Assembly (NCBI GenBank): GCA_023701135.1
Contig: JAMPXP010000001.1
Coordinates: 310,001-374,000, forward strand
Reading direction: 5' to 3'
Length of the DNA stretch: 64,000 nt
Origin: Desulfobacula sp.
GTDB lineage: Bacteria > Desulfobacterota > Desulfobacteria > Desulfobacterales > Desulfobacteraceae
Part shown: positions 1-64,000 of the stretch, in pieces
Numbering within the stretch: position 1 is the stretch's first letter
Layout of the letters: every line of letters begins with the position of its first letter
Program-made: the position numbers and the translations under genes
The notes under the pieces: model-generated
What the model saw: only the letters and a program-made list of their open reading frames with translations
What the model was told of the DNA's origin: nothing
Databases searched by the model: none

Positions 1-1144
1 CATCAATATAACCATCCGAGTCATTGTCATCAAACCGATAATAGGCCCGGTCATCCAGATGACCGTCACTGTTGGTGTCCACAAAATTCACCAGATAGAT
101 ATCTTCACCGGCATCTTTTAGGCCGTTGCCGTTTAAATCATTGATCATAAAATAATGGGCGTTTTTGATACTGATGGTTTCGGTATAAAACCGAACCGCA
201 TCGGCACTGTATGTACTCATGCCCGGAATATCCGGATCAAGCTGGATATATTGGGAGTTATTGGCCAGAAAATAGAATTCACCCAGATCATTCCATTGGC
301 CTGCGGTGTTCTGCATATTATAAGGCCCCAGGGTGTCTGTGACGCCGTTATGGTTCACCTTGTAATAAACCGTGGTATCCCGGCTGGTATTGGATGTCCA
401 CCAGACGGCAACCTTGTATTTCCCGGCAGAAGGGATCGTCGGGGTCCATCTGACCCAGTCGTTGACGGCATCGTTCGTGGCAGTGGTATGGTAATAATCT
501 GTCAGATAATAGGGGTATCCGTTTCCGCTGGTCAGGTTCCAGGCAGCAGGCGTGTTTAAGGAAAAAACATTTCCCGCGGCATTGTTGGCATTATTGTTAT
601 CAACCACAAAGTCCACGGCAGCATGTTTGGGAATATTGAAATATTCCCCATCCATATTGAATTTTGAACTGGTAGCCGTGGTATTATTGGGGTTGGACCA
701 GGGCTCATCAATGCTGGCATCGGTCTTATTGGGCCAGGGGGCGTAATGGGCATTGGGATTATAAAAAATTTTATTATACCCGGACCACTGGGATTGCCAC
801 TCCCGCCTTCTGGTTGAATCAAGTTCATAGCCGTTGGCATATTCCCTGTCGTTTGAATTGATATAAGCTGAATCCGGGTATAAATAATATTTTCCTTCAT
901 ATAAGCCATCGCTTTCAGTGGTCATGAACTCCCAATCCATGCTGCCTGAATTGTCCAGAACAAACATGATATTGGATGGCGCCGACTGGGCTTTGGTTTC
1001 CATGGGAACATCACTGATATCCACAATACAGGCGCCCTGAGCATTCCGGATAAGACCAAAGAGAAGAATCAGTACACCGGCAAGATATCTTGATCTGAAA
1101 ATAATATTATCACAGCCGCACCAAGTTCTTGCAATCACATTCAT
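1..1144 (-). CDS. pilY1: PilY1-like type IV pilus tip protein (3' end beyond window)
   Basis: Reading from the ATG at 1144 (RBS GGAGG just upstream), 381 codons are open to the window edge. Residues 1-38 form a signal peptide with a hydrophobic core. Residues 64-68 (DNSGS) match the DxSxS metal site of von Willebrand A domains, as in PilY1 tip adhesins. Residues about 177-320 resemble a golvesin C-terminal-like carbohydrate-binding module: they contain WTPTIPSAGKYKVAVWW, then GQWNDLGEFYF, and end in SADAVRFY. Residues 335-381 carry three Asp/Asn-rich loops like EF-hand or dockerin calcium sites. The usual C-terminal beta-propeller of PilY1 would lie outside the window. It is the last visible gene of a minor pilin operon, 8 bases after pilX. 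PilY1 family membership is strong from motif plus context; the module assignment is by pattern only. Confidence 0.85.
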   Translation of the reverse strand, partial: MNVIARTWCGCDNIIFRSRYLAGVLILLFGLIRNAQGACIVDISDVPMETKAQSAPSNIMFVLDNSGSMDWEFMTTESDGLYEGKYYLYPDSAYINSNDREYANGYELDSTRRREWQSQWSGYNKIFYNPNAHYAPWPNKTDASIDEPWSNPNNTTATSSKFNMDGEYFNIPKHAAVDFVVDNNNANNAAGNVFSLNTPAAWNLTSGNGYPYYLTDYYHTTATNDAVNDWVRWTPTIPSAGKYKVAVWWTSNTSRDTTVYYKVNHNGVTDTLGPYNMQNTAGQWNDLGEFYFLANNSQYIQLDPDIPGMSTYSADAVRFYTETISIKNAHYFMINDLNGNGLKDAGEDIYLVNFVDTNSDGHLDDRAYYRFDDNDSDGYID

Positions 1145-1152
1145 GATTCCTC

Positions 1153-1671
1153 CTAAAACCTTCTTAAATATCCTATTTCAATGATGGACCGCCCCCCGTT
1201 CCATTGGGACAGGCCGAATACCGAATATTCATACAGCCGTGTAGATCCCATATCCAAGGAGCTTCCTGGCCTTACCCCTTTGGCATTGGCGGCAAAGGAA
1301 GCGGTTGGATCAACAACGGCAGGATCGGAATTGTCATTGACATTCCCGCTGGCCGGGCCTAAATTCTGCCAATTGGCTGGTGTTGAAAAATCTATGGCAT
1401 TATCATTCAACCAATCATACCCGGTTGTATTGGCAATGAGCTGCACTTCAGGATTTGATTCTTGTTCAATCCGCTGCGCACCTTCATAAACGCCTGCCTC
1501 GGCATAATAAAAATTCTGATTGTGGATTTTTTCATTCCGGACGATTTTAAGTTCAACCGTACTGGTGGTGGAGGCAGAGATGCCGATGATGGTAAGAACC
1601 GCCAGTATGATCAAAGCCAGAACAATGGCGGAACCATTTTCATTATCCAGGGGATTGACAACCGTTTTCAT
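1153..1671 (-). CDS. pilX: PilX-like minor pilin
   Basis: 172 residues. A short N-terminal leader with NGSAIVLALIILAVLTIIGISAS is followed by a single hydrophobic helix, the pattern of PilX N-terminal domains, where the prepilin cleavage box is degenerate (no GFTLxE). The remainder is a small hydrophilic globular domain. PilX proteins are minor pilins that prime pilus assembly with PilV, PilW and FimU and help present PilY1. The gene sits between pilV (25 bases upstream) and pilY1 (8 bases downstream), exactly where pilX lies in Pseudomonas-type minor pilin operons. The assignment rests on the N-terminus and the position; the C-terminal half is not conserved enough to judge. Confidence 0.8.
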   Translation of the reverse strand: MKTVVNPLDNENGSAIVLALIILAVLTIIGISASTTSTVELKIVRNEKIHNQNFYYAEAGVYEGAQRIEQESNPEVQLIANTTGYDWLNDNAIDFSTPANWQNLGPASGNVNDNSDPAVVDPTASFAANAKGVRPGSSLDMGSTRLYEYSVFGLSQWNGGRSIIEIGYLRRF

Positions 1672-1696
1672 ATCGTCTCCATATCGGTTTAGGATT

Positions 1697-2116
1697 TTAG
1701 ATATTTCTTGCTTTTAAAAAAGAGATCCTGCTTCTTTCAACCCCGGAAGGGTCAAATACCTGGACCAGAATTCTCATGGCATCATTGGTTCCGTCTGCGT
1801 CCAGATCAGACTGGTTCTGTATGGTCATCTGAACCCTGTAGCCGTCCGCATTCACGATATCGCTGTCGGCTACATTGTTGAAAGGGATCGAGAGTGTCGA
1901 TTCTATAAGGCCCTGGGCAAAGGCGGAAGCTTCTAAATGTTTTCTGGCATTGGCATTGCCGTTTACCGAAGAAATCTGCATGGTGGCAACACCCAGGATA
2001 CCAATAGAAAAAATAGCCATAGCAATGAGAATTTCAATAAGGGTAAAACCCGCAGACCCATTTCGTCTTTGTTCTTTCTCAAAGGACTGGTTAATATTGA
2101 TTGCTGGCAGTTTCAT
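1697..2116 (-). CDS. pilV: PilV-like minor prepilin
   Basis: 139 residues. The prepilin peptidase site GFTLIEILIAMAIFSIGILG lies at about residues 23-42, with Gly before the cleavage point and Glu at mature position 5. This is followed by MQISSVNGN, a signature often seen in PilV (type IV pilus modification protein PilV). The leader is unusually long and basic (MKLPAININQSFEKEQRRNGSA). The predicted product is inserted in the inner membrane, cleaved by PilD and built into the pilus tip complex. It follows pilW by 18 bases and precedes pilX by 25 bases. Pilin class is certain; the PilV label is well supported by order and by the post-helix motif. Confidence 0.85.
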   Translation of the reverse strand: MKLPAININQSFEKEQRRNGSAGFTLIEILIAMAIFSIGILGVATMQISSVNGNANARKHLEASAFAQGLIESTLSIPFNNVADSDIVNADGYRVQMTIQNQSDLDADGTNDAMRILVQVFDPSGVERSRISFLKARNI

Positions 2117-2134
2117 GATCTTTTCCTGAATAAT

Positions 2135-2770
2135 TTAAAAAATATTTCGAAATTTGATAACGGCCGTAACCGTTCTGTTATCCGCCGCCCTTCTGAGTTC
2201 GCCTAAATCCGTAGTGGCTGTAATGGCAACCCGGACCGCCCTTATATCCGAAAGAGTCGCCGTTGGATTCCCGCTTCCATCAAGGTAGGTAAACTGGAGG
2301 ATTTGGATATTTTCCGCTATGGCCTGGTTGCCCCCGGCGCCGACGGCCCGGCCGATATCCATATCTCCGTCAGCCAGACTGTCAAATAAGGAATATTGAA
2401 TGGTTTGGAACTCATCGGATTCATCTATGGTTCCATCGCCGTCATTATCCAGGCCGTCATCGGCCACGGAATAGGTAAAGGTCAACGGATTTCCGTTGGA
2501 ACCGTCACCGGCGTTGACAATTCCCAGGGTCTTTGAAATTTCAGGATCAAACCCGGCCATCTGGATATCCCTTGTCATGATGATCAAGGCATTCCGGATG
2601 TTCTGCTGCATCTCAACCACCTGATTCTGTGTCAACTGCGAATCCTGCTGGCTGGTATATTGATTGACGACAAGGCCGACAATAATACCGAATACGGCCA
2701 TGGAGACAAGAAGCTCAATCAGGGTAAAGGCTTTGTTATTTTTATGTAATTGATATCCCTGTATCATCAT
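2135..2770 (-). CDS. pilW: PilW-like minor prepilin
   Basis: 211 residues with cleavage motif AFTLIELLVSMAVFGIIVGL at about residues 14-33. The next stretch, MQQNIRNALIIMTRDIQMAGFDP, is characteristic of PilW, in which a long helix is followed by an R-D-x-R/QMAG motif. A low-complexity DDGLDNDGDGTIDESDE segment mid-protein could bind calcium. The start codon overlaps the preceding fimT-like stop by one base (TAATG), so the two genes are translationally coupled. PilW is one of the minor pilins that form the priming complex with PilV, PilX and PilY1. Confidence is high for the family, while the calcium idea is only inference from acidic spacing. Confidence 0.85.
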   Translation of the reverse strand: MMIQGYQLHKNNKAFTLIELLVSMAVFGIIVGLVVNQYTSQQDSQLTQNQVVEMQQNIRNALIIMTRDIQMAGFDPEISKTLGIVNAGDGSNGNPLTFTYSVADDGLDNDGDGTIDESDEFQTIQYSLFDSLADGDMDIGRAVGAGGNQAIAENIQILQFTYLDGSGNPTATLSDIRAVRVAITATTDLGELRRAADNRTVTAVIKFRNIF

Positions 2771-3291
2771 TAATTCCAGTTTACGCCATCTGCGCTCATT
2801 TCAATCCGGATATTGCCGGCCGTATTCACGATCACCCTCCGGTAATCCGTATTGCTGTAGCGGATAAATACGGTCCCTGCATTCCGGGGAAGGCCCCGGG
2901 CGGTAAATCCGCCGGTATTGGCGACAAAACTGGTATTGTACATATCCAGGTCGGAAGCCAAGGTTTCTTGTTTGATAATGGATTCGGAGGCATCCAGGGC
3001 GCTATTTCCTGCCGCTGCGCCGGGGCCGTTATCCACAAAGGCGGTATACCGATCATTGGCCAGGTCAAATACAATCACGGTGGTTGCATTTTCCTTGATG
3101 GCCCTGAGTTTCATTTCCTGAAGGCATGAGACAATGTCCCTGGCCGCGCTTCGAAGCCTGCTTTTCGGCAAAAAAGAAAAAAAATTGGGAATGGCGATCC
3201 CCGCCATAATCCCAATGACGGCAATCACCACCATCAATTCCACCAGGGTAAACCCTGAATTTTTATTTTTAAGCCGCAATTTCATATTCAT
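2770..3291 (-). CDS. FimT/FimU (GspH-like) minor prepilin
   Basis: 173 residues. GFTLVELMVVIAVIGIMAGIAIPNFFSFLP is a canonical prepilin cleavage site and helix; SRLRSAARDIVSCLQEMKLRAIKENATTVIVFD is the GspH/FimT domain signature, and a beta-rich C-terminus follows. It is the first gene of the minor pilin operon and overlaps pilW by one base. Two candidate starts exist: ATG at 3291 and ATG at 3285. AGGA at 3292-3298 spaces slightly better for the second. The product should be a minor pilin of the priming complex. FimT and FimU cannot be told apart by eye, so no symbol is given. Confidence 0.85.
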   Translation of the reverse strand: MNMKLRLKNKNSGFTLVELMVVIAVIGIMAGIAIPNFFSFLPKSRLRSAARDIVSCLQEMKLRAIKENATTVIVFDLANDRYTAFVDNGPGAAAGNSALDASESIIKQETLASDLDMYNTSFVANTGGFTARGLPRNAGTVFIRYSNTDYRRVIVNTAGNIRIEMSADGVNWN

Positions 3292-3324
3292 GTGTCCTGC
3301 AAGAATAATGCAATATGATACAGA

Positions 3325-3351
3325 ATTATACTAAAAATGTTTGAAATACAA
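3325..3351 (-). promoter_or_regulatory. possible sigma-70 promoter of the minor pilin operon
   Basis: On the minus strand a perfect -10 hexamer TATAAT (3330-3325) lies about 34 bases before the fimT-like start. TTGTAT (3351-3346) could serve as -35, although the spacer is only 15 bases. The -10 match and its position are good, the -35 is weak. Confidence 0.35.
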
Positions 3352-3444
3352 GGTTTACAAGGCATAAAATCAGGTTATCATCCAAAGATGGAACCATAAT
3401 GCACACCATCTTTTTGATTAAATATCACCATATCAAATGAAATA

Positions 3445-4380
3445 TCACACTTTCAAATGTTTATTGGCTTCCATATCAAACCACATGGCAAACAAGGAAA
3501 ACTGGCTTGAACTCATAAAAGAAAACATGGCGGCCAGGGCATTGACGGCAGGAATATGCCCGGTGAGATACCAAACAATAAAAACCCTTGAAAACAGAAC
3601 AAGGGTGGATAAGGCAAAAACAAAGCCCAGGAAATAGAAAAAAACAAGGGGGTGAAAATCCCGGATGATATATTTCTCCTTCATCCGCCAGAAAAAAAGC
3701 TTGATCAGAAGCCAGCCAATGGTAAAAATGACCTTATGAATCCGGATGCCCGACTTTTCACCGATATTATAGACCGGTTCAACCGGCACATCCGTGACCT
3801 TGAAATTTTCCACATTCAACCGGACCAGGATATCGTTCGGCTGGCCGTATCGTTTGTACATCCGATCCCAGTCAATGGCCGCCAATGCCTTTTTATTGAT
3901 CACCGTATACCCGGACTGGGAATCGGCTATATTCCAGTATCCTGAAGTAATTTTTGTCATGAGGGAAAGAAACCCGTTCCCCAGATAGCGGATTGTCGGT
4001 ATTTTTTGGAATGCTTCACCGGTAAAGAGCCTGTTTCCTTTGGAATAATCCGCCAAACCGTCGACCACCGGATCAAGAAGCGCCGGCAAATCGGCAGGGT
4101 TCATCTGGCCGTCACCATCCATCCTTACCGCCAGGTCAAAATCATTATCCCGGGCCCATTTGTATCCAGTGGCAAGAGCCCCGCCGCAGCCCTGGTTTAT
4201 TGCATGTTTGATGAGAACAATCTTATCCGCATTTCCCATGGTGGATTCTACGGCCTTAACCGTTCCATCACTGCTTAAATCGTCCACTATAACAATTTTA
4301 TCAACATATTCCGGAATAGTTTCAATAACCTTAAGAATCTGGCTCTCTTCATTATGAGCCGGAATGACAACACATATCAA
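3445..4380 (-). CDS. family 2 glycosyltransferase, polyprenyl-phosphate sugar synthase type
   Basis: 311 residues. The N-terminal GT2 domain shows CVVIPAHNEE (nucleotide binding), IVDDLSSDGT, NQGCGGALATGYKWA and the metal-binding region RMDGDGQMNP, all typical of dolichol/undecaprenyl-phosphate mannose or glucose synthases. The C-terminal 80 residues hold two membrane segments, as in GtrB/DPM-like enzymes. The expected reaction is transfer of a sugar from a nucleotide donor to a polyprenyl phosphate on the cytoplasmic face. A GtrA protein and a GT39-type enzyme nearby suggest a three-part lipid-linked sugar module. The given start is a TTG; an ATT six codons upstream (4398) is an alternative, so the N-terminus is unsure. 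Confidence 0.85.
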   Translation of the reverse strand: MICVVIPAHNEESQILKVIETIPEYVDKIVIVDDLSSDGTVKAVESTMGNADKIVLIKHAINQGCGGALATGYKWARDNDFDLAVRMDGDGQMNPADLPALLDPVVDGLADYSKGNRLFTGEAFQKIPTIRYLGNGFLSLMTKITSGYWNIADSQSGYTVINKKALAAIDWDRMYKRYGQPNDILVRLNVENFKVTDVPVEPVYNIGEKSGIRIHKVIFTIGWLLIKLFFWRMKEKYIIRDFHPLVFFYFLGFVFALSTLVLFSRVFIVWYLTGHIPAVNALAAMFSFMSSSQFSLFAMWFDMEANKHLKV

Positions 4381-4469
4381 TTGATTTTTATAAATCTGAC
4401 ACCTTCCTGTTTTAATTATTTACGCCCTATAGCCACAAGCCTTTGAACCAATAACAGATGAGTCCATCT

Positions 4470-4847
4470 TTACAAATTTGAATGCGTAAATATATATTTT
4501 TTTTGAATGAAAAACCTCAAAAGCCCAAAAAAAATAATATTGATTCCAATGGCAATCAAATATTGAATCCGAAAAAATTCAATTAAAAAATTATAGGCAA
4601 TATTATTAAACAACCAAAAAAAAATTAAAAAGTACACATACATGAATGCTGATTTTCTCGTAAACTTCACGGAAAATACAAATTTTGTATTCAAAAAATA
4701 TTGAAGCAAATATGCAAGGGTAAGTATAAACAGATACGATAAATTCGGCACGATTCCGATTTTATCCGTCAAAAGATAGGTTCCAGATAGAATGAGCAAA
4801 TAGTTCAACAGCGTAACCATCCCATATTTGATCATTTGAAGGGGCAT
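4470..4847 (-). CDS. GtrA family membrane protein (putative lipid-linked sugar flippase)
   Basis: 125 residues, four predicted membrane helices, and the GtrA layout: an N-terminal MIKYGMVTLLNYLLILSGTYLL helix, the NTKFVF motif between helices, and RFFIQKKYIF near the end. GtrA-family proteins are proposed to flip undecaprenyl-phosphate sugars from the cytoplasmic to the periplasmic face. The gene begins one base after the methyltransferase stop codon, so the two are coupled. Together with the GT2 enzyme and the GT39-like transferase it completes a make, flip and transfer set. The sequence is strongly AT-rich relative to the rest of the window. Family membership is clear; flippase activity in the family is inferred. 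Confidence 0.85.
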   Translation of the reverse strand: MPLQMIKYGMVTLLNYLLILSGTYLLTDKIGIVPNLSYLFILTLAYLLQYFLNTKFVFSVKFTRKSAFMYVYFLIFFWLFNNIAYNFLIEFFRIQYLIAIGINIIFFGLLRFFIQKKYIFTHSNL

Positions 4848-4848
4848 G

Positions 4849-5433
4849 CTAGTTTTTTTCGACCAGTAAAAGTACCCAAGGGATTGTTCTCACAATCTTT
4901 ATCGTTTTAAAATACTCTTTCATCAATCTTGTTATTTGATTTTTAGACCAATGGTTGACATGACCCGGCGTATTGCCCAAATCACTCCAATAGGAACCCC
5001 TGAACATATTTAATATTCTCCATAAGGGCTCATCCGGCACACTGACAATACAATATTTTTTTGATACTCGATACAATTCTCGCAGCGCCTGATGAGGGTC
5101 GGATAGATGTTCTAGCACCTCCAGCAGAATGACCAAATCAAAACTTTCGTCTTCCCGGTTCAACTGATAAACTGATTCCGTTGATATTTTGATGGTCGGA
5201 TTCTTTGCTTGTGCGTCCTGAACAAGCTCGGGATCGACATCCGATGCTACCAAAAGTGACTTATCGAATACCTTGCAAAGTTCGTATGTCGAATATCCGT
5301 GTCCGCAGCCGATCTCCAGAATAGTATGTAATTCATTTCTGATGGGATATGAAATTTTTTCGATTTTCTTGAAAAAGCTTCTTAACATCCCTTTTGCGAT
5401 AATATTGGAATTGGTATATTTTTCCTGATACAA
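4849..5433 (-). CDS. class I SAM-dependent methyltransferase
   Basis: 194 residues. Motif I ILEIGCGHGYSTYEL, the acidic SDVDPELV after strand 2, and FDLVILLEVLEHL (motif IV region) define a Rossmann-fold methyltransferase of the Methyltransf_11/UbiE-like kind. The substrate cannot be read from sequence; its position among sugar-transfer genes suggests a glycan or lipid-linked sugar. No ATG precedes motif I at a sensible distance. The call uses TTG at 5433, but an in-frame non-ATG codon further upstream (open back to about 5472) is possible. It lies between the GT39-like gene and gtrA in an AT-rich stretch. Confidence 0.8.
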   Translation of the reverse strand: MYQEKYTNSNIIAKGMLRSFFKKIEKISYPIRNELHTILEIGCGHGYSTYELCKVFDKSLLVASDVDPELVQDAQAKNPTIKISTESVYQLNREDESFDLVILLEVLEHLSDPHQALRELYRVSKKYCIVSVPDEPLWRILNMFRGSYWSDLGNTPGHVNHWSKNQITRLMKEYFKTIKIVRTIPWVLLLVEKN

Positions 5434-5471
5434 ACTGAAATCCGATTTTATAATTTTTAAATGTTCACCCG

Positions 5472-7127
5472 CTATTCAGAAAGACTTAATTCATAAAGGC
5501 CAAACCCATCTTTTGCATAAATGAATTTAATTTTATTAAAAAATATCTTTATCAGTGAGCGCTCTTTATCCGGAAATTGTTTTTCAGCCCATTGGTTGAA
5601 CATTTCGTAATTAACTATCATATGCGTAATCCCTTTTTGCTTCAGGCCATCAATGATATCTTCAATTTCTTTTGAATGCTTTATTGTTTTTTTAAACATT
5701 TCATTATCAAAAATCATTTTATGATTCGAATAATATCTTCGGTTACCCAAAAACAAGGCCAAGATTACGTGATCCTCTTTCAATATTCCATTGGCCTGAT
5801 CTATAGTTGATATCTCGGGCCAGTAGCGTTTAATATAGTCCATTCTACCGACCCTGCCTGAAAGGTAATCCAATGGCTTTACCGAATCAAACTGCCCCGC
5901 AAGATAAGGTATATTGACGGCAATGATCCCTATACAAATTAAACCACAAACAATATCCCATAATTTTCCGGCAGGAAAAAAACCGGATATATTTTTTAAT
6001 CCATAAACGGAAAGAATTACAAGGCATGGTATTGCAGGCCCTATCCATCTTATTCTCATATCCTGTTTTAAAAATACAATTACAATCAAAAGAACTGAAA
6101 ACATTAAAAACATATTTCGATCGGAAATGCTCTTTTGATCCGTTTCTTGCTTTTTGCTAAATGCAAAAAAGGGGAGAATAAAAAGAAAGGGGGTTAACAT
6201 ACCATCAAAATATTTCGGGTTATTGTCAGCGCCCTGAAAAAATATACGAATGGGTATCAAAACGATTTCCCACCATTTTTCACCATAAATGATTTTTCTG
6301 ACCGCAAAATGCCCCCAGCCTTCAGGCAGTTCCGTTGCGCTCACAAGACCGGCTCCCAACCCATGAGAGTTACTATAAAAATTCAATAGACCATTATACA
6401 ATGGATAAATGGGGTTACCTGTCCAGATAAAATTTTTAATGAGCCACGGTGAAAAAACCAGCAAAGACATCGCCATAAAAACAATGACGTATTTCAAAGC
6501 GGTTAACTGGCTTTTAGCAACCGAAGAATTGGATTTAGAATATATCCATACTACTAAAACAGACAAAATAAAAAAAACAATCAGACCATTATATTTGGTT
6601 CCCAAAGCAAAGCCGCATAAAATAGCCGCATAAATCAAATTTCTCAATAAAAAATTATTATCGCGCCATTTTATGATCTGCAAAATTGAAGCTGTTGAAA
6701 AAAAAATCAGCCCCAAATCCACATAAACAATGGTGGACAGTTTAATAATGACGGGAATGGTTAAAAAAAAGATAGCCCCGAAGATTCCCCAATCCCCATT
6801 TATTTTATCCTTAAAATAAAAATAAATTAAAATTGCTGTAAATATTGCAAATGAAAAATGAATGTATTTAGGGATAATATCATTCCCGAAATAAAGGGGA
6901 ATCATATACAGCAATTCAAGATTCATGGGATAATAGGAAAATTCAATATAGGGAATTTCAAAGATACCACCATGATTCAGGTATAGTTTGGGGATTATTA
7001 AATGGTGGGTTAATGCATCCCTGCTGACAGGAGGAACGCTCCCGAGCAAAATCAAACATGCTGTAAGAATGAAACCGGTCAGTACAAAAAAAAGAATGCT
7101 ATATTTTCTAAAGGATGCTTTTTCCAT
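5472..7127 (-). CDS. GT39-like (ArnT/PMT family) membrane glycosyltransferase
   Basis: About 551 residues with ten or more hydrophobic segments and a soluble C-terminal part. The first periplasmic loop carries SRDALTHHL, with the acidic residue expected for GT-C enzymes, and a charged FKDKING loop is found after the third helix. GT39/PMT/ArnT proteins use polyprenyl-phosphate sugars to glycosylate proteins or lipid A on the outer face of the inner membrane. The ATG at 7127 is chosen (GGATAAG upstream); a GTG two codons before it is the alternative. The acceptor is unknown. Its place between two pilin loci suggests pilin, which is inference. Confidence 0.8.
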   Translation of the reverse strand: MEKASFRKYSILFFVLTGFILTACLILLGSVPPVSRDALTHHLIIPKLYLNHGGIFEIPYIEFSYYPMNLELLYMIPLYFGNDIIPKYIHFSFAIFTAILIYFYFKDKINGDWGIFGAIFFLTIPVIIKLSTIVYVDLGLIFFSTASILQIIKWRDNNFLLRNLIYAAILCGFALGTKYNGLIVFFILSVLVVWIYSKSNSSVAKSQLTALKYVIVFMAMSLLVFSPWLIKNFIWTGNPIYPLYNGLLNFYSNSHGLGAGLVSATELPEGWGHFAVRKIIYGEKWWEIVLIPIRIFFQGADNNPKYFDGMLTPFLFILPFFAFSKKQETDQKSISDRNMFLMFSVLLIVIVFLKQDMRIRWIGPAIPCLVILSVYGLKNISGFFPAGKLWDIVCGLICIGIIAVNIPYLAGQFDSVKPLDYLSGRVGRMDYIKRYWPEISTIDQANGILKEDHVILALFLGNRRYYSNHKMIFDNEMFKKTIKHSKEIEDIIDGLKQKGITHMIVNYEMFNQWAEKQFPDKERSLIKIFFNKIKFIYAKDGFGLYELSLSE

Positions 7128-7172
7128 TTTCACTTATCCAAATATGAACGCACAGCCTTGTGTGTGGGCATT

Positions 7173-8312
7173 CTATTTTAAGATATCCAAAGGAATCGTG
7201 CCCAAATATAGATTATCATTTATTATATAAGAAGGCGTACCGGTTACACCTGCCTTAACAGCCAGAGCGACATCTCTTTTTAAATGAAGCCGGATCTCTT
7301 TTTGCTCCAAAGCCCATGCCAGTTCCTCGGGTTTGAGATCAATTTTTACAGCGATTTCATTTAAATCGATACTGCCTTTTGAAGGATGAATCTGAAAAAG
7401 AAGATCATTCATTTCCCAAAACTTATTTTTTAATCCAGCATAAATTGCCAGCATGGCCATCTTACCGGCTCCTGAATGAAGGTTTTCTTTTATGGCAAAA
7501 TTAAATTCAATATCCAGGGGAAAATGCCGATGGATCAGTCTTATTTTATGAGGATGTTCCGCCACCAACTCTCTTAAATAGTAATGCATTTTCCGGCACT
7601 GAAAACATAAATAATCCGTATATTCGATTATTGTAATATCAGGATTTTCGGCACCGATCCAGTGGCTTCCATCTTCTGTGATTCCGGAAGGAAGTGCTGA
7701 AGTTGTTTCCCTGAACTCTAAGTGCCAATATTTTGGGAAAACAAGCCATACGACAATTACGACAGCAAAAAATAATTTTATCATGAAAAACAGCCGGGAT
7801 GTGTTCGATCTTAAATATACCCAGTCGTTATGAAGCGATTTTAAAATTCCGCCCTCTCTCAAATCTTTTATTATTTTATAAGCATAAAAAACGAGGACGA
7901 AATTAATGGCATAGGAAACAATGCACATCAAACAATAGCTGTGGATGAAAAATGTAGAAATAAATGCGAGGATTAAACTGTAAATTGAATAAAAGGTAAC
8001 TGTTATAAAAAAAACAGCCCATAGTCTTTTTCCTATATTTTCTTTATGAATTATAAATGGAAAAATCAGGATCAAAAACAAATAACCAAGGACTCCCCAA
8101 ATTGGAACAGGCATGCCAAACAAAACGGAAAAACTGCTTTGGGAAACCGTATCACAATTGACTGATTTTGAAATCGCACAAAAACTGCTGTAGGTGATGT
8201 CCGTGTAGACCCTGTAATGAGAAACAGAAAGATAGAGTGCATCCAGAAAGCCTGCAAATATAAGCACCCATCCCGCCATTGAAAAGAAAGATCGCGCTTT
8301 GCTGTTCATCAT
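7173..8312 (-). CDS. VKOR-DsbA fusion, disulfide bond formation protein
   Basis: 379 residues in two modules. Residues 10-145 are a vitamin K epoxide reductase homologue: loop cysteines C45 and C53, the conserved VSHY...SVLFGMPVPIWG stretch, and the CLMC active site (127-130) at the end of a helix. After a further transmembrane segment (about 177-193), residues 220-379 form a DsbA-type thioredoxin domain with CFQC (236-239) and the TGTPSY cis-proline loop. Bacterial VKORs recycle DsbA with quinone; fusion puts oxidant and catalyst in one protein. It is encoded next to pilA, whose product keeps two cysteines in its mature form, making pilin a plausible client. Start ATG is doubled (8312, 8309). 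Confidence 0.9.
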   Translation of the reverse strand: MMNSKARSFFSMAGWVLIFAGFLDALYLSVSHYRVYTDITYSSFCAISKSVNCDTVSQSSFSVLFGMPVPIWGVLGYLFLILIFPFIIHKENIGKRLWAVFFITVTFYSIYSLILAFISTFFIHSYCLMCIVSYAINFVLVFYAYKIIKDLREGGILKSLHNDWVYLRSNTSRLFFMIKLFFAVVIVVWLVFPKYWHLEFRETTSALPSGITEDGSHWIGAENPDITIIEYTDYLCFQCRKMHYYLRELVAEHPHKIRLIHRHFPLDIEFNFAIKENLHSGAGKMAMLAIYAGLKNKFWEMNDLLFQIHPSKGSIDLNEIAVKIDLKPEELAWALEQKEIRLHLKRDVALAVKAGVTGTPSYIINDNLYLGTIPLDILK

Positions 8313-8442
8313 AACAATATCAAATCTTATAAAATTAAAATTTCTGTAAAGCTGGTATTAGATAGCATAAAAAAAACTTTTGATCATTTTATTTTTAAAT
8401 ACATGAAATTTTCGTTTCGATTAAGGGTTCAAACACACTCAT

Positions 8443-8466
8443 CGATTGACATTTTTTGTCAAATCG
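8443..8466. promoter_or_regulatory. inverted repeat, candidate upstream activator site for pilA
   Basis: CGATTGACA at 8443-8451 and TGTCAAATCG at 8457-8466 are inverted copies with one extra A, separated by five T. The repeat lies about 145 bases before the -24 element of the pilA promoter, a normal distance for a sigma-54 enhancer. PilR sites in other bacteria include TGTC half-sites. PilR binding here is inference. The remainder of the 8313-8610 gap is AT-rich, and I see no gene in it. Confidence 0.4.
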
Positions 8467-8610
8467 GAACAAAAGTTTGGAATATTTAAATTATAAATAT
8501 TGAAACCCAGTTCAATAAAGCTAAAAATCTAAACCATCACAATATAAAAATAGGCTGTATATCTTTAATAATGAGCGCCTTGCCTCAAATATAAATAAAA
8601 CCATAGCGGG

Positions 8611-8626
8611 TGGCATCGTTTTTGCT
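8611..8626 (+). promoter_or_regulatory. sigma-54 promoter of pilA
   Basis: TGGCATCGTTTTTGCT matches the RpoN consensus TGGCACGNNNNTTGCW with GG and GC in exactly the required spacing (-24/-12). Transcription would begin near 8637, leaving about 42 untranslated bases before the pilA ATG at 8679. The cognate sigma factor (19365) and a PilR activator (10598) are both in this window. Confidence 0.9.
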
Positions 8627-8678
8627 AAAACCTATCCCAGAAGAAAGTTTATTATTAACCAAAAAAAAGGAGATTCAA

Positions 8679-9122
8679 ATGAAACTAAACAAATCAAATC
8701 AAAAAGGTTTTACACTGATCGAGTTGATGATCGTTATCGCCATCATCGGTATTCTGGCAGCAATCGCCATCCCGAACTTCATTTCATACAGGGATAAAGC
8801 ATTCTGTTCTGCCGCAGAGTCCGATGCAAATGCTATAGCAGCAGGACTAGCTGACTATTTTTCAATCCCAAGCAATGTGAGTTTTGCAAATGTAGCCGCC
8901 GCGCGAACAATTGCATTTCCTGGATCATCCCCTATCACCCTTAGCGGACAAAATACAGGCTCAGTTACTTTTGCTGCTGGCCCACCATCTACTTGGACAA
9001 TTGTCGTAACAGATGTTAGTGCCCGGTGCCCATTATCTTATCAGGCTTCAAATCCCGTTGCCGCTGGCGACCCCGATGGTTGGAGTCAGGCTCTTGGTGG
9101 AACTTATACAAAGCAGATGTAA
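8679..9122 (+). CDS. pilA: major type IV pilin PilA
   Basis: 147 residues from the ATG at 8679, preceded by AAGGAG at 8667-8672. An upstream in-frame ATG (8610) overlaps the sigma-54 promoter and is not a credible start. The leader MKLNKSNQKG is followed by FTLIELMIVIAIIGILAAIAIPNFISYRDKA, the classical N-methylated pilin helix with Glu5. The short globular domain (about 100 residues) is Ser/Thr/Ala-rich and keeps two cysteines (KAFCSAA and SARCPLS) that could form a disulfide. It stands alone with its own promoter and terminator, divergent from the VKOR-DsbA gene and facing pilR. Ser/Thr density gives possible O-glycosylation sites, though none can be named. Confidence 0.95.
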   Translation: MKLNKSNQKGFTLIELMIVIAIIGILAAIAIPNFISYRDKAFCSAAESDANAIAAGLADYFSIPSNVSFANVAAARTIAFPGSSPITLSGQNTGSVTFAAGPPSTWTIVVTDVSARCPLSYQASNPVAAGDPDGWSQALGGTYTKQM

Positions 9123-9155
9123 TTAACATCGCTTATAATTACAACCTAACGCCTA

Positions 9156-9192
9156 AGAAGAAGGAGATCAAACATCTCCTTCTTCTGTTTTT
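9156..9192. terminator. bidirectional terminator between pilA and pilR
   Basis: A perfect 13-bp stem (AGAAGAAGGAGAT at 9156-9168, its complement at 9174-9186) with a 5-base loop is followed by GTTTTT. It serves pilA on the plus strand and could also end the convergent pilR transcript. Confidence 0.85.
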
Positions 9193-9194
9193 AA

Positions 9195-10598
9195 TCAACT
9201 CTTTCCAATTGAATCGTCTTTATCCAGCCGGTAGCGCATGGACCTCAGGCTCAGGTTCAGATATTCCGCAGCCTTGCTTTTGTTGCCGCCTGCAAGTTCC
9301 ATGGCCTTTTTCAGATAAGCCTGCTCAATGGTGTTCATGATTTCGTCCAGATCAACGCCCTGCTCGACTTCATTGAGATCAAACCTACGGCCTTCAATGC
9401 CTTCCACCCAGCGGCGCTTTTTGTGCATGGAAATGGTCAGGCTTTCCGGCAGGATGATATTGGTGGACGAAAGGGCAACGCTTCGCTCGATGAGGTTTTC
9501 AAGCTCCCGGACGTTGCCTGGAAAACTGTATTTGTTCAGAAAATCGATGGCATAGGAAGACAGTTTGGCAATGTCCTTGCCCATTTTTTGAGAATATTTT
9601 TCAGCAAAATGCTGGGCCAGAAGGGCCACATCCCCTTTCCGGTCCCGGAGCGGGGGCACTTTGATGGGAATGACGTTAAGGCGGAAAAATAGATCTTCCC
9701 TGAATTTTCCCTCGATGACTTCCTCTTCAAGTTTTTTATTGGTAGCGGAAATGATCCGGACATCCACCTCGATTTCTTTCGTGCCGCCAACGGGTTTGAA
9801 GGAAGTCTCCTGTACGGCCCTGAGGAGTTTGACCTGGAGGATGGGTGACAGTTCACCAATCTCATCCAGGAAAATGGTCCCCAGATTGGCAGCCTCAAAC
9901 AATCCTTTTTTATCCGACACAGCTCCTGTAAAAGAGCCTCTGACATGACCAAAAAACTCGCTTTCGATGAGGGTGTCCGGGATCCCGCCGCAATTGACCA
10001 CCACAAAGGGATTGTCCCTGCGGTCTGAATTTTCATGGATGGCCCTTGCAATCAATTCTTTTCCAGTGCCGCTCTCACCGGTAATGAGAACATTGGTCTT
10101 GGTTGAAGCCACCTGCTGGATTCGTTTGTAAATGGCCTGCATTCCAGGGCTTTTGCCGATAATTCGGTTAAAATGCAGATGGTCTTTGAGTTCCGATGAA
10201 GCCTTTTCTTTTTCCTGGTCAAGGGTTTTTAATTCCAGGGCCTTTTGGATGGTCTGTTTTAATTCAATATTGTCAAAGGGCTTGGGAACAAAATCGTAGG
10301 CCCCTTGGTTCATGGCTTCGACGGCTATTTCCGTGGTTGAATAGGCCGATATCATGATGATGACCGTATCGGGATTCTTTTTTTTGGCTTCCTTCAGGAC
10401 TTCAAGGCCGGTGATGTCACCTAGACGGATATCCGTAAGAACAAGATCAAAATCATTTTTCTCAATCATGGTCACGGCCTGTTTGCCGTTCTTGGCAACA
10501 GCCACCCGATACCCCTCCTTGGACAATAGGACGTCAAGGAATTCCCTCATGCTGAGTTCATCATCGACAACCAGAATAGAGTGTGCTTTGCTCATCAT
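9195..10598 (-). CDS. pilR: PilR-type sigma-54 response regulator
   Basis: 467 residues. Receiver domain at 1-120 with acidic pair D12/D13 and phospho-acceptor D56; AAA+ domain at about 142-375 with Walker A GESGTGKE (174-181), sigma-54 loop GSFTGA (221-226) and Walker B TIFLDEIGE (241-249); Fis-type helix-turn-helix in the last 35 residues. GSFTGA in place of GAFTGA also occurs in known PilR proteins. It should activate the sigma-54 promoter of the adjacent pilA. No PilS kinase lies next to it. Instead its start follows the pyrC stop by 3 bases, so it is the final gene of a pyrimidine/signal peptidase operon. ATG at 10598 is doubled at 10595. Confidence 0.9.
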   Translation of the reverse strand: MMSKAHSILVVDDELSMREFLDVLLSKEGYRVAVAKNGKQAVTMIEKNDFDLVLTDIRLGDITGLEVLKEAKKKNPDTVIIMISAYSTTEIAVEAMNQGAYDFVPKPFDNIELKQTIQKALELKTLDQEKEKASSELKDHLHFNRIIGKSPGMQAIYKRIQQVASTKTNVLITGESGTGKELIARAIHENSDRRDNPFVVVNCGGIPDTLIESEFFGHVRGSFTGAVSDKKGLFEAANLGTIFLDEIGELSPILQVKLLRAVQETSFKPVGGTKEIEVDVRIISATNKKLEEEVIEGKFREDLFFRLNVIPIKVPPLRDRKGDVALLAQHFAEKYSQKMGKDIAKLSSYAIDFLNKYSFPGNVRELENLIERSVALSSTNIILPESLTISMHKKRRWVEGIEGRRFDLNEVEQGVDLDEIMNTIEQAYLKKAMELAGGNKSKAAEYLNLSLRSMRYRLDKDDSIGKS

Positions 10599-10601
10599 GG
10601 A

Positions 10602-11897
10602 TTATCCCCGCAGCCCTTGCTCATCGCTTTGATAAACGATTTTTCCGCCCACCATGGTCAAAAAGGCGTTACCTTTGACCTTCATGCCGGCAAAGGGTGT
10701 ATTGCGGCTTTTGGATGCGAACGCAGAAGGATCAATCACATATTCATGGTCCGGATCAATGAGGGTCAGGTCGGCCCGGTTCCCTTCTTTGATATCATTA
10801 TGAATGCCCAGGAGGTTTGCCGGTTGTTTGGCCATCTTATGGATCAATTCGGCCAAGGTTAAATTTCCGTCATGGACCAGTTTCAAAGACAGGGACAGGG
10901 AGGTCTCCAGTCCGACAATGCCAAAGGCGGCCCGGTCAAATTCCACATCTTTTTCAACGACGCTGTGGGGGGCGTGGTCCGAGGCGATCAAATCAATGGT
11001 GCCGTCACATAGGCCTTCGATGACGGCCTGTCTGTCATCCTCTGAGCGCAAGGGCGGATTCATTTTGAAATGGGTATCATAATCCTTAACATCTTCATCC
11101 GTCAGGGTAAAATAATGGGGGGCGGTTTCACAAGTGATTTTCGCCCCTCTTTTTTTGGCCTGCCGGATGGCTTCGATGGATTCCCTGGTGCTGATATGGC
11201 AGAAATGAACCGGCGCATCGGTCAATTCCGCCAGGGCAATGTCTCTCACCACCATGACACTTTCGGCGGCATTGGGAATGCCTTTGATTCCCCAGAAAGT
11301 AGAAGAAGGCCCTTCATTCATGGAACCGCCGTCGGCAAGGCAGGTGTCTTCCGCATGCACAAAAACGGGGATGTTCAATCCCCTGCAATATTCAAGGGCC
11401 CGGCGCATGAGGTTCGAATTTTCAACCGGTTTGCCGTCATCGGTAACGGCCACAATGCCGGCCTGTTTCATATCATGGATTTCAGCAAGGGTCTCACCCT
11501 TCAAGCCTTGGGTGATGGCCCCCACCGGATATACCCTGGAAAGCCCGACTTCCCTTCCCCTTTGGATGATAAATTGGGTGACCTGGCTGTTGTCGTTCAC
11601 CGGGTTTGTATTGGGCATGCAGCAAACGGCGGAAAACCCTCCCCTTGCGGCTGCCGCAAGACCGGTTTCAATGGTCTCTTTATATTCCTGGCCCGGCTCC
11701 CGCAAATGGACATGGATGTCTATCAATCCCGGAACAAGAATCTTCCCGGCGGCATCAATGATTTGGATATCCGGTTCCGTATCCTTATATTCCGGATCTA
11801 CAAGGGCATGGATCAGATGATCTTTAATAATAATGTCTTTTTTGGCATCCATATGGGGGGGATCAATTATTCTTGCCCCTTTAATGCGAATCAACAT
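10602..11897 (-). CDS. pyrC: dihydroorotase
   Basis: 431 residues from ATG 11897, preceded by GGGAGGGAG; this start overlaps the pyrB end by 17 bases and matches where the family begins (MLIRIKGARIIDP). Zinc ligands and substrate residues are visible in DIHVHLREPG, FVHAEDTCLA, FCHIST, and the ASDHAPH motif near residue 300, all typical of the longer class I enzymes. It closes carbamoyl aspartate to dihydroorotate in the cytoplasm, the third step of pyrimidine synthesis. It is coupled to pyrB upstream and to pilR downstream (3 bases). The pair pyrB-pyrC is common in bacteria; the pilR attachment is not. Confidence 0.95.
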   Translation of the reverse strand: MLIRIKGARIIDPPHMDAKKDIIIKDHLIHALVDPEYKDTEPDIQIIDAAGKILVPGLIDIHVHLREPGQEYKETIETGLAAAARGGFSAVCCMPNTNPVNDNSQVTQFIIQRGREVGLSRVYPVGAITQGLKGETLAEIHDMKQAGIVAVTDDGKPVENSNLMRRALEYCRGLNIPVFVHAEDTCLADGGSMNEGPSSTFWGIKGIPNAAESVMVVRDIALAELTDAPVHFCHISTRESIEAIRQAKKRGAKITCETAPHYFTLTDEDVKDYDTHFKMNPPLRSEDDRQAVIEGLCDGTIDLIASDHAPHSVVEKDVEFDRAAFGIVGLETSLSLSLKLVHDGNLTLAELIHKMAKQPANLLGIHNDIKEGNRADLTLIDPDHEYVIDPSAFASKSRNTPFAGMKVKGNAFLTMVGGKIVYQSDEQGLRG

Positions 11898-12819
11898 GTC
11901 TGCTCCCTCCCGCAACCAGGTAAAATAAGGCCATGCGCAAGGCCACCCCGTTTGTGACCTGCTCCAGGATGATGGAACAGTCGGAATCGGCCACATCGCT
12001 GGATATTTCAACCCCCCTGTTCATGGGGCCGGGGTGCATGACAAGGACATCTTTCTGCGCAAGCTTCAGTCGGTCCCGGTTTAATCCGAACAAGGTTGAA
12101 TATTCTCTTTCCGTGGGAAAAAGGATACTTCCCTGTCTTTCCTTTTGAATCCTGAGCATCATGACCACGTCCGAGCCTTCGATGCAGGCCTCCATATTAG
12201 GGGACACCGTACATCCCAGTTTTTCAATTCCTTTGGGGATCATGGTCCCAGGGGCACAGATGGAAACCGTAGCCCCCATTTTTGAAAATCCGGTGATGTC
12301 GGACCGGGCCACCCGTGAATGGGAAATATCCCCGATGATGGATATTTTGAGTCCGGCTATCTTCCCCTTTTTTTCCCTGACACTCATCATATCCAGCAGG
12401 GCCTGGGAAGGATGGGCATGGATGCCGTCCCCGGCATTGATGACAGAAGCCTTCACCCGTTTTGCAATGAGATGGGGAGCGCCGGAGGAAGGATGGCGCA
12501 GTACGATGACATCCGGTTTCATGGCTTCAAGGTTTTTGGCCGTATCGATGAGGGTCTCGCCTTTAACGATACTGGATGTGCCCGCAGATATGGAATGGGT
12601 GTCGGCTGAAAGCCGTTTGGCAGCGGCATCAAAAGAAAGCTTGGTTCTTGTGGAAGGCTCCTGAAAAAAAAGAACAATGGTTTTGCCCCTGAGGGTAGGC
12701 ACTTTTTTAACGGGCCGTTCTGAAATTTCCTTCATGCCCTGGGCCGTATCCAGTATCATGGAAATTTCCCAGGGCTCCAGGGATTCAATGTCAAGAATAT
12801 CCTTTTTTTCAAACCGCAT
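11881..12819 (-). CDS. pyrB: aspartate carbamoyltransferase catalytic chain
   Basis: 312 residues, the normal length for the catalytic subunit. EPSTRTKLSFDAAAKRL is the carbamoyl phosphate site, VLRHPSSGAPHL and HPSQALLDM follow in order, and the C-terminal MHPGPMNRGVEI loop binds aspartate. It catalyses carbamoyl phosphate plus aspartate to carbamoyl aspartate. No pyrI regulatory chain lies nearby, so it probably works as a PyrB trimer or with dihydroorotase, which it overlaps by 17 bases. It lies 10 bases after lepB. Confidence 0.95.
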   Translation of the reverse strand: MRFEKKDILDIESLEPWEISMILDTAQGMKEISERPVKKVPTLRGKTIVLFFQEPSTRTKLSFDAAAKRLSADTHSISAGTSSIVKGETLIDTAKNLEAMKPDVIVLRHPSSGAPHLIAKRVKASVINAGDGIHAHPSQALLDMMSVREKKGKIAGLKISIIGDISHSRVARSDITGFSKMGATVSICAPGTMIPKGIEKLGCTVSPNMEACIEGSDVVMMLRIQKERQGSILFPTEREYSTLFGLNRDRLKLAQKDVLVMHPGPMNRGVEISSDVADSDCSIILEQVTNGVALRMALFYLVAGGSRHVDSH

Positions 12820-12829
12820 AGCGCTTACC

Positions 12830-13465
12830 TTATTTTAAGAGATCACCGATTCTTTTCCATCGAACTCCAAAATCCTCCTTGTCCCAGGACCAGTATATGA
12901 TCAAGGCCTTTCCCCGGACATCCTTCAGATCCACAAATCCCCAGAACCTGCTGTCGTGGCTGTTGTCCCTGTTGTCTCCCATTACAAACAATTTATTCTC
13001 CGGAACAGTGAATTTGGGGACATTGTCTCTTCTGGCTCTGGCCCGATCCGGAAAATCCGGCGGATATATGATGTTTTCCTTGTATTGGGCATAGGGTTCT
13101 TTTTCAATCACCTTTCCATTGACATAGAGTTTTTTATGGTCGATCTCCACCGTGTCCCCGGCCGTGGCAATGACCCGTTTGATAAAATCCTTGGACGGAT
13201 CCTCAGGGTATTTAAACACCACGATATCCCCTTTTACAGGCGTTTTGACAGGGAAAAGGGTTTTGCCGTCGGTAAAGGGAATCTTGACCCCATATATAAA
13301 TTTATTCACCAGAATCTGATCACCGATCTGCAGGGTTTCCAGCATGGAACCCGACGGGATTTTAAAGGCCTGAATAATAAAGGTGCGTATGAACATGGCA
13401 ATGATTACGGCAATAACGATGGCTTCAATATTTTCACGCAAAGAACTTTTCTTTTTTTCTGCCAT
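12830..13465 (-). CDS. lepB: signal peptidase I
   Basis: 211 residues with one N-terminal membrane anchor (about 13-33). The catalytic serine is S40 in IPSGSM and the general base lysine K96 in DFIKRVIATAGD; box E GDNRDNSHDSRFWG follows near residue 160. The enzyme removes signal peptides from exported proteins at the outer face of the inner membrane. It stands 10 bases before pyrB and 13 bases after the DUF39 gene in a tight minus-strand run. Length and motifs are complete. Confidence 0.95.
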   Translation of the reverse strand: MAEKKKSSLRENIEAIVIAVIIAMFIRTFIIQAFKIPSGSMLETLQIGDQILVNKFIYGVKIPFTDGKTLFPVKTPVKGDIVVFKYPEDPSKDFIKRVIATAGDTVEIDHKKLYVNGKVIEKEPYAQYKENIIYPPDFPDRARARRDNVPKFTVPENKLFVMGDNRDNSHDSRFWGFVDLKDVRGKALIIYWSWDKEDFGVRWKRIGDLLK

Positions 13466-13478
13466 TTTTTTTCCTTAT

Positions 13479-14645
13479 CTAAAAGAACATATGTTGAGGT
13501 TGAGTGAGAAAGAACTTTGCCTTGAGTATGGATTTTTTCAGGATATCGGCTATTTTTCGCGCCTTCACCATACTGGACAAGGGAACCGTTGGAATTTTCC
13601 TGCCCTTCAGGGTGATTGTCCCGCTTTTCAATTCAGCATAACTGACCTGACCATAGGATTTTGAAATGCCTTCCGGGTAATCAAATCCATAATCAACTAC
13701 CTGGGTAAACAATTCCTCGTCAGAAACCGAGGTGTATTTTAAAATTTCTTCATTCAGAATCGGGATGGGGATGCCAAGCCCTATGGACAGTGAACACCCG
13801 TATCCCCTGATGCTCTGCCCCACAAGCCATTCCGGAGACATTTCCTTTAAATCTCCGATAACGGAAAGGGTGCCGGCGGGTTTGACCGGAACCCCGTTCA
13901 ACCCTCTTTCCACCTCTTTTTTATGCTGGGTCCCTGTCCATGTCACATATCCCTGGGCGCCGCCCAAAAAAATACGGGTGCCCAACCCAATGGTTTTTAA
14001 ATACGGGTCGTTTAACAGGGGGCTCAATTCCCCGGATGTGGAATAATTGGCATTGCCCATGTCCGGCTTTAACGTGCCCATATACGTATATTTGATTTTT
14101 TCGGACCGGTTGACGGCGCAGTTATAATTCTGATAGGCATTTCTTGGATTGCACAGCATGGCATTGGGAAGGTCCTTCAAGGTCACGAGTTTCTCTATTT
14201 TCCGGTTGGGATAACAATCCGTGCCATAACTTTCCGCCCTTAAATGGACCTGTTTTCCTGCCACCAGATCTTGGATGACATGCCCTCCTCCATAGTTAAA
14301 CTCCCCGGGGTGGCGCTTGTTCAAGGGATCATCCTCGCAGGTCTGGGTCACCCCCAGATAGCAGTCCACGGCAGCCACGCCCGAATAGGCAAATACATTG
14401 TTAAACCAGGTTTTAGTGGTCCGGATCAGGGGCTTGGACTGGCCGATATTGATAAAGGCGCCGGAAGAGCACATGGGAGAGAAGGTGCCGGTGGTCACCA
14501 CATCCACTTTTTTGGCCGCTTCCACAACCCCTTCTCTTCGTGCGATATCAATAATTTCTTCCGCTGTCACCACGACAGCTTCTCCGGCGGCAATTTTTTT
14601 ATTGATCTGTTCTATTGTCCTGTTTACTTTATAATCATTCATCAT
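13479..14645 (-). CDS. DUF39 homocysteine biosynthesis protein
   Basis: 388 residues. The N-terminal TAEEIIDIARREGVVEAAKKVDVVTTGTFSPMCSSGAFINIG and the central GGGHVIQDLVAGK and GTRIFLGGAQGYV stretches are hallmarks of the DUF39 family (MA1821 group of methanogens and sulfate reducers). These proteins form homocysteine from aspartate semialdehyde and sulfide, bypassing O-acylhomoserine. Conserved cysteines include MCSSGA and VDCYLG. The usual partner, a NIL-domain ferredoxin, is not adjacent. It sits between the M23 peptidase gene and lepB, 13 bases apart each side. Family identity is strong; activity is from published work on relatives. Confidence 0.85.
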   Translation of the reverse strand: MMNDYKVNRTIEQINKKIAAGEAVVVTAEEIIDIARREGVVEAAKKVDVVTTGTFSPMCSSGAFINIGQSKPLIRTTKTWFNNVFAYSGVAAVDCYLGVTQTCEDDPLNKRHPGEFNYGGGHVIQDLVAGKQVHLRAESYGTDCYPNRKIEKLVTLKDLPNAMLCNPRNAYQNYNCAVNRSEKIKYTYMGTLKPDMGNANYSTSGELSPLLNDPYLKTIGLGTRIFLGGAQGYVTWTGTQHKKEVERGLNGVPVKPAGTLSVIGDLKEMSPEWLVGQSIRGYGCSLSIGLGIPIPILNEEILKYTSVSDEELFTQVVDYGFDYPEGISKSYGQVSYAELKSGTITLKGRKIPTVPLSSMVKARKIADILKKSILKAKFFLTQPQHMFF

Positions 14646-14657
14646 AAACCCTTGCCA

Positions 14658-16040
14658 TTATACATCAGGCCTTTGTTTGATTGCGTCAATTTTTGATATA
14701 ATATTATTTTTAATCCAGGCATCATCCCACCATTCAATGGGATTGACAAAAACAGGTCCCACCATCATTGAAAAATGAAGATGATCTCCGGCCGCCATTC
14801 CGCTTAAACCGGTAAGACCGATTTGAGTCTCTTTTTCAACCCTGTCCCCTTCCTGGACCGTTATCTCGCTCAGATGGGAATAAAGGCTGCAAAGCCCGAA
14901 TCCATGGTCAATGATCACTGTATTGCCGTAAATTCCGATGGGTTGCGTTGACAGGACCTTTCCTTTGTTGGCGGCATAAACAGGGGACCGGGCGATGGAT
15001 GCAAGATCAATCCCCAGGTGAACGGCCCTGTCGATCTCACTGCCCTTATACTGATAGATCCTGTGATCTGCAAATCCGGCCTTTCTTTCGGAACCTGCAA
15101 GCCTTGAAAATATGCCGTCCCAGTATTTTATGGGGTCTAAAGCCGAGGTAAGGCTGAAAACCTGAACCTCATTCTCTTTTCGAAGGTCCCCATTAATATA
15201 TAAAAATTTTTGTACCAGGGGATTTTCCAGGCCCTGAAACTCGCCTTCCCTCGTACCCAGGTCAAATTCAGGCATCTTCTGTTCCAGAAATGCATCTGAA
15301 ATAGTGAGAATATCCGTTTTATACTGCTTGTCTCTGATATGATGATAAAAGCTTTTCCGGGTGATATTGCCGGCCATATCTTCGGCAACCAGGCTGATTT
15401 TTGTACCCGGGCCCTGAAGATAGCTCAGGGCAAAAAAACAGGCATATATGCTTTTATTTTCAACAAGGCCTGGATGGCCTGAGAAAAAATCATCTCCCAC
15501 CTGAACCCCGGTTTTTATATTTTCTTCAAAGATCTTATAAAGGATGAGGCCTGAACCGCCTCTTTCGATATTGTGCTGTTCGGATAAAACATGAATTTCC
15601 GGTGGTTTTGAATCATAGACCAGTTGTTTTTCAATATGGGAAATATTGCCCTTACCCCATCCCCACAGGGAATTGTCCGATGCTGTTATTGATAGGGTAA
15701 GTTCACCGTCGGTGATGCCATATTTCAAGGCGTCAATGGGAACCCGAAAAGAATCCGTCAGGGTTTTGGAGCCGGAAAAGAGATTGAGAAGGCCCGAAGA
15801 TTCGTATTGCTTATCGATGAGAATGGTTTGCTTCCCCTGCTGAGAAAGGGTTACCATGACCTGTTGAAGACCTGTTTTCGGATCATGCAGGGTAAAGGAA
15901 AATTCCTGTTCTTTTTTCAAAAACCCGGAAGGCAATGCCGTCTCAATGATCGGGGCCTTGCCTTCAAAAAGATAAAAAAGGGCGTAGACAATGACACTTG
16001 CCGTTATCAAAATCAGAACCGAGGCAAGCGTTTTTTTCAT
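14658..16040 (-). CDS. membrane-anchored M23 metallopeptidase (LytM/peptidoglycan hydrolase type)
   Basis: 460 residues. An N-terminal membrane anchor (residues 5-24) is followed by a long beta-rich region of about 300 residues, then an M23 domain with HLGIDLAS (first zinc ligands), GNTVIIDHGFGLCSLYSHL and the second zinc motif GDHLHFSM. The full ligand set (HxxxD, HLH) is present, so catalytic activity in peptidoglycan cleavage is expected, on the periplasmic side. The large middle domain is not one I recognise. It is the first gene of the minus-strand run that ends with pilR, and it diverges from kdsA across 155 bases. Confidence 0.85.
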   Translation of the reverse strand: MKKTLASVLILITASVIVYALFYLFEGKAPIIETALPSGFLKKEQEFSFTLHDPKTGLQQVMVTLSQQGKQTILIDKQYESSGLLNLFSGSKTLTDSFRVPIDALKYGITDGELTLSITASDNSLWGWGKGNISHIEKQLVYDSKPPEIHVLSEQHNIERGGSGLILYKIFEENIKTGVQVGDDFFSGHPGLVENKSIYACFFALSYLQGPGTKISLVAEDMAGNITRKSFYHHIRDKQYKTDILTISDAFLEQKMPEFDLGTREGEFQGLENPLVQKFLYINGDLRKENEVQVFSLTSALDPIKYWDGIFSRLAGSERKAGFADHRIYQYKGSEIDRAVHLGIDLASIARSPVYAANKGKVLSTQPIGIYGNTVIIDHGFGLCSLYSHLSEITVQEGDRVEKETQIGLTGLSGMAAGDHLHFSMMVGPVFVNPIEWWDDAWIKNNIISKIDAIKQRPDV

Positions 16041-16195
16041 TAGGAATACCTATTGTTTCAGAGGGTTAGTAAATTTTCAGTAAAATTACAGTAAAATAGC
16101 AGCTCTGCCTCAACTTATCAAGCAATTTTCCATTCTTGACTTTTTGGGTCCTTAAAGATACCTTGGCCCCACAAACGTTAATTTGGGGCTTATTT

Positions 16196-17008
16196 ATGAA
16201 AAATTATTTCCATAGTCTGACGGATCGACCCGATCCTGTTTTTTTTCTTATTGCCGGTCCCTGCGTCATTGAGAGCTATGATATTACCTATCAGATCGCC
16301 CATACCCTGAAAACGGTGACCAGCCGCCTTAATATCCCATTGATTTTCAAGGCTTCCTTTGACAAGGCAAACCGGACATCCATCCGATCCTACAGGGGAC
16401 CCGGCTTTGACAAGGGATTGGATATCCTTGACAAAATCAAAAAACAACTGGATATCCCCGTAATTTCAGACATTCATTTGCCCGATCAGGCAGAAAAAGC
16501 AGCACAAATTCTTGATGTTATTCAGATCCCCGCCTTTTTATGCAGGCAAACGGATTTGATTCTGGCGGCCTGCCGGACAGGTCTGCCGGTAAACATCAAA
16601 AAAGGCCAGTTTCTGGCCCCCCATGACTGCCGCAATATTCTCAATAAAGCCGGACAAACAGGCAATCCGCATATTTCCATCACCGAACGGGGATCATCCT
16701 TTGGGTATAATAATCTTGTGGTGGATTTCCGATCCCTTCCCATCATCAAGCGTATGGGGGTTCCTGTCATTTTTGATGCCACCCACAGTGTCCAATTGCC
16801 CGGCGGTGCCACAGACGCTTCCTCCGGAGAAAGACAATATGTTCCTGTTCTTGCCAAAGCTGCCATTGCCGCAGGGGCTGACGGTATATTTATGGAAACC
16901 CACCCTGATCCGGAAAAAGCGCTCTGCGACGGTCCCAATTCCTTTCCGCTCAATGATATGGAAGCGCTTCTATCCACCCTTCTTTCCATAAAAAAAGCCG
17001 TTGGATAA
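16196..17008 (+). CDS. kdsA: 3-deoxy-8-phosphooctulonate synthase
   Basis: 270 residues from ATG 16196, which fits the family length; an upstream in-frame ATG at 16136 would add 20 unrelated residues. LIAGPCVIES, FKASFDKANRTSIRSYRGPGFDKGL and DATHSVQLPGG are the KdsA signatures. It condenses arabinose 5-phosphate and phosphoenolpyruvate to KDO-8-phosphate for LPS inner core. It begins the plus-strand LPS/rpoN operon, with kdsC starting 5 bases after its stop. TTGACT at 16136-16141 may be part of the promoter, but I cannot find a convincing -10. Confidence 0.95.
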   Translation: MKNYFHSLTDRPDPVFFLIAGPCVIESYDITYQIAHTLKTVTSRLNIPLIFKASFDKANRTSIRSYRGPGFDKGLDILDKIKKQLDIPVISDIHLPDQAEKAAQILDVIQIPAFLCRQTDLILAACRTGLPVNIKKGQFLAPHDCRNILNKAGQTGNPHISITERGSSFGYNNLVVDFRSLPIIKRMGVPVIFDATHSVQLPGGATDASSGERQYVPVLAKAAIAAGADGIFMETHPDPEKALCDGPNSFPLNDMEALLSTLLSIKKAVG

Positions 17009-17012
17009 GCCC

Positions 17013-17528
17013 ATGGATCAGGGACTCGCCGATATTCATTTGTTATTGCTGGATGTGGATGGCGTTTTAACCGACGGCAGCATTACCTATTCCGACTCGG
17101 GAGAACAGATTAAAACCTTTAATTCAAGGGATGGATTAGGGTTAAGGCTTTTGATGGATTCCGGAATCGCTGTCGGCATCATCACCGGGAGGGTATCAAA
17201 GGCCCTGGGATACCGGTGCAAAAACCTCGGCATCACCTTATTGTTTGACGGTGTGAAAGACAAATCTGTCGCACTTGAAAAAATTATCCTTGAAACCGGT
17301 ATTCCTGCCGAACATATTGCCTTTGTAGGCGATGACCTCCCTGACCTTCCCGTTATGACCAAAGTAGGATTCTCTTTTTGTGTTTCAGATGCGCCCGAAG
17401 AGGTCAAACAGCATTCCCAAAGGATTACCGGCAGCAAGGGCGGACAGGGTGCCGTGAGGGAGGTCTGCGAAAGCATCCTCAAAGCCAAGGGTCTTTGGGC
17501 ACAGATCATGGACCAGTATCTGACATGA
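17013..17528 (+). CDS. kdsC: KDO-8-phosphate phosphatase (HAD family)
   Basis: 171 residues from ATG 17013; a TTG at 17001 inside the kdsA end is an alternative. HAD motif I is LLLDVDGVLTDG near residue 14, motif II IITGR, and motif IV GDDLPDLPVM. The small size without a cap domain is that of KdsC tetramers. The enzyme releases phosphate from the KdsA product to give free KDO. It overlaps lptC by four bases (ATGA). Confidence 0.95.
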   Translation: MDQGLADIHLLLLDVDGVLTDGSITYSDSGEQIKTFNSRDGLGLRLLMDSGIAVGIITGRVSKALGYRCKNLGITLLFDGVKDKSVALEKIILETGIPAEHIAFVGDDLPDLPVMTKVGFSFCVSDAPEEVKQHSQRITGSKGGQGAVREVCESILKAKGLWAQIMDQYLT

Positions 17529-18109
17529 AACAATCGGTTAAAAAAACCATCACCTATCTTTTAACGGGATTGCTGCTCATCATGATTCTTGCCGTATCCG
17601 GATTCCTTTTATTCGATCGGATATTATCCGGAACCGCTAAGGTAAAAGATCTTAAAATAGATTCGACTGCTGCCTTGAAATTAAACCTTTTGAAACAAAT
17701 ATCCAAAAAAGACGGGGTCACGGAATGGGAACTATCGGCCAAATCCGCCAGTCTCCTTAAAAATGAAGACAAAGCCATTCTTGAAGGGGTAACGGTTTTT
17801 TTCTTTGCAAAAGAAAAGAAAAAGGTTGAACTGACATCAGATGCCGGTACTCTGAATACAAAAACCCATGACATGACTTTTTCCGGGAATGTGGTGGTCA
17901 CCTATGTAACGGCCTTTCTGAAAACTGATAAGTTGCATTATGACAAAAAAGAACATATAATAAGCTCCGATGATCGCGTACGGCTTGAAAAAAATGGCTC
18001 TTTCATTGAAGCGGATTCGATGGTAATCCATTTGAATAAAAATCGGATAATTTTTAAAGGGCATGTCCAGGGATCTTTCAATGAAAATTTCAATATTCAA
18101 TTTCAATAA
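17525..18109 (+). CDS. lptC: LPS export protein LptC
   Basis: 194 residues from the ATG that overlaps the kdsC stop. A single N-terminal membrane helix (about 9-29) is followed by a periplasmic beta-jellyroll domain with WELSAKSASLLKNEDKAILEGVTV and DAGTLNTKTHDMTFSGNVVV, typical of LptC (DUF1239). It links the LptB2FG transporter to LptA. Sequence conservation in LptC is low, so the call rests on fold pattern and on perfect gene context between kdsC and lptA. Confidence 0.9.
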   Translation: MKQSVKKTITYLLTGLLLIMILAVSGFLLFDRILSGTAKVKDLKIDSTAALKLNLLKQISKKDGVTEWELSAKSASLLKNEDKAILEGVTVFFFAKEKKKVELTSDAGTLNTKTHDMTFSGNVVVTYVTAFLKTDKLHYDKKEHIISSDDRVRLEKNGSFIEADSMVIHLNKNRIIFKGHVQGSFNENFNIQFQ

Positions 18110-18641
18110 ACTCATCCTCACGCTTATCATTCTTTTTTTCCCCATCCATCTGTTCGTTCTCTTGAATCTTGACCTTGCCTATTCCGAAGAAAATCAAGGG
18201 CTTGGCGAAGACCCCATCCACATCACATCAGACAGCATGGTTGCAGAAAAAGGGGCTTCCATGGTGGAATTCATCGGCAATGTGGAAGCCACAAGGGAGG
18301 ACTCGATCCTTCTTGCCGATTCCATGAAGGTTTATTTTGTGACGGACAAAAAAAAGAAAAATCAGGCTCAAAGCAATATCACAAAAATTGTTTCCACCGG
18401 AAACGTCCGGTATACCTCCGGAGAACGAAAGGCCTTTGCCGATGAAGCTGTTTATACAACCGTTGATGATGTCCTGGTGTTAAAGGGAAAGGCGCCGAGA
18501 CTGGTTACAGGGACAAGCTTTGTAACCGGAAAAAAAATCACCCTCTATCGAAAACAGGACAAGGTGATCGTTGAAAGCGACGGTCAAAAGAGAGTTGAAG
18601 CCCTTCTTAACCCTGAAGACAAACCTGATAAAAAAGAATGA
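18081..18641 (+). CDS. lptA: LPS transport periplasmic protein LptA
   Basis: 186 residues from ATG 18081 (AGGGA upstream), overlapping the lptC end by 29 bases; ATG at 18063 is an alternative. A signal peptide of about 35 residues precedes the OstA-like domain: ITSDSMVAEKGASMVEFIGNVEATREDSILLADSMKVYF, then IVSTGNVRYTSGERKAFADEAVY. LptA monomers form the periplasmic bridge that carries LPS to the outer membrane. The C-terminus is Lys/Glu/Asp-rich. It overlaps lptB by four bases. Confidence 0.92.
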   Translation: MKISIFNFNKLILTLIILFFPIHLFVLLNLDLAYSEENQGLGEDPIHITSDSMVAEKGASMVEFIGNVEATREDSILLADSMKVYFVTDKKKKNQAQSNITKIVSTGNVRYTSGERKAFADEAVYTTVDDVLVLKGKAPRLVTGTSFVTGKKITLYRKQDKVIVESDGQKRVEALLNPEDKPDKKE

Positions 18642-19363
18642 TGGCCCGGCTTGTATTAAAAAATCTGATCAAACTCTATAACGGCAAAACGGTTGTGGAT
18701 GACGTGAGTCTTTCAGTACAGCAGGGGAAGGTCACCGGCCTTCTGGGACCCAACGGGGCAGGGAAAACCACAACCTTTTATATGACCGTTGGAATGATCA
18801 AACCCGACAGCGGCTCAGTATTCCTTGACCAAGAGGATATCACCCGGTGTCCCATGTATATTCGGGCACGGAAAGGCATCGGATATCTTCCCCAGGAATC
18901 CAGTATTTTCAGAAAACTGACGGTCAAAGAGAATATCACGGCCATACTTGAAGTTTTACCGAAAAACGGGTTTAACCTGGAACAAAAAGCCATGGACCTT
19001 ATGAAAGAGCTTGGAATCAGTAAGCTATCCCATCAGAAAGCCAATTCCCTATCCGGTGGAGAGAGGCGCCGGCTTGAAATCTCAAGGGTTCTTGCCACGG
19101 ACCCCTTATTCATCCTCCTGGACGAGCCCTTTGCAGGAATAGACCCTTTGGCCGTGATGGATATCCAGCAAATTATTTATCAGTTGACTAAAAAAGGAAT
19201 AGGCGTTTTAATATCTGATCATAATGTCAGGGAAACCCTGGGAGTCTGTGACAATGCCTATATTATGGGGCAGGGAAAAGTCATAGAATCAGGACATCCC
19301 GATAAAATCATTTCTAGCGACATAGCAAAAAAAATCTATTTAGGAGAAAATTTTAAACTCTAA
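18638..19363 (+). CDS. lptB: LPS export ABC transporter ATPase LptB
   Basis: 241 residues. Walker A GPNGAGKTT (37-45), Q-loop YLPQESSIFRKL, signature LSGGERRRLE, Walker B FILLDEPFAGIDP and the H-loop SDHNVRET are all intact; the wording around them is LptB-specific. It powers LPS extraction from the inner membrane with LptF and LptG, which are not in the window. It starts on the lptA stop (ATGATGG; either ATG usable) and is separated from rpoN by one base. Confidence 0.95.
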   Translation: MMARLVLKNLIKLYNGKTVVDDVSLSVQQGKVTGLLGPNGAGKTTTFYMTVGMIKPDSGSVFLDQEDITRCPMYIRARKGIGYLPQESSIFRKLTVKENITAILEVLPKNGFNLEQKAMDLMKELGISKLSHQKANSLSGGERRRLEISRVLATDPLFILLDEPFAGIDPLAVMDIQQIIYQLTKKGIGVLISDHNVRETLGVCDNAYIMGQGKVIESGHPDKIISSDIAKKIYLGENFKL

Positions 19364-19364
19364 G

Positions 19365-20807
19365 ATGGAAATTGGATTACAACAAAATCTGATATTAAGC
19401 CAGCAGCTCGTCATGACCCCGCAGCTCCAGCAGGCCATCAAGCTGCTTCAATTGTCCCGCCTTGAGCTTGCCGAGATGATTCAACAGGAAATAGAGCAGA
19501 ATCCGGCCCTGGAAGAAGCCGGGCTGGATGAAATTTCCGACAGAAAACTGCCGGATCTGGAAACGGAACCCCTTGCTCCTGAAAAAGAAATCCGGGTAAA
19601 AGAAATCACCATTGAAGAAAAGGTCAGGTCCGACACAGACTGGGAAAATTATATCAATGAATATAATTCCACAGGAAAACTGTATATTGAATCGGAAAAT
19701 AAAGACGCTCCCAATTATGAGGCCTTTACAACCGAAAAGAAGACCCTGGAAGACCATCTTCAGTGGCAGCTCAGGCTTTATGGTTTTTCGGAACTTGAAG
19801 AAAAAATAGGTCATATGATCATCGGAAACCTGAACAGAGACGGGTACCTGTGCAGCGACCTGGAAGAAATTGCCCAGGCCTGCGATGCAGATATCAGCCT
19901 TGCGGAAAAAGTGCTCTCCATCCTCCAGACCTTTGATCCTCCCGGCGTCTGTGCCAGGGATCTATGCGAAACCCTGCTGATCCAGGTAAAGCTTTTGGGC
20001 ATAGACAATCCCATCATTACTTCCATCATACTGCATCACCTCAAAAATCTTGAAAACAGAAACAGCAAAAAAATAGCCAAGGCCTTAAAAATATCCGTTG
20101 AGGACGTCCGGGCCGCCGTAAAAATCATTCAATATCTTGAACCCAAACCCGGCCGGGCTTTTTCAACCGACGAACCCTCCTATATAACACCGGATATCTA
20201 TGTTTACAAATTCGGGGATGAGTTTAAGATTGTCATGAATGACGACGGTCTGCCCAAATTGAGAATCAACCGGTTCTATAAAAACGCCATAGCCGACGGC
20301 CGTAAAATATCAAAAGATACGAAGAACTATCTTAATGAAAAAATGCAGTCTGCCTCCTGGCTCATAAAAAGTATTCAGCAACGACAGAAAACCATATACC
20401 TGGTCATGGAAAGCATTTTGAAATTCCAACGGGAATTTTTTGAAAAAGGCATCGCCTATTTAAGGCCATTGATTTTAAAAGATATCGCCGAAGATATTGA
20501 AATGCACGAATCCACCATCAGCCGTGTCACCACCAATAAATACGCCTATACGCCACAAGGTCTTTTTGAACTCAAATATTTTTTTAATTCTTCCATTGAG
20601 CGGACAGGCGGAGATTCCATGGCCTCTGCCAGTGTAAAAGATAAAATCAGAATTTTAATCGAAAACGAAGACCCTGAGAATCCCTTAAGCGATGACAAAA
20701 TAGCGCTGATTCTCCAGGATTCGGATCTTCAGATTGCCCGGAGAACGGTTGCCAAATACAGGAAGGTATTGAATATTCTTCCCTCCAATAAACGCAAACA
20801 ACTTTAG
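19365..20807 (+). CDS. rpoN: RNA polymerase sigma-54 factor
   Basis: 480 residues. The Gln/Leu-rich region I (LQQNLILSQQLVMTPQLQQAIKLLQLSRLEL) comes first, then an acidic linker, the core-binding region, the helix-turn-helix with MHESTISRVTTNKY, and the RpoN box ARRTVAKYR at about 458-466. It directs polymerase to -24/-12 promoters such as the one before pilA at 8611 and depends on activators such as PilR (10598). It is one base after lptB and 11 bases before hpf, the order found widely in proteobacteria. Confidence 0.97.
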   Translation: MEIGLQQNLILSQQLVMTPQLQQAIKLLQLSRLELAEMIQQEIEQNPALEEAGLDEISDRKLPDLETEPLAPEKEIRVKEITIEEKVRSDTDWENYINEYNSTGKLYIESENKDAPNYEAFTTEKKTLEDHLQWQLRLYGFSELEEKIGHMIIGNLNRDGYLCSDLEEIAQACDADISLAEKVLSILQTFDPPGVCARDLCETLLIQVKLLGIDNPIITSIILHHLKNLENRNSKKIAKALKISVEDVRAAVKIIQYLEPKPGRAFSTDEPSYITPDIYVYKFGDEFKIVMNDDGLPKLRINRFYKNAIADGRKISKDTKNYLNEKMQSASWLIKSIQQRQKTIYLVMESILKFQREFFEKGIAYLRPLILKDIAEDIEMHESTISRVTTNKYAYTPQGLFELKYFFNSSIERTGGDSMASASVKDKIRILIENEDPENPLSDDKIALILQDSDLQIARRTVAKYRKVLNILPSNKRKQL

Positions 20808-20818
20808 GGAGGCTTTTT

Positions 20819-21364
20819 ATGCAGACAACGGTTACATTTAAACAGATAGACCCCTCAAGTTCCTTGAAATCCTATGTCCAAAAAAAACTGGAAAAATTTG
20901 ATAAAATGCTGGAAAGTCCGGCTGAAGCTTATGTTGTTCTTTCTGTGGAAAAAATCAGACATATCGCAGAAATTACCTTAGTCTGTGATAAAGTAAAAAT
21001 TCATGCTGCGGAAGAATCTGAGAGTATGTATTCATCTATTGATGCCCTGATGGATAAAATCAGAATTCAGATCAAAAAAAACAAGGAAAAAGTAAAACGA
21101 CACATGTCCGGCAAAAAGCAGAGCATTAAAAATGAACCCGCCGATGAGATCCCCCTTGGCCCTGAGCCTGTAAAGGACATTTCCGATTATCAGATTGTCC
21201 TGGAATCAATTGACTATAAACCCATGGACATCGAAGATGCCGTTGTTGAATTGAATTCAGGCAAACAGCCTTTTTTTGTTTTCAACAATGCCAGAACCGA
21301 GCGGGTGAATGTCCTTTATAAACACAACAATGGAAAGCTTGGATTAATCCAGCCCAGAGGATAA
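20819..21364 (+). CDS. hpf: ribosome hibernation promoting factor, long form
   Basis: 181 residues, RBS GGGAGG upstream. Residues 1-100 form the S30AE ribosome-binding fold; residues about 120-181 (YQIVLESIDYKPMDIEDAVVELNSGKQPFFVFNNARTERVNVLYKHNNGKLGLIQP) are the dimerisation domain found only in long HPF, which joins two 70S ribosomes into 100S particles. This contrasts with the short HPF seen at the same locus in enterobacteria. It lies between rpoN and ptsN. Confidence 0.93.
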   Translation: MQTTVTFKQIDPSSSLKSYVQKKLEKFDKMLESPAEAYVVLSVEKIRHIAEITLVCDKVKIHAAEESESMYSSIDALMDKIRIQIKKNKEKVKRHMSGKKQSIKNEPADEIPLGPEPVKDISDYQIVLESIDYKPMDIEDAVVELNSGKQPFFVFNNARTERVNVLYKHNNGKLGLIQPRG

Positions 21365-21372
21365 TTCATTCA

Positions 21373-21831
21373 ATGAAAATCAGCCAGCTTCTCGATAAAA
21401 AAGCCATCATTGCAGATCTTGGCGCCTTGGACAAAAAAGGGGCCATTGACGAACTGTCTGTGGCCGTCTCAACAACCACATCTGCATCTGCAAAAGATAT
21501 TGCCATGGTTCTCATGGAACGGGAACAACTCGGCAGTACGGGAATCGGCGGAGGTATCGCCATCCCCCACGGCAAGCTTGATGCGGTAAAATCCATCCGT
21601 ATCGGATTCGGTCTCAGCAAAAAAGGAGTGGAATATGACTCCCTGGATGATAAGCCTGTTCACCTTTTTTTCCTTTTGCTCACACCTGAAAATTCAGCCG
21701 GCGGTCATCTGAAAGTTCTTGCCCAGATTTCAAAAATGCTGAAAATGGATCAATTTAAGAAAAAACTGATGACTGCAGAATCGGTGGATGCCATTTATGA
21801 CATCATCATTGAACAGGATGAAGATTTTTAA
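21373..21831 (+). CDS. ptsN: PTS IIA-Ntr protein
   Basis: 152 residues of the EIIA fructose/nitrogen family. The phospho-accepting histidine is H66 in GSTGIGGGIAIPHGKL, and LFFLLLTPENSAGGHLKVLAQISKML is the second conserved block. EIIA-Ntr usually acts as a regulator rather than a sugar carrier, phosphorylated through NPr and EI-Ntr. Neither partner is seen in this window. It starts 8 bases after hpf and ends 5 bases before rapZ. Confidence 0.92.
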   Translation: MKISQLLDKKAIIADLGALDKKGAIDELSVAVSTTTSASAKDIAMVLMEREQLGSTGIGGGIAIPHGKLDAVKSIRIGFGLSKKGVEYDSLDDKPVHLFFLLLTPENSAGGHLKVLAQISKMLKMDQFKKKLMTAESVDAIYDIIIEQDEDF

Positions 21832-21836
21832 ATTTT

Positions 21837-22706
21837 ATGCAAAGCGTCTATATCATCACCGGCCTTTCCGGGTCCGGAAAAACAACAGCTATCCAGGCAT
21901 TTGAAGATGCCTCCTTTTACTGTGTCGACAATATGCCCATTGAGCTGCTGCCTAAATTTCTTGATCTTCCTTTAAAGGAACATCCTGATATCAAGGGATT
22001 TGTTTTTGTAATGGATCTGCGCAGCAAAGACTTTATTTTCAATTACGGACCCGGTATCTGCTCCCTTGAAGACAGAGGGATTTCACCCACAATTATTTTT
22101 CTGGAAGCAGATGAAAACACCTTGTATAAAAGATACAGCGAAACCCGGCGCCAGCACCCGGTCTCAAACGAAAAAAGCCTGCTTGACAGCATCAAACGTG
22201 AAAAAAACATGATGCTGCCCATTAAGCAGACGGCACACCACATTATTAATACAACCGGATTGAATGTGCATCAGCTTAAATCCAGAATACTGGATTTAAT
22301 CAACGACGGGTGCACAGCCGCTTGCCTGACAAAAATAAATGTGGTTTCCTTTGGATTCAAATACGGGATTCCAAAGGATGCAGATCTTATGATCGATATG
22401 AGATTTCTGGCAAATCCTTATTTTATTCCCGAACTTAAGCCTCTTGATGGAGAATCCGAAGCCGTCCGGAGTTTTCTTTTATCGAATCCTGAAACCATGG
22501 CGTTTCTGGAAAAATACTTTGATCTTCTGGACTATTTAATTCCCCTGTATAAAAGGGAAAACAAGGCATATCTCACCCTTGCCGTCGGCTGCACAGGGGG
22601 AAGACACAGAAGTGTGGTCATTGCAAGGCATATCTTTGAACATCTAAATAAAAAAGGATTGAATCCGGGTCTGATCCACCGAGATATTGACCGGGATTTA
22701 AAATGA
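21837..22706 (+). CDS. rapZ: RapZ-like nucleotide-binding protein
   Basis: 289 residues, full length. The N-terminal P-loop is GLSGSGKTTAIQAFEDASFYCVDNMP; the C-terminal domain has DMRFLANP and the VGCTGGRHRSV motif that binds glucosamine-6-phosphate or RNA in E. coli RapZ. In enterobacteria it guides GlmZ/GlmY RNA processing. In other bacteria the role is less clear and may concern cell envelope precursors. The family is certain, the RNA adapter role here is not. It overlaps the next gene by four bases. Confidence 0.92.
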   Translation: MQSVYIITGLSGSGKTTAIQAFEDASFYCVDNMPIELLPKFLDLPLKEHPDIKGFVFVMDLRSKDFIFNYGPGICSLEDRGISPTIIFLEADENTLYKRYSETRRQHPVSNEKSLLDSIKREKNMMLPIKQTAHHIINTTGLNVHQLKSRILDLINDGCTAACLTKINVVSFGFKYGIPKDADLMIDMRFLANPYFIPELKPLDGESEAVRSFLLSNPETMAFLEKYFDLLDYLIPLYKRENKAYLTLAVGCTGGRHRSVVIARHIFEHLNKKGLNPGLIHRDIDRDLK

Positions 22707-23122
22707 ACATGATCGGGATACTATTGGTCACCCATGCAAATTTAGGACAAGCCTTGATTGAAACCCTGGAATTCATTTCAGAAAAAAAAGAAACCCATCT
22801 TTCAGCGGTTTCAATTAATATCCAGGAGGACCCGGAAACCCTCAGAAAAAAAATTAAAAAAGCAATTATGGATGTCAAAACAGATAACGGGGTCATTATT
22901 TTAACGGATATGTTTGGCGGAACCCCATCCAATTTAAGCTATTCATTTCTGGAAGAAGGCCGGGTTGAGGTGATCTCCGGGGTAAATCTGCCCATTCTGT
23001 TCAGGGCGGTTAATTCCAGATCTAAAATGAATATGGAAGCATTGACATCTGTTCTTGTTGAACATGGTAAAAAAAGCATTTCCCTTGCCAGTGATATTTT
23101 AAAAGGCACAAAAAGATCATAA
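22703..23122 (+). CDS. PTS EIIA component, mannose family
   Basis: 139 residues. MNMIGILLVTHANLGQALI carries the phosphorylatable histidine H11, and ILTDMFGGTPSNLSYSFL with VISGVNLPILFRAV are the other EIIA-Man signatures. No EIIB, EIIC or EIID follows. It takes the place where npr (HPr-like) normally closes the rpoN cluster, so it is more likely a regulatory phosphoprotein than part of a sugar transporter. It starts on the rapZ stop (ATGA); a second ATG is at 22709. gap follows after 21 bases. Confidence 0.88.
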   Translation: MNMIGILLVTHANLGQALIETLEFISEKKETHLSAVSINIQEDPETLRKKIKKAIMDVKTDNGVIILTDMFGGTPSNLSYSFLEEGRVEVISGVNLPILFRAVNSRSKMNMEALTSVLVEHGKKSISLASDILKGTKRS

Positions 23123-23143
23123 TTATAACCAAGGAGGCCAAAA

Positions 23144-24151
23144 ATGACGATAAAAATAGGCATAAACGGATTCGGCAGAATCGGAAGAATGGTCTTTCGT
23201 GCAGCATTCAACAATCCCGACCTCGAAGTGACGGCCATTAACGATCTTACAGATACCAAAACCATTGCTCATTTGCTTGAATACGATTCTGTTCATGGCT
23301 TGTTCAATAAAAAGGTTGCCTCGACGACTGACTCTATTACCGTCGACAACAAAATTACAATGGTTACCGCCCTTAAGGATCCGGGGCAAATCCCATGGAA
23401 GGATGCCAAGGTTGATATTGTATGCGAATGCACTGGGATTTTCCGGGACCGGGACGGAGCTTCAAAACATTTCACCGGCGGAGCCAAAAAAGTATTGATT
23501 TCGGCCCCGGCGACCAATCCGGACATCACCATTGTCATGGGTGTCAATCAAGAAATGTATGATCCCGCCTCTCACCATATTATTTCAAACGCTTCCTGTA
23601 CGACCAATTGTCTTGCACCGGTTGCCAAGGTCATCCTTGAAAATTTCGGTATTGTTTCCGGAATGATGACCACCATTCATTCCTATACCGGCGACCAGCG
23701 GATTCTTGATTTTCCCCACAAGGACTTGAGGAGAGCAAGGGCTGCCGGGCTGTCCATGATTCCCACCACAACAGGGGCGGCCAAGGCTGTCGCCCTGGTA
23801 TTGCCGGAACTCAAGGGTAAATTGAACGGGTTGTCGGTCCGGGTGCCGACCCCCAATGTGTCTCTGGTTGATTTTGTGGCAATTACGGAAAAGACCGGCC
23901 TTACTAAAGAAAATATCAACCAAGCCCTGGAAAAAGCATCCAAAGAAAACCTCAAGGGAATCCTGGGATATTGTGATGTCCCCCTTGTTTCCATTGATTT
24001 CAATTCAAATCCGCTTTCCTCCATTGTGGATGCGGATTGCACCGATGTTATCAACGGCAATATGATCAAAATCTTTTCCTGGTATGACAATGAGACAGGC
24101 TATTCCACCCGGATGGTCGATCTTGCCGTCATGGTCGGGAAATCCCTGTAA
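23144..24151 (+). CDS. gap: glyceraldehyde-3-phosphate dehydrogenase
   Basis: 335 residues, RBS AAGGAGG. The NAD-binding start IKIGINGFGRIGRMVFRA and active-site ASCTTNCLAPVAK with the catalytic cysteine near residue 151 are intact, as is WYDNETGYSTRMVDL. It interconverts glyceraldehyde-3-phosphate and 1,3-bisphosphoglycerate. It is followed by tpiA after 20 bases, giving a glycolytic/gluconeogenic pair. Confidence 0.97.
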   Translation: MTIKIGINGFGRIGRMVFRAAFNNPDLEVTAINDLTDTKTIAHLLEYDSVHGLFNKKVASTTDSITVDNKITMVTALKDPGQIPWKDAKVDIVCECTGIFRDRDGASKHFTGGAKKVLISAPATNPDITIVMGVNQEMYDPASHHIISNASCTTNCLAPVAKVILENFGIVSGMMTTIHSYTGDQRILDFPHKDLRRARAAGLSMIPTTTGAAKAVALVLPELKGKLNGLSVRVPTPNVSLVDFVAITEKTGLTKENINQALEKASKENLKGILGYCDVPLVSIDFNSNPLSSIVDADCTDVINGNMIKIFSWYDNETGYSTRMVDLAVMVGKSL

Positions 24152-24171
24152 ACTCAAACAGGAGGATTAAA

Positions 24172-24930
24172 ATGGCTCGAATTCCTTTCATTGCCGGCAA
24201 TTGGAAAATGTATAAAACCGGTCCTGAAGCCGTAGAAACCGCCAGAAAACTAGTGGACCTCTGCGCCGATGTGGGCAAGGTGGAAGTCATGATTGCGCCC
24301 ACCTTTCTTTCTCTTGCCCTGGTTTCCGACTGTGTTCGGGGAAGCCGCATAAAAACCGGGGCACAGAACCTTTATTTTGAAAAAGAGGGCGCTTTTACAG
24401 GTGAAGTTTCCGCTGCCATGATCCGGGCAACAGGATCGGAATATGCCATTATCGGTCATTCTGAAAGACGGCAATATTTCGGTGAAACAGACGAGACGGC
24501 ATGTAAAAAGGTGAGGGCCGCCATTCAGGGGGGATTAAAGCCGATTCTGTGTATCGGGGAAACAGAGGCTGAAAGAGATCAAGAAAAAACCTTTTTGATA
24601 CTTGACAAACAGGTATCGGATGGGTTAAAAGGCTTGGGTCCGGATGAACTTAGAGATTTGGTTTTAGCCTATGAGCCTGTATGGGCCATTGGAACCGGAA
24701 AGACGGCAGATACCCGGCAGGTGGATGAAGTCCATCAGTATTTGAGGTCTTTATTGAGCAGATTGTTCTCAGCAGATTTTTCCGACCGGATAAGAATCTT
24801 ATACGGCGGTTCGGTCAAACCTGAGAACGCAAAAGAACTGATGAACATCAAGGATGTGGATGGCGCGCTGGTCGGCGGTGCAAGTCTTGATCCGGATAAG
24901 TTCATTAAAATTATAAAATATTATTTGTAG
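24172..24930 (+). CDS. tpiA: triosephosphate isomerase
   Basis: 252 residues, RBS AGGAGG. FIAGNWKMYKT (active-site Lys), IIGHSERRQYF (catalytic His) and AYEPVWAIGTGKTA (catalytic Glu) are present, as is YGGSVKPEN with the phosphate loop. It interconverts dihydroxyacetone phosphate and glyceraldehyde-3-phosphate. It sits between gap and secG; the stop is 5 bases before secG. Confidence 0.97.
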   Translation: MARIPFIAGNWKMYKTGPEAVETARKLVDLCADVGKVEVMIAPTFLSLALVSDCVRGSRIKTGAQNLYFEKEGAFTGEVSAAMIRATGSEYAIIGHSERRQYFGETDETACKKVRAAIQGGLKPILCIGETEAERDQEKTFLILDKQVSDGLKGLGPDELRDLVLAYEPVWAIGTGKTADTRQVDEVHQYLRSLLSRLFSADFSDRIRILYGGSVKPENAKELMNIKDVDGALVGGASLDPDKFIKIIKYYL

Positions 24931-24935
24931 GGAAT

Positions 24936-25223
24936 ATGACAGCCTTAATCGTCACTATCCATGTCACCGTCTGTATCCTCTTGATACTGATTGTATTATT
25001 GCAAAGCGGCAAGGGTGCAGCAATGGGAGTTTCTCTGGGTGGCGGTGCCGGTCAGACGCTTTTCGGCGCTACAGGCCCGGCAACCATTCTGACTAAAATT
25101 ACAACCGTCGTGGCCATTATTTTTATGATAACCTCTCTGACGCTGGCGTATTTGTCCGGTCACCAATCAGAGACTTCCGTGATGGAAAAAGCGGCCGCAC
25201 CGATTGAGCAAAAGACTGAATAA
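24936..25223 (+). CDS. secG: preprotein translocase subunit SecG
   Basis: 95 residues with two membrane helices and the central SecG motif LLQSGKGAAMGVSLGGGAGQTLFGATGPATILTKIT. It is a small accessory subunit of SecYEG in the inner membrane. No ATG-proximal RBS stronger than GGGAA is visible. Gene order tpiA-secG-tRNA-Leu(GAG) is partly shared with E. coli, where secG is followed by leuU. Confidence 0.95.
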   Translation: MTALIVTIHVTVCILLILIVLLQSGKGAAMGVSLGGGAGQTLFGATGPATILTKITTVVAIIFMITSLTLAYLSGHQSETSVMEKAAAPIEQKTE

Positions 25224-25244
25224 CCCATATCGAATAGATTCAAT

Positions 25245-25329
25245 GCCGAAGTGGTGGAATTGGTAGACACGCACGCTTGAGGGGCGTGTGGGGCAACTCG
25301 TGGGAGTTCAAATCTCCCCTTCGGCACCA
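25245..25329 (+). tRNA. leuU: tRNA-Leu (anticodon GAG)
   Basis: 85 bases including an encoded CCA. Acceptor GCCGAAG pairs with CTTCGGC; the anticodon stem CACGC/GCGTG encloses loop TTGAGGG with GAG at 25279-25281; a long variable arm, as in class II tRNAs, and T stem GGGAG/CTCCC follow. It reads CUC and CUU. It lies 21 bases after secG and is probably cotranscribed. Confidence 0.97.
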
Positions 25330-25337
25330 TAAATGAT

Positions 25338-25373
25338 AAAGGCCACGGACAGTTGATGTTCGTGGCCTTTTTT
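25338..25373 (+). terminator. rho-independent terminator after tRNA-Leu
   Basis: AAAGGCCACG (25338-25347) pairs perfectly with CGTGGCCTTT (25361-25370); four more pairs extend the stem inward, and six T end at 25373. It closes the gap-tpiA-secG-tRNA unit. Confidence 0.9.
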
Positions 25374-25398
25374 AATTGATCAGGATGAACATCATAAG

Positions 25399-25593
25399 AT
25401 GAGCAAAAACAATAGAAGGAATTGCTTTAAATGTGAATTCTTCTATATCACCTGGGATTCGCAGCATCCGAACGGCTGTAAGGCCATGGGGTTTAAAAGC
25501 AAATCCTTGCCCAGCGTCGTTGTTTTTCAGTCATCGGGGAAACCCTGTGCCTTTTATAAAGAAAAAAAACCCAGACCGCCGGATTCACCTTGA
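25399..25593 (+). CDS. small four-cysteine protein of unknown function
   Basis: 64 residues. Cysteines sit as CFKC near the start, then GCKAMGF and PCAFY, the spacing expected of a small metal-binding (zinc-ribbon-like) or Fe-S site. FYITWDSQHPNGCKAMGFKSKSLPS looks constrained, as in a conserved family, but I cannot name a function. The last residues (KEKKPRPPDSP) are disordered. It begins 26 bases after the terminator and lies 32 bases before the ClpX-like gene. No clear Shine-Dalgarno is seen (AGGA is 13 bases off). Confidence 0.65.
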   Translation: MSKNNRRNCFKCEFFYITWDSQHPNGCKAMGFKSKSLPSVVVFQSSGKPCAFYKEKKPRPPDSP

Positions 25594-25625
25594 ATTATTT
25601 ATTTCCTTGTTTATATTAAACCATT

Positions 25626-27371
25626 ATGAAAGAAAACAATGATATCCGATCGCAAGATCCAAAAAAAATAGAAAAAGAACTGGGCGAGTTCCTGAATAAG
25701 AAATTTGGCGGAACCGTAAAGATTATTACTCCTTCTGCCCTCGCGCAACAGGATCCAATGTCGGGAACCCCTGCTTTCAGAGGAAAGAAGGCCCTTCTCA
25801 ATTTTAACCTGAAACCCACGGAGCTGATTGCCTACCTGGATCAGTATGTGGTTCGTCAGGAGGCGGCCAAATCTGTTTTGGCGACCAAAATATGCACTCA
25901 TTTCAACCGGATAAGACATTCACAGGTTACCGGGGAAGGCGTATCTAAAATTACGGGTAATATCAAATCCAATATTTTGATGCTGGGACCCACAGGGATC
26001 GGGAAAACCTATCTGATTAAATTGATTGCTAAAAAAATAGGGGTTCCTTTTGTCAAAGCCGACGCAACCAAATTCTCTGAAACAGGTTATGTGGGCGGCG
26101 ATGTTGAGGATCTGGTCCGGGATCTGGTCAAAGAAGCCAATGATGATATTGAATTGGCCGAATGCGGAATCGTTTATATTGATGAAATTGATAAAATTGC
26201 CGCAAGCCCCAATGTCATCGGTGCCCAGGTATCCAGAACAGGAGTGCAGAGAGCCCTATTAAAACCCATGGAAGAAACCGATGTGGACCTGAAGGTTCCC
26301 CATGACCCGGTTTCCATGATGCAGGAACTGGAAGCCTATCAGAGGACCGGCAAAAGAAACCGGCGGAAGGTCAATACGGCAAATATTCTTTTTATTGTCA
26401 GCGGGGCCTTTTCGGGGCTTTCAGAAGTCATCCGGCGAAGGCTTTCCAAGCAGACCATCGGTTTTGGTTCCAATCTCATCAAATCCCAGAAGGATGAAGA
26501 CCTTCTCAGACAGACCAAGGCCGAAGATCTGGTAGAATTTGGATTTGAATCAGAATTTATCGGTCGGCTTCCTGTCCGCTGTGTTCTGGATCCCTTGAGC
26601 GAAGAAGACCTCTATGCGATTCTGAAAATGCCCAACAACCCGGTTATTTTGAGTAAGCGACTTGATTTCAGCGCCTATGGCATTAAAATCGTGTTCAGTG
26701 ACGAAGCCTTGCGGATATTTGCCCACAAGGCCTACAAAGAAAACACGGGGGCCCGTGGACTTGTCAGTGTTGTTGAAGAAGCCTTGTTGAGTTTTGAAGA
26801 AAAGCTTCCTTCCCGGGACATTACACAGTTTGCCGTTACAGGAGAGCTGTTGACGAACCCGAAAAAAAATGTCCTGGATCTGTTGTCAAAAAAGAATGAA
26901 ACCCATTGGAATTTGGAATATGAACGGGTGTTTCTGTATCATCAGAGCTATATCCTGTCTTATCTGGCAGACCACTGGAAAACCTTTTCCATCAAACACG
27001 GGCTGACGCTTTCGGAGATCCGGTGTCATATGGCGGCCCGGTATTTTTGCAACAATGTTATGGAGATTGAGGATGCCGTTAAAAAAATCAAAGGATTCCA
27101 TGACTCGGTCAAGGAAATCGAACTGGAGGTGGCCAAAAGCTATAATCTGAATATTGTTTTTGAAGAAGATGCCATTGATTTTCTCATTGAACAATTCATC
27201 AACCACAATGCCACCAGCGAAGAAATATTATCAAATATTTATGCAACCTATTATGACGGATTCAATCTTATCCGGGAAAAAACAGGAAAAAACAGATTTT
27301 TTCTGTCAAAAAACGCCTTAACAGATCATGAGACCTATCTCAACGATCTAATCCGAAAAGAGATAAAATGA
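25626..27371 (+). CDS. divergent ClpX-like AAA+ unfoldase
   Basis: 581 residues, much longer than ClpX (about 420). Walker A GPTGIGKT (121-128), pore loop GYVG (154-157), Walker B GIVYIDEID (181-189), an IGFG loop (278-281) at the place of the ClpP-docking IGF loop, FIGRLPV and sensor-2 GARG (375-378) all align with ClpX. It lacks the N-terminal zinc-binding domain; residues 1-60 are unlike ClpX. The RKH pore loop region is replaced by a longer insert (about 222-248). A C-terminal extension of about 160 residues (420-581), mostly helical, is not one I recognise. It overlaps ahbC by four bases, so it is coupled to haem synthesis. An unfoldase or protease partner role is likely; the substrate is unknown. 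Confidence 0.8.
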   Translation: MKENNDIRSQDPKKIEKELGEFLNKKFGGTVKIITPSALAQQDPMSGTPAFRGKKALLNFNLKPTELIAYLDQYVVRQEAAKSVLATKICTHFNRIRHSQVTGEGVSKITGNIKSNILMLGPTGIGKTYLIKLIAKKIGVPFVKADATKFSETGYVGGDVEDLVRDLVKEANDDIELAECGIVYIDEIDKIAASPNVIGAQVSRTGVQRALLKPMEETDVDLKVPHDPVSMMQELEAYQRTGKRNRRKVNTANILFIVSGAFSGLSEVIRRRLSKQTIGFGSNLIKSQKDEDLLRQTKAEDLVEFGFESEFIGRLPVRCVLDPLSEEDLYAILKMPNNPVILSKRLDFSAYGIKIVFSDEALRIFAHKAYKENTGARGLVSVVEEALLSFEEKLPSRDITQFAVTGELLTNPKKNVLDLLSKKNETHWNLEYERVFLYHQSYILSYLADHWKTFSIKHGLTLSEIRCHMAARYFCNNVMEIEDAVKKIKGFHDSVKEIELEVAKSYNLNIVFEEDAIDFLIEQFINHNATSEEILSNIYATYYDGFNLIREKTGKNRFFLSKNALTDHETYLNDLIRKEIK

Positions 27372-28558
27372 TTGGAATTTCAAAACTTTATTGCGCCACC
27401 GTAGAACCCTCTGATGCATTACGATACTCAAGGGATTCAGGGCAACTGCCCTCTCACCTCCTGCAATTTTCAAAGGACAAAAAACCGGTTGTGGTCTGGA
27501 ATATGACCCAACGCTGCAATCTCAAATGCGTCCACTGTTATGCCAGATCAGAAGATCTTTCCTATGATAACGAACTCACCCACGAGCAAAGCATTGCCAT
27601 GATCGATGATCTTGCCCGGTTCGGAGTCCCGGTGCTTCTGTTTTCCGGAGGAGAGCCCCTGACGCATCCGAGGCTTGTGGAATATGCGCAATATGCCGTT
27701 AAAAAAGGAATGAGGGCCGTGATTTCCACCAACGGAACCCTGATTACCAAAGAAAAAGCAAAAATATTGAAAGAAATCGGTTTGTCCTATGTCGGCATCA
27801 GCCTTGACGGCCTTGAAGAAACCCATGATCTGTTCAGAGGAGTCCGGGGCTCTTTTAAAAAGGCCATGGCCGCCATTGAAAACTGTAAGGAAGCCGGTAT
27901 TAAAGTAGGGCTCAGATTCACCATCAACAAAAGAAATGTAAAAGACATCCCCGGCATTTTCGACCTTCTTGAGGAAAAAAATATCCCCAGGGCCTGTTTT
28001 TATCATCTGGTCTACTCCGGCCGGGGCTCAGAAATCGCCAAGGAAGACCTTTCCCATGAGGAGACCAGAAAAGCGCTGGATTTGATCATGGACCGGACCC
28101 GGGATCTCCATGACCGGCTCCTGCCCAAAGAAATCCTGACGGTGGACAATCATGCCGACGGGCCCTATGTCTACCAGCGGCTTTTGAATGAAGACCCTGA
28201 ACGGGCGGCGGAAGTCCTGGAACTCCTGGAAATGAATGAGGGCAATAATTCAGGCCGGGGGATCGGTTGCATCTCCTGGGACGGGGAAGTCCACCCCGAT
28301 CAGTTCTGGAGGGAAAAAAGCCTTGGCAATATCAAGGATAAGCCCTTTTCCGAAATCTGGACAAATGCGGACAATGAATTTCTGATGAAGCTGAAGGATA
28401 AAAAGAAATATGTGAAAGGCCGGTGTGCCGGTTGCCGGTGGCTTGATATCTGCGCCGGAAATTTCAGGGCCAGGGCCGAGTCTGTGGCCAATGACCCCTG
28501 GGATAGCGACCCTGCCTGTTATCTAACCGATGAAGAAATCAAAAAGGAGGAATCCTGA
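27368..28558 (+). CDS. ahbC: 12,18-didecarboxysiroheme deacetylase (radical SAM)
   Basis: 396 residues. The radical SAM cluster motif is RCNLKCVHC; the SAM-binding FSGGEPL follows, and a C-terminal cysteine set (GRCAGCRWLDICAGNFRA and DPACYL) can hold an auxiliary Fe-S cluster. The N-terminus (MIGISKLYCATVEPSDALRY) is typical of AhbC. It removes acetate side chains to form Fe-coproporphyrin III in the siroheme-dependent haem pathway of sulfate reducers and archaea. It overlaps the ClpX-like gene by four bases and hemB by one. Choice of AhbC over AhbD rests on the N-terminus and order. Confidence 0.88.
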   Translation: MIGISKLYCATVEPSDALRYSRDSGQLPSHLLQFSKDKKPVVVWNMTQRCNLKCVHCYARSEDLSYDNELTHEQSIAMIDDLARFGVPVLLFSGGEPLTHPRLVEYAQYAVKKGMRAVISTNGTLITKEKAKILKEIGLSYVGISLDGLEETHDLFRGVRGSFKKAMAAIENCKEAGIKVGLRFTINKRNVKDIPGIFDLLEEKNIPRACFYHLVYSGRGSEIAKEDLSHEETRKALDLIMDRTRDLHDRLLPKEILTVDNHADGPYVYQRLLNEDPERAAEVLELLEMNEGNNSGRGIGCISWDGEVHPDQFWREKSLGNIKDKPFSEIWTNADNEFLMKLKDKKKYVKGRCAGCRWLDICAGNFRARAESVANDPWDSDPACYLTDEEIKKEES

Positions 28559-29532
28559 TGCTTTTCCCAGATTACCGAGGACGCCGGTTAAGGGCTAATC
28601 ATAATTTTAGAAGGATGATCCGGGAAACAAAACTTTCCCGGGATGACCTGATTCTTCCTTTGTTCGCCATCGAAGGAAAATCCGTTAAAAAACCAATTGA
28701 GTCCATGCCCGGACATTTCCAGCTTTCCTGCGACCATATTGTCAGCCTGGCAAAAGATGCCTGTGATGCCGGAATACCGGCCATTATCCTGTTTGGAATT
28801 CCGGATAAAAAAAATCCCCTGGCCACCCGGGCCTATGCTTCCGACGCCATTGTCCAGAAAGCGGTTCAGGAAGTTAAGGCAAAGGTTCCTGAGATTTCCG
28901 TCATCACGGATGTATGCCTCTGCGCATATACAGATCACGGTCATTGCGGATTCGTAGAAAACGGCATCATTGACAATGATGCCTCCCTTGATTTGCTTGC
29001 CAAAACAGCGCTCTCCCATGTAAAGGCCGGTGCAGACATGGTTGCCCCTTCGGATATGATGGACGGGAGAGTGGCCGAAATCCGGCAGACCCTGGATGAG
29101 GAAGGATTCTCCCATATCCCCATCATGTCCTATGCTGTCAAATACAGTTCCGCCTTTTACGGGCCCTTCCGGCAGGCGGCGGAATCCGCACCCCAATTCG
29201 GGGACAGGAGAACCTACCAGATGGACCCGGCTAATTCCAATGAGGCCATCCGGGAGGCCACCATGGACATCGAAGAAGGAGCGGACATTATCATGGTCAA
29301 ACCGGCCCTGTCCTATCTGGATATTATTTACCGGTTGAAAACGGAAATTGATCTTCCCATTGCCGCCTATAATGTGAGCGGAGAATATTCCATCATGAAA
29401 GCCGGGGAAATCATGGGCTGGGTCAATGCCAAAGATTTGATCATGGAAACCCTTTTGTCCATTAAAAGAGCCGGGGCCGATTTGATTCTGACCTATTCCG
29501 CCCTTGATGTGGCCCGGGAGTTGAAAGACTGA
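28558..29532 (+). CDS. hemB: delta-aminolevulinic acid dehydratase (porphobilinogen synthase)
   Basis: 324 residues. The DVCLCAYTDHGHCG segment supplies the three zinc cysteines, so this is a zinc-type enzyme. Active-site lysines sit in VKYSSAFYGPFR and MVKPALSYLD. It joins two aminolevulinate molecules into porphobilinogen at the start of tetrapyrrole synthesis. TGATG overlaps tie it to ahbC before and ahbD after, so the three are translated together. Confidence 0.97.
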   Translation: MLFPDYRGRRLRANHNFRRMIRETKLSRDDLILPLFAIEGKSVKKPIESMPGHFQLSCDHIVSLAKDACDAGIPAIILFGIPDKKNPLATRAYASDAIVQKAVQEVKAKVPEISVITDVCLCAYTDHGHCGFVENGIIDNDASLDLLAKTALSHVKAGADMVAPSDMMDGRVAEIRQTLDEEGFSHIPIMSYAVKYSSAFYGPFRQAAESAPQFGDRRTYQMDPANSNEAIREATMDIEEGADIIMVKPALSYLDIIYRLKTEIDLPIAAYNVSGEYSIMKAGEIMGWVNAKDLIMETLLSIKRAGADLILTYSALDVARELKD

Positions 29533-30632
29533 TGAATCATCCCCATGGACAGACGGCTCCTTCACAATCCGCCAATATCCTTCGCCTGGTGGCCTGGGAA
29601 ACCACAAGGCGGTGCAATCTTGCCTGCAAACACTGCCGGGCCTTGGCCGAAGACCATCCCTATGACAATGAACTGGACACACAGGCTTCTTTTCAATTGC
29701 TCCAACAGATCCGGGAGGTCGGAGAACCCATCATCATTCTCACCGGCGGAGAACCGCTGCTGCGCCATGATATTTTCGACATCGCCGCCTTTGGGACAAA
29801 GCTGGGTCTGCGCATGGTCATGGCGCCCAACGGCACCCTGATTACAAAAGAGAGCGCGGGAAAGATGAAAGATTCCGGCATAAAAAGAATCAGCATCAGC
29901 CTGGACGGGTCAACCCCAAAAACCCATGACGCCTTTCGGGGGATTCCCCATGCCTTTGAACGAGCCCTCCAGGGCATCCAATGGGCCAAGGAGGCGGGCC
30001 TTGAATTTCAGATCAACACCACCATTACCAAAACCAATCTCAGCGAGATCCCGAAAATCCTGAACCTGGCTGAATCTTTAGGCGCTGCAGCCCACCATAT
30101 TTTTCTGCTGGTCCCGACGGGACGGGGAAAATACATCCTGGACGGCGAGATCAATGCTGTTGAATACGAAGAAACTCTGAACTGGTTTTATGACCAGAGA
30201 GAGAAAGTCAAGCTTCAGCTAAAGGCCACCTGTGCCCCCCACTATTACCGGATTCTGCGGCAGAGATCCCGGCAGGAGGGTAAAAAAGTGACATTTGAAA
30301 CCCATGGGCTGGATGCCGTCACAAGGGGTTGCCTGGCCGGAACCGGGTTTTGTTTTATTTCCCATGTGGGCCGGGTCCAGACCTGCGGATTTCTGGATGT
30401 AGAATGCGGCAATATTAAGACTCAAAGTTTTAAGGATGTCTGGGAAAACTCCCCCGTCTTCAATCGGCTCAGGAATTTTGATCATTTAGAAGGTAAATGC
30501 GGTATCTGCGAATACAAAAGGGTCTGCGGCGGTTGCCGGGCAAGGGCCTATGAGGCCACCGGGGACTACCTTGCCGAAGAGCCCTTGTGTTCATACCAGC
30601 CTGAAAAAAATAAATCCGGGAAACAGGGATAA
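29532..30632 (+). CDS. ahbD: haem b synthase AhbD (radical SAM)
   Basis: 366 residues. RLVAWETTRRCNLACKHCRA carries the CxxxCxxC cluster site; LTGGEPLLR binds SAM. A cysteine-rich C-terminus (GCLAGTGFCF, TCGFL, CGICEYKRVCGGCRA, LCSY) supports one or more auxiliary [4Fe-4S] clusters as in SPASM proteins. AhbD oxidatively decarboxylates two propionates of Fe-coproporphyrin III to vinyl groups, completing haem b. It overlaps hemB by one base. About 115 bases with no gene separate it from the next unit. Confidence 0.88.
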   Translation: MNHPHGQTAPSQSANILRLVAWETTRRCNLACKHCRALAEDHPYDNELDTQASFQLLQQIREVGEPIIILTGGEPLLRHDIFDIAAFGTKLGLRMVMAPNGTLITKESAGKMKDSGIKRISISLDGSTPKTHDAFRGIPHAFERALQGIQWAKEAGLEFQINTTITKTNLSEIPKILNLAESLGAAAHHIFLLVPTGRGKYILDGEINAVEYEETLNWFYDQREKVKLQLKATCAPHYYRILRQRSRQEGKKVTFETHGLDAVTRGCLAGTGFCFISHVGRVQTCGFLDVECGNIKTQSFKDVWENSPVFNRLRNFDHLEGKCGICEYKRVCGGCRARAYEATGDYLAEEPLCSYQPEKNKSGKQG

Positions 30633-30672
30633 AAAAGCTTCTTTTTCCATAAAAAGGCAGAAAAAAGCCGTG

Positions 30673-30701
30673 TTGACTATTTTTTTAAGGTTTGCTACTT
30701 T
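30673..30701 (+). promoter_or_regulatory. probable sigma-70 promoter of the Slam-FecR-CHASE2 unit
   Basis: TTGACT (30673-30678) and TACTTT (30696-30701) are separated by 17 bases and lie 47 bases before the first start codon of the three-gene unit. The -35 is good, the -10 moderate. Confidence 0.5.
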
Positions 30702-30747
30702 CCGCTAAACAGTTTCAACTTTAAAAATTATAGACATCTGCTAGATA

Positions 30748-32082
30748 ATGAAAAGAAGAATGCCCTTTCTTAAAGTCATTTTTATTCTCATCTTTATTGG
30801 TTTTGGATCAGGCAGTGTCTCGTCCTTTGCCGGCGAAAATTTATTTTCAGACGGGGTAGCGTTATTTAATGCCGGAGACTTTCAAGCATCCTATGATCAC
30901 CTGTTAAAAGCATTTGAGCATGAACCGGAAAATCTCGACCTCAATTTTTATCTTGGCAGGGCCGCCTTTGAGACCGGACAATATGAAATGGCCATTATGG
31001 CCTTTGAAAGAATCCTGATTTCCTCACCCCGTGAAAACCGTGTAAAGCTTGAAATGGCAAGAGCTTTTCAAAAGCTCGGGGCCAATAACACTGCCATCCA
31101 ATACTGCCTTGAAGTACTCGCATCCAACCCTCCTGAGGCTGTAAAGAATAATATCCAGTCTTTTTTAGCCCATATCAAAAAGACAGAGCAAACACATTTT
31201 TTGAATGGACAGCTATCCGCCGGTATTGACTGGAACAACAATATCTGGGCTTCCCCCTCCGTCGGCACCATCAATACCATTATCGGTAATGTCGATTTAA
31301 CAGGCGCTTCCTCAATAAAAACCAGGGACTGGATTTATAATTCAACTCTTGGAATTCAGCATGCCTACCGCTTCCCTTTGTCTGACCATTTCTGGAAAAC
31401 AGAGGCGACCCTTTATAATGGCGTCTATGATAAAACAAATGCCCTTGATATCCAATACATTGGGGGTAATACAGGCCCGGAATTGGTTTCCGGCAAAAAC
31501 CGATGGGGGGTCAGATTCCTGTTCAACCATATCGACCTTGGCGATACGGAATATCAAAACAGCCTCGGGTTCAAACTCTTGTTGGACCATAGTTTCAATC
31601 CGTATTTTCAGGGCCGTACCGCCCTGAAAATCGAAGAAAAGGATTTCCCCAATAACCCTGGAAAAGATGCAAAAAGCATATCCTTAAGTCATGATATAAA
31701 CTTTTTGTTTAAACATAACTGGGTCAGTCTGGGATTCAAAGCAGAACGGGAAAATGCCGATGACGATGAAAACAGCTATAAACGATATGGTTCCAACGTA
31801 TCCATTTCCCGGGAATTGCCATTCGATATGACCGGCTCTGCCGGGTATGCATACCAGTTTTCCACCTATTCAGAGCCGGGGTCCCTTTTCAATAAAAGCC
31901 GTGAAGATCACCAGCATTCAGCCGGTGCCGGTCTTAAAAAAATATTGTGGCAGTCTTCGGACAATTCGGGCCGGACTGCTTCATTAAATTTAAACTACCA
32001 GCATATCTGGGCATTTTCCAATATTGAACTCTATGAATATGAACAGGATCTTGTCCAATTATTTCTCCTGTATGCTTTTTAA
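30748..32082 (+). CDS. Slam-like outer membrane protein (TPR plus DUF560 barrel)
   Basis: 444 residues. A signal peptide (cleavage near SSFAGEN, about residue 28) is followed by TPR repeats (about 30-140). The linker VLASNPPEAVKNNIQSFLAHIKK and GIDWNNNIWASPS is characteristic of surface lipoprotein assembly modifiers (Slam, type XI secretion). The remainder shows alternating beta-strands ending in VQLFLLYAF, a proper outer membrane C-terminal signal. Slam proteins move specific barrel-containing cargo to the cell surface. The next gene, 2 bases downstream, encodes a protein with a TbpB-like C-terminal barrel, the expected cargo type. Family call is good; transport of that partner is inference. 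Confidence 0.8.
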   Translation: MKRRMPFLKVIFILIFIGFGSGSVSSFAGENLFSDGVALFNAGDFQASYDHLLKAFEHEPENLDLNFYLGRAAFETGQYEMAIMAFERILISSPRENRVKLEMARAFQKLGANNTAIQYCLEVLASNPPEAVKNNIQSFLAHIKKTEQTHFLNGQLSAGIDWNNNIWASPSVGTINTIIGNVDLTGASSIKTRDWIYNSTLGIQHAYRFPLSDHFWKTEATLYNGVYDKTNALDIQYIGGNTGPELVSGKNRWGVRFLFNHIDLGDTEYQNSLGFKLLLDHSFNPYFQGRTALKIEEKDFPNNPGKDAKSISLSHDINFLFKHNWVSLGFKAERENADDDENSYKRYGSNVSISRELPFDMTGSAGYAYQFSTYSEPGSLFNKSREDHQHSAGAGLKKILWQSSDNSGRTASLNLNYQHIWAFSNIELYEYEQDLVQLFLLYAF

Positions 32083-32084
32083 GG

Positions 32085-34298
32085 ATGGCAACCGTGAGGC
32101 GTGATAAAATCAGTATCAAACAATTTACCATTATGGTTATTTTTCTTTTTACAGTTTCAACCGCTCTTGCCGATCAGAATATGCCCATCGGGAAAGTGGT
32201 GGCCCTCAGGGGAGAAATTGTTGCTGAAAACACGGATTCGATCCAAAGGGTACTGTCTATCAATGCGCCCGTCTTTCTAAACGACACCATCAAAACACGG
32301 CAGGGCCGGATCCAACTCATATTCAACGACAACACATTGATGACACTGGGCAGCAGTACTGAAATAAAGCTGACAAAATACTCATGGAAAACCGAAGACA
32401 AAAATTCTGCCATGGAAACCCGGATCGAGGAAGGCAGCTTCAGAATTATGGGGGGTGCCATCACCCGCATTGCGCCTGATAATTTTAAAACCCATACCCC
32501 CTCAGGCACCATCGGCATCCGAGGCTCCATGTATGCAGGCGTGGTAAAAGGAACAAGCCTTTCTGTTGTTTTCCAGGGGGGCCGGGGTATTTATATCAAA
32601 AATGATATGGGTTTTGTTAGCATCAGTGCGCCGGGATTCGGGACCCAGGTGAAAAGTCCGGACCAGGCGCCTGAGCCGCCGCGAAAAATGACCCAGGAGG
32701 AACTGCGTGTATTTGAAACCGTACTGGCGGCAAATCCGGAAAATACCCCTTCTGATCCGGCATCGGACACAACGGCATCAGGGACTCCGGAATCGTCATC
32801 CGAATCTTCCGGGACTCAACCAGCCGATGGCCCTGCCGAAACCGTTGGGTTATTATCAGAGCCTGCACCCGATAGTGCCCCTCTCGGTTTGTTTTCAACA
32901 AATGAAATATCTGATATAACTGAAACAACTCTGGCCTCCGCCCAGGCAACCCTTAATACAACCTTGGCTCCCACCGGAGTGGAGCAAGAAATCTTGTCCA
33001 TATTGCTTGATCTTGGATATACCGGTTCCTTAACCCAATCTTCTTTCGTCCCCTCAACCGGAATTTGGGTTTATTCCGGTAAAATGAAAAATTTGATCAC
33101 CAGCGAGCCCCTTCAAAATATGAAATTCATTGTAAACTGGGATAATGGACGGATCATCGGACTTGAAGAAATTAGCGCAGGAATGGGAAAGATCGATACC
33201 GGATTCGGCTTTGGAACTATTTCCGCCTCAGGAACGATTTCAGGACTTCGGATTTTAGGCTCTGATGGGGCCGACGGATCCGGAATCATCAGGGCCATGA
33301 CCGGAAACGAAACCTTTGGTCATTTTTACGGTTTGGATCAGTCAGGCCTGGGCCTTGCCATGGAAGGGTATGATATCAATCTTCAGAATCAAGCGGATCA
33401 ACTCTTCTGGAAAGACCTTTCAGCAGCCATCGTCAGCAGTAAAACCGCCAATACGAATTCCGGAACGGAATCCTGGAAAGGATTTTTTACCGGTGTTGCC
33501 GAAGACATGGCGTCACCCAATACGAACCGGCGAATCTTCACCAACAACAGTTCCGGTGATTTTGCTTTAACCATCAATAAAGACGCCGGCACATTGACCG
33601 GGTCTTTGTCCGGAGAGGATTTTTTAAATGCTGCGAATCAGATTACAGGATTAACCATCGGCGGAGGCGGCAGTGATTCGGTCTATATCACCGATAAGAT
33701 CATGGGTGCTTCCCTCAGCGGCACCTCTGTCATTGATATCAACGGCAATACAGGAAACCTTAAATCCCATGGCAATTTCATGATCGCATCCGATACCCCT
33801 CCCCTTTCCACCTATACCACCTGGGGTTACTGGGAAGCGGCCTATTCAGAGCCGGTGACCGGAAAAAATTATCATATCCATGTACCGGGCTCCTTATGGA
33901 TCGCAGGCAATCCCACCCCTTCAACCACCATCACCAGCCTGATAGGGACTTCCTTTACCGGCACCTATACCGGAAAAGCAGAAGGGGTCATGTTTGATAA
34001 TACAAGCCAGATGACACGAATGACCAATGGAACCACCAACCTGGCCATTGATTTTTCTTCTACCGCCCCCACTCCGGTTTCAGGGAGTATTTCATTTACC
34101 GAGGTCAATCTGCCCGTCACCAGTTCGAGCCCGGCCTATGTAGGCACCTCCGGTTTTTCCGCCACCATACCCAGCGCCGTCTCAAGTGCTGTAAACGGGA
34201 CCTTTTACGGCCCCGGCGCCGAAGCTGCCGCAGGCAATTTTTCCGCCACCATGGCCGACGGCAAACAATATCACGGCATTTTCGCAGGCAACCGTTAA
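32085..34298 (+). CDS. FecR-domain protein with TbpB-like C-terminal barrel
   Basis: 737 residues. A type I signal peptide ends at about residue 30 (ALADQ; no lipobox Cys). The FecR domain (about 35-190) includes LSINAPVFLNDTIKTRQGRIQLIFNDNTLMTLG and THTPSGTIGIRGSMY. A Pro/Ser/Thr/Glu linker (about 200-290) follows, then a long beta-rich part. The last 35 residues, with VNGTFYGPGAEAAAGNFSA and a terminal YHGIFAGNR, match the C-lobe barrel ending of transferrin-binding protein B and other Slam cargo. FecR usually senses iron uptake, but in deltaproteobacteria FecR proteins are often paired with CHASE2 sensors, as here. It lies 2 bases after the Slam-like gene and about 27 bases before the cyclase gene. 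Confidence 0.8.
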   Translation: MATVRRDKISIKQFTIMVIFLFTVSTALADQNMPIGKVVALRGEIVAENTDSIQRVLSINAPVFLNDTIKTRQGRIQLIFNDNTLMTLGSSTEIKLTKYSWKTEDKNSAMETRIEEGSFRIMGGAITRIAPDNFKTHTPSGTIGIRGSMYAGVVKGTSLSVVFQGGRGIYIKNDMGFVSISAPGFGTQVKSPDQAPEPPRKMTQEELRVFETVLAANPENTPSDPASDTTASGTPESSSESSGTQPADGPAETVGLLSEPAPDSAPLGLFSTNEISDITETTLASAQATLNTTLAPTGVEQEILSILLDLGYTGSLTQSSFVPSTGIWVYSGKMKNLITSEPLQNMKFIVNWDNGRIIGLEEISAGMGKIDTGFGFGTISASGTISGLRILGSDGADGSGIIRAMTGNETFGHFYGLDQSGLGLAMEGYDINLQNQADQLFWKDLSAAIVSSKTANTNSGTESWKGFFTGVAEDMASPNTNRRIFTNNSSGDFALTINKDAGTLTGSLSGEDFLNAANQITGLTIGGGGSDSVYITDKIMGASLSGTSVIDINGNTGNLKSHGNFMIASDTPPLSTYTTWGYWEAAYSEPVTGKNYHIHVPGSLWIAGNPTPSTTITSLIGTSFTGTYTGKAEGVMFDNTSQMTRMTNGTTNLAIDFSSTAPTPVSGSISFTEVNLPVTSSSPAYVGTSGFSATIPSAVSSAVNGTFYGPGAEAAAGNFSATMADGKQYHGIFAGNR

Positions 34299-34325
34299 CC
34301 ATGGGCATATGGGGTGATACTGCAT

Positions 34326-36590
34326 ATGCCTGATCGCCTTTTGGCTCGTTTTAACCTGCCATCCTTTTGTTTAGGATGTTTTCTCATCCTCCTGTTTTGT
34401 CTGATCCAATATGGTTTCAGCAGTCAAAAACCAGCCCTTCTGGGAACCATTGACAACCGTATCATGGATATGATGTTCAATATCAGAGGCCCCCAGCCGG
34501 TTTCAGAAGACATCATCATTGTTGATATTGATGAAAAAAGCCTGAAGGCCCTGGGTCAATGGCCTTGGCCCAGAAACATCCTTGCCGATTTAACCAACCG
34601 TATATACCTAAATCAGGCCCGGGCCATTGGATTTGATATCGTATTTGCAGAACAGGACAGAACCTCACCGGCCTATTATTTCAAACACCTGGATACTTCC
34701 GTCACCCGTAACCTTCCTATGGATATTCTTTCCGAAGTATTACAAAATGAACAGTTCGATTATGATGCTGTCTTCGGGAAGGCCCTTTCGATTGGCCCCA
34801 CTGTTCTGGGCTACGCTTTTCAGTTAAAAGATGACGGCCTGAAGACAACGGCTCAGACGCCCTTCCCCTCCGGAACCATTGGTCTTAAACCTGAGGGTCA
34901 AACATTTTCAAACACTTCTCTTATCCCTGCCTATCGTGCCATAGCAAATTATTCAACCGTTGCCATGGCTCAAAGTGAAGGGTTTATCAATATGGGAACC
35001 GATGAATCCGGGACTACCCGACAGGTTCCCTTATTCATGACCCTGGATGATATCCCTTATCCTTCCCTGGCCCTGGAAGTTTTCCGTATTGGTATGGGAA
35101 TTTCTCATGTGACCCTCCACGTGTCCGATAGGATCAAAACCCCCAAGGCATTGATTCTAGGGATACAGATGAACGATCGATTCATTCCCACGGACGGTTT
35201 TGGAGAAATTTTCCTCAATTACAGGGGACCGGCTTACAGTTACACCTATATTTCTGCCGTAGATGTGCTGAAACAAAGCTCTTTTCCGATTCTTAAAAAT
35301 AAATTCGTTCTGATCGGCACTTCCTCCACAGGCCTTTTTGATCTTAAGGCCACACCCTTTTCTACGGCAGTTCCCGGTATTGAAATCCAGGCCAATATTA
35401 TTGACAACCTTCTCCAATCCGATTCATTTGAATACGATATGTTTACCGAAATAGGATTAAATTACACCTTTATTGTTGTAGGAGGTTTTCTTTTATCGCT
35501 GATTCTATCGTTTCTAGGCCCGGTGGCCGGAGGAATAAGCGCCCTGGTTCTCTTTTCAGCCGGTATCACGTGGAATTATTATTATTTTTTCCTGAACTGC
35601 CGCCATGTGGGAATTACCTATCCCATCCTTACTTGGGTAATCCTATTATTGATCATCAGTATTTTTAATGCATTCAGGGAAGGCAAAACAAAGAAATTCA
35701 TTCAGAAGGCATTTTCCCACTATGTGGCTCCGGATGTCGTGTCTCAGCTCCTAAAAAACCCTAAAGGCCTTTCCCTTGCGGGCGAAGAAAAGGAATTAAC
35801 GGTTTTTTTCTGTGATATCAGAGGATTCACCAGCATATCCGAAAAAATGAATTCCCATGACCTTGGAAATTTCATGAACCATTATTTGTCCGCCATGAGT
35901 CGAATCATCATGGAAAACAAGGGGACTGTGGACAAATTTATCGGAGATGCCATCATGGCTTTCTGGGGTGCACCCCATGACGAACCCGGCCATGCCCTTA
36001 AAGCCGTTTCTACGGCACTCAAACTGGTCAACGAACTCAAGTCTCTCCAAGACGCCTATCAAAAGATGAATTTACCGGAAATTTCCGTCGGGATAGGAAT
36101 CAATACCGGAATCATGAGTGTCGGAAACTTCGGCAGCAAAGAAAGATTTGATTATACCGTCATGGGTGACAATGTGAATCTTGCATCACGGCTTGAAGGA
36201 GCAAACAGGAATTATGGAACTTCCATTCTGATCTCAAGGGCCACCAGAGATCAAATAAAGGATGCTGTTTTTTGCAGGTATATTGATAAAGTCCAGGTAA
36301 AAGGGCGTGAAGAACCGGTTGATCTGTATGAACCCTTGGTGGAAGGCCACCCTCCGGAAGAATTGTCTAAGGAGGTCAAACTGTTTGAAAATGGAATCAG
36401 TGCCTACCAGACCATGGATTTTGAAAAAGCCGACCATATCATGGCCCTGCTGAATAAAAACCGTCCTTGTCTGCTTTATCAATCCTATATGGACAGGATT
36501 TATGGATTCATGAAAGCTCCGCCCCCTGATTCGTGGAACGGCATTGAAAGGCGAGGTCAACTCATCGTTAACAGACTTTTCACCAAATAG
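34326..36590 (+). CDS. CHASE2-domain adenylate/guanylate cyclase
   Basis: About 754 residues from ATG 34326; a GTG at 34314 is the alternative start. An N-terminal membrane helix precedes a periplasmic CHASE2 domain (about 40-380: IDNRIMDMMFNIRGPQPVSEDIIIVDIDEKSLKALGQWPWPR, then FVLIGTSSTGLFDLKATPFS), then three more helices and a class III cyclase domain. The cyclase keeps FFCDIRGFTSISEK (metal Asp), GDAIMAFWGAPHDE (second metal Asp) and GDNVNLASRLEGANR. Signals in the periplasm probably control cyclic nucleotide production. A roughly 80-residue tail with a helical TPR-like feel follows. It ends 5 bases from the convergent PPi-PFK gene. Confidence 0.88.
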   Translation: MPDRLLARFNLPSFCLGCFLILLFCLIQYGFSSQKPALLGTIDNRIMDMMFNIRGPQPVSEDIIIVDIDEKSLKALGQWPWPRNILADLTNRIYLNQARAIGFDIVFAEQDRTSPAYYFKHLDTSVTRNLPMDILSEVLQNEQFDYDAVFGKALSIGPTVLGYAFQLKDDGLKTTAQTPFPSGTIGLKPEGQTFSNTSLIPAYRAIANYSTVAMAQSEGFINMGTDESGTTRQVPLFMTLDDIPYPSLALEVFRIGMGISHVTLHVSDRIKTPKALILGIQMNDRFIPTDGFGEIFLNYRGPAYSYTYISAVDVLKQSSFPILKNKFVLIGTSSTGLFDLKATPFSTAVPGIEIQANIIDNLLQSDSFEYDMFTEIGLNYTFIVVGGFLLSLILSFLGPVAGGISALVLFSAGITWNYYYFFLNCRHVGITYPILTWVILLLIISIFNAFREGKTKKFIQKAFSHYVAPDVVSQLLKNPKGLSLAGEEKELTVFFCDIRGFTSISEKMNSHDLGNFMNHYLSAMSRIIMENKGTVDKFIGDAIMAFWGAPHDEPGHALKAVSTALKLVNELKSLQDAYQKMNLPEISVGIGINTGIMSVGNFGSKERFDYTVMGDNVNLASRLEGANRNYGTSILISRATRDQIKDAVFCRYIDKVQVKGREEPVDLYEPLVEGHPPEELSKEVKLFENGISAYQTMDFEKADHIMALLNKNRPCLLYQSYMDRIYGFMKAPPPDSWNGIERRGQLIVNRLFTK

Positions 36591-36595
36591 CCGGG

Positions 36596-38680
36596 TTAAA
36601 TGGAATTGAGCATCAGGGTAATGGGTCTGTCCTCTTCTGAATTCCCTGTGAACCTCACCGGCCCCGGGCGTCTGTATTTGTCCGGGTTGGATCCGGCTGC
36701 CAGCCATTCCTCTCTTAAGGCTTTGAACACCTTGAAGGCATTGGAATTTGAATCCACAAGGGCCTTTTCTATGACCAGTTGCATCTTTCCGTTTCTTTCC
36801 TCAAGATGCATCAGTTTTGCAATGGGAATTCCGATGGGCTCCCATGTGTCGAATTTTTTTTCCAGGTTTTTAACGGCAGCCATCTGACCGGTAGCGCCAT
36901 TGGCAATGAGGTGAAACGCGATCATTCCAAGATTATAACTGTAATTGCAGTCAAAATGGGTAGGGTCCGAACCCCGGCCGTCGTATCCATAAAAATGGGT
37001 CTGGGTTTTGAACTTGGCTTCAGATTTTTTATATATTGTAAGAATAGGAGCCGGCAAAGGGTCTTCCGGTGAAATTAATTCACTGCCGACAAGGGCCTGT
37101 TTCAACGTTTTAAGGGAAATGATGGATTCTTTGATGAGCAGATAGGAATCCTCCGGGTTTTTAAATATGGCCTTGGCATATAGATCCGGCATCATATTTG
37201 CTTTTTCCATGAGGGAGTTGAAATAGGACCGCTCGATCCCGATTTTATATTTGCCCTGCTCCTTGAGCGTATTTAAATATTCCTTGACCATATCCATGAC
37301 GATTTTTTCTGTTTTAACCTGGGAAAACTGAAAATTGCCATGGGTATCCCTCTCCACCAGGAGCCCTTCCTGGAAAAATGAGGGCAGTTGGCTGAAGAGA
37401 TCGTCGTCCCTCAGATTCCAGATGGGGAACTGGCCTTTATCCGCCATCCCCCGGGCCAGCCGTCTCAAATATTCCAGTTTGTCCGTCAGGGTCGGAAAAG
37501 AGGAATGAAAATGATGATCATGGATATAATTGTAGTCTGCGATGATCTTATTGAGCTTGATGATAAAAACCTGAATTTCATTGATAAATTCAAGAATCCC
37601 TTCCGGAATGATGATGACCCCGTAATTTTTTCCACAGGCCGCCCGTCGGACAATGGTGTCACAGATGAGCCGGGATAAATGCCGAAGGGTCATGCCATAT
37701 GCATTATAATCGATGATTCCGGTTTCATTTGCTTTTTCAATTCTCTTTTGATCAATATAATCTGCAAGCTCCTCACCAATAAGGGACAGGTTGGCATGGG
37801 TCTGAAAGGCGCACTCCAGGGTCAAATGGCTTGCCACCCGGCCCATAACCTTGCAGATATGCCAGTATTTGATATTGGAATCGGCATCCGTGGTCAAATT
37901 GCTGATGTTCTGCGAAAAGGCCCTGGCCGCCGAATGAAACCCAAAAGATATGGCACAGAGTATCTCTCCGTCATTGGTTTTCACCTGGATATCCCCGTCA
38001 ATGGTTTTTGGAACTCCGATGACCTTAATCCCGCTGTCTTTGAAATGCTGGGCAAGAAAGGCGGCATTGGTGTTTGAATCGTCTCCGCCGATTACCACCA
38101 GGGCATCCAGTTTCAATTCCGTACAGGTTTTCAGGGCGGCCTCCATTTTCTGCGTGGAATCGATCTTGGTTCTTCCGGTCCTGATCATGGAGAACCCTCC
38201 CATGTTTCTGTAGGCGTCTACAAGACTGCTGGTGATTTCAACATATTTGGAATCCAGGAGCCCGTCCGGACCAAAAAGAAATCCATAGAGCCTGGAGTCG
38301 GGGTTTTGTTTTTTCATTTCATCAAACATCCCTGAAATGACATTATGCCCTCCGGGAGCAGGCCCGCCTGAAAAAACCACACCGATATTACGGCACCTGG
38401 AAAAGTCTGCCTTTTCACTCTCGGATTTATCCTCATCCGGAACAAGAAACTGAACTTCGTTTTTGCTGATATCCGGCAGTGCCCGTTCTGCTTCCATGTT
38501 TAAACCGAACCGGAATTCCGGAGCATCTTTCAGACGGGTATACCGGCTTGAAAAAATTTTTATCTTCTTTGGAGAAAATGCTCTTCTTTCAATGGTCTCT
38601 GTATTCACATCAGAGGTCACATGGATTGTTTTGGGATGGTTCAGCAAAGATTCAAGGGGGTTCAACTTCAAGGACGACAT
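36596..38680 (-). CDS. pyrophosphate-dependent phosphofructokinase (long type)
   Basis: 694 residues from ATG 38680, placed by AGGAG with a 6-base spacer; a TTG 18 bases upstream is not needed. The PFK fold shows FSGGPAPGGHN (104-113), GGDDSN (198-203) and PKTIDGD (224-230), then MGRVASHLTLE. GGDD in place of GGDG and a Lys-Thr-Ile-Asp motif are marks of PPi-using enzymes. About 90 extra residues lie before the fold. It phosphorylates fructose-6-phosphate reversibly, useful in an anaerobe. The usual Asn in PKTIDND is Gly here. No symbol is assigned because pfp groups differ. Confidence 0.85.
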   Translation of the reverse strand: MSSLKLNPLESLLNHPKTIHVTSDVNTETIERRAFSPKKIKIFSSRYTRLKDAPEFRFGLNMEAERALPDISKNEVQFLVPDEDKSESEKADFSRCRNIGVVFSGGPAPGGHNVISGMFDEMKKQNPDSRLYGFLFGPDGLLDSKYVEITSSLVDAYRNMGGFSMIRTGRTKIDSTQKMEAALKTCTELKLDALVVIGGDDSNTNAAFLAQHFKDSGIKVIGVPKTIDGDIQVKTNDGEILCAISFGFHSAARAFSQNISNLTTDADSNIKYWHICKVMGRVASHLTLECAFQTHANLSLIGEELADYIDQKRIEKANETGIIDYNAYGMTLRHLSRLICDTIVRRAACGKNYGVIIIPEGILEFINEIQVFIIKLNKIIADYNYIHDHHFHSSFPTLTDKLEYLRRLARGMADKGQFPIWNLRDDDLFSQLPSFFQEGLLVERDTHGNFQFSQVKTEKIVMDMVKEYLNTLKEQGKYKIGIERSYFNSLMEKANMMPDLYAKAIFKNPEDSYLLIKESIISLKTLKQALVGSELISPEDPLPAPILTIYKKSEAKFKTQTHFYGYDGRGSDPTHFDCNYSYNLGMIAFHLIANGATGQMAAVKNLEKKFDTWEPIGIPIAKLMHLEERNGKMQLVIEKALVDSNSNAFKVFKALREEWLAAGSNPDKYRRPGPVRFTGNSEEDRPITLMLNSI

Positions 38681-38702
38681 ATCAGCTCCTGTCTTCAATC
38701 GT

Positions 38703-40115
38703 TCAATTTACAATAACCTGGTTTCTTCCGTTTGCCTTGGCCTGGTAAACCGCAATATCCGCTCGTTCAAAAACCTCTTTAGGGTGTTTATCCCCTTCCC
38801 TTACCTGGGAAACACCGATACTGACGGTCACTTTGACTTTCTCTTTTTTATAGATAAATTCTAATTTTTCTATGGTCTGCCGGATTTTTTCAGCAACCTC
38901 TCTACCGCCGTTGAGATCGGTTTCCGGCATAACTACCACAAATTCTTCTCCGCCATACCTGGACAACATATCATTCTGTCTCAATAGCGGCAGGGTCCGC
39001 TTTATAATTTCCTGAAGGCATTTGTCACCAATGGCATGACCATATTGATCGTTGATGGATTTAAACCGATCCGCATCCATCAAAAGCAGTGAAAAACCAG
39101 TGCCATACCTAAAGAATCTTGCCATTTCATCTTCCATTTTTTTGTCATAGGCCCGCCGGTTAAAGGCACCGGTCAACTGGTCCAGGTTCAGCTTTTTTTC
39201 CAGCTCTTCCGAATAACGGGTGGCCTCATCCAGGTCCTGTTTCAATTTTGTGAAACCGGATTTGAAAACCTGCCTTTCCTTTTCTATGTAATCCCTTATG
39301 GCCTTATCCTTGGCCTGTTTTTTCTGAAGGGCATTTTCAATGACAGATAGTCTCTCTGCAACCTGAATTTTCAGCATATCCAGATTGGATGCCACGCCGG
39401 ATGTCTGTTTCAACCGCTTCAACTCAGATTCCAAAACAGATTCAAAATGGTCGCTGGTTTGAAACAGGGTGTCCGTATGCTGATAACCGACATCAATACT
39501 GGATTCTATGTCCAGAATTTTTCCGACCACTTCCTGAACAAAGGCATTGACCTTTGACCGTTCCTGGTTGGTATCGGAAATATAATTGAAAATCAGATCA
39601 AAAACAGTTTTGCGGATATCACTGATATCTGAAGGGTTTTCTGCTGTTTTAATTCCGGCTGCAATATGATCCAGTTTGCCGGTATATTTTTTATCCAGAT
39701 TGGAGCGAAGCGTGTTCACGACTTCATGGTAGCTCTGCTTGTAGTCATCAATAAAAGAAAAGGGGTCTTTTTTTTTAAAAACGGAAAATAGGGTTTTTTT
39801 CTGCTTTCCGCCGGGCGGAACAAATTCTTCTTTGAGAACAGCGGTTTTTAATTGGTCAAGGATATAGGCAATCCTTCCCTCGGATTCTCCTTTTTTCAGG
39901 GCCTGGCTTAGGTCCTTACAGGTATCGGAGAACACATCCCCTCCAATTGCGACCGAATCAATAATGATGGGAAAAGATTTCCGATACATCTGGTTCATCT
40001 TTTCAAACCGTTCTTCGACCGTGTCCAGTTCCTTTAACAGAGCATCCTTCTGGGATTGAAGCTTTTTTACCTGACCCTGAAGGTCGGCTATTTTTTCATC
40101 AAAAGGAGAATTCAT
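38703..40115 (-). CDS. diguanylate cyclase with N-terminal coiled-coil region
   Basis: 470 residues. Residues 1-300 are mostly helical with coiled-coil patches and no membrane segment; the GGDEF domain (about 305-470) has LDQLTGAFNRRAY, metal-binding MDADRFKSIND and active-site GGEEF (388-392). The inhibitory site RQND (379-382), five residues before GGEEF, matches RxxD, so product inhibition is likely. It makes cyclic di-GMP from two GTP in the cytoplasm. It precedes the PPi-PFK gene by 22 bases on the same strand. Confidence 0.9.
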   Translation of the reverse strand: MNSPFDEKIADLQGQVKKLQSQKDALLKELDTVEERFEKMNQMYRKSFPIIIDSVAIGGDVFSDTCKDLSQALKKGESEGRIAYILDQLKTAVLKEEFVPPGGKQKKTLFSVFKKKDPFSFIDDYKQSYHEVVNTLRSNLDKKYTGKLDHIAAGIKTAENPSDISDIRKTVFDLIFNYISDTNQERSKVNAFVQEVVGKILDIESSIDVGYQHTDTLFQTSDHFESVLESELKRLKQTSGVASNLDMLKIQVAERLSVIENALQKKQAKDKAIRDYIEKERQVFKSGFTKLKQDLDEATRYSEELEKKLNLDQLTGAFNRRAYDKKMEDEMARFFRYGTGFSLLLMDADRFKSINDQYGHAIGDKCLQEIIKRTLPLLRQNDMLSRYGGEEFVVVMPETDLNGGREVAEKIRQTIEKLEFIYKKEKVKVTVSIGVSQVREGDKHPKEVFERADIAVYQAKANGRNQVIVN

Positions 40116-40354
40116 AGGTGTCTTCCTTTTTTTTTAACATTCAAACAAGGGTTACGTCCTGAAATGATTTTTCTCCAATGACCAAAAAAGAAATATAAAA
40201 ATCAACCACCTCATTTTTATCCCATATCTGTCTCTCAATATCAATCTAGTTTTCCCGGATCCGGTTCAAACAGCCCTGGACAAGTTTTTTGCTTAATTTA
40301 ACACACCCGCAATATCTTCCATGGAAAGTTCAGGGCCCCGGCAAGAATCTTTTC

Positions 40355-40383
40355 TTGACAAAACCGATCTCATCAAGTAGAAA
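40355..40383 (+). promoter_or_regulatory. promoter of tRNA-Gly
   Basis: TTGACA (40355-40360), 17 bases, TAGAAA (40378-40383), with the tRNA beginning 18 bases downstream. The -35 is perfect and the spacing ideal. The rest of the 40116-40400 gap shows nothing else I can support. Confidence 0.75.
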
Positions 40384-40400
40384 AATAAAAATTTCACTGA

Positions 40401-40475
40401 GCGGGAATAACTCAGTGGTAGAGTGCGACCTTGCCAAGGTCGAAGTCGCGGGTTCAAATCCCGTTTCCCGCTCCA
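40401..40475 (+). tRNA. tRNA-Gly (anticodon GCC)
   Basis: 75 bases with encoded CCA. Acceptor GCGGGAA pairs with TTCCCGC; anticodon stem CGACC/GGTCG encloses TTGCCAA with GCC at 40433-40435; T stem CGGG/CCCG with GTTCAAATC is normal. It reads GGC and GGU. No terminator is obvious before the convergent gene that ends at 40486. Confidence 0.97.
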
Positions 40476-40485
40476 TCTTTATCCT

Positions 40486-41442
40486 CTAAAAATCAAGCAT
40501 CTGTCCGATATTTGCTTGCAGGGCCAGATTATATGCGGCTGAGGACACACTTAAATCGAACAGACCCATGCCTACGGATTTAAAGAATATCGTGCTGTTT
40601 TCAGCATAGGTGTTTTTTTCAAAGAGACTTGAAAATTCTTTGATTTTTTCTCTTATTGCCGGCTGCTTTTTTATCGGGCCGGCAATATCACCGGATTCCT
40701 CCATGGCAAATAAGGTATCCACAAAAACCGCGTCGGCAGCCTCAATGACGGTATCAGGAAATTCCTGCATATCCGGCCGGTATGAACCGATCGAAATAAA
40801 GATTTTTCCTCTGATAGCTTCAGGTTCTGTATTAAATAGAGGGGTTTGACTGGTTGTGGCGGCGATAATCAATCCGGATTTTTCAACCAGTTCTGCTGCG
40901 GTCTTTGTCACCACATAATCTACCCCGAAAAATTCCTGCTTCAGTTTTTCTTTTGTTTGTCCTGCCATTTCCAGGTTCACATCATAAAGATAAAGTGTCT
41001 CTATGTTTCGGTTAAACATGAGGTAACGAGCCTGGCTGAACCCCTGAACCCCTGCCCCCAGAACCCCGGCTGTCTTGATTTTCTCAGGCGTCAGGAATTT
41101 TACAGCCAGGCCGCCCACAGCACCTGTTCTCTGGGCTGTGAGAGCTGCCCCATCCATGATGGCCAGCGGTTTCCCGGAGATATTATCGGACAGCACCATC
41201 ACTCCGTTTACAGCCGGTTGGCCATGTTTCACCGCCTCGGGAAAAACTGAAACCAGCTTGGTTGAAAAATATTGCCCGGAAAAGCAGGGCATCAATAAAA
41301 GTGAATTTGAGCCATCCGACACATGCACTCTGTCTGGCATATGATAGTCCTTGCTTAACATAATCCTGTAAGCTTTTTCGATGGATGCCTGAATCATATT
41401 CTGATCCAATTTTTGTATTTCAGATTTGTTTAAAAATAACAT
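40486..41442 (-). CDS. ornithine cyclodeaminase/mu-crystallin family protein
   Basis: 318 residues from ATG 41442, preceded by GGGGAAG; the reading frame is open further upstream but without family similarity. VSVFPEAVKHGQPAVNGVMVL, MDGAALTAQRTGAVGGLA and the Rossmann motif GVLGAGVQGFSQARYL define the family, which includes ornithine cyclodeaminase, alanine dehydrogenase and ketimine reductases. The exact substrate cannot be chosen. It diverges from the Nudix gene across 148 bases. Confidence 0.85.
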   Translation of the reverse strand: MLFLNKSEIQKLDQNMIQASIEKAYRIMLSKDYHMPDRVHVSDGSNSLLLMPCFSGQYFSTKLVSVFPEAVKHGQPAVNGVMVLSDNISGKPLAIMDGAALTAQRTGAVGGLAVKFLTPEKIKTAGVLGAGVQGFSQARYLMFNRNIETLYLYDVNLEMAGQTKEKLKQEFFGVDYVVTKTAAELVEKSGLIIAATTSQTPLFNTEPEAIRGKIFISIGSYRPDMQEFPDTVIEAADAVFVDTLFAMEESGDIAGPIKKQPAIREKIKEFSSLFEKNTYAENSTIFFKSVGMGLFDLSVSSAAYNLALQANIGQMLDF

Positions 41443-41590
41443 AAGCTTCCCCTGGTTTGAGTGGTTTTCCCATATCCCATACCACAAAAGGAAAAGAATC
41501 TCAAAAAACTTAAAAAAGTCCTGGTTCATTTTTTTAATCGGACGTGATAATAAGACGGCGATTCTCTCATTCACGAAACAAGGAGAAACC

Positions 41591-42193
41591 ATGATGGCGA
41601 TGGAAACCGTATTATGCATTAAAAGAAAATTGCTGCCCGACTCCTGGGTGCAACCGAAAAGTGTTGTCCCTCTGAGTCTGGATGTTTTTATTGAAACCTG
41701 CTCCGTATCCGGATTTGAATTTTTAAATCGGAAAGTGGCTGAAAATGATCCTGAATACAAACAAATTATTCCCTATATTGTTCTTCAAACCAGGGATATG
41801 AAAAAAACAGCCCTGTATAACCGGCAGGGAAGTGAGAAGCGGCTTCATGACCTATGGTCTGTCGGAATCGGCGGCCATATCAATCCCATCGACAGTGAGG
41901 AGGAAGACGCTCCTTTTCGAAAAATTCTCATGGCCGGTATGGAAAGGGAATTAAATGAAGAACTTGATAAACGGTCTTCAGATGATTTACCTGATTTTAT
42001 GGGCGTCATCAGCGAAGACATCACAGACGTGGGGAAAGTACATCTTGGGGCTGTTTTCAGAATCCGGACGGCACACCCGGAAAAATATCAGGCGGGTTCC
42101 GAGCTGTTTCAGTTTGCCTGGTCTGAAACAGGATCCCTTTACAAATTCAATATGGAATTATGGTCGTCTCTGGCCCTTGAGCTTTTATCCTAG
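41591..42193 (+). CDS. Nudix-family predicted phosphoesterase
   Basis: 200 residues from ATG 41591 (AGGAG with 5-base spacer). The Nudix box spans GGHINPIDSEEEDAPFRKIL to MERELNEELD, ending in the RELNEEL core. The start METVLCIKRKLLPDSW and the layout match the MutT-related COG4112 type. The substrate is unknown. The frame is open upstream of this start, but the chosen site has the only good RBS. Its end overlaps the convergent TrpR-like gene by four bases. Confidence 0.75.
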   Translation: MMAMETVLCIKRKLLPDSWVQPKSVVPLSLDVFIETCSVSGFEFLNRKVAENDPEYKQIIPYIVLQTRDMKKTALYNRQGSEKRLHDLWSVGIGGHINPIDSEEEDAPFRKILMAGMERELNEELDKRSSDDLPDFMGVISEDITDVGKVHLGAVFRIRTAHPEKYQAGSELFQFAWSETGSLYKFNMELWSSLALELLS

Positions 42194-42459
42194 GGCCGGG
42201 TTTTTAATAATTTCAGAACGGTTGAATCTTTTTTTTTCAAGATTTTTGATCCCCGCGTAATTTTACACAAGCTGATGCCGTATTTGTCTGCAATTTTTCT
42301 CTGGGCCATGCCTTGATGAAGATCTTTAAGAAGTTTCCATCTCAAAGAGAGGTCATCGAGTTCTGCAGGGGTAAATATGTCTTCAAAAAAACAAGTTAAA
42401 TCATCAATATTATCAATTTTTAAAATGATATCCAATAATTCCGGATCAATGGGTGCCAT
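42190..42459 (-). CDS. TrpR-like (YerC/YecD family) DNA-binding protein
   Basis: 89 residues, all helical. FFEDIFTPAELDDLSLRWKLLKDLHQGMAQRKIADKYGISLCKITRGSKILKK has the Trp repressor fold layout, with the helix-turn-helix in AQRKIADKYGISLCKITRGS. The family includes TrpR and the YerC group with unknown ligand. No trp operator or trp gene is near. It sits 33 bases after the AMMECR1 gene. Confidence 0.8.
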   Translation of the reverse strand: MAPIDPELLDIILKIDNIDDLTCFFEDIFTPAELDDLSLRWKLLKDLHQGMAQRKIADKYGISLCKITRGSKILKKKDSTVLKLLKTRP

Positions 42460-42492
42460 GTCCTGCCCTTTCCTTTTATATGGAAAAACGAT

Positions 42493-43071
42493 TTAATCTT
42501 CTTCAAAGAATTGAACCTGATATGTTGAAACAATGAGGTCTCCCATTTTCCATTCATCAGGTGGGAGACCTGCCTTCATGCACAACTGCCGTAAAAAGCT
42601 TTCAGGATTTTCCAACTGTTTCCAGACCTGGGGTAAAAAAGTCGCACTGTGGTTGTTCTTTTTGATGATCACACCATCAATATCAGGCCTGATTTTGCTG
42701 ATCAGGTCTTTTGCCTCTTTGTATTCAAGCTGTTCCGGACTGGATAGGACACTGACTTCAATTTTTATATCATCAAGTTCTTCAAGAGATAAGGGCCTGA
42801 ATCGAGTATCATGGAAAGCGGCGTGTTTTGCATTATCAATGGTCCCTTCATATAAGGATTTCAAAGGTTCGATAATTCCGATGCATCCGCGAAGCTCCCC
42901 TCTTTGGTGTAAACTCACAAAAACGCCGCGGTTTTGATTCAAAAAATCCCGGGATAACTCCGGAATCGTTGACAAAAGCTCATTTCCGTTGTTACCAAAT
43001 TCCTGAAGGATGCTTTTTCTGGCCAATTTTAACAAAAACCTGCCTTCATCTTCAGATATTTTTTTTACCAT
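42493..43071 (-). CDS. amrA: AMMECR1-domain protein (AmmeMemoRadiSam system protein A)
   Basis: 192 residues. GVFVSLHQRGELRGCIGIIEP is the signature LRGCIG core; FRPLSLEELDDIKIEVSVLSSPE and FLPQVWKQL are further AMMECR1 blocks. The protein is usually encoded beside a Memo protein and a radical SAM protein. Neither is adjacent here. The function is unknown; a link to tRNA or protein modification has been suggested. It is probably the first gene of a two-gene unit with the TrpR-like gene. Confidence 0.85.
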   Translation of the reverse strand: MVKKISEDEGRFLLKLARKSILQEFGNNGNELLSTIPELSRDFLNQNRGVFVSLHQRGELRGCIGIIEPLKSLYEGTIDNAKHAAFHDTRFRPLSLEELDDIKIEVSVLSSPEQLEYKEAKDLISKIRPDIDGVIIKKNNHSATFLPQVWKQLENPESFLRQLCMKAGLPPDEWKMGDLIVSTYQVQFFEED

Positions 43072-43417
43072 CTCTCCGCCTCCATCAAAAACAAAATTTT
43101 ATATTATCATACCATTGGTGGAAAAAATAAAACAGATACCATTTTTCGAATATCTGCATCGCCCTTTGCCGGAAGCATATGGTTCATATTCAGAATGAAA
43201 TTTAAAGGGATTCCATAAAATCAAACGGAATTTGGAGATTTTTTGATTGTCAAATTCAGGGGTCCCTATAAAAATAACGTTCTCCGGTGACAGTAGAATC
43301 CTAAAGTCAAAAAACATGAGAGAAACCAGGATTGACTCAGATATAATTGACGACTATTGTATTGATGAGCCCATATACCCCGAATTTAAACTTTCCAGCA
43401 AAGAATGAGAGTATGAT
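43072..43417. other. intergenic region, possible tiny ORF
   Basis: 346 AT-rich bases between divergent genes. A 30-codon frame (43316-43408, plus strand) ends 9 bases before the next gene and could be coupled to it, but it has no Shine-Dalgarno. I see no terminator, riboswitch or RNA here that I could defend. Confidence 0.3.
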
Positions 43418-43720
43418 ATGGCAACAGTGGTGGACAAAAAACTGATATATAAACTCATTGAAAATGGGGTTGAACCGTGCTTGATCCCGGGATTTATCAG
43501 AAGCTTGGTCAATGCATATCTTATCGACCCGGAAATGTCACATGGTCAGGCAAACGAAAGGCTTAAATATCTGGGCTGGGATGATATTGAAATTGACTAT
43601 CATACGCTTCAACTGGCCATCAATTCCCTTGAAAACAAGGGGTTAAATCAACTGCAATATAAATCCGCACCCTGGTATTTAAGCGGCTTTAAAATCAGAC
43701 CGTCGACCCCTGCCTATTAA
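43418..43720 (+). CDS. hypothetical protein
   Basis: 100 residues, small, soluble, no signal peptide or membrane segment; residues 1-80 look mainly helical (LIYKLIENGVEPCLIPGFIRSLVNAYL, then NERLKYLGWDDIEIDYHTLQLAI). GAGAG upstream gives a plausible RBS. The amino acid pattern resembles a conserved regulatory or adaptor domain, but I do not recognise it. It is monocistronic, flanked by the AMMECR1 gene (divergent) and cmoB (convergent). Confidence 0.7.
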   Translation: MATVVDKKLIYKLIENGVEPCLIPGFIRSLVNAYLIDPEMSHGQANERLKYLGWDDIEIDYHTLQLAINSLENKGLNQLQYKSAPWYLSGFKIRPSTPAY

Positions 43721-43785
43721 TCAAAGGCAATCCATCACATGCATTCCATATGTGTCACCTTACCCTGAAACCAAAGAGATCAGGT

Positions 43786-44757
43786 TCAGCCTGCTTCGGC
43801 CAGGAAAATAGCCCGGACCGGTGCAGGATAACCTTCCACGGTTTTATCCGGATTGTGAGGATCAAGGAAATCTTTTAATGATTCGGTCTGAATCCACCTT
43901 GTTTTTCTCTGTTCTTCCAGGGAGGTCCGGGCCACATCCACGCAACGGATATTCTTAAACCCGGCCCGGCAAAGCCAGGACTCCATGACCAGAAGATCAG
44001 GGATAAAATACACATTTCTCATTTTTGCATACCGGTCTTCCGGAAAAAGGCATAGGTTTTGCCGGGTTTCCAGAACAAGATTTTCAAGCACCAGTTCTCC
44101 TCCCCTTCTCAAGGACTCATGAATGGATCTCAGCATTTCAACCGGAGAGGGCCTGTGATAAAGAACACCCATGCAAAAAACAGTATCAAAATACCGGGGT
44201 ATTTTCGGCCATTCATCATGGGGAATGGGAAGACAGAAGACATTGTCCCGGTTTAAAAATTTTTGCATGACAAGATACTGAAAATAAAAATAGCTCTGGG
44301 GTTCAAGACCGATAACCATCAGAGGCGCGTGGGCCGCTGCCCTGAACATATAATATCCGTTGCTGGACCCGATATCCATAATCCTGCGGCCTTTCAGGTT
44401 TTTGATGTGGGGCAAAAGCCTTTCCCATTTCATCCAGGACTGCCACTCGGAATCAATCCTGATGCCGAAAAGCTCAAAAGGTCCCTTTCGCCAGGGACAG
44501 AGCTGATCAAGGCTCTGAAAAAGCTGTCTTGATTCTTCAGGGCTAAGATCCTCCGGGGTGCCGATGGTCACTACCCGGTTTTTAAGATCAATGACCGAAG
44601 GCCTATGGTCTTGAATTTTTTCAAAGACCTGCCTGAATTTTAGAAGATTTCCCTTTGCCTGATTCAAAAATTCTCTTTTTGAATGAATCAAGGATTCAAG
44701 TTCTGCATGACAATGCCGGAGTTTGAACTCTTCAAGATGCTCAAGAAATTTTTCCAT
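43786..44757 (-). CDS. cmoB: tRNA U34 carboxymethyltransferase
   Basis: 323 residues, normal for CmoB. WRKGPFELFGIRIDSEWQSWMKWERLLPHI and the SAM-site MDIGSSNGYYMFRAA, followed by GLEPQSYFYFQY and FCMGVLYHRPSP, are CmoB-specific. It transfers the carboxymethyl group of carboxy-SAM to 5-hydroxyuridine at tRNA position 34, giving cmo5U for wobble decoding. It lies 3 bases after cmoA, its supplier of carboxy-SAM. Confidence 0.93.
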   Translation of the reverse strand: MEKFLEHLEEFKLRHCHAELESLIHSKREFLNQAKGNLLKFRQVFEKIQDHRPSVIDLKNRVVTIGTPEDLSPEESRQLFQSLDQLCPWRKGPFELFGIRIDSEWQSWMKWERLLPHIKNLKGRRIMDIGSSNGYYMFRAAAHAPLMVIGLEPQSYFYFQYLVMQKFLNRDNVFCLPIPHDEWPKIPRYFDTVFCMGVLYHRPSPVEMLRSIHESLRRGGELVLENLVLETRQNLCLFPEDRYAKMRNVYFIPDLLVMESWLCRAGFKNIRCVDVARTSLEEQRKTRWIQTESLKDFLDPHNPDKTVEGYPAPVRAIFLAEAG

Positions 44758-44760
44758 AGG

Positions 44761-45489
44761 CTAGGGCTTAACGGCAATAAAGGAGGCAAAATTAAACCAT
44801 TTGAGCCAAACATCCATGGTTTTAAAGCCGGCCCGCTCCAATCTTTTTTGATGGGTTTCGATGGTATCCGGAATCAGAACCTTCTCAAGGGCCTCCCTTT
44901 TTCTGCTGATCTCCAGTTCCGAATATCCGTTTTCAAGTTTAAATTTTTTATAAAAACGGATTTCCAGATCATTCAAAAGCGGGTCTCTGTGAATTGTTTT
45001 TTCCGTTAGCACAATGATTCCGCCGGAATTCAGTCCATAGAAAACAGAGGCTATGACTGCATCCCTTTTTTGAGGCGCAATAAACTGGAGGGTTAGATTA
45101 ATGAGAACAACAGAGGCATTTTTAATCCGGATATCTTCGAGAAATCCGCAAACAAGGCCGACCGAATCGGATCCGGTTTTATGCGCAAGCCGTCGGCTAT
45201 ATTTTTCAATCATGGGAAAGGAGCTGTCAACCCCTATCAGACTGAATTCCCGCCCTTTCATCTGATCCAGGATCAAAAGGCCGAGATTGCCGTTGGAGCA
45301 TCCCAGATCATATATACGGCTCTTTTCCTGATAATAGGCTGAAGCAATTTCCGCCTGGCGCCGGATGCTTTCCCCATACAGCGGAACAGAACGGTTCAAC
45401 ATGTCATCAAACACCCGGGCCACTTCCCTGTTGAATTTAAAGGGTCCCGGCTTTTCTTTTTTCCAGGCAAATATCCTGTCTTTTTCCAT
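44761..45489 (-). CDS. cmoA: carboxy-SAM synthase
   Basis: 242 residues from ATG 45489 (AAGGGA upstream), matching the family start (FKFNREVARVFDDMLNRSVPLYG); an ATG at 45600 would add 37 unlike residues. YDLGCSNGNLGLLIL is the SAM motif, and INLTLQFIAPQKRD the conserved block. It makes carboxy-S-adenosylmethionine from prephenate and SAM for CmoB. The pair is coupled with a gap of 3 bases. Confidence 0.92.
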   Translation of the reverse strand: MEKDRIFAWKKEKPGPFKFNREVARVFDDMLNRSVPLYGESIRRQAEIASAYYQEKSRIYDLGCSNGNLGLLILDQMKGREFSLIGVDSSFPMIEKYSRRLAHKTGSDSVGLVCGFLEDIRIKNASVVLINLTLQFIAPQKRDAVIASVFYGLNSGGIIVLTEKTIHRDPLLNDLEIRFYKKFKLENGYSELEISRKREALEKVLIPDTIETHQKRLERAGFKTMDVWLKWFNFASFIAVKP

Positions 45490-45674
45490 CTGGCGTTCCC
45501 TTACGATCAAATTTTTACTCTCTTTATCCCATTTTGGATAGAAGTGCAAGACAGCCGCTGTTTTCCATGCTTTATTATCCCTTGACTCAGGAGGATTCAT
45601 AATGATATCTAAGATGACACCAAGACTCCAATGGATCCGATGAACGCCACTTTAACTTTCTTAAGGAGAATACC

Positions 45675-46832
45675 ATGGAAATTGTTGGAATCGATGTCGG
45701 GTTTGGTTTTACAAAAGCATATAACGGCAAGAATTCCGTAATATTCAAATCCATCATCGGTGATGCAACCGATATTCAGTTTCATTCCGTTCTGGGAGAT
45801 GACTCCTCCACATCCAATCTTCATATTACCCTTGATGATAAATCCTATTTTCTCGGCAGCTATGCCGAACTCCAGTCCAATATCCGGGAATTTACCCTTG
45901 ATCAGGAAAAATTACTGGAAAATTTTTTTAAAATCCTTGCCGTTACAGCAGCCGGACTCTGTACCGATACACCAGCACCCATTCATATTGTGACCGGCCT
46001 TCCGGTGGGTTACCTGAAAAGGGACAGCAAACGATTAAAGGAAATGATCACAGGCGTTCATCTTATTACTTTTCACCATCCTGACGGAAAAGATGTTATT
46101 AAAAAAATCCACATCGATAAAATCCATGTGATACCCCAACCCATCGGCTCGATTTTCAACCTGATTTTTGATGAACAGGGACGAATTATCGACAAAATCC
46201 TGGCGGGTCAGAAACTCGGTGTGGTGGATATTGGTTTTAAAACCACGGATTTCAGTATTTTTGATCATCTTCAATACATCGAAAGAGGATCATCCACCAT
46301 GGATACCGGAATTTCAAAATGCTTTTCCGTCATTGCCGGCAAACTGCGTCAGGAAAGCAATATCAATGTTGAACTATTCAGAATGTTTAAATTTATCGAA
46401 TCCGGAATGATCAAAATCAAAGGCAAAGAATACAATATTTCCAACCTGAAAAAACGGGTTTACACCCATGCCGCCGCCGCTATTGTATCGGATTTGAACC
46501 GTCTCTGGGAAAATGACTGGGATATAGATTCCATCATCCTCTCCGGAGGTGGCAGCGTGGAGCTTGCCGAATACCTGATGTCGGGCATAGAGGGCAATAT
46601 CATACCCATTCCAAAGAATATTGATGCCCGGTTTAACAATGTCCAGGGTTATTGCAAATTCGGCCGTTACAAATGGGGATATTCCAAATTTCTTTCAGAA
46701 CAAGGCGCTGAAGAAAAAATCAAACCTGCCGGACGGGGGGAGAATAGTGAAACACCCCGAGATCCCCAACCTGAGGAGACCGAAACCGACAAACCCTCCA
46801 AAGGACTTTCCTGGCTTCGCCGTCAAAATTGA
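45675..46832 (+). CDS. ParM/Alp-like actin-family protein
   Basis: 385 residues, RBS AAGGAG. The actin-type nucleotide sites are visible: phosphate 1 VGIDVGFGFTKAY (start), phosphate 2 VVDIGFKTTDFSIFD (near 180), adenosine SIILSGGGSVELAEYL (near 295). The layout with no extra domain is close to ParM/StbA plasmid-segregation actins and archaeal Alps. Residues 345-385 form an acidic, proline-rich tail ending GLSWLRRQN. No ParR-like partner or parC repeat lies beside it. It is followed 15 bases later by larB. Confidence 0.8.
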   Translation: MEIVGIDVGFGFTKAYNGKNSVIFKSIIGDATDIQFHSVLGDDSSTSNLHITLDDKSYFLGSYAELQSNIREFTLDQEKLLENFFKILAVTAAGLCTDTPAPIHIVTGLPVGYLKRDSKRLKEMITGVHLITFHHPDGKDVIKKIHIDKIHVIPQPIGSIFNLIFDEQGRIIDKILAGQKLGVVDIGFKTTDFSIFDHLQYIERGSSTMDTGISKCFSVIAGKLRQESNINVELFRMFKFIESGMIKIKGKEYNISNLKKRVYTHAAAAIVSDLNRLWENDWDIDSIILSGGGSVELAEYLMSGIEGNIIPIPKNIDARFNNVQGYCKFGRYKWGYSKFLSEQGAEEKIKPAGRGENSETPRDPQPEETETDKPSKGLSWLRRQN

Positions 46833-46847
46833 AAGCCCCGGATTGAT

Positions 46848-47606
46848 ATGAACAGGAAACGCCTCAAACTCATTCTCTCCGATATTGCTTCCGGAAAACT
46901 GGATATCGAAACGGCTGAACAGCAGCTCCTGCATCTGGATTTTGAAAATATTGAATTTGCCCAGATTGATCATCACAGATCCCTTAGAAAAGGATTTCCG
47001 GAAGTCATCTTCGGACAAGGCAAAACTCCGGACCAAATCATTGGTATTCTTCAGAGAATGAACCTTTCCGAAAATATCATCCTTGTCACCCGACTTGAAA
47101 AAGAAAAAGCAGATCGTATCATGCCCGTGTTCAACGATGCCGAATACTTTGAGGATGCAAGGCTTTTATGGATCAAAAAACAAAATCCCGCCATTACCGG
47201 TTTTGGCAAAATCCTGGTCATTTCCGCCGGCACTTCGGATATTCCCGTTGCAAAAGAAGCACTGCTGACAGCTAAGGCCATGGGAAATGAGGTGGACTCC
47301 ATTTTTGATGTGGGCGTGGCCGGAATCCACCGTCTTTTTTCCTATCATGAAAAAATCATGGGGGCCTGTGTTGTCATTGTGGTGGCAGGAATGGAGGGAG
47401 CACTCCCCAGTGTGGTGGCGGGAATGGTGAAAGCACCCGTCATCGCAGTTCCCACCAGTATAGGTTACGGCACAGGCTTAGGTGGCGTAGCAGCACTTCT
47501 CGGAATGCTGAATTCCTGCAGTTCCAATATTGCCGTAGTAAATATTGATAACGGATTTGGTGCCGGATTTATGGCTTCCTCCATCAATCATATAACGGCA
47601 GTCTGA
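46848..47606 (+). CDS. larB: LarB, nickel pincer cofactor carboxylase/hydrolase
   Basis: 252 residues. The C-terminal PurE-like part contains ILVISAGTSDIPVAKEAL, VVVAGMEGALPSVVAGMVKAPVIAVPTS and GFGAGFMAS, typical of LarB. The N-terminal LDIETAEQQLL and GKTPDQIIGI match as well. LarB carboxylates the nicotinate dinucleotide ring in making the lactate racemase cofactor. LarC, LarE and LarA are not in the window. The last 23 bases overlap the end of the convergent histidine kinase gene. Confidence 0.9.
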   Translation: MNRKRLKLILSDIASGKLDIETAEQQLLHLDFENIEFAQIDHHRSLRKGFPEVIFGQGKTPDQIIGILQRMNLSENIILVTRLEKEKADRIMPVFNDAEYFEDARLLWIKKQNPAITGFGKILVISAGTSDIPVAKEALLTAKAMGNEVDSIFDVGVAGIHRLFSYHEKIMGACVVIVVAGMEGALPSVVAGMVKAPVIAVPTSIGYGTGLGGVAALLGMLNSCSSNIAVVNIDNGFGAGFMASSINHITAV

Positions 47607-50166
47607 CGATAAAATTCGCCCCTGATCCGGGAGATGATTCAACGCTGAATTTTCCTTTGTGATCTTCCACAATAATAAAAAAAGCAACGGACAGGCCCAG
47701 GCCCGATCCTTTATCCGGAGATTTGGTTGTAAAAAACGGCTCAAATATTCTTTTTTTCATATCTTCTGCGATTCCCGGTCCATTATCCCTGATCTCTATA
47801 ACGGCCATCCGGTCTTCAACAAAAAAGCGGATGTCAAATTCCGCCTGTTCAGGGGCACCTTGCATGGCTTCTGTACCGTTTTTAATGATATTAAAGAAAG
47901 CCTGCTGAATTTTCCCGGGCTCACACCTGACCAGGGGAAAATCTTTTGCTTCAGTCCTGATAATTCTGATGTGTTTGAAATTATATCTTTTTTTCAAATC
48001 ATAGTCATTTTGTGCAAGTTCAAGGGTCCTGTCCATTAACCGGGGCAAATATTCATAGGTCCTACCGTCTTCAGCCTTCTTGGCAAAGGAAAGCATGTTT
48101 TGTACAATTTTTGCGGCCCGTTTGCCTGATTCATTGATATACCCAAGCTGAACCAAAATGTTTCTTTTCTCCATATAATATTTAATGGCCTCTATTGTCG
48201 TGCCGGCTTCCTTTGCGATTTTTTCATTTTCCGGCAGGTTCCGGGAAAGCCGGTTGAATACAAGCTGTGCATTCTGCATCATCCCGGCCAGAGGATTGTT
48301 GATTTCATGAGCCATGCCTGCTGCAAGCCCGCCTATGGAAAGCATTTTCTCAGATTGGACCATCATTTCCTCGATCTTCCGCTTCTTAGTGATGTCGTCA
48401 ATGCGGATGACCGCTTCATTTGCGCTGATCTCTTTTAGAGGGAAAATGGTAATATTTTCAAATATGGATTTTCCATCCACGACCCTTTGTATTTTTGTCT
48501 CCTCGATAATTTGGGCATCCTCAATGGCGGCTTTTATTTTATCTGACAATTGTCCAAGGTGGGGAAATAACCGATAAAACTCCTGTCCTAGAGCCTCTTT
48601 TGCTGCAACCCCGGTTTCTTGCTCCGCCCTAAAATTCCATTGGGTAATCCGGCCGCGGACATCAACTCCCAAAAGAACGGAAGGCATGGAGTCAATGACA
48701 TTCTCAATATACTGTTTGGCCCGGCTCAATTCCCTGAACAACAACATACTGCTCAAGCCGTCAGCCATTCTCCGGCAAATCCCTTTGAATAGCAATTGGT
48801 CTGCCGTTGTCCATACCCTTTCTTTAGAACATTGATGCAAGCCTACTTCCCAAGCTTTTCCGATTTTTGGAAGCAGGGCTGCCACCATCTGAGACTTGAC
48901 AAAATAGGTCTCTTGAATGTATTTCCTTACTTCTTTTCCGCTTATGGGATCATAAACAATGGGGTCTTCGGATTTGAGAATTTCCTTTAAAAGATCCCGG
49001 GCTTCCTCTGTTATCTTGACCGAATATCCGGCTTTCTGGGGCCAGTCCGGCCTGTATCGCATAAAAGGAAGGGAATAAGACTCGGCCTCGGGATCACAAG
49101 GAAAAAGAATCCAGGCCCGGTCACAATTAAAAATATCCAGCATGGAATCCAGAATATCGTTCAGCATCTTTTCCATATCTTCCGAATTGATAATGATCTT
49201 ATTGATCCGATCATAACAAAGACTCTGAAATTCCATCTGTTTTTTCTGTGTCATATCCCTTGCAAAGGAGATAACGGTCCTGACGGCCCCTTCCCCATCA
49301 AATTCAGGGCATAGAAGCCAGTCAATCCATACCCCTTCCGGATGATTGAATTCAATCCGTTTAGTAGCACCGGTTTTAAATACAACTCCGAGGGCTTCTT
49401 CCCATAATTCAATAAGATCTTCCGGAAAACCCAGTTCTCTATGGGTTTTCCCGATGAACTGGGCAGGAGAAAATCCGATCCGGGCAATGGCCGGGTTGAC
49501 ATACAGATGCCGTAACTCTTTGTCAAACCGCATGATAATATCATGGGAATTCTCGGAAAGGGTTCTGTATCGCTCTTCATTCTCCTTGAGGATTTCATTG
49601 AGCCGTTTACGATCAATGGCTGTTGCAACCTGCCGGGAAACAGAAACCAGAAGATCCAGGTCCCTTTTTGAATAGGCATCCGGATCAGTATAGTGCTGAA
49701 TTGCAAGAACGCCAATCACCATATCATCCAGCAGCAAGGGGACGCCCAGCCATATTTTCGGAACCGTGCCCACAATTTTGTTTTCTCTTTCCCTATTTTT
49801 TAGGGCAGACTCGTCCAGAAAAAGGGGTTTTTTTGTCAAAATCACTTCTCCTGTGAGCGAATTCTCCATGAATGACCGGATCTCCTGGTATGAGTCCGAA
49901 TCACATTCGTCTTTTGAATATGGAAAATACAGCACCCCTTTTTCCTTATTATAAATTGAGATATAAATATTGGGGATATGAATCAGACGATCAAGGGATT
50001 GATGGATGGAGCGGTATAAATCATAGAGGTTGGGGGTAGTGGTGACTGCATTGGTGATTTCTAAAAGAGTCTGGTTTATCTGCTCCTTATATTTAAGCCG
50101 GCGTATTTCCTCTTCAAGGCCCTCGATTCTCCGACAGAGGGCTTTGGCCTCTTTTTTTCCGGTCAT
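47584..50166 (-). CDS. cytoplasmic sensor histidine kinase with GAF and PAS domains
   Basis: 860 residues, no membrane segment. Order: coiled coil (1-25), GAF (about 30-195), PAS (about 205-315), second GAF-like region (about 325-485), PAS (about 490-600), HisKA with [14 protein letters not shown], then HATPase with [18 protein letters not shown] and [12 protein letters not shown]. The kinase core is complete and of the NtrB-like type. There is no receiver domain on the protein itself; the nearest candidate is the REC-TPR protein 37 bases upstream. The ligand is unknown. Confidence 0.9.
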
Positions 50167-50203
50167 AGTTCTCCTGGCGATTAAAGTGGAAGGCTCTCTG
50201 CCG

Positions 50204-51352
50204 TCAAATTTCTTTTCTCAGGTCGATGGCTGCTTTATGTTTAGGATTAATTCTGAGAATCTGGTTCAAATAATCGTCTGCCTGAAGCAGTTTCTGGTCT
50301 GCAAAATATATCTTGGCAATATTGAATTTAACATCCTCATGGCCCCTGACATGGCGATCCACGTCAAGGAAATACTCAAGGGCTTTTTCCGGATTCCCGA
50401 TTTCAAGATAAACCAGTCCTGTCTTGTAAACAATATCATAATTGGATGGGTTTTCCTTTATGCTCTGTTCCAGCAACTGCAGAGGAAATTCGATTTCATT
50501 GTTGGCCATGCAAATCTCAATCACTTTTTCCCGTATTAATATATATTTCTTGGAAAGTGCGATAATTTTAGAAAAAAGCTCTATTGAAAGCTGCTTTGAT
50601 CCTTTTTTCAGAAGTTTTTCAGCCAGATCCAAGGCTTGATCAAAATACCGCGTGCTCAAACTCATGAGTTCAAGATAATACCGGCCTGCTTTTTCCAGCT
50701 CATTTTTGCTGGTATAATACTCGGCCAGCCGGGCTCGGGTCATGGCATCCTGTCTGTTGACCGATGCTGCCTTTAACAGACATTTTTCCGCTATATCGGG
50801 TTTCCCGATATTAAAATGCAGCAACCCAAGCTGGCGAAGGAGCCTTGATGCGGATGGCTTGTGAACCAGCGCGATCCGGATCTGCTCAATGGCTTCGTCA
50901 TAATTCCCATTTTCCTCAAGCTCTCTTGCCTTGATGCGATGTTTGGTAGCAGGGTCGGGGTTATTGGCTTTTTCCACAACGGATTTAATCTTATTATCCA
51001 GAGAGGAAAGGGTTAAAGGCTTTAAGAGATATCCGTCAATTTCCGTTTCCGCTACTTCGGAAACGATATCCCGCTCGGCCTCGGCCGTCACCATGATCAC
51101 GGGCAGGTCCCTGAGCGCCTTGTCATTCCGGATGGTTTCAAGCATCTCAATTCCGTTCATAACAGGCATATTCCAATCTATGATAGCCATATCGCATCTT
51201 GCGCTATGAAGAATTTCAAGCCCTTCTTTTCCATTTTCCGCAAACCTTAAGGTCTTTCCTATTTTTAAATTCTGTAGCATCTTTCTCATGGTGAGCCGCA
51301 TGCTTTTCATATCATCGACAACCAGGATGGACATGGTTTCAGGATTTATCAT
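50204..51352 (-). CDS. response regulator with C-terminal TPR repeats
   Basis: 382 residues. The receiver (5-125) has VVDDMKS (acidic pair), phospho-site IDWNMPVMNG and the Lys in LLKPLT. About five TPR-like repeats follow (ARELEENGNYDEAIEQIRIAL and so on), a protein-binding scaffold rather than a DNA-binding output. It overlaps the hybrid kinase gene by four bases (ATGA), so it is very probably its partner. Its job is likely phosphorylation-dependent protein interaction. Confidence 0.88.
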   Translation of the reverse strand: MINPETMSILVVDDMKSMRLTMRKMLQNLKIGKTLRFAENGKEGLEILHSARCDMAIIDWNMPVMNGIEMLETIRNDKALRDLPVIMVTAEAERDIVSEVAETEIDGYLLKPLTLSSLDNKIKSVVEKANNPDPATKHRIKARELEENGNYDEAIEQIRIALVHKPSASRLLRQLGLLHFNIGKPDIAEKCLLKAASVNRQDAMTRARLAEYYTSKNELEKAGRYYLELMSLSTRYFDQALDLAEKLLKKGSKQLSIELFSKIIALSKKYILIREKVIEICMANNEIEFPLQLLEQSIKENPSNYDIVYKTGLVYLEIGNPEKALEYFLDVDRHVRGHEDVKFNIAKIYFADQKLLQADDYLNQILRINPKHKAAIDLRKEI

Positions 51353-53982
51353 AATTTTGCTTCCCTCATAAACCGTTGGTATTCATTCATTATTATTTTA
51401 TACTGTTCAATAAAAATTTCCGTATTGCCTTTCTTTGCCTGAATTTCCAATTCCAGGGCCGCTTTCCTCAGCGCCTCTGCATTCACATTGGCAGCAGTGC
51501 CTTTTAAAGCATGGGAAAGGGATTCAATATCTTCCATATCTTGATTATGGATGGCTTCCTTGATTTTATCCAAAAACTCAGGTGCCTCCTGAAAAAAGGA
51601 ATCCAATATGTCTTTAACCGTTTCTTCGTCCCCCCCAAACCTCTCCCGAAGCTTTTCCCTATTAAAACACAAGGCGGGTTCAGGGTTTAAATCCCCCTCT
51701 CCCGGCCTTTTCTGTTCATCTGCCGCTTTATAAAGACGTTTAAGGTCATCCAGACCTTCAGGATATCCACTTTTATCATCTTTGGTATCCGTCAAATTTA
51801 AGCCGATCTTCCGGGCCAAGAGGTCAGGTTCAACCGGCTTGGGGATAAAATCATCCATTCCTGCTTCAAAACATTTCTGCCTGTCACTGTCAAAGGCATT
51901 CCCTGTCATGGCAATAATGGGGACAGATTTCAGATTATGATTTTTTTCGTGCTCCCTGATCTTTTGGGTAGCTTCAAATCCGTCCATCCCCGGCATCCGG
52001 CAATCCATCAGGATCAGATCATAATGATTTTTCTGATATTTCTCAAGGGCTTCAAGCCCGTTTTTTGCTTCATCGGTTTTATATCCCTGTCTTTCAATTA
52101 AGGCCTTGGCGGTTAGTCGATTGGTTTCCATATCTTCAACAATCAGTATCCGCCGAACATGCTTCTTTGTTTCAATAATACTGTAACGGGTGATAATGGG
52201 AAGCAACAGGGCATTACCATCAGAGGGCCTTGATAATACAGCTTTTATGCAGTCCTGGAAAAGCTCTTTTTCGATGGGTTTGCCGAGAAAGGCAGAGAAC
52301 CCTATTTCTTCAAACCGCCTGGCATCTCCTTGATTGCCAATGGAGGTCAAGAGAATAAGCCTGGTTTGTTTTAACCCCTGGTCCTGTTTTATTTTCCGCC
52401 CCAGATTCTCAGCCAGAATATTGGATTCTTTAACTTCCACGATAACCAAGGGAAAGGGCTGGTTTTCTTCAAAGGATCGGGTCAGCATTTCCATGGCCTG
52501 TGTTTCATTCAAGGCCTGCTGATAATCCATCTTAAGCTCATTCAAATGGTTTTTAAGCGTTTTCCCAAGATCCGTTCCATCCGTAACCGCCAATACCCTT
52601 ATCCCTTCCCGGCTTTGGATTGGAAAGGAAAAATGTTCTTTTTTTTCTTCCTGCTTTTTCAACGGCAGGGTAAACCAAAAGGTGGAACCTACCATTTCAA
52701 TGCTTTCAATCCCGACCCGCCCATTCATTTTTTCAATGAAAAGTTTGGAAATGGCAAGTCCCAGACCCGTGCCCCCATATTTTTTGGTAATGGACATGTC
52801 CGCTTGGGTGAAAGATTCAAAAAGAGAAGATATCTTGTCTTCCTTGATGCCGATACCGGTGTCTTCCACACGGAAATGGAGGGTTGCAAAAAAAGGATCG
52901 TCGGATTCCAGGGTGATGGCAAGGGATACGTGGCCCTGGTCAGTGAATTTGACCGCATTCCCTGTGAGATTGTTGATCACCTGCCGAATCCGGCCGATAT
53001 CTCCCTGCAAAAGGCAAGGGACATTTGGATCGATGGAATATAAAAAATCAATGCCTTTCTGTCTTGCCTGAAGTTCCGGTAAGGCGATAATATCTTTTAT
53101 GGCAATCTCCAAATCAAAATCCCGGATATCCAGTTCAAGTTTACCTGCCTGAATTTTCGACAAATCAAGGATATCATTAACAATTGTTAATAGAGCCCTG
53201 GCACTGTTATAAACAATCTGAGAATATTTTTTCTGATCCTCGTTCAGATCGGAATCTAAAAGGACATGCATCATTCCGATAATGCCGTTCATGGGATTTC
53301 TGATCTCATGACTGACATTCGCCAGAAATTCATCCTTGATTTTCATGGCCTTTTTGGCATTTTCTTCGACTTGATGCCTTTCCTCCCGGGAGTGAATCAG
53401 TCCCCGCTGAATCCGTTCCTTCTCTGCAATAAAGATTAAAATGGATGCACTGAAAAAAAGAAACAGGGCAAAAAAATGAACAAATCTGAAATAGCTTAAA
53501 TTCACTATTTCTTCGGGCATGACCGTAATAAAAGGGAATCCTTGACCAAAAGAAAAAATAAAAAGGACGGCAAGCGTTAAGGCTGTATATCCTGTTTTCT
53601 CTTTTTTACCTGAAAATACTGAGGAAAGAAGAGGCATGAAAAACAGCATAAATATCAGGATGCTGTAAAATCCGCCTGTCTGACGGCAGAGTCCGGCCAC
53701 ATAAAAAAGATAGCCCGCATTCAATATATGGCAGGCCGCAATTTCACTGTATCTTTGAATATAAAGGACATTGATCAGGATAAGCAGAAAAATAAGTCCA
53801 CAGAACAGGAAAAGTCCTGGTGCGCCTAATCGAAAAAACAGGATGGAATGAACCAGAATCAATCCTGAAAAAAAAAGGGAGAAATTTCTGAGCATAATTG
53901 AATCTTGAATCATTGAATTCACTTTATCATCGAGCGGGTTAATGTAGACGAACCACAGACAAATTATAAACTCTGCCTGCAT
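51349..53982 (-). CDS. membrane hybrid histidine kinase with two receivers and HPt
   Basis: 877 residues. Six or so membrane helices (about 30-185), HisKA with ANVSHEIRNPMNGIIGMM, HATPase with GTGLGLAISKLFI, a first receiver that is degenerate (VIVEVKES, where Glu replaces the phosphoacceptor Asp), a second receiver that is intact (IVEDMETNR; LILMDCRMPGMDG), and an HPt domain with SHALKGTAANV. This is a full phosphorelay in one protein. ATG at 53982 is used; 53913 is an alternative. It overlaps the REC-TPR gene by four bases. Confidence 0.9.
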   Translation of the reverse strand: MQAEFIICLWFVYINPLDDKVNSMIQDSIMLRNFSLFFSGLILVHSILFFRLGAPGLFLFCGLIFLLILINVLYIQRYSEIAACHILNAGYLFYVAGLCRQTGGFYSILIFMLFFMPLLSSVFSGKKEKTGYTALTLAVLFIFSFGQGFPFITVMPEEIVNLSYFRFVHFFALFLFFSASILIFIAEKERIQRGLIHSREERHQVEENAKKAMKIKDEFLANVSHEIRNPMNGIIGMMHVLLDSDLNEDQKKYSQIVYNSARALLTIVNDILDLSKIQAGKLELDIRDFDLEIAIKDIIALPELQARQKGIDFLYSIDPNVPCLLQGDIGRIRQVINNLTGNAVKFTDQGHVSLAITLESDDPFFATLHFRVEDTGIGIKEDKISSLFESFTQADMSITKKYGGTGLGLAISKLFIEKMNGRVGIESIEMVGSTFWFTLPLKKQEEKKEHFSFPIQSREGIRVLAVTDGTDLGKTLKNHLNELKMDYQQALNETQAMEMLTRSFEENQPFPLVIVEVKESNILAENLGRKIKQDQGLKQTRLILLTSIGNQGDARRFEEIGFSAFLGKPIEKELFQDCIKAVLSRPSDGNALLLPIITRYSIIETKKHVRRILIVEDMETNRLTAKALIERQGYKTDEAKNGLEALEKYQKNHYDLILMDCRMPGMDGFEATQKIREHEKNHNLKSVPIIAMTGNAFDSDRQKCFEAGMDDFIPKPVEPDLLARKIGLNLTDTKDDKSGYPEGLDDLKRLYKAADEQKRPGEGDLNPEPALCFNREKLRERFGGDEETVKDILDSFFQEAPEFLDKIKEAIHNQDMEDIESLSHALKGTAANVNAEALRKAALELEIQAKKGNTEIFIEQYKIIMNEYQRFMREAKL

Positions 53983-54077
53983 GGTGAAACTTCATGACAG
54001 GTTAAACTATATAGAAACAGAAACTTGATTGTCAAATCTAATTTTCCGTAAAAAATTGTAATTGCGGATTTTTTTTC

Positions 54078-54106
54078 TTGACACTTTTGAAATTAATATA
54101 TAATAA
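54078..54106 (+). promoter_or_regulatory. promoter of the ilv operon
   Basis: TTGACA (54078-54083) with TAATAA at a 17-base spacer (54101-54106), or TATAAT at 15 bases (54099-54104). Both hexamer choices start transcription about 20 bases before the leader peptide. Confidence 0.8.
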
Positions 54107-54131
54107 ATTACATTTATATTAAGTAAAAACT

Positions 54132-54215
54132 ATGAAGACTAACATGCTTAACATACTATCTGTCCTTATTATCGTGGAGGTGATTATTAACACCTCCGGG
54201 AGAAGGGGCATGTAG
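54132..54215 (+). CDS. branched-chain amino acid leader peptide of the ilv operon
   Basis: 27 codons, ATG 54132 to TAG 54213. Eleven of 27 residues are Ile (5), Leu (3) or Val (3), packed in codons 6-19, with MLNILSVLIIVEVII in the middle. This density, the position between promoter and terminator, and the following ilv genes identify an attenuation leader. GGAGGTG (54176-54182) and CACCTCC (54191-54197) inside the frame can form the pause hairpin. The Shine-Dalgarno is weak. Too short for usual gene finders. Confidence 0.85.
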   Translation: MKTNMLNILSVLIIVEVIINTSGRRGM

Positions 54216-54236
54216 TGGCATAAGCCTGAAAAGACA

Positions 54237-54280
54237 AAAAAGCCGTTATCAGCCCCCAAAAGGCAGATAACGGCTTTTTT
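54237..54280 (+). terminator. ilv attenuator terminator
   Basis: AAAAAGCCGTTATC (54237-54250) pairs perfectly with GATAACGGCTTTTT (54266-54279) around a 15-base loop, ending in a T run. It lies 21 bases after the leader stop and 20 bases before ilvD. An antiterminator pairing was not found with confidence. Confidence 0.9.
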
Positions 54281-54299
54281 AATTTGGAGACAACTGAAT

Positions 54300-55976
54300 A
54301 TGAGAAGCCACATTGCAACAAAAGGAATTGCCAGAGCCCCCCACAGAAGCCTGATGAAGGCCATGGGCTATACGGATCATGAAATTGCCCGGCCCCTGAT
54401 CGGCATTGCCAACTCGGCCAATGAACTGATTCCCGGGCACATGCACCTGGACAATATCGTCAAGGCCGTCAAATCCGGCATCAGCATGGCCGGGGGAACT
54501 CCCATGGAATTTTCCACCATCGGCATCTGTGACGGGATTGCCATGAACCACAAGGGTATGCACTATTCCCTGGCCTCCAGGGAACTCATCGCCGACTCCA
54601 TTGAGGTGACGGCCATGGCCCATCCCTTTGACGCCCTGGTCCTGGTGCCCAATTGTGACAAGATCATACCCGGCATGCTCATGGCGGCGGCAAGGCTCAA
54701 TATCCCGGCCATTGTCATCAGCGGAGGCCCCATGCTGTCCGGCAGGCACCCCAGGAATAAAAATAAAAAAATCGATCTGATCACGGTTTTCGAGGCCGTG
54801 GGTGCGGTCCAGTCCGGAAGGATGACGGAAAACGAACTCCTGGACATTGAAAATGCCGCCTGCCCCACCTGCGGGTCCTGCGCCGGCATGTTTACGGCCA
54901 ATTCCATGAATTGCCTCACCGAAGCCATAGGAATGGCCCTTCCCGGCAACGGCACCATCCCGGAACCCATGTCCGAAAGAATCCGGCTGGCCAAGGAAAC
55001 CGGGATGAAAATCATGGAACTTTTGCAAAAGAATATCACACCGGACAAGATCCTGACCCAGAAGGCCTTTGAAAATGCCCTGGCCGTGGACATGGCCCTG
55101 GGCTGTTCCACAAATACCGTCCTTCATTTAAAAGCCGTTGCCCATGAGGCCCGTGTGGACGTCAATCTGAACCTCATCAATGAGGTCAGTAAAAAAACGC
55201 CCCATTTATGTTCCCTGAGCCCCGGCGGAGAGGACAGGATTGAAGACCTGAATGCGGCCGGCGGTATCCCGGCGGTGATGAAGGAAATGGCCGATCACGG
55301 CATGCTGGATCTGTCCTGCCTGACCGCCACGGGCCAAACCCTGGGTCAAAACCTTGAAACCGTTGTTGTCAAGGACCGGGAGGTCATCCGGCCCATTGAA
55401 ACACCTTATCATAAGGAAGGAGGCCTGGCCGTCCTCTTCGGCAATCTTGCCCCGGAAGGCTGCGTGGTCAAGCAGTCCGCCGTTCTTGAAAAGATGTTGA
55501 AACACCAGGGACCGGCAAGGGTGTTCAATTCCGAGGAAGAGGCCACCCAAGCCATCCTTGGGAACAAGATCAATCCAGGGGATGTCATCGTCATCCGCTA
55601 TGAGGGACCGGCCGGCGGGCCGGGCATGCGGGAAATGCTGACCCCCACCTCTGCCATTGCCGGCATGGGCCTGGACGAAAGCGTTGCCCTTATCACGGAC
55701 GGAAGATTTTCCGGCGGCACCAAGGGGGCCTCCATCGGCCATGTTTCCCCGGAAGCCGCCGACGGCGGCCCCATTGCCGTTGTCACGGAAGGGGATCAGA
55801 TCCGGATTGACATCCCGGCCAAAACCATTGAATTGCTCGTTTCCGAAGAAGTGATCCGGACCCGGTTTTCAGGATGGAAAAAACCTGAGCCCAAGATTAA
55901 AACAGGATATATGGCCCGGTACAGCCGGATGGTCAGTTCGGCCGGCAATGGCGCCGTATTTAAAGATATACCCTAG
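54300..55976 (+). CDS. ilvD: dihydroxy-acid dehydratase
   Basis: 558 residues. Iron-sulfur cysteines are in VPNCDKI and [19 protein letters not shown]; the C-terminal [19 protein letters not shown] is conserved. It dehydrates dihydroxy acids to the 2-oxo precursors of Val, Leu and Ile. First gene of a GC-rich five-gene operon; GGAG lies 10 bases ahead of the ATG, directly after the attenuator. Confidence 0.97.
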
Positions 55977-55985
55977 GAGAAAATC

Positions 55986-57677
55986 ATGAAACTGAATGGT
56001 GCCCAAATTTTGATCAAGATGATTAAGTCGGAAGGCGTTGATACGATTTTCGGTTATCCCGGCGGGGCCGTCATTGACATCTATGATGCCCTTGCCAAAC
56101 AGAATGGCCTTCGGCACATTCTGGTGCGTCACGAGCAGGGAGCCGTCCATGCGGCCGATGCCTATGCCCGGGCCAACCGGTCCGTAGGGGTGGCCCTAGT
56201 GACCTCGGGACCCGGCGCTACCAATACCGTTACCGGGATAGCCTCGGCCCACTGCGATTCCATCCCCCTGGTGGTGTTTACCGGTCAGGTCCCCACGGGC
56301 CTCATCGGCAATGACGCCTTCCAGGAAGTGGATATTGTGGGCATCACCAGGCCCTGCACCAAACACAATTATCTGGTCAAAAGCGTGGATAAACTTGCAT
56401 TTATCATTAAGGAGGCCTTTTACCTGGCCCGGTCCGGAAGACCGGGACCGGTCCTGGTGGATTTGCCCAAAGACATTGTCCAGACCTTTGTGGAATTTGA
56501 AGAACCCGGCGAGATTTCCTTGAAATCCTATAAACCCACCTACAAGCCCAATAAAAAACAGCTCAACAAAGTGGTGGACCTGATCCGCAAGGCTGAAAGA
56601 CCGGTAATCTTTGCCGGCGGCGGGGTGATCCTCTCCCAGGCCTCGGAAGAGCTGACCCGGATGGCCCGGATGGCCAATATCCCGGTGACCGCCTCCCTCA
56701 TGGGCCTTGGGGCCTTTCCCGGCTCCGATCCCCTGTGGCTGGGCATGCTGGGCATGCACGGCACCTACCGGGCCAATATGAGCATAGGCCATTGTGACCT
56801 CATGATTGCGGCCGGGGTCCGCTTTGATGACCGGGTCACGGGCAATATTGAAAAATTCGCCCCCGGCGCCACCATTGTCCAGATCGACATTGATCCCACT
56901 TCCATCCATAAGAATATCGAGGTCCAGATCCCCATTGTGGGGGATTGCAAGGCCACCCTGGCGGAAATCATCCGTCTCATGGAAGAAAAAGACCCAAAGG
57001 GCATTGCCGAAGGAAAGCCGGAATGGCTGTCCCGGATCAGGGAATGGGGAAATGCCGTTCCATTGAAATATGAACAAAGCCATGATGTCATCAAACCCCA
57101 GTATGTCATTGAAAAGCTCTATGAGCTGACCCGGGGGGAGGCCATCATCACCACGGAAGTCGGCCAGAACCAGATGTGGGCGGCCCAGTATTATCATTTT
57201 GACCAGCCCAATCATTTTATCACCTCGGGCGGGCTCGGGGTCATGGGCTTCGGTCTGCCCGCCGCCATCGGGGCCAAGGCGGCCCGGCCCGATAAAATCG
57301 TGGTGGATATTGCCGGTGACGGGTCCATCCAGATGAATATCCAGGAATTGATGACGGCGGTGGAATCCAATATTGATGTGAAGATCGTCATCCTCAACAA
57401 CCGGTATCTGGGCATGGTCAGGCAGTGGCAGGAATTTTTCTATGAAAAGGTCTATTCTTCCACCAATATGGAAAATGCCCCGGACTTTGTAAAACTGGCC
57501 GAAGCCTATGGTGCAACAGGCCTTCGATGCACAAGTCCGGACCAGGTGTCCGCCGTTCTGACCCAGGGCCTCAACACCAAGGGAACCGTTGTCATGGATT
57601 TTACCGTGGACCGGGAAGAGTCTGTCTACCCAATGGTCCCCTCGGGCGGATCCATTACGGAAATGCTTCTGGTTTAA
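55986..57677 (+). CDS. ilvB: acetolactate synthase large subunit
   Basis: 563 residues. The TPP-binding site GDGSIQMNIQELMTAVESNIDVKIVILNN, the catalytic Glu in LVRHEQGAVHAAD and the FAD/central region with RFDDRVTGN are intact. It joins two pyruvates (acetolactate) or pyruvate and 2-oxobutyrate. Its small subunit ilvN follows after 15 bases. RBS AGGAG. Confidence 0.97.
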   Translation: MKLNGAQILIKMIKSEGVDTIFGYPGGAVIDIYDALAKQNGLRHILVRHEQGAVHAADAYARANRSVGVALVTSGPGATNTVTGIASAHCDSIPLVVFTGQVPTGLIGNDAFQEVDIVGITRPCTKHNYLVKSVDKLAFIIKEAFYLARSGRPGPVLVDLPKDIVQTFVEFEEPGEISLKSYKPTYKPNKKQLNKVVDLIRKAERPVIFAGGGVILSQASEELTRMARMANIPVTASLMGLGAFPGSDPLWLGMLGMHGTYRANMSIGHCDLMIAAGVRFDDRVTGNIEKFAPGATIVQIDIDPTSIHKNIEVQIPIVGDCKATLAEIIRLMEEKDPKGIAEGKPEWLSRIREWGNAVPLKYEQSHDVIKPQYVIEKLYELTRGEAIITTEVGQNQMWAAQYYHFDQPNHFITSGGLGVMGFGLPAAIGAKAARPDKIVVDIAGDGSIQMNIQELMTAVESNIDVKIVILNNRYLGMVRQWQEFFYEKVYSSTNMENAPDFVKLAEAYGATGLRCTSPDQVSAVLTQGLNTKGTVVMDFTVDREESVYPMVPSGGSITEMLLV

Positions 57678-57692
57678 TATATAAGGATACTC

Positions 57693-58187
57693 ATGATGAA
57701 AACAAACCGATATGTATTGTCCATCCTTGTAGATGATGAACCTGGAGTTCTTTCAAGGATAGCAGGACTTTTTTCAGGCCGGGGATTCAATATCGACAGC
57801 CTGAGCGTGGCCAGCACGGCAGAGCCCAATGTGTCAAGGATCACCATGGTGACCAAATGTGAGCCCCAGATCATTGAACAGATCAAAAAACAGCTTCACA
57901 AGCTCATCAATGTCATCACGGTGAATGACCTCACCGATAAGAAATATGTCCAGCGCCAGCTCGCCCTCATCAAGGTCAATGCCCAGCCCGACAAAAAGGC
58001 CGAGATCCTGAGAATAGTCGATATTTTCCGGTGCAAAATCGTGGATGTGGGGCTTGCCCATTATACCATCGAGGTGTCCGGGGATACGGAAAAACACGAT
58101 GCCATCATCTCCCTTTTAAAGCCCATGGGAATCATTGAAATCGCCTCCACCGGCGCCATTGCCCTTGCCAGGGAAAACGGAAAATAA
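57693..58187 (+). CDS. ilvN: acetolactate synthase small (regulatory) subunit
   Basis: 164 residues, RBS AAGGA. The N-terminal ACT domain reads YVLSILVDDEPGVLSRIAGLFSGRGFNIDSLSVA; the C-terminal domain IVDVGLAHYTIEVSGDTEKHDAIISLLKPMGI is typical of IlvN/IlvH. It gives valine feedback control to IlvB. ATG 57693 is doubled at 57696. Confidence 0.96.
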   Translation: MMKTNRYVLSILVDDEPGVLSRIAGLFSGRGFNIDSLSVASTAEPNVSRITMVTKCEPQIIEQIKKQLHKLINVITVNDLTDKKYVQRQLALIKVNAQPDKKAEILRIVDIFRCKIVDVGLAHYTIEVSGDTEKHDAIISLLKPMGIIEIASTGAIALARENGK

Positions 58188-58228
58188 TTGGCATCAGGTT
58201 TTATTATCCTTAAAAAACAGGACATACC

Positions 58229-59824
58229 ATGAAAAAAGCATTTTTTTACGACACCACGCTCAGGGACGGCATGCAGGGGGAAAACATATTTTTTTCCACC
58301 GAGGACAAGATCAAAATTGCAAAACGTCTGGACGATGCGGGTATTCATTATATTGAAGGCGGGTGGCCCGGATCAAACCCCGGGGCCGAGCATTTTTTTG
58401 AAGAAATTCACCATATCAAATTGAAAAATGCCAAAATAGCCGCCTTTGGCTCCACCCGGCGGCCGGACAAAACCTGCGACCAGGACGCCAATATCCAGGC
58501 CCTCATTAAAAGCAAGGCCCCGGTGGTCACCATCTTCGGCAAATCCTGGGACCTGCATGTGGAAACCATCATGCAGAATACAAAGAAAGAAAACCTGGCC
58601 ATGATTCAAGACAGTGTTTCCTATCTCATCCGCCATGGCCGGGAAGTCATCTATGATGCCGAGCATTTTTTTGACGGGTATAAGGCCAACCCGGACTATG
58701 CTAGTCAAACCCTTGAAGCGGCCGTGAAAGGCGGGGCCAGATGCCTGGTCCTCTGTGATACCAATGGCGGGTCCATGCCCTGTGAGATTGAAACCTTTAC
58801 ACGAGCCATGGTGGACCGGTTCAAATCCCATACCGATGTCATCTTCGGCATCCATACCCACAATGACTGTGCCATGGCCGTGGCCAATTCAATCACTGCG
58901 GTCCATGCCGGCGCCGCCATGGTCCAGGGAACCATCAATGGATACGGCGAGAGATGCGGAAACGCAGACCTTACCGCCATCATTCCCATCCTTGCACTGA
59001 AAATGAACTGCGACTGTATCTCCCATGAAAATCTTGAAAAACTCCTGAACCTGTCCAGGTTTATCTCTGAAACCGCCAATGTGCCGCCGGTGAATTCCAG
59101 GCCCTTTGTGGGGAAAAGCGCCTTTGCCCATAAGGGAGGGGTCCATGTCAGCGCCATCATGAAAAATCCCAGGGCCTACGAGCATATGGCCCCGGAACTG
59201 GTGGGCAATAAGCGCCGGGTGATTGTTTCCGAACAATCCGGCAAGAGCAATATCGAATATAAGGCCAGGGAACTGGGGGTGGACCTGGGTGAAAACGGAA
59301 TGAACGGCCATCAGATTGTTTCCAGCATCAAGGATCTCGAAGATTACGGCTATGAATTCGATGCCGCCGAAGGCTCCCTGAAACTCATCATGGAAAAACT
59401 CACGGATCAGTTCACACCCCGTTTTGAATTGGAATCCTTCCGGGTGGTGGTGGAAAAAGACAAGGAGCGGCCCTGTTATTCTCATGCCATGATCAAAATC
59501 CGGGTGGGCCATACCACGGAAATCACCTCAGCCGAAGGGGACGGTCCGGTCAGCGCCCTGGACAATGCCCTCAGAAAGGCCCTGACCACCATTTATCCCC
59601 AGATCAATACCATGCATCTGGTGGACTTCAAGGTCCGGGTCATTGACGGTATGGACGGCACTGCTGCAAAAGTCCGGGTTCTCATTGAATCCCGGGATGA
59701 AAACAGCATTTTTTCCACCATCGGGGTTTCCGAAGACATTATCGAAGCAAGCTGGCAGGCCCTGGCCGACAGTTTTCAATACAAACTCTCATTAGACAAT
59801 CCAGATAAGGTGATATCATTATGA
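58229..59824 (+). CDS. cimA: citramalate synthase
   Basis: 531 residues. FFYDTTLRDGMQGENIFFSTEDKIKIAKRLDDAGIHYIEGGWPGSNP is the CimA form of the LeuA-like barrel; GIHTHNDCAMAVANS is the metal site, and a C-terminal regulatory domain follows. It condenses pyruvate and acetyl-CoA to citramalate, feeding 2-oxobutyrate to isoleucine without threonine deaminase. It overlaps leuA by four bases. LeuCD and LeuB, needed for the next steps, are not in the window. Confidence 0.95.
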   Translation: MKKAFFYDTTLRDGMQGENIFFSTEDKIKIAKRLDDAGIHYIEGGWPGSNPGAEHFFEEIHHIKLKNAKIAAFGSTRRPDKTCDQDANIQALIKSKAPVVTIFGKSWDLHVETIMQNTKKENLAMIQDSVSYLIRHGREVIYDAEHFFDGYKANPDYASQTLEAAVKGGARCLVLCDTNGGSMPCEIETFTRAMVDRFKSHTDVIFGIHTHNDCAMAVANSITAVHAGAAMVQGTINGYGERCGNADLTAIIPILALKMNCDCISHENLEKLLNLSRFISETANVPPVNSRPFVGKSAFAHKGGVHVSAIMKNPRAYEHMAPELVGNKRRVIVSEQSGKSNIEYKARELGVDLGENGMNGHQIVSSIKDLEDYGYEFDAAEGSLKLIMEKLTDQFTPRFELESFRVVVEKDKERPCYSHAMIKIRVGHTTEITSAEGDGPVSALDNALRKALTTIYPQINTMHLVDFKVRVIDGMDGTAAKVRVLIESRDENSIFSTIGVSEDIIEASWQALADSFQYKLSLDNPDKVISL

Positions 59825-61365
59825 CAAGCGATAACCAGATCATTATTTTTGACACGACGTTGAGAGACGGTGAGCAATCTCCCGGCGCCAGCATGAATCA
59901 GGCGGAAAAACTCAGGATCGCCACCCAGTTGGAAAAACTCGGGGTCAATGTCATTGAGGCAGGATTCCCTGCCGCCTCGGAAGGGGATTTTGAGGCCGTC
60001 AAAATCATTGCCGAAACCTTGAAAACCGCCCAGGTGGCGGCCCTGTGCCGGGCCAATGAAGAGGATATCAAAAGGGGCTGGGATGCCATTAGAAATGCGG
60101 CCCATCCCCGAATCCACACCTTCATCGCCACCTCGGACCTGCATATGAAATATAAACTGAATATGGACCCGGAAAAGGTGCTGGAGCAGGCAATCAAATC
60201 CGTGAAACTGGCGGCCTCCTATACCGATAATGTGGAATTCTCGGCCGAAGACGGATCCCGGTCGGACCGGGATTTTCTGTGCAGGGTCTTTGAGGCCGTC
60301 ATTGATGCCGGGGCCACCACGGTGAACCTGCCCGATACCGTGGGCTATGCCATTCCCGAGGAATTTGCCCAACTGGTCACCTATGTCATGGAACACACGC
60401 CCAATATGCATAGAGCTGTATTGAGCGTCCACTGCCACAATGACCTCGGGCTGGCCACCTCCAATACCCTGGCCGCCATCAAGGCCGGGGCCCGGCAGGT
60501 GGAGGTCACGGTCAACGGCATTGGCGAGCGGGCCGGGAACACCTCCCTGGAAGAGGTGGTCATGTCGCTTCATACCCGGCCCAATTATTTTCCCCAGACC
60601 ACCACCATTGATACGAGGCGGATTTATCCCACCAGCCGCCTGGTCAGCATGATCACCGGTATTATCGTTCAGCCCAACCGGGCCATTGTGGGCGCCAACG
60701 CCTTTGCCCACGAGGCCGGGATCCACCAGGACGGGGTATTGAAAAACCCCATGACCTATGAGATCATGAACCCGGAAACCATAGGTTTGAACAAGAACAA
60801 CCTGGTTCTGGGAAAACATTCCGGCCGCCATGCCCTGAACGACCATATTCAGAAACTGGGCTATAATCTGACCAAGGATGAACTGGAACGGGTCTTTGAA
60901 AAATTCAAACGCCTGGCCGACAAGAAAAAAAGTATCCAGGACGAAGACATCGAAGCCCTCATCAATGAAGGGGTCCTGAGAAGCTCTGAGACCATCTGCC
61001 TGGAATATATCCATGTCCTGTCCGGCAATACGGTTTTCCCGACGGCCAGTGTCCAGTTGAATATCGAAGGCCGGCCGGTCCAGGGGGCCACCGAAGGGAC
61101 GGGGCCCATTGATGCGGTTTACAATATCATTTCCAAGCTTACCGGCACAAAATCCAAACTCTTGCGGTTCACCATCTCCGCCCTGACGGAAGGCACCGAC
61201 GCCCAGGGCGAAGTCATGGTCCGCCTGGAGGAAGACGGACTTGTGGCCCTGGGAAAAGGCTCGGATTCCGATATCATCACCGCCAGCGCCCTGGCCTATA
61301 TCAACGGGCTCAATCGGCTGGAATATCTGAAGAAACATCCGGTGGTGAAACACGAAAACCTGTAA
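59821..61365 (+). CDS. leuA: 2-isopropylmalate synthase
   Basis: 514 residues, typical of long Leu[18 protein letters not shown], the metal site [14 protein letters not shown] and [16 protein letters not shown] are present, as are the C-terminal regulatory residues ([21 protein letters not shown]). It is the first leucine-specific enzyme. The start overlaps the cimA stop (ATGA). It ends the ilv operon; CCGGGG/CCCCGG follows. Confidence 0.97.
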
Positions 61366-61372
61366 CCCTTAA

Positions 61373-61393
61373 CCGGGGAACCCCCGGATTTTG
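61373..61393 (+). terminator. possible terminator after leuA
   Basis: CCGGGG (61373-61378) and CCCCGG (61382-61387) with a 3-base loop, then ATTTTG. The stem is short and the T run poor. Confidence 0.45.
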
Positions 61394-61502
61394 TATCCTG
61401 CTTATGGCTAAGGGAATCTGATTTTTCTTGACTCTGAAAAAGCATGAGGATAAGAAGTTAACAGTGTTTTGTCTATTAACTTTTAATTATTGGAGATCTA
61501 TC

Positions 61503-61952
61503 ATGAAAAAAGTCCTCAAGCTTTGTGTTTTCTCTGTCGTTTTCTGCTTTCTTTCTGCCGGCCTGCTTCTTGCTGATAACACGTCCATTGTTGGAAAATG
61601 GAAGACCATTGATGATAAGACAGGTGAACCCAAATCCATTGTTGAAATCTATGAAAAAAACGGGAAATTTTACGGCCAGATCAAAGAGCTTTTTATCAAA
61701 GAAGGGGATAATCCTGATCCTACCTGCGATAAATGCCCGGCCGACGACCCCCGGAAAGACAAACCCACAAAGGGAATGGTCATTGTCCAGGAATTGACTA
61801 AAAACAATGGGGAATACAGCGGCGGAACCATCCTTGACCCCAAGGAAGGCAAAATCTATACGTGTAAAATGTGGGTTGAAGATGGGAAACTCATGGTCAG
61901 AGGGTATATTGCCTTTTTCTTCAGAACCCAGACCTGGCAGAAGGCTGAATAA
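61503..61952 (+). CDS. DUF2147 family exported protein
   Basis: 149 residues from ATG 61503 (GGAG, 7-base spacer). Signal peptide of about 23 residues (cleavage after LLLA), then DNTSIVGKWKTIDDKTGEPKSIVEIYEKNGKFYGQI and GYIAFFFRTQTWQKAE, the DUF2147 fold, a small lipocalin-like periplasmic domain of unknown function. A CDKCPADDPRKDKP loop mid-protein holds two cysteines. Own transcription unit before a strong terminator. Confidence 0.85.
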   Translation: MKKVLKLCVFSVVFCFLSAGLLLADNTSIVGKWKTIDDKTGEPKSIVEIYEKNGKFYGQIKELFIKEGDNPDPTCDKCPADDPRKDKPTKGMVIVQELTKNNGEYSGGTILDPKEGKIYTCKMWVEDGKLMVRGYIAFFFRTQTWQKAE

Positions 61953-62032
61953 TTCAGTTTGCCGGTTCAATGGCGAGAAGCTGTCATAATCAGCATCCTG
62001 GCCATCCATATATGAATTAAAAGAATTTACAG

Positions 62033-62079
62033 CACCGCTTTTATGCCCGCATCCATGGCGGCATAAAAGCGGTGTTTTT
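62033..62079. terminator. strong terminator after the DUF2147 gene
   Basis: A 15-bp perfect stem, CACCGCTTTTATGCC (62033-62047) with GGCATAAAAGCGGTG (62060-62074), then five T. The rest of the 61953-62134 gap has no gene. Confidence 0.88.
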
Positions 62080-62134
62080 ACATGGAGCTTCAGATACGTA
62101 TACCTGGCATCTTAATCACTGAGTTGTTATCACA

Positions 62135-63949
62135 TCATTCATTTTTCAGGACAGACAGAAACGCTGACTGAGGAATTTCAACGGAGCCCACCATCTTCAT
62201 CCGCTTTTTCCCTTTTTTCTGTTTTTCCAGAAGTTTTCTTTTTCTTGAGATATCACCGCCGTAACATTTGGCCGTCACATCTTTTCTAAAGGCGGAAATG
62301 GTCTCCCTGGAAATAATCTTACCGCCGATGGCGCCTTGAATGGGAATCTTGAACTGCTGCCGCGGGATTTCCTCCCTCAATTTTTTGCAGGCGACTCTGG
62401 CCCTTGTTTCGGCCTTATCCCGGTGGATGAGCTGGGATAAAGCATCCACCCGTTCCCCGTTAATGAGGAAATCCAATTTGACCAGGTTGGTTTCCTGGTA
62501 TCCGGCCACAACATAATCAAAGGAACCGTACCCCTGGGTAACGCTTTTCAGGCGGTCATAAAACTCATATACCACTTCTGCCAGGGGCAGTTCAAATTTC
62601 ATCTCCATGCGGTTGCTGGTGAGATACTGGTAATTTTTGCTGACCCCCCTGAATTCATGGCAGAGCTGCATGACATTGCCCATATATTTATCCGGCACGA
62701 TAATGGAAGCATCGATCACAGGTTCCCTGACCTTTAATATTTCCGAAGGATCAGGATATTGAACCGGATTGTCAATAATTTTCACTGTGCCGTCGGTATA
62801 GGTGATTTCATACTGGACCGAAGGGGATGTGAGAATCAAAGACACATCATATTCCCTTTCCAGCCGCTCCTGGACCACTTCAAGATGGAGAAGCCCCAGA
62901 AATCCGCACCGGTATCCAAACCCGAGGGCGGCGGAACTGTCTTTTTCATAGATCAGCGCGGCATCGTTCAATTTCAATTTTTCCAGGGCCTCGGTCAATT
63001 CCGGATAATCATCGGCAGCCACCGGATACATGGACGAAAAAACCACGGGGGTGGGTTCACGGAATCCGCCCTTGGGTTTATCGCATCGTCGGTCCGGCAT
63101 GGTGACCGTATCTCCGATCTTTACATCACTGATGTTTTTAATACCGGCAATAAAATACCCCACCTGCCCGGCCACCAATTCATCCTGGGGCTGACGGACA
63201 ATCTGAAACAAGCCCACTTCCTCCACCTTGTACTGAGCGTCATTGGACATGAACTGGATCCTGTCCCCCCTTTTGATCCCGCCTTCAAAAATCCTGAAAT
63301 GGACGATGATTCCCCGGAAAGGATCATAGTGGGAATCAAAAACCAGGGCTTTGAAATTGACATCCTGGTCCACCACCGGCGCCGGGATTTTTTTAACAAC
63401 CGCTTCAAATATCTGGTCCACCCCGATTCCGGTTTTAGCCGAAACCAGAAGGATATCTTCGGTATCAAGACCCAAGTCCTCCTCTATCTGGCTTTTAACC
63501 CGGTCAATCTCGGCAGAGGGCAGATCAATTTTATTGATCACGGGAATAATCTCGAGATTATGCTCCATGGCAATATAAAGATTGGCCAGGGTCTGGGCCT
63601 CAACCCCCTGGCTGGCATCCACCAGGATCAAGGCGCCTTCGCAGGATGCAAGGGCCCTGGATACTTCATAGGAAAAATCCACATGGCCCGGAGTGTCGAT
63701 GAGGTTTAAACTATAGAGTTCCCCGTCCTTTGCCCTATACGGCAGGGTAACCGTCTGGCTCTTAATGGTGATTCCCCGCTCCCTTTCAATGTCCATGGAA
63801 TCCAGGATCTGCTCTTTCATATCTCTGTCCGGAATAATACCGGCAAGCTGGATCAATCTGTCCGACAAGGTGGATTTCCCATGATCGATATGGGCAATAA
63901 TGCTGAAATTTCTGATATTCTTTTTATTTAACTTCAAATTCACTCCCAA
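62135..63949 (-). CDS. lepA: elongation factor 4 (LepA)
   Basis: 604 residues. GTPase motifs AHIDHGKST, RGITIKSQ, DTPGHVDF, NKIDLP and SAKTG lie in order; the LepA-specific C-terminal domain ends KKGKKRMKMVGSVEIPQSAFLSVLK. The GTPase can back-translocate ribosomes under stress. No ATG begins it: TTG 63949, GTG 63943 or TTG 63937 (GGAG, 5-base spacer) are possible, the last having the best RBS. Signal peptidase lepB is not adjacent. Confidence 0.95.
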   Translation of the reverse strand: MGVNLKLNKKNIRNFSIIAHIDHGKSTLSDRLIQLAGIIPDRDMKEQILDSMDIERERGITIKSQTVTLPYRAKDGELYSLNLIDTPGHVDFSYEVSRALASCEGALILVDASQGVEAQTLANLYIAMEHNLEIIPVINKIDLPSAEIDRVKSQIEEDLGLDTEDILLVSAKTGIGVDQIFEAVVKKIPAPVVDQDVNFKALVFDSHYDPFRGIIVHFRIFEGGIKRGDRIQFMSNDAQYKVEEVGLFQIVRQPQDELVAGQVGYFIAGIKNISDVKIGDTVTMPDRRCDKPKGGFREPTPVVFSSMYPVAADDYPELTEALEKLKLNDAALIYEKDSSAALGFGYRCGFLGLLHLEVVQERLEREYDVSLILTSPSVQYEITYTDGTVKIIDNPVQYPDPSEILKVREPVIDASIIVPDKYMGNVMQLCHEFRGVSKNYQYLTSNRMEMKFELPLAEVVYEFYDRLKSVTQGYGSFDYVVAGYQETNLVKLDFLINGERVDALSQLIHRDKAETRARVACKKLREEIPRQQFKIPIQGAIGGKIISRETISAFRKDVTAKCYGGDISRKRKLLEKQKKGKKRMKMVGSVEIPQSAFLSVLKNE

Positions 63950-64000
63950 CTAATATATTGACAAAAGGCCTGTATCCCGATAAATTTTTAATTTATATAT

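Follow-up and report, generated by a model that had tools for sequence, protein, structure and literature searches.

A Slam-like barrel protein, a FecR protein with TbpB-like lobes and a CHASE2 cyclase encoded side by side in Desulfobacula sp.: a candidate trans-envelope signalling unit

The window, a stretch of 64,000 nucleotides from Desulfobacula sp. (contig JAMPXP010000001.1), encodes three adjoining genes whose predicted products are a Slam-like outer-membrane protein, a FecR protein ending in two TbpB-like lobes, and a CHASE2 class III cyclase. The three-gene set is patchy across the phylum, yet it is kept alongside close relatives of gene 1. Tentatively, and at somewhat less than an even chance, we read it as a trans-envelope unit in which the Slam protein moves the lobes out, the FecR domain stays periplasmic, the linker between them threads the barrel, and cAMP is controlled. 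Export or surface exposure of the FecR protein and signalling to cyclic nucleotide production, as put forward in the original prediction, are plausible.

Predicted domains of the three proteins

The genes and their domains, in positions of the window, are:

30748..32082, + strand: gene 1, Slam-like outer-membrane protein, 444 aa (SlipAM PF04575; AlphaFold2 model)
30829..31185, + strand: periplasmic TPR domain of gene 1, residues 28-146 (TPR families; model helices 28-146)
31195..32079, + strand: predicted 14-strand barrel of gene 1, residues 150-444 (model strands)
32085..34298, + strand: gene 2, FecR protein with TbpB-like lobes, 737 aa (PF04773; model pLDDT 84)
32184..32651, + strand: FecR domain, residues 34-189 (model; PupR cell-surface signalling domain, Z 15.4, rmsd 2.8, 137 aligned)
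32730..32966, + strand: predicted disordered linker, residues 216-294 (pLDDT <50 throughout)
33012..33449, + strand: predicted first lobe barrel, residues 310-455 (factor H binding protein barrel, Z 13.2, rmsd 2.2, 113 aligned)
33462..34295, + strand: predicted second lobe, consisting of handle and C-terminal barrel, residues 460-737 (structure matches TbpB C-lobe and NHBA)
34314..36590, + strand: gene 3, CHASE2 class III cyclase, 758 aa (Pfam: CHASE2 PF05226, 191.7 bits; Guanylate_cyc PF00211, 82.1 bits)
34413..35429, + strand: CHASE2 domain of gene 3, residues 34-372 (Pfam; same position in second determination)
35781..36314, + strand: cyclase catalytic domain, about residues 490-667 (Pfam; closest solved relative Pseudomonas CyaB, E 5.5e-43)

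The ORF coordinates bear out the original prediction of three adjoining genes with gaps of 2 and about 27 bases: genes 1 and 2 are separated by 2 bases, and genes 2 and 3 by 15 bases if translation of gene 3 starts at a GTG, or by 27 if it starts at the ATG at 34326. Gene 2 (FecR) adjoins gene 3 (CHASE2 receptor), which is the FecR-CHASE2 arrangement.

By sequence and predicted structure, gene 1 belongs to the SlipAM/Slam family and combines TPRs with a barrel of 14 strands; the Slam pattern of TPR plus barrel had been proposed for it. In Pfam, SlipAM (PF04575) is matched with 48.9 bits against a cut-off of 22 (E 8.5e-13), in addition to TPRs, and 33 of 37 aligned gene 1 relatives match SlipAM at E 0.001. 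The Slam-specific TPR model PF24575 scores 15.5 bits on the window protein, below its cut-off of 35.2, and is matched by 16/37 gene 1 relatives at E 0.001. Slam barrels consist of 14 strands, and the AlphaFold2 model (pLDDT 91.9) has TPR helices and 14 long barrel strands. Among the matches listed for this model there is no solved Slam structure, the nearest solved barrel being CymA (Z 22.2, rmsd 3.2, 273 aligned).

Gene 2 matches FecR in Pfam (PF04773) with 29.9 bits against a cut-off of 24 and has a Sec-type signal sequence. The window protein indeed lacks a lipobox, as had been noted; a loose lipobox pattern occurs in 4 of 48 FecR relatives, and in one of them (L066) it lies within a signal-peptide-like stretch. 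Residues 310-737 are predicted to form two TbpB-like lobes, a likeness that had been claimed for the last 35 residues and that turns out to be larger: Foldseek with the gene 2 model returns TbpB as best match (E 1e-9), a second structure comparison covers residues 310-737, and profile comparison to the PDB matches NHBA, TbpB, and hemophilin entries. The second lobe superimposes on the TbpB C-lobe (Z 14.6, rmsd 4.3, 196 aligned) and on NHBA (Z 16.2, rmsd 3.0, 145 aligned). Because whole-length superpositions on TbpB give an rmsd of 17-18, the lobes appear TbpB-like one by one, whereas their arrangement differs. The folds predicted for genes 1 and 2 agree with a Slam-type barrel and with TbpB-like barrels, respectively, as anticipated. 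At the level of families, gene 2 scores 20.5 bits with TbpB_B_D, under the Pfam cut-off of 26, and 32 bits (E 1.4e-7) with the NCBIfam model 'Slam-dependent surface lipoprotein' (slam_lipo), under the cut-off of 80. Of 26 aligned proteins, the window one counted, TbpB_B_D is matched by 22 at E 0.001, with a best value of 6.6e-10, and slam_lipo by 21 at E 0.01, with a best value of 2e-16, and the relatives at L041, L042, L043, and L046 attain the TbpB_B_D Pfam cut-off. In relatives with both ends placeable, the linker from FecR to the lobes comprises at least 44 residues.

A retention module was also considered for the first half of the FecR domain, which resembles 5ix9, a cell-surface anchoring domain of known structure (profile E 1.3e-5; rmsd 1.0 over 67 columns), and would suit a periplasmic plug. 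The LapA-type retention module NF033682 scores 15.5 bits on gene 2, under its cut-off of 50, and is matched by 22/26 aligned proteins at E 0.01. Since FecR proteins from other settings match it as well (3/9 at E 0.01, 5/9 at E 0.1), the resemblance is a general FecR likeness with no say on topology, and the candidate was rejected.

Gene 3 is, judged by its sequence, a CHASE2 class III cyclase with residues of the adenylate cyclase type; its earlier designation as a CHASE2 nucleotide cyclase holds, both domains being matched. When aligned with solved CyaB, it possesses the two metal aspartates, the lysine-threonine pair for adenine, and the asparagine-arginine pair.

Conservation of the set and distances between its domains

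A SlipAM match is found in 49 of 395 genomes of the phylum, most being without a SlipAM gene, and in at least 17 of 291 genomes of the class a match extends into the lobe region of gene 2. Close relatives of gene 1 were defined by an E under 1e-45 to a profile from 15 proteins found via a FecR query. FecR is adjacent in all 28 of those with at least 5 kb downstream, CHASE2 lies within 9 kb in 26, and the FecR protein carries a cargo barrel in 25; the genes thus occur together in most close gene 1 relatives, although the set is patchy in class and phylum. Among its carriers is the cultivable Desulfospira joergensenii DSM 10085 (L056). Scored for FecR, CHASE2, and cargo barrel in the same scan, 13 distant Slam genes have none of these. 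The two close sets without CHASE2 are L062 and L082, where 1.6 kb are left past FecR, and the three without barrel are L058 (run of N), L068 (split), and L083, where a close Slam gene lies beside a 285-residue FecR. At L062/L043, FecR with barrels is encoded, but CHASE2 is missing from the following 8 kb or more. Two close Slam genes without FecR, L064 and L079, lie on sequences that end 9 and 185 bases past the Slam gene. L096, with partial domains strung across short ORFs, was excluded from the argument. At L068, the barrel sits in a separate ORF, perhaps owing to a frameshift.

Because the profile for close relatives derives from a FecR query, a FecR-independent sample of the SlipAM Pfam family was added, consisting of 55 places (4 of them under the Pfam cut-off); one is in the window, and the other 54 were examined. 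By profile, FecR is the immediate neighbour in 32/54; CHASE2 is in the fetched stretch in 26/54, and FecR and CHASE2 both in 23/54. A recognisable cargo barrel on the paired FecR protein was found for 1 of 37 distant SlipAM genes. As distant SlipAM genes often adjoin FecR without cargo barrel, the partnership with FecR extends beyond the cases with cargo; given these pairings and L083, the barrel protein may act for FecR and export no lobes.

Pairwise distances were correlated across 32 triads, a sample that includes loci found by the FecR query and is uncorrected for shared ancestry. FecR correlates with CHASE2 at 0.70, with the Slam barrel at 0.70, and with the TPR domain at 0.66, and the C-terminal barrel with FecR at 0.21, with CHASE2 at 0.32, and with the other lobe at 0.51. 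These values suggest an evolutionary boundary at the linker of gene 2, with the lobes evolving separately from the FecR domain to which they are joined; lobe swapping could also produce such decoupling. Partial correlations on the same 32 triads do not single out FecR-CHASE2 (0.23, with 0.27 for C-terminal barrel-CHASE2), and the strongest FecR partner is the Slam barrel (0.47).

A possible threaded topology, its rivals and known systems

In the favoured model, gene 1 would be a Slam-type outer-membrane translocon carrying both TbpB-like lobes of gene 2 to the cell surface. The N-terminal FecR domain would remain periplasmic, joined to the lobes by the disordered linker, which would run through the Slam barrel. 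Binding or loss of a ligand by the surface lobes would alter the contact of FecR with the CHASE2 domain, and the altered contact would change cAMP synthesis by the inner-membrane cyclase (gene 3). We infer the export by gene 1, the threaded topology, the FecR-CHASE2 contact, and the direction of the signal; the model draws on conserved gene order, the predicted cargo folds, the length of the linker, the pairwise distances, and the parallel with NsrA-CyaK. The partial correlations, L083, the distant SlipAM-FecR pairs, and the set without CHASE2 at L062/L043 are points against it.

In the NsrA-CyaK system of Sinorhizobium meliloti, as in the triad, a FecR and TPR outer-membrane protein is encoded directly before a CHASE2 cyclase, and passages of two reports give NsrA a C-terminal barrel and a requirement in signal transduction to CyaK (PMC7529298, PMC13001267). 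In contrast to the triad, FecR, TPR, and barrel form one 1219-residue chain, in whose sequence neither a SlipAM match nor TbpB-like cargo lobes were found. Alternatively, gene 1 might be an outer-membrane receptor and not an exporter, a reading that is unlikely but serious: its TPR would hold the FecR protein in the periplasm, a signal from the barrel would, as in NsrA, reach CHASE2 by way of TPR and FecR, and the lobes would stay inside as an extra binding part. Besides the single-chain NsrA without Slam cargo, the SlipAM-family genes that adjoin FecR without cargo barrel, L083 included, and the FecR distances that track TPR and Slam barrel speak for it. However, the lobes of the close group match the folds of known Slam cargo, and they are kept in 25/28 sets while apparently evolving apart from FecR.

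Type XI secretion (Slam/DUF560) with TbpB-type cargo resembles the triad in its TPR plus 14-strand SlipAM barrel protein beside a TbpB-like handle-barrel protein, whereas in the triad the cargo starts with a FecR domain, has no lipobox, and is followed by a CHASE2 cyclase. The main text of two surveys of type XI secretion contains none of the words FecR, CHASE2, cyclase, and Desulfo-. Full export is improbable; in this reading, all of gene 2 would be Slam cargo, either secreted or held at the surface, its FecR domain would be an N-terminal effector, and the cyclase would respond to another signal or share the transcript for an unrelated reason. Published Slam cargo includes proteins with diverse N-terminal domains and soluble ones without a lipid anchor (PMC12282271; PMC8406197), and the one lipobox-like motif inside a signal-peptide-like stretch among 48 FecR proteins would fit such export. 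On the other hand, a periplasmic CHASE2 partner would serve no purpose outside the cell, and the FecR-CHASE2 pairing recurs with other outputs, namely an HD domain at L109, cyclases in Campylobacterota (PMC9239204, in part), and a histidine kinase in Burkholderia. The Burkholderia BiofilmReg operon, as far as passages of its description go, encodes a FecR protein beside a CHASE2 receptor like the triad, but with FecR joined to LysM and CHASE2 on the histidine kinase; the main text uses neither 'outer membrane' nor 'barrel' (PMC5192318). The Campylobacterota CHASE2 adenylate cyclase clusters, compared by description, differ in that the passages concerned describe a phosphodiesterase and leave Slam and cargo unmentioned (PMC9239204).

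Very improbable is an export checkpoint, in which FecR would meet CHASE2 only while waiting in the periplasm and its removal by Slam export would let the cyclase report whether the exporter is busy or blocked. Anatomy and gene order would be the same, and the window protein, with its Sec-type signal sequence and no lipobox, agrees with it, but no sequence feature prefers it to the split topology, and it requires neither the long linker nor decoupled lobes.

The original prediction that the three-part set is undescribed stands for the whole set within the literature searched, in which no report of a Slam barrel with TbpB-like cargo as the outer-membrane part of FecR-CHASE2 signalling was found. 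It does not stand for the FecR-CHASE2 half, since signalling of this kind that involves an outer-membrane protein has been described, by the passages cited, for NsrA-CyaK and the Campylobacterota clusters (PMC7529298, PMC13001267, PMC9239204). If the threaded model is true, it joins CHASE2-cyclase signalling with Slam (type XI) secretion, whose study has centred on host-associated bacteria, gives the Slam translocon a sensing role outside host association, and extends cargo prediction to relatives of sulfate reducers; it also suggests a route for a cell-surface event to drive CHASE2, whose signals are mostly unknown. A wider reading, which we hold to be rather doubtful, is that many SlipAM-family barrels of the phylum are FecR signalling partners and that in the close group a Slam barrel forms the channel in which a surface receptor controlling the inner-membrane cyclase stays permanently threaded. 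In that case, Slam export of free or lipid-anchored cargo would be a specialised use of an older FecR-linked signalling machine.

Two further candidates were rejected. L058 and L136, which are the same gene, first resembled a fusion into one 1230-residue FecR-CHASE2-cyclase protein, but because the ORF contains a run of N, this is a scaffold artefact and no evidence. The triad also lies after genes read as ahbC, hemB, and ahbD (named from translations), and a heme function is not claimed because few loci carry their relatives, which occur at 6, 6, and 7 of 109 loci, respectively, some of these being one genome twice.

Gene layout and predicted folds

The three adjacent genes were predicted from the sequence as a Slam-like exporter, a FecR protein with a TbpB-like C-terminus and a CHASE2 cyclase. 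This observation is right, and more extensive than first stated.

30748-36590, plus strand: gene 1 (TPRs and SlipAM/Slam barrel), gene 2 (FecR domain and TbpB-like lobes, residues 310-737) and gene 3 (CHASE2 cyclase)
36596-40115, minus strand: phosphofructokinase-like gene and GGDEF-type gene

The three ORFs of the triad are co-directional and separated by 2 and 15 bases, the second gap being 27 bases if counted to the following ATG. The family assignments are supported by Pfam, where curated cut-offs are exceeded by gene 1 for the SlipAM barrel, with TPRs, by gene 2 for FecR and by gene 3 for a CHASE2 class III cyclase. In Pfam, gene 2 matches the TbpB barrel only below threshold (20.5 vs 26 bits); among 26 aligned gene 2 proteins, 22 match TbpB_B_D at E 0.001, more clearly than the window protein does, and 21 match the NCBI family 'Slam-dependent surface lipoprotein' at E 0.01. 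The two minus-strand genes, assigned from their translations, are convergent with the triad and have relatives in 5/109 and 4/109 loci, respectively.

Structure prediction bears out both the Slam pattern of gene 1 and the TbpB-like end of gene 2. The gene 1 model (pLDDT 91.9) consists of TPR helices (residues 28-146) followed by 14 long barrel strands, the closest solved barrels being CymA and OmpG. In the gene 2 model (mean pLDDT 84), a FecR domain (34-189) and a disordered segment (216-294) are followed by beta lobes up to residue 737, and TbpB structures take the top Foldseek rank (E 1e-9). The C-terminal barrel aligns with NHBA (Z 16.2, rmsd 3.0, 145 aligned), residues 463-737 with the TbpB C-lobe (Z 14.6, rmsd 4.3, 196 aligned), residues 315-455 with the barrel of factor H binding protein (Z 13.2, rmsd 2.2, 113 aligned), and the FecR domain with the cell-surface signalling domain of PupR (Z 15.4, rmsd 2.8, 137 aligned). 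Full-length TbpB superposes only with an rmsd of 17-18, so the lobes resemble TbpB lobes individually.

A profile of the 26 gene 2 proteins matched 17 PDB sequences, comprising 10 TbpB or transferrin-binding proteins, three NHBA, one haemophore, one hemophilin, one weakly matching lactoferrin-binding protein B (E 0.095) and, for the FecR part, one anchoring domain. NHBA is a Slam cargo. PMC12282271 counts TbpB, LbpB and hemophilins among the Slam cargo. Within the FecR domain, the first half (32184-32413) is a close match to the solved anchoring (retention) domain 5ix9 of a giant adhesin, and retention modules may be relatives of FecR; a joint-term search found no literature linking the two.

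Conservation of the gene set

A scan of genomes with a Slam alignment, whose profile had been seeded from FecR neighbours, yielded 57 loci with 38 distinct close Slam genes (profile match with E under 1e-45). FecR is adjacent in 36 of these, the remaining two ending at a contig edge, CHASE2 lies within 9 kb in 27, and 29 FecR proteins carry a cargo barrel. Where at least 5 kb of downstream sequence is available, the proposed synteny survey supports the gene order, with FecR in 28/28, CHASE2 in 26/28 and the cargo barrel in 25/28. Neither FecR, CHASE2 nor a cargo-barrel FecR accompanies any of 13 distant gammaproteobacterial Slam genes (Xenorhabdus, Providencia and others) in the same scan.

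Because the first profile came from FecR neighbours, a second sample was drawn with Pfam SlipAM across 395 genomes of the phylum, giving 55 places in 49 genomes, 54 of them outside the window. By our own profile FecR is the immediate same-strand neighbour in 32/54; Pfam, over cut-off, also places FecR beside L116, L131, L135 and L146, which raises the count to 36/54. CHASE2 occurs within the fetched stretch in 26/54, and together with a FecR neighbour in 23/54. With 124 CHASE2 occurrences in 99 genomes, the chance of finding one within 9 kb by coincidence is estimated at <1%.

The set is patchy, matches reaching the gene 2 lobes being present in at least 17 of 291 genomes of the class and in 2 of 15 other genomes of the genus. 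One locus (L076) is labelled Planctomycetota. In Shinella (L148) and in Paracoccus (L163), plasmids carry genes for a TPR protein, FecR protein and cyclase, arranged as in the triad. For the FecR protein of Shinella the slam_lipo match (1.2e-8) stays below cut-off, and the Shinella TPR-barrel protein has no match to SlipAM and a weak one (3e-4) to our Slam barrel profile.

Variation among loci

Distant SlipAM genes have a FecR partner in 23/37 cases, and this partner mostly has no recognisable cargo barrel (one is present in 1/37). L083 keeps a close Slam gene with a FecR protein of 285 residues, L087 has two FecR-cargo genes, and at L066:9372-15530 a 2052-aa FecR protein with three successive lobe-barrel units adjoins Slam and a CHASE2 cyclase. 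At L109:4266-9169, a SlipAM gene is flanked on one side by a FecR-like protein (23.5 bits, slightly below cut-off) and on the other by a CHASE2 protein that carries an HD domain in place of the cyclase. At L112:7108-10145, a Slam gene precedes that for a 513-aa protein which has a cargo-like barrel (own profile, 1e-10) but lacks FecR and any Pfam match. This variation indicates that FecR accompanies the barrel protein more steadily than do the lobes and the output, both of which change. On a tree of 95 barrel proteins, built by a quick method and with long branches, 12 changes account for the label 'FecR with cargo barrel' vs 31.1 when shuffled, and 40 of its 41 rows fall in one 55-member group.

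The L112 Slam pair has, close by, genes related to the ahbC-, hemB- and ahbD-like genes of the window. L043:10193-16470 contains a FecR protein with cargo barrels, followed not by CHASE2 but by proteins that, by eye, resemble a histidine kinase and a response regulator. TPR-only proteins of 139-158 aa, recognised by the Slam TPR profile, precede FecR proteins of 324-367 aa at L090:2251-3837, L093:5729-7322, L097:7980-9590 and L099:7872-9396; these four loci have no Slam barrel, no cargo barrel and, within the stretch examined, no CHASE2. Next downstream at L090 and L097 is an ORF that spans 1900 codons in one locus and at least 2280 in the other.

Covariation, proposed topology and output

Pairwise distances were compared in 32 complete triads, uncorrected for ancestry. 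FecR domain distances correlate with those of CHASE2 (0.70), the Slam barrel (0.70) and the TPRs (0.66), and only at 0.32 with the catalytic domain. The C-terminal cargo barrel reaches 0.21 with FecR on the same chain, 0.32 with CHASE2 and 0.51 with the other lobe. FecR-CHASE2 exceeds barrel-CHASE2 in 300/300 subsamples; the partial correlations oppose this (0.23 and 0.27), and the strongest one of FecR is with the Slam barrel (0.47). Thus, the lobes are clearly decoupled from the FecR domain, whereas a special FecR-CHASE2 tie is not clear. Mean identity is 53% for FecR, 50% for CHASE2, 31 and 41% for the lobe regions and 34% for the Slam barrel.

The covariation break lies near the disordered linker, which has at least 44 residues where both ends can be placed. 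Its simplest reading is a membrane boundary at the linker, with FecR inside together with TPR and CHASE2, and the lobes outside. Swapping of lobes would produce a similar decoupling. With a membrane boundary, the linker would pass through the Slam barrel and a periplasmic FecR would signal to the cyclase, a reasoned model with known parallels, in which our confidence is slightly lowered because the partial correlations give no preference to FecR-CHASE2.

In Sinorhizobium meliloti, NsrA combines FecR with TPRs and its gene lies directly upstream of that for the CHASE2 cyclase CyaK; the C-terminal barrel and role of NsrA are reported in PMC7529298 and PMC13001267. Given NsrA-CyaK and further reported context, the combination of an outer-membrane protein, FecR and a CHASE2 output is already known. 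No description of a Slam version was found in the titles and abstracts of the papers listed, and the main text of two T11SS surveys mentions neither FecR, CHASE2, cyclase nor Desulfo-.

The closest solved relative of the gene 3 catalytic domain is Pseudomonas CyaB (E 5.5e-43). Their alignment retains the metal aspartates, the lysine of DKF, the threonine of YT and the asparagine and arginine of NLASRLE. From its sequence, gene 3 is expected to produce cAMP, not cGMP, and two HTH_Crp_2 proteins over cut-off in the genome could be candidate cAMP receptors. The same genome encodes one SlipAM, two FecR and three CHASE2 proteins; its other FecR gene (L049:6115-10899) codes for >1000 residues and lies downstream of a GAF-domain cyclase without CHASE2.
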